A DNA stretch of 5,230 bases from Peptococcaceae bacterium (lineage in GTDB: Bacteria > Bacillota > Peptococcia > Peptococcales > Peptococcaceae), in assembly GCA_017622155.1 (NCBI GenBank), contig JAGARS010000169.1, positions 1 through 5,230 of the forward strand, given 5' to 3'. How positions within the stretch are numbered: the stretch's first letter is position 1; each line of letters begins with the position of its first letter. Below, piece after piece: positions 1 to 5,230 of the stretch. The translations under genes were made by a program, and so were the position numbers. The notes below the pieces were generated by a model, which did not search any database, was not told the DNA's origin, and was given only the letters and a program-made list of their open reading frames with translations.

Positions 1-1438
1 ATTCGTTAATGCAATCTAACAGAATCACTTTCAGCTGCTGTGGATCACAGTTGCCTTTCAGCTCTTTCATGCATTTGCCGAACAGCGCCATTAAGGCTTT
101 TTCTTTCCCGCCTTTGAAGTCGCTTACGGATTTTGGATCGGATGCGATTACGTTTCTTACAACGCTGATAATCATATCGTCATTCTGTTCACCAATAAGC
201 ATATCGTTGGCTTCTGCATAAGCTTCCGGCTCAATGGTGCGATCATCAAACATCGCGCTGAGGATTTTTTTGCTGTTGGCACGGCTGATTTTGCCATCCA
301 TTGTTAAAGCAATCAGTTTACCCAGTGCTTTGTTGTCCAGATTCAGCATTTCATATGTCATCTGTTTTGCATTCAGAATACGCATAACATCAGAAGTAAT
401 CCAGTTTACTACTTCTTTTGGACTGCCGCATACTTCGCTTGCTTCTTCGAAGCATTCGCACAGCATAATGCTTTCGCTGATACGTTCTGCATCGTATTCG
501 GTTAAGCCCAGTGCAATATATTTTTCCCGTTTCACTTCAGGGAATTCCGGCACAGATTTTTTGATGCTTTCATACCATTCATCGTCAATTACCACAGGCA
601 TTACATTTGGATCCGGGAAATAACGATAATCGCCGGCTGTTTCTTTGGTTCTCATAGCATAGCTTTTGCCTTTGGCATCATCCCAGCGACGAGTTTCCTG
701 CACCAGTACTTCGGTACCGTTTTCAATCGCATCAATATGACGTGCTGTTTCGAATTCGATAGCGCGTTTGATTGCTTCGATGGAGTTCATATTTTTCATT
801 TCGGTACGTACGCCCAGCTCGTTGCTGCCTGCAGGTCTTACAGACAGGTTTACATCGCAGCGCATGGTGCCGTGAGCCATTTCGCACTCAGCCACTTTGG
901 CATAACGCAATAATGTTCTCAGACGCACCAGATATGCTTCTACTTCTTCTGCACTGGATAAATCCGGCTGGCTTACGATTTCGATTAATGGCACACTGGT
1001 ACGGTTGAAGTCTACATGGGTAGTGCCTTCGCTGATATCATGCACCAGTTTCCCTGCGTCTTCTTCCATGTGAATCTGTTTGATACGTACGCTTTTTTTG
1101 CCTTCGGAAGTTTCAATATCAACACGACCGTTTACCGCTACAGGTGCAAACCACTGTGTGGTCTGATATGCGCCAGGCAGGTCAGGATAGTAATAGCTTT
1201 TTTTATCGAATGTGGTAACACGGTTGATGTCACAGTTCAGCATCATCCCCGCTTTCATACCGAAGTCTACTACACGGCGGTTTACTACCGGCAGCATACC
1301 AGGCATCCCGCAGCATGCAGGGCATACATGAGAGTTTGGATCAGCACCGAAGGAATGTGCCGAACAGGAGCAGAATATTTTAGAATCGGTTGCAAGTTCC
1401 ACATGAACTTCCAAACCAATGACGGTTTCGTATTTCAT
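1..1438 (-). CDS. gatB: Asp/Glu-tRNA amidotransferase subunit B, 3' end cut by window edge
   Basis: GatB phosphorylates the side-chain carboxylate of Glu-tRNA(Gln) or Asp-tRNA(Asn) with ATP and transfers ammonia to it in the cytoplasm. The frame is open for 479 codons from ATG at 1438 to the left edge. GatB proteins are about 475-480 aa, so almost all is present; the next codon begins with T, compatible with a stop just outside. Visible motifs: EVHVEL (10-15); a zinc-type tetracysteine, C23, C25, C39 and C42; HMEEDAGK (123-130); VDFNR (142-146); MRCDVNLSVRP (192-202); QETRRWD (247-253); DYRYFPDPN (270-278); and a C-terminal YqeY-like tRNA-binding domain ending around the GNCDPQQLK segment. 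Compared with the consensus as I remember it, Gln157 and Ser161 replace Glu and Arg of the EPD(M/I)RS motif, and Gly89 replaces the Lys of PKxYQ. It is the last gene of gatCAB, 17 nt after gatA. Family assignment is certain; full activity is not. Confidence 0.97.
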   Translation of the reverse strand, partial: MKYETVIGLEVHVELATDSKIFCSCSAHSFGADPNSHVCPACCGMPGMLPVVNRRVVDFGMKAGMMLNCDINRVTTFDKKSYYYPDLPGAYQTTQWFAPVAVNGRVDIETSEGKKSVRIKQIHMEEDAGKLVHDISEGTTHVDFNRTSVPLIEIVSQPDLSSAEEVEAYLVRLRTLLRYAKVAECEMAHGTMRCDVNLSVRPAGSNELGVRTEMKNMNSIEAIKRAIEFETARHIDAIENGTEVLVQETRRWDDAKGKSYAMRTKETAGDYRYFPDPNVMPVVIDDEWYESIKKSVPEFPEVKREKYIALGLTEYDAERISESIMLCECFEEASEVCGSPKEVVNWITSDVMRILNAKQMTYEMLNLDNKALGKLIALTMDGKISRANSKKILSAMFDDRTIEPEAYAEANDMLIGEQNDDMIISVVRNVIASDPKSVSDFKGGKEKALMALFGKCMKELKGNCDPQQLKVILLDCINE

Positions 1439-1449
1439 CTTAGTTGTTT

Positions 1450-1457
1450 CCCCCTTT
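1450..1457 (-). promoter_or_regulatory. Ribosome binding site of gatB
   Basis: AAAGGGGG on the minus strand, overlapping the gatA stop codon and lying 11 nt before the gatB ATG at 1438. It fixes that start, which also matches the usual GatB N-terminus (MKYETVIGLEVHVEL). The overlap with the stop suggests translational coupling to gatA. Confidence 0.75.
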
Positions 1458-2601
1458 ACACCAGTTCTGCCAGGTCAAGAAGCACATCTTCGGAGAATGC
1501 ATTCCCCACCAGCTGTACTCCGCCTGCCACTACTACAGGCAGACCTGTAATAGATGCAGGAGCTGTATAGAAATTCTCTTTGTAAGGCAGATATTTGTCT
1601 GCTTCAACCATAGCCTTGCTGTATGCTGTTACGCTTGCAGCAGGCATCAAGAGTGCATCACAATCTGCCAGAAGTGCTTTCATCGCTTCACTGATGACTC
1701 TTCTTACACGCAATGCTTTGTCATATACTTTCTGATAATTTTCGGTAGAAAGTGTTTCGGAACCGAACAGAATTGCAGATTTCAGTAATTCACCAAATGC
1801 TTCTGTACGGGAATTGGTATACAGTTCATCAATATTGGTATAAGTTTTGGTACGATAACCGTATTTTACACCATCATAACGAGACACATTGTTGCACAGC
1901 TCTGCGGACATCAGAATATTCCATGCAGCACCTGCATAAGCGATAGTTTCAGCATCTACAGTCACTACTTCCACACCGTTTTTCGCAAGATTTTCACTGA
2001 CAGCAGCAATCTGCGCCTGTACTTCTTCGCTTGTACCTTTCAGCATAGAAGACAGCACAGCCACTTTATTTTTCTTTGTCACAGCTGCTTTGCCTGCGTC
2101 CACCATACTTTCCGGCAAAGAAGTACCGTCTTTTGCATCATGGCCTGCCATAGCAGCAAATACTTCGCGGCAGTCAGCAGCATTTGCTGCAACTACGCTT
2201 ACAGTTTCACCGGAGCATGCCACCGGAATGGTACCATAGCGAGACACCATACCATAGGTTGGTTTCAATGCTACCAGATTGTTCTGCGCAGCACCTCTTC
2301 TTGGCGCACCGTTTACATCCAGTACCACTGCGGCTTCTGCTTCACCGCTTTTTACCTGAACAGCTGCAGGATACTGCAAAGTATCCTTTTCATAATCTGC
2401 ACCAAAATAGCTTGTTTCGCCCAACAGGTCAACACCAAATTCGCCTACTTTTGCTTTTCCGGTAATTGTATAGCCTGCTGCGTTCAGACGTGTCAGCACT
2501 TCTGCTTCAAACAGACTGTTGTAGCCTTCCAGCATTTTGGAGCCGGCAGTCGTCGGTGTACCAACAGTCAGGAACATATCATCGATTACAATCTTATTCA
2601 T
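1456..2601 (-). CDS. gatA: GatA-like amidase-fold subunit, short and lacking the catalytic residues
   Basis: GatA normally hydrolyses glutamine and channels ammonia to GatB. This 381-aa protein aligns with GatA (usually ~485 aa) from the segment that carries the catalytic Lys onward. Retained motifs: TTAGSKMLEGY (17-27), GETSYF (61-66), ALKPTYG (111-117), SRYG (120-123), AGHD (152-155), SRYDGVKYGYR (240-250), TGLP (352-355). Lost by hand alignment to S. aureus GatA: catalytic Lys79 is Asp7; nucleophile Ser178 is Ala99 (GGSIRQPAA reads NGAPRRGAA); glutamine-binding Arg358 is Ala276 and Asp425 is Asn343. The glycine-rich GGSSGGS loop reads VKSGEAE, so only one serine (Ser85), perhaps the cis-Ser, survives. 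About 70 N-terminal residues, ~9 residues before Ala99 and the C-terminal tail are missing. The ATG at 2601 has a strong ribosome binding site directly behind gatC, so no lost N-terminus is hidden upstream. It is probably a scaffold without glutaminase activity. GatA origin is sure; present role is unknown. Confidence 0.93.
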   Translation of the reverse strand: MNKIVIDDMFLTVGTPTTAGSKMLEGYNSLFEAEVLTRLNAAGYTITGKAKVGEFGVDLLGETSYFGADYEKDTLQYPAAVQVKSGEAEAAVVLDVNGAPRRGAAQNNLVALKPTYGMVSRYGTIPVACSGETVSVVAANAADCREVFAAMAGHDAKDGTSLPESMVDAGKAAVTKKNKVAVLSSMLKGTSEEVQAQIAAVSENLAKNGVEVVTVDAETIAYAGAAWNILMSAELCNNVSRYDGVKYGYRTKTYTNIDELYTNSRTEAFGELLKSAILFGSETLSTENYQKVYDKALRVRRVISEAMKALLADCDALLMPAASVTAYSKAMVEADKYLPYKENFYTAPASITGLPVVVAGGVQLVGNAFSEDVLLDLAELV

Positions 2602-2610
2602 ACTTATTTA

Positions 2611-2618
2611 CCCTCCTT
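2611..2618 (-). promoter_or_regulatory. Ribosome binding site of gatA
   Basis: AAGGAGGG on the minus strand, 9 nt before the ATG at 2601 and overlapping the gatC stop codon. This near-perfect Shine-Dalgarno is important because it confirms the short GatA start and implies coupling with gatC translation. Confidence 0.85.
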
Positions 2619-2898
2619 ATTCCAGTACACGCGGTACACACCAGTACCCTTCATCGGTTTCCGGTGCGCCTGCCTGCAAGTCTTCACGGGAGAAAGGCTG
2701 GCTTACTACATCCTCACGCACAACTGTAAGAATCGGCATCACATGCACCATTCTCTCTACATGTTCCGTATCAATTGCATCCAGTGCTGCGGTATCCGCA
2801 TCACGGTCAGCGAAAAAGCTGATTACATCATCTTTTTGTGTGTCTGTCAAACTGAGCTGGTTGAGCAGGCACAATCTTCTCAACACTTCTCTATCCAT
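2617..2898 (-). CDS. gatC: Asp/Glu-tRNA amidotransferase subunit C
   Basis: GatC is a small non-catalytic subunit that wraps around the GatA-GatB interface and stabilises the heterotrimer. The 93-aa length is typical. The N-terminal helical part (LRRLCLLNQLSLTDTQKDDV, residues 6-25) corresponds to the usual LARLELTEEE helix. The middle carries DTEHVE (43-48), and the extended C-terminal half has HV, VVREDVV (59-65) and the conserved ending VPRVLE (88-93). The usual EPT before HV reads ERMV, a small departure from consensus. It is the first gene of gatCAB, 116 nt after ligA with its own promoter, and its stop is embedded in the gatA ribosome binding site. Identity is secure from the C-terminal motif and the operon position. 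Confidence 0.95.
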   Translation of the reverse strand: MDREVLRRLCLLNQLSLTDTQKDDVISFFADRDADTAALDAIDTEHVERMVHVMPILTVVREDVVSQPFSREDLQAGAPETDEGYWCVPRVLE

Positions 2899-2905
2899 AA
2901 CTACA

Positions 2906-2912
2906 CCCCTTA
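2906..2912 (-). promoter_or_regulatory. Ribosome binding site of gatC
   Basis: TAAGGGG on the minus strand, 7 nt before the gatC ATG at 2898, following an AT-rich TATATA stretch. Position and spacing support that start. Confidence 0.7.
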
Positions 2913-2951
2913 TATATAATTTACTTTTGAATTGCTTTCCTATTATGCAAC

Positions 2952-2968
2952 AAGTTATTATACAACTT
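2952..2968. repeat. 17-bp imperfect dyad over the -10 box
   Basis: The minus-strand sequence AAGTTGTATAATAACTT has perfect 5-bp arms (AAGTT/AACTT) centred on the -10 hexamer of the gatCAB promoter. Such placement is typical of a repressor operator, but the element is short and AT-rich, so it may be chance. No regulator is encoded in the window. Confidence 0.3.
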
Positions 2969-2985
2969 TTTTAGAAATCCTTCAA
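2957..2985 (-). promoter_or_regulatory. Sigma-A-type promoter for gatCAB
   Basis: On the minus strand, TTGAAG (2985-2980) and a perfect TATAAT (2962-2957) are separated by exactly 17 nt, with an A-run in the spacer. The predicted transcription start is near 2950, giving a leader of about 50 nt before gatC. It lies between ligA and gatC with no other gene to serve. It implies that gatCAB can be expressed independently of pcrA-ligA. I see no hairpin plus T-run between ligA and this promoter, so read-through from ligA is also likely. Confidence 0.78.
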
Positions 2986-3014
2986 TATCTGAATGCCTAC
3001 ATACGATACTTTTC

Positions 3015-5230
<2,216 letters not shown>

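Follow-up and report, generated by a model that had tools for sequence, protein, structure and literature searches.

A short GatA-like protein without a glutaminase site lies between gatC and gatB in the DNA analyzed here and, wherever the contig permits, in 51 related loci. With a probability of roughly 0.62, GatC, this protein and GatB make up an amidotransferase for Asp-tRNA(Asn) that is independent of glutamine, uses free ammonia and gives Asn-tRNA(Asn). Throughout, gatA* denotes the short GatA-like gene or protein lacking the glutaminase site, and GatB* denotes its GatB partner.

The window, meaning the whole stretch of 5,230 nucleotides, corresponds to bases 1-5230 of contig C140 in a genome of 1.31 Mb (248 contigs, 80.5% complete). 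On its minus strand, ligA, gatC, gatA* and gatB follow one another (Table 1). The three gat genes are spaced by 15 and 17 bases and each is preceded by a Shine-Dalgarno sequence, which for gatA* is AAGGAGGG, ahead of its ATG. The GatC subunit is present in the operon, with TIGR00135 over its cut-off, and gatA* is the only GatA-like gene found in this 80.5% complete genome. The initial annotation described the gatCAB operon as intact. A complete operon is indeed seen in relatives (L004-L006), whereas the gatB of the window itself runs past the window end.

TABLE 1 Features of the window; family counts refer to 49 complete GatA* sequences and canonical counts to 37 GatA rows
Feature	Position	Strand	Details
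ligA	5099-3015	minus	
gatC, 93 aa	2617..2898	minus	PF02686 43.9 bits; TIGR00135 56.6 bits (cut-off 47.1); Shine-Dalgarno upstream
gatA*, 381 aa, short GatA-like subunit without glutaminase site	1456..2601	minus	
gatB, 479 codons, stop codon outside the window	2..1438	minus	PF02934 and PF02637; three NCBIfam GatB models over cut-off
Asp7 codon, at the position of catalytic Lys79 (S. aureus numbering)	2581..2583	minus	Asp in 47/49 family members
Pro78/Ala79 junction, cis-Ser154 loop GGSSGG deleted	2365..2370	minus	Loop in 0/49 family, 37/37 canonical
Ala99 codon, at the position of the nucleophile Ser178	2305..2307	minus	Column S25 A15 T4 Y4 E1 of 49
Ala276 codon, at the position of glutamine-holding Arg358	1774..1776	minus	Arg in 0/49 family members
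Codon of Asn343, place of glutamine-holding Asp425	1573..1575	minus	N40 S9 of 49
Codon of Cys129, new conserved family residue	2215..2217	minus	Cys 48/49; canonical Ser 35/37
Codons of Trp227-Asn228, new invariant pair replacing Tyr-Tyr	1918..1923	minus	49/49 each; canonical Tyr-Tyr 37/37
Codon of Cys236, new conserved family residue	1894..1896	minus	Cys 48/49

The open reading frame had been annotated as GatA-like, and alignment to S. aureus GatA (2df4) bears this out. The same alignment reproduces each active-site assignment of the initial annotation: Asp7 falls on Lys79, Ala99 on the nucleophile Ser178, Ala276 and Asn343 on the glutamine-holding Arg358 and Asp425, and the SLDQ segment reads SGET; the codon coordinates stated there are also correct. 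Two losses are absent from the initial annotation. The cis-Ser loop GGSSGG (S. aureus residues 152-157) is deleted, and about 70 N-terminal residues are missing, the alignment beginning at S. aureus residue 78. The fold matches that of amidase signature enzymes, the catalytic Lys and Ser pair is absent, and the TIGR00132 gatA model scores 248 bits, under its cut-off of 481. The earlier statement that this subunit cannot split glutamine by the known mechanism is thus supported by K79D, deletion of the S154 loop, S178A, R358A and D425N.

To place gatA* among its relatives, one genome per species was scanned; 381 of 413 candidate stretches were confirmed and the best 80 of the 381 were kept. Among these 80, 51 loci (L003-L053), mostly from animal-gut metagenome-assembled genomes, carry a short GatA with 45-87% identity, and the other 29 carry canonical GatA with 32-35% identity. 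Carriers of GatA* include gut bacteria of the clostridial kind and the cultured Fusibacillus kribbianus, which has gatCA*B. In the 51 loci, gatC precedes and gatB follows gatA* wherever the contig permits. Columns were counted in a family set of 49 complete sequences, consisting of the window and 48 of the 51 loci (the cut L017, L047 and L053 were dropped). The canonical comparison set was drawn up with 43 GatA rows, six of them empty, leaving 37, of which eight were chosen for the GGSSGG motif and 29 were not.

The initial annotation had proposed checking whether the substitutions are fixed in relatives. Across the family, Lys, Arg358 and Asp425 are replaced, but the nucleophile column still holds Ser in 25 of the 49 sequences. 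At the Lys column, the two sequences without Asp show one Glu and one gap; the cis-Ser column reads Leu in 43, Ile in five and a gap in one. Ala99, Ala276 and Asn343 are found in 120/120 of the closest homologues (best 120 of 4202). A homologue, P0102, is named "hypothetical protein" by NCBI. Other residues have become fixed: R102, W227, N228, N237 and E342 are present in 49/49 sequences and C129, C236 and N97 in 48/49, with Glu at the E342 column also in 5/37 canonical rows.

The GatA* family is under purifying selection. Between the window and four congeners, dN/dS (NG86) equals 0.09-0.12 for gatA* and 0.03-0.05 for gatB, and with three congeners it equals 0.07-0.15 for gatC. A frameshift, pseudogene or assembly error was considered and rejected, given the 51 loci, the lengths of 120 listed homologues (373-393 aa) and a dN/dS of about 0.1. 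Because there are 51 related loci, a fixed change at the Lys column, a loop lost in 49/49 sequences and a low dN/dS, GatA* is neither a chance finding nor a broken gene. In a GatA tree built by a quick method from 80 rows (36 from the family; L222-L225 left out), GatA* forms one side of a branch, 36 versus 44 rows, with an SH-aLRT of 100. The forks that place the genus of the window inside the family have 83-92% support, unstarred and below the starred 99.

The transamidase partner is retained. The window GatB carries the domains (PF02934, PF02637), ATP/Mg residues and C-terminal domain of a GatCAB-type GatB. It scores 508 bits to gatB and 117 bits to gatE_arch (cut-off 319.55), which does not identify it as a GatE-type transamidase. 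At S. aureus E10, H12, E124, E125, E150, D192 and E210, which we take to be active-site (kinase/transamidase) positions, it has the same residues. A set of 31 canonical GatB sequences gives 102 invariant columns; 76 of them stay the same in at least 95% of 50 GatB*, and nine otherwise invariant columns are altered in at least 49/50 GatB*. R120Q and F82Y occur at such columns in 50/50 GatB* (window 2-1438 and 49 relatives). These changes are perhaps an adaptation to the new GatA. In the GatB tree, GatB* occupies one side of a branch (30 versus 59), with long-branch warnings that include L048.

In most relatives, the composition of the operon points to tRNA(Asn). In 35 of the 51 loci, an AspRS gene (AspRS2) lies directly ahead of gatC. 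Taking the AspRS gene to end where its tblastn match ends, the gap between them is 19-64 bases in 32 loci and 192 and 255 bases in two; in L048 the genes are fused. This fusion places AspRS2 and GatC in one polypeptide beside gatA* (L048:3841-5946), as is also seen in L222. Most genomes with AspRS2 hold a second, different AspRS elsewhere. His31 and Gly82 of AspRS help to set tRNA specificity and form the signature of nondiscriminating enzymes. Position 31 is His in 33/33 full-length AspRS2, as in the P. aeruginosa Asp/Asn enzyme, and Leu in the AspRS of E. coli and T. thermophilus and Lys in 6wom. The other AspRS, outside the genus of the window, read Leu (21), Lys (4) or Met (1) among 26. 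Position 82 of AspRS2 is Glu in 23, Asp in nine and Gly in one of 33, versus Gly in P. aeruginosa.

A T-box scan covered all 51 loci and the window. Upstream room exists in 47 loci, and in 34 of these a T-box over the Rfam gathering score precedes the cluster, namely in 31/33 loci that begin with AspRS and 3/14 that begin with gatC. The specifier is AAC, an Asn codon, in 34/34, read at a position within Stem I that we assume to be the specifier and that fits the Rfam alignment. For 26 of the 34, AAC was picked up by a regular expression; the specifiers of the other eight, six that it missed and two that it misread (L032, L043), were read by eye. The 34 loci lie among L007-L052, an example being L009:3526-3748. 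The leaders of L023 and L048 stay below the gathering score, with AAC present in both by eye. Distances for L017 and L022 were left out, since in both the T-box ends downstream of the AspRS start that was chosen. L040 has two T-boxes away from the cluster, and L044 and L047 have one such T-box each.

The U1-A72 pair of tRNA-Asn is required by GatCAB (PMC4206432, PMC9976931). It is present in 14/15 tRNA-Asn genes from 13 genomes, the 15th being misframed by one base; the 15 genes come from 16 entries, of which one was a repeat. In two loci, identical tRNA-Asn genes flank the operon (L021:510-585 and 7199-7274; L045:309-384 and 6929-7004), and in L041 a tRNA-Asn gene lies 1.6 kb downstream of it.

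We then considered what else these genomes carry for Asn- and Gln-tRNA. Canonical GatA is over the cut-off in 14/50 genomes with gatA* and not in the other 36/50, where GatB was found once, fragments in G001 and G011 aside. AsnRS is over the cut-off in 5/51 genomes and below it or not found in 45/50 genomes with gatA*, and GlnRS is over the cut-off in 31/51. Neither canonical GatA nor AsnRS exceeds its cut-off in 34/50 genomes with gatA*, 23 with GlnRS and 11 without; the other 16/50 also hold canonical GatA or AsnRS. The 11 genomes without GlnRS, AsnRS and canonical GatA over the cut-offs are G008, G018, G019, G020, G029, G036, G040, G043, G044, G047 and G048. Here, GatCA*B may serve both Asn and Gln tRNAs, or the genomes may be incomplete. 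AsnB is over the cut-off in 24/51 genomes and, within the genus of the window, only in G003.

A second sample comprised 396 genomes of the order of G007, requested at at least 95% completeness. GatA* was found in ten of them besides the center genome. No other GatA was found in 9/10 (for G384, four of six candidates were scored), AsnRS was not found in 9/10, and 8/10 were without both; GlnRS was found in eight of the ten. The idea that canonical GatA sits elsewhere in every genome was therefore rejected, as none was found in 36/50 genomes nor in 9/10 of the sample requested at at least 95% completeness.

Individual genomes add some detail. The sub-cut-off AsnRS-like match of G034 was rejected as a missed AsnRS, since it is an archaeal-type AspRS (aspartate--tRNA(Asn) ligase; L124:1492-2799), carried besides AspRS2. 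G050 (L052) combines AsnRS, GlnRS and the gatA* operon; the AspRS2 of the operon is the only AspRS found there, and a second, sub-cut-off AsnRS-like match occurs beside its true AsnRS.

The genus of the window differs in its surroundings. In a class sample of 31 genomes requested at at least 90% completeness plus the window genome, GatA* is restricted to this genus (4/4) among 32 genomes. Since the window GatA* sits among Oscillospirales-type sequences in the GatA tree, a horizontal gain is suggested, with an Oscillospirales-type donor as the likely source of the operon. No AspRS2 or T-box was found at the operon in this genus, and no riboswitch at the operon of the window. Canonical GatA is also present in three other members (G002-G004). 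A canonical gatCAB follows gatCA*B directly, downstream of ligA, at L005:7764-10973 and L006:8737-11949; in G002 it is on another contig, and in L003 none was found within the remaining 1.9 kb. AsnRS occurs in 4/4 relatives (G001-G004; split across two contigs in G004) and was not found in the 80.5% complete window genome, and GlnRS occurs in 3/4 relatives and in the window genome. A single AspRS is present, with H31 and G82 in G000-G003, and the tRNA-Asn genes of the three relatives that were read carry U1-A72. G002 and G003 hold canonical GatA, AsnRS and GlnRS together; therefore, nothing forces an Asn-tRNA role there. Bacteria with AsnRS, GlnRS and GatCAB may make Asn on tRNA (PMC4206432). 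Because a canonical GatCAB, AsnRS and an AspRS with the nondiscriminating signature coexist with it, GatCA*B is predicted to serve this genus as an accessory way to Asn, fed by ammonium.

Judging from the gene content, Asn-tRNA(Asn) is very probably the product of the complex in most relatives: AspRS2 and the AAC T-box accompany it, and canonical GatA and AsnRS were not found over the cut-offs in most genomes. Where neither was found, GatCA*B is the only visible route to Asn-tRNA. Free ammonia is the most likely donor, because GatA* lacks what the known mechanism of glutamine hydrolysis requires, and we infer its use in vivo. In the proposed scheme, AspRS would charge tRNA(Asn) with Asp, and GatB would activate the Asp side chain with ATP. 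Ammonium would enter where glutamine was once hydrolyzed, perhaps held by the Asp that took the catalytic Lys position, and ammonia would travel the old tunnel to GatB. Within the genus of the window, the resident AspRS (H31, G82) would be the likely nondiscriminating partner. There is precedent for ammonia use in related settings. NH4Cl is reported to serve GatFAB as a donor, and truncating GatF lowers the glutaminase activity but raises NH4Cl-dependent amidation (PMC4027206). Single-domain NAD synthetases use ammonia (PMC3376133).

Three other readings were weighed against ammonia-dependent amidation. GatA* may have been rebuilt, with Asp, Arg, Trp-Asn and two Cys forming a new amidase or binding site that frees ammonia from glutamine or another amide. 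The near invariance of D7 (47/49), R102, C129, W227, N228, C236, N237 and E342, each unlike the commonest canonical residue, indicates that the pocket is not simply decaying, and a new substrate could be conceived. However, both glutamine-holding residues are replaced and the cis-Ser loop is missing in all 49 sequences, and we consider a rebuilt site unlikely. Ammonia might instead be fed by another protein, the best candidate being a clustered asparaginase-type, GatD-like protein, acting as GatD does for GatE in archaea. Such a PF00710 gene adjoins the cluster in 9/51 loci, directly after gatB* in four and before AspRS2 in five, and lies about 1.9 kb after gatB* in G171, making ten linked loci in all (L029:2379-3467, L021, L045, L015, L012, L016, L019, L028, L037 and L254). 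Type I asparaginase and GatD are the proteins that its product resembles most, and the Thr and Thr-Asp motifs are retained. The column that we take to be the catalytic Lys of asparaginases nevertheless holds Gln in 9/9 of these proteins and 119/120 homologues. Moreover, the gene was not found in the other 42/51 loci, nor in 7/9 stretches of 13.8-20 kb around the operon from the sample requested at at least 95% completeness (G089 left out). The protein may provide ammonia, act as a sensor or have some other role, and a dedicated supplier of this kind seems distinctly improbable.

The remaining reading concerns only the genus of the window, where GatCA*B might have drifted to a regulatory or scaffold role for canonical GatCAB or AspRS, without tRNA amidation. 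The canonical gatCAB directly following in two of four relatives (L005, L006) and the AsnRS in all four are in line with this. Yet GatB* is the most conserved part of the complex in this genus, as its low dN/dS (0.03-0.05) attests, and keeps its active-site residues, and both the H31/G82 AspRS (G000-G003) and U1-A72 tRNA-Asn (three relatives) are in place. We therefore regard a drifted role as very improbable.

If ammonia-dependent amidation by GatCA*B is correct, it would represent a new way to decode asparagine, from free ammonia, and on the tRNA side a parallel to the pair AsnA and AsnB or to the NAD synthetases that depend on ammonia. Translation of Asn codons in the hindgut would then be tied directly to ammonium. 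A broader picture, in which a lineage of gut Clostridia decodes Asn with a glutamine-free amidotransferase and GatA has become an NH4+ intake gate through its Asp and the old tunnel, under an Asn T-box switch, is tentative and stands at somewhat less than even odds. GatA* also offers a natural test of GatA roles beyond glutaminase activity, for example in the tunnel, in gating or in assembly. Genome reconstructions that simply score "GatCAB present" may then assign the wrong nitrogen donor.

To our knowledge, the characterized GatCABs and GatDEs are glutamine-dependent. The initial annotation knew of no catalytically dead GatA inside gatCAB, and our literature search, which covered titles and abstract openings with subscription journals mostly outside it, met no description of a GatA without its active site inside gatCAB either. 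GatCA*B shares with canonical GatCAB the gatC-gatA-gatB order, GatC and GatB assigned by curated models, the GatA fold, the GatB active-site residues, an AspRS partner and tRNA-Asn with U1-A72. It differs in a GatA* that is about 100 residues shorter, forms its own branch with a new set of invariant residues, and is without the catalytic Lys, the cis-Ser loop and the glutamine-holding Arg and Asp. Clostridium acetobutylicum similarly has an extra AspRS with an additional GatCAB (PMC4206432); the section on it makes no mention of a GatA that lacks its active site, whereas here 36/50 genomes showed only the glutaminase-less copy. Other GatCABs have been tested by rescue of the E. coli Asn auxotroph JF448 (PMC4206432). 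Archaeal GatDE is echoed by the asparaginase-type gene beside a GatB-family gene in the ten linked loci. In contrast to that system, there is no GatE here, GatC and GatA* are kept, and the asparaginase-like protein, in which Gln replaces the catalytic Lys, is unlinked in most loci. As with NAD synthetase and AsnA, glutamine and ammonia forms coexist, and the ammonia-dependent NAD synthetases are described as having no glutaminase domain (PMC3376133). In GatCA*B, however, the glutaminase subunit persists as a protein that has lost its site, and ammonia would go to an aminoacyl-tRNA.
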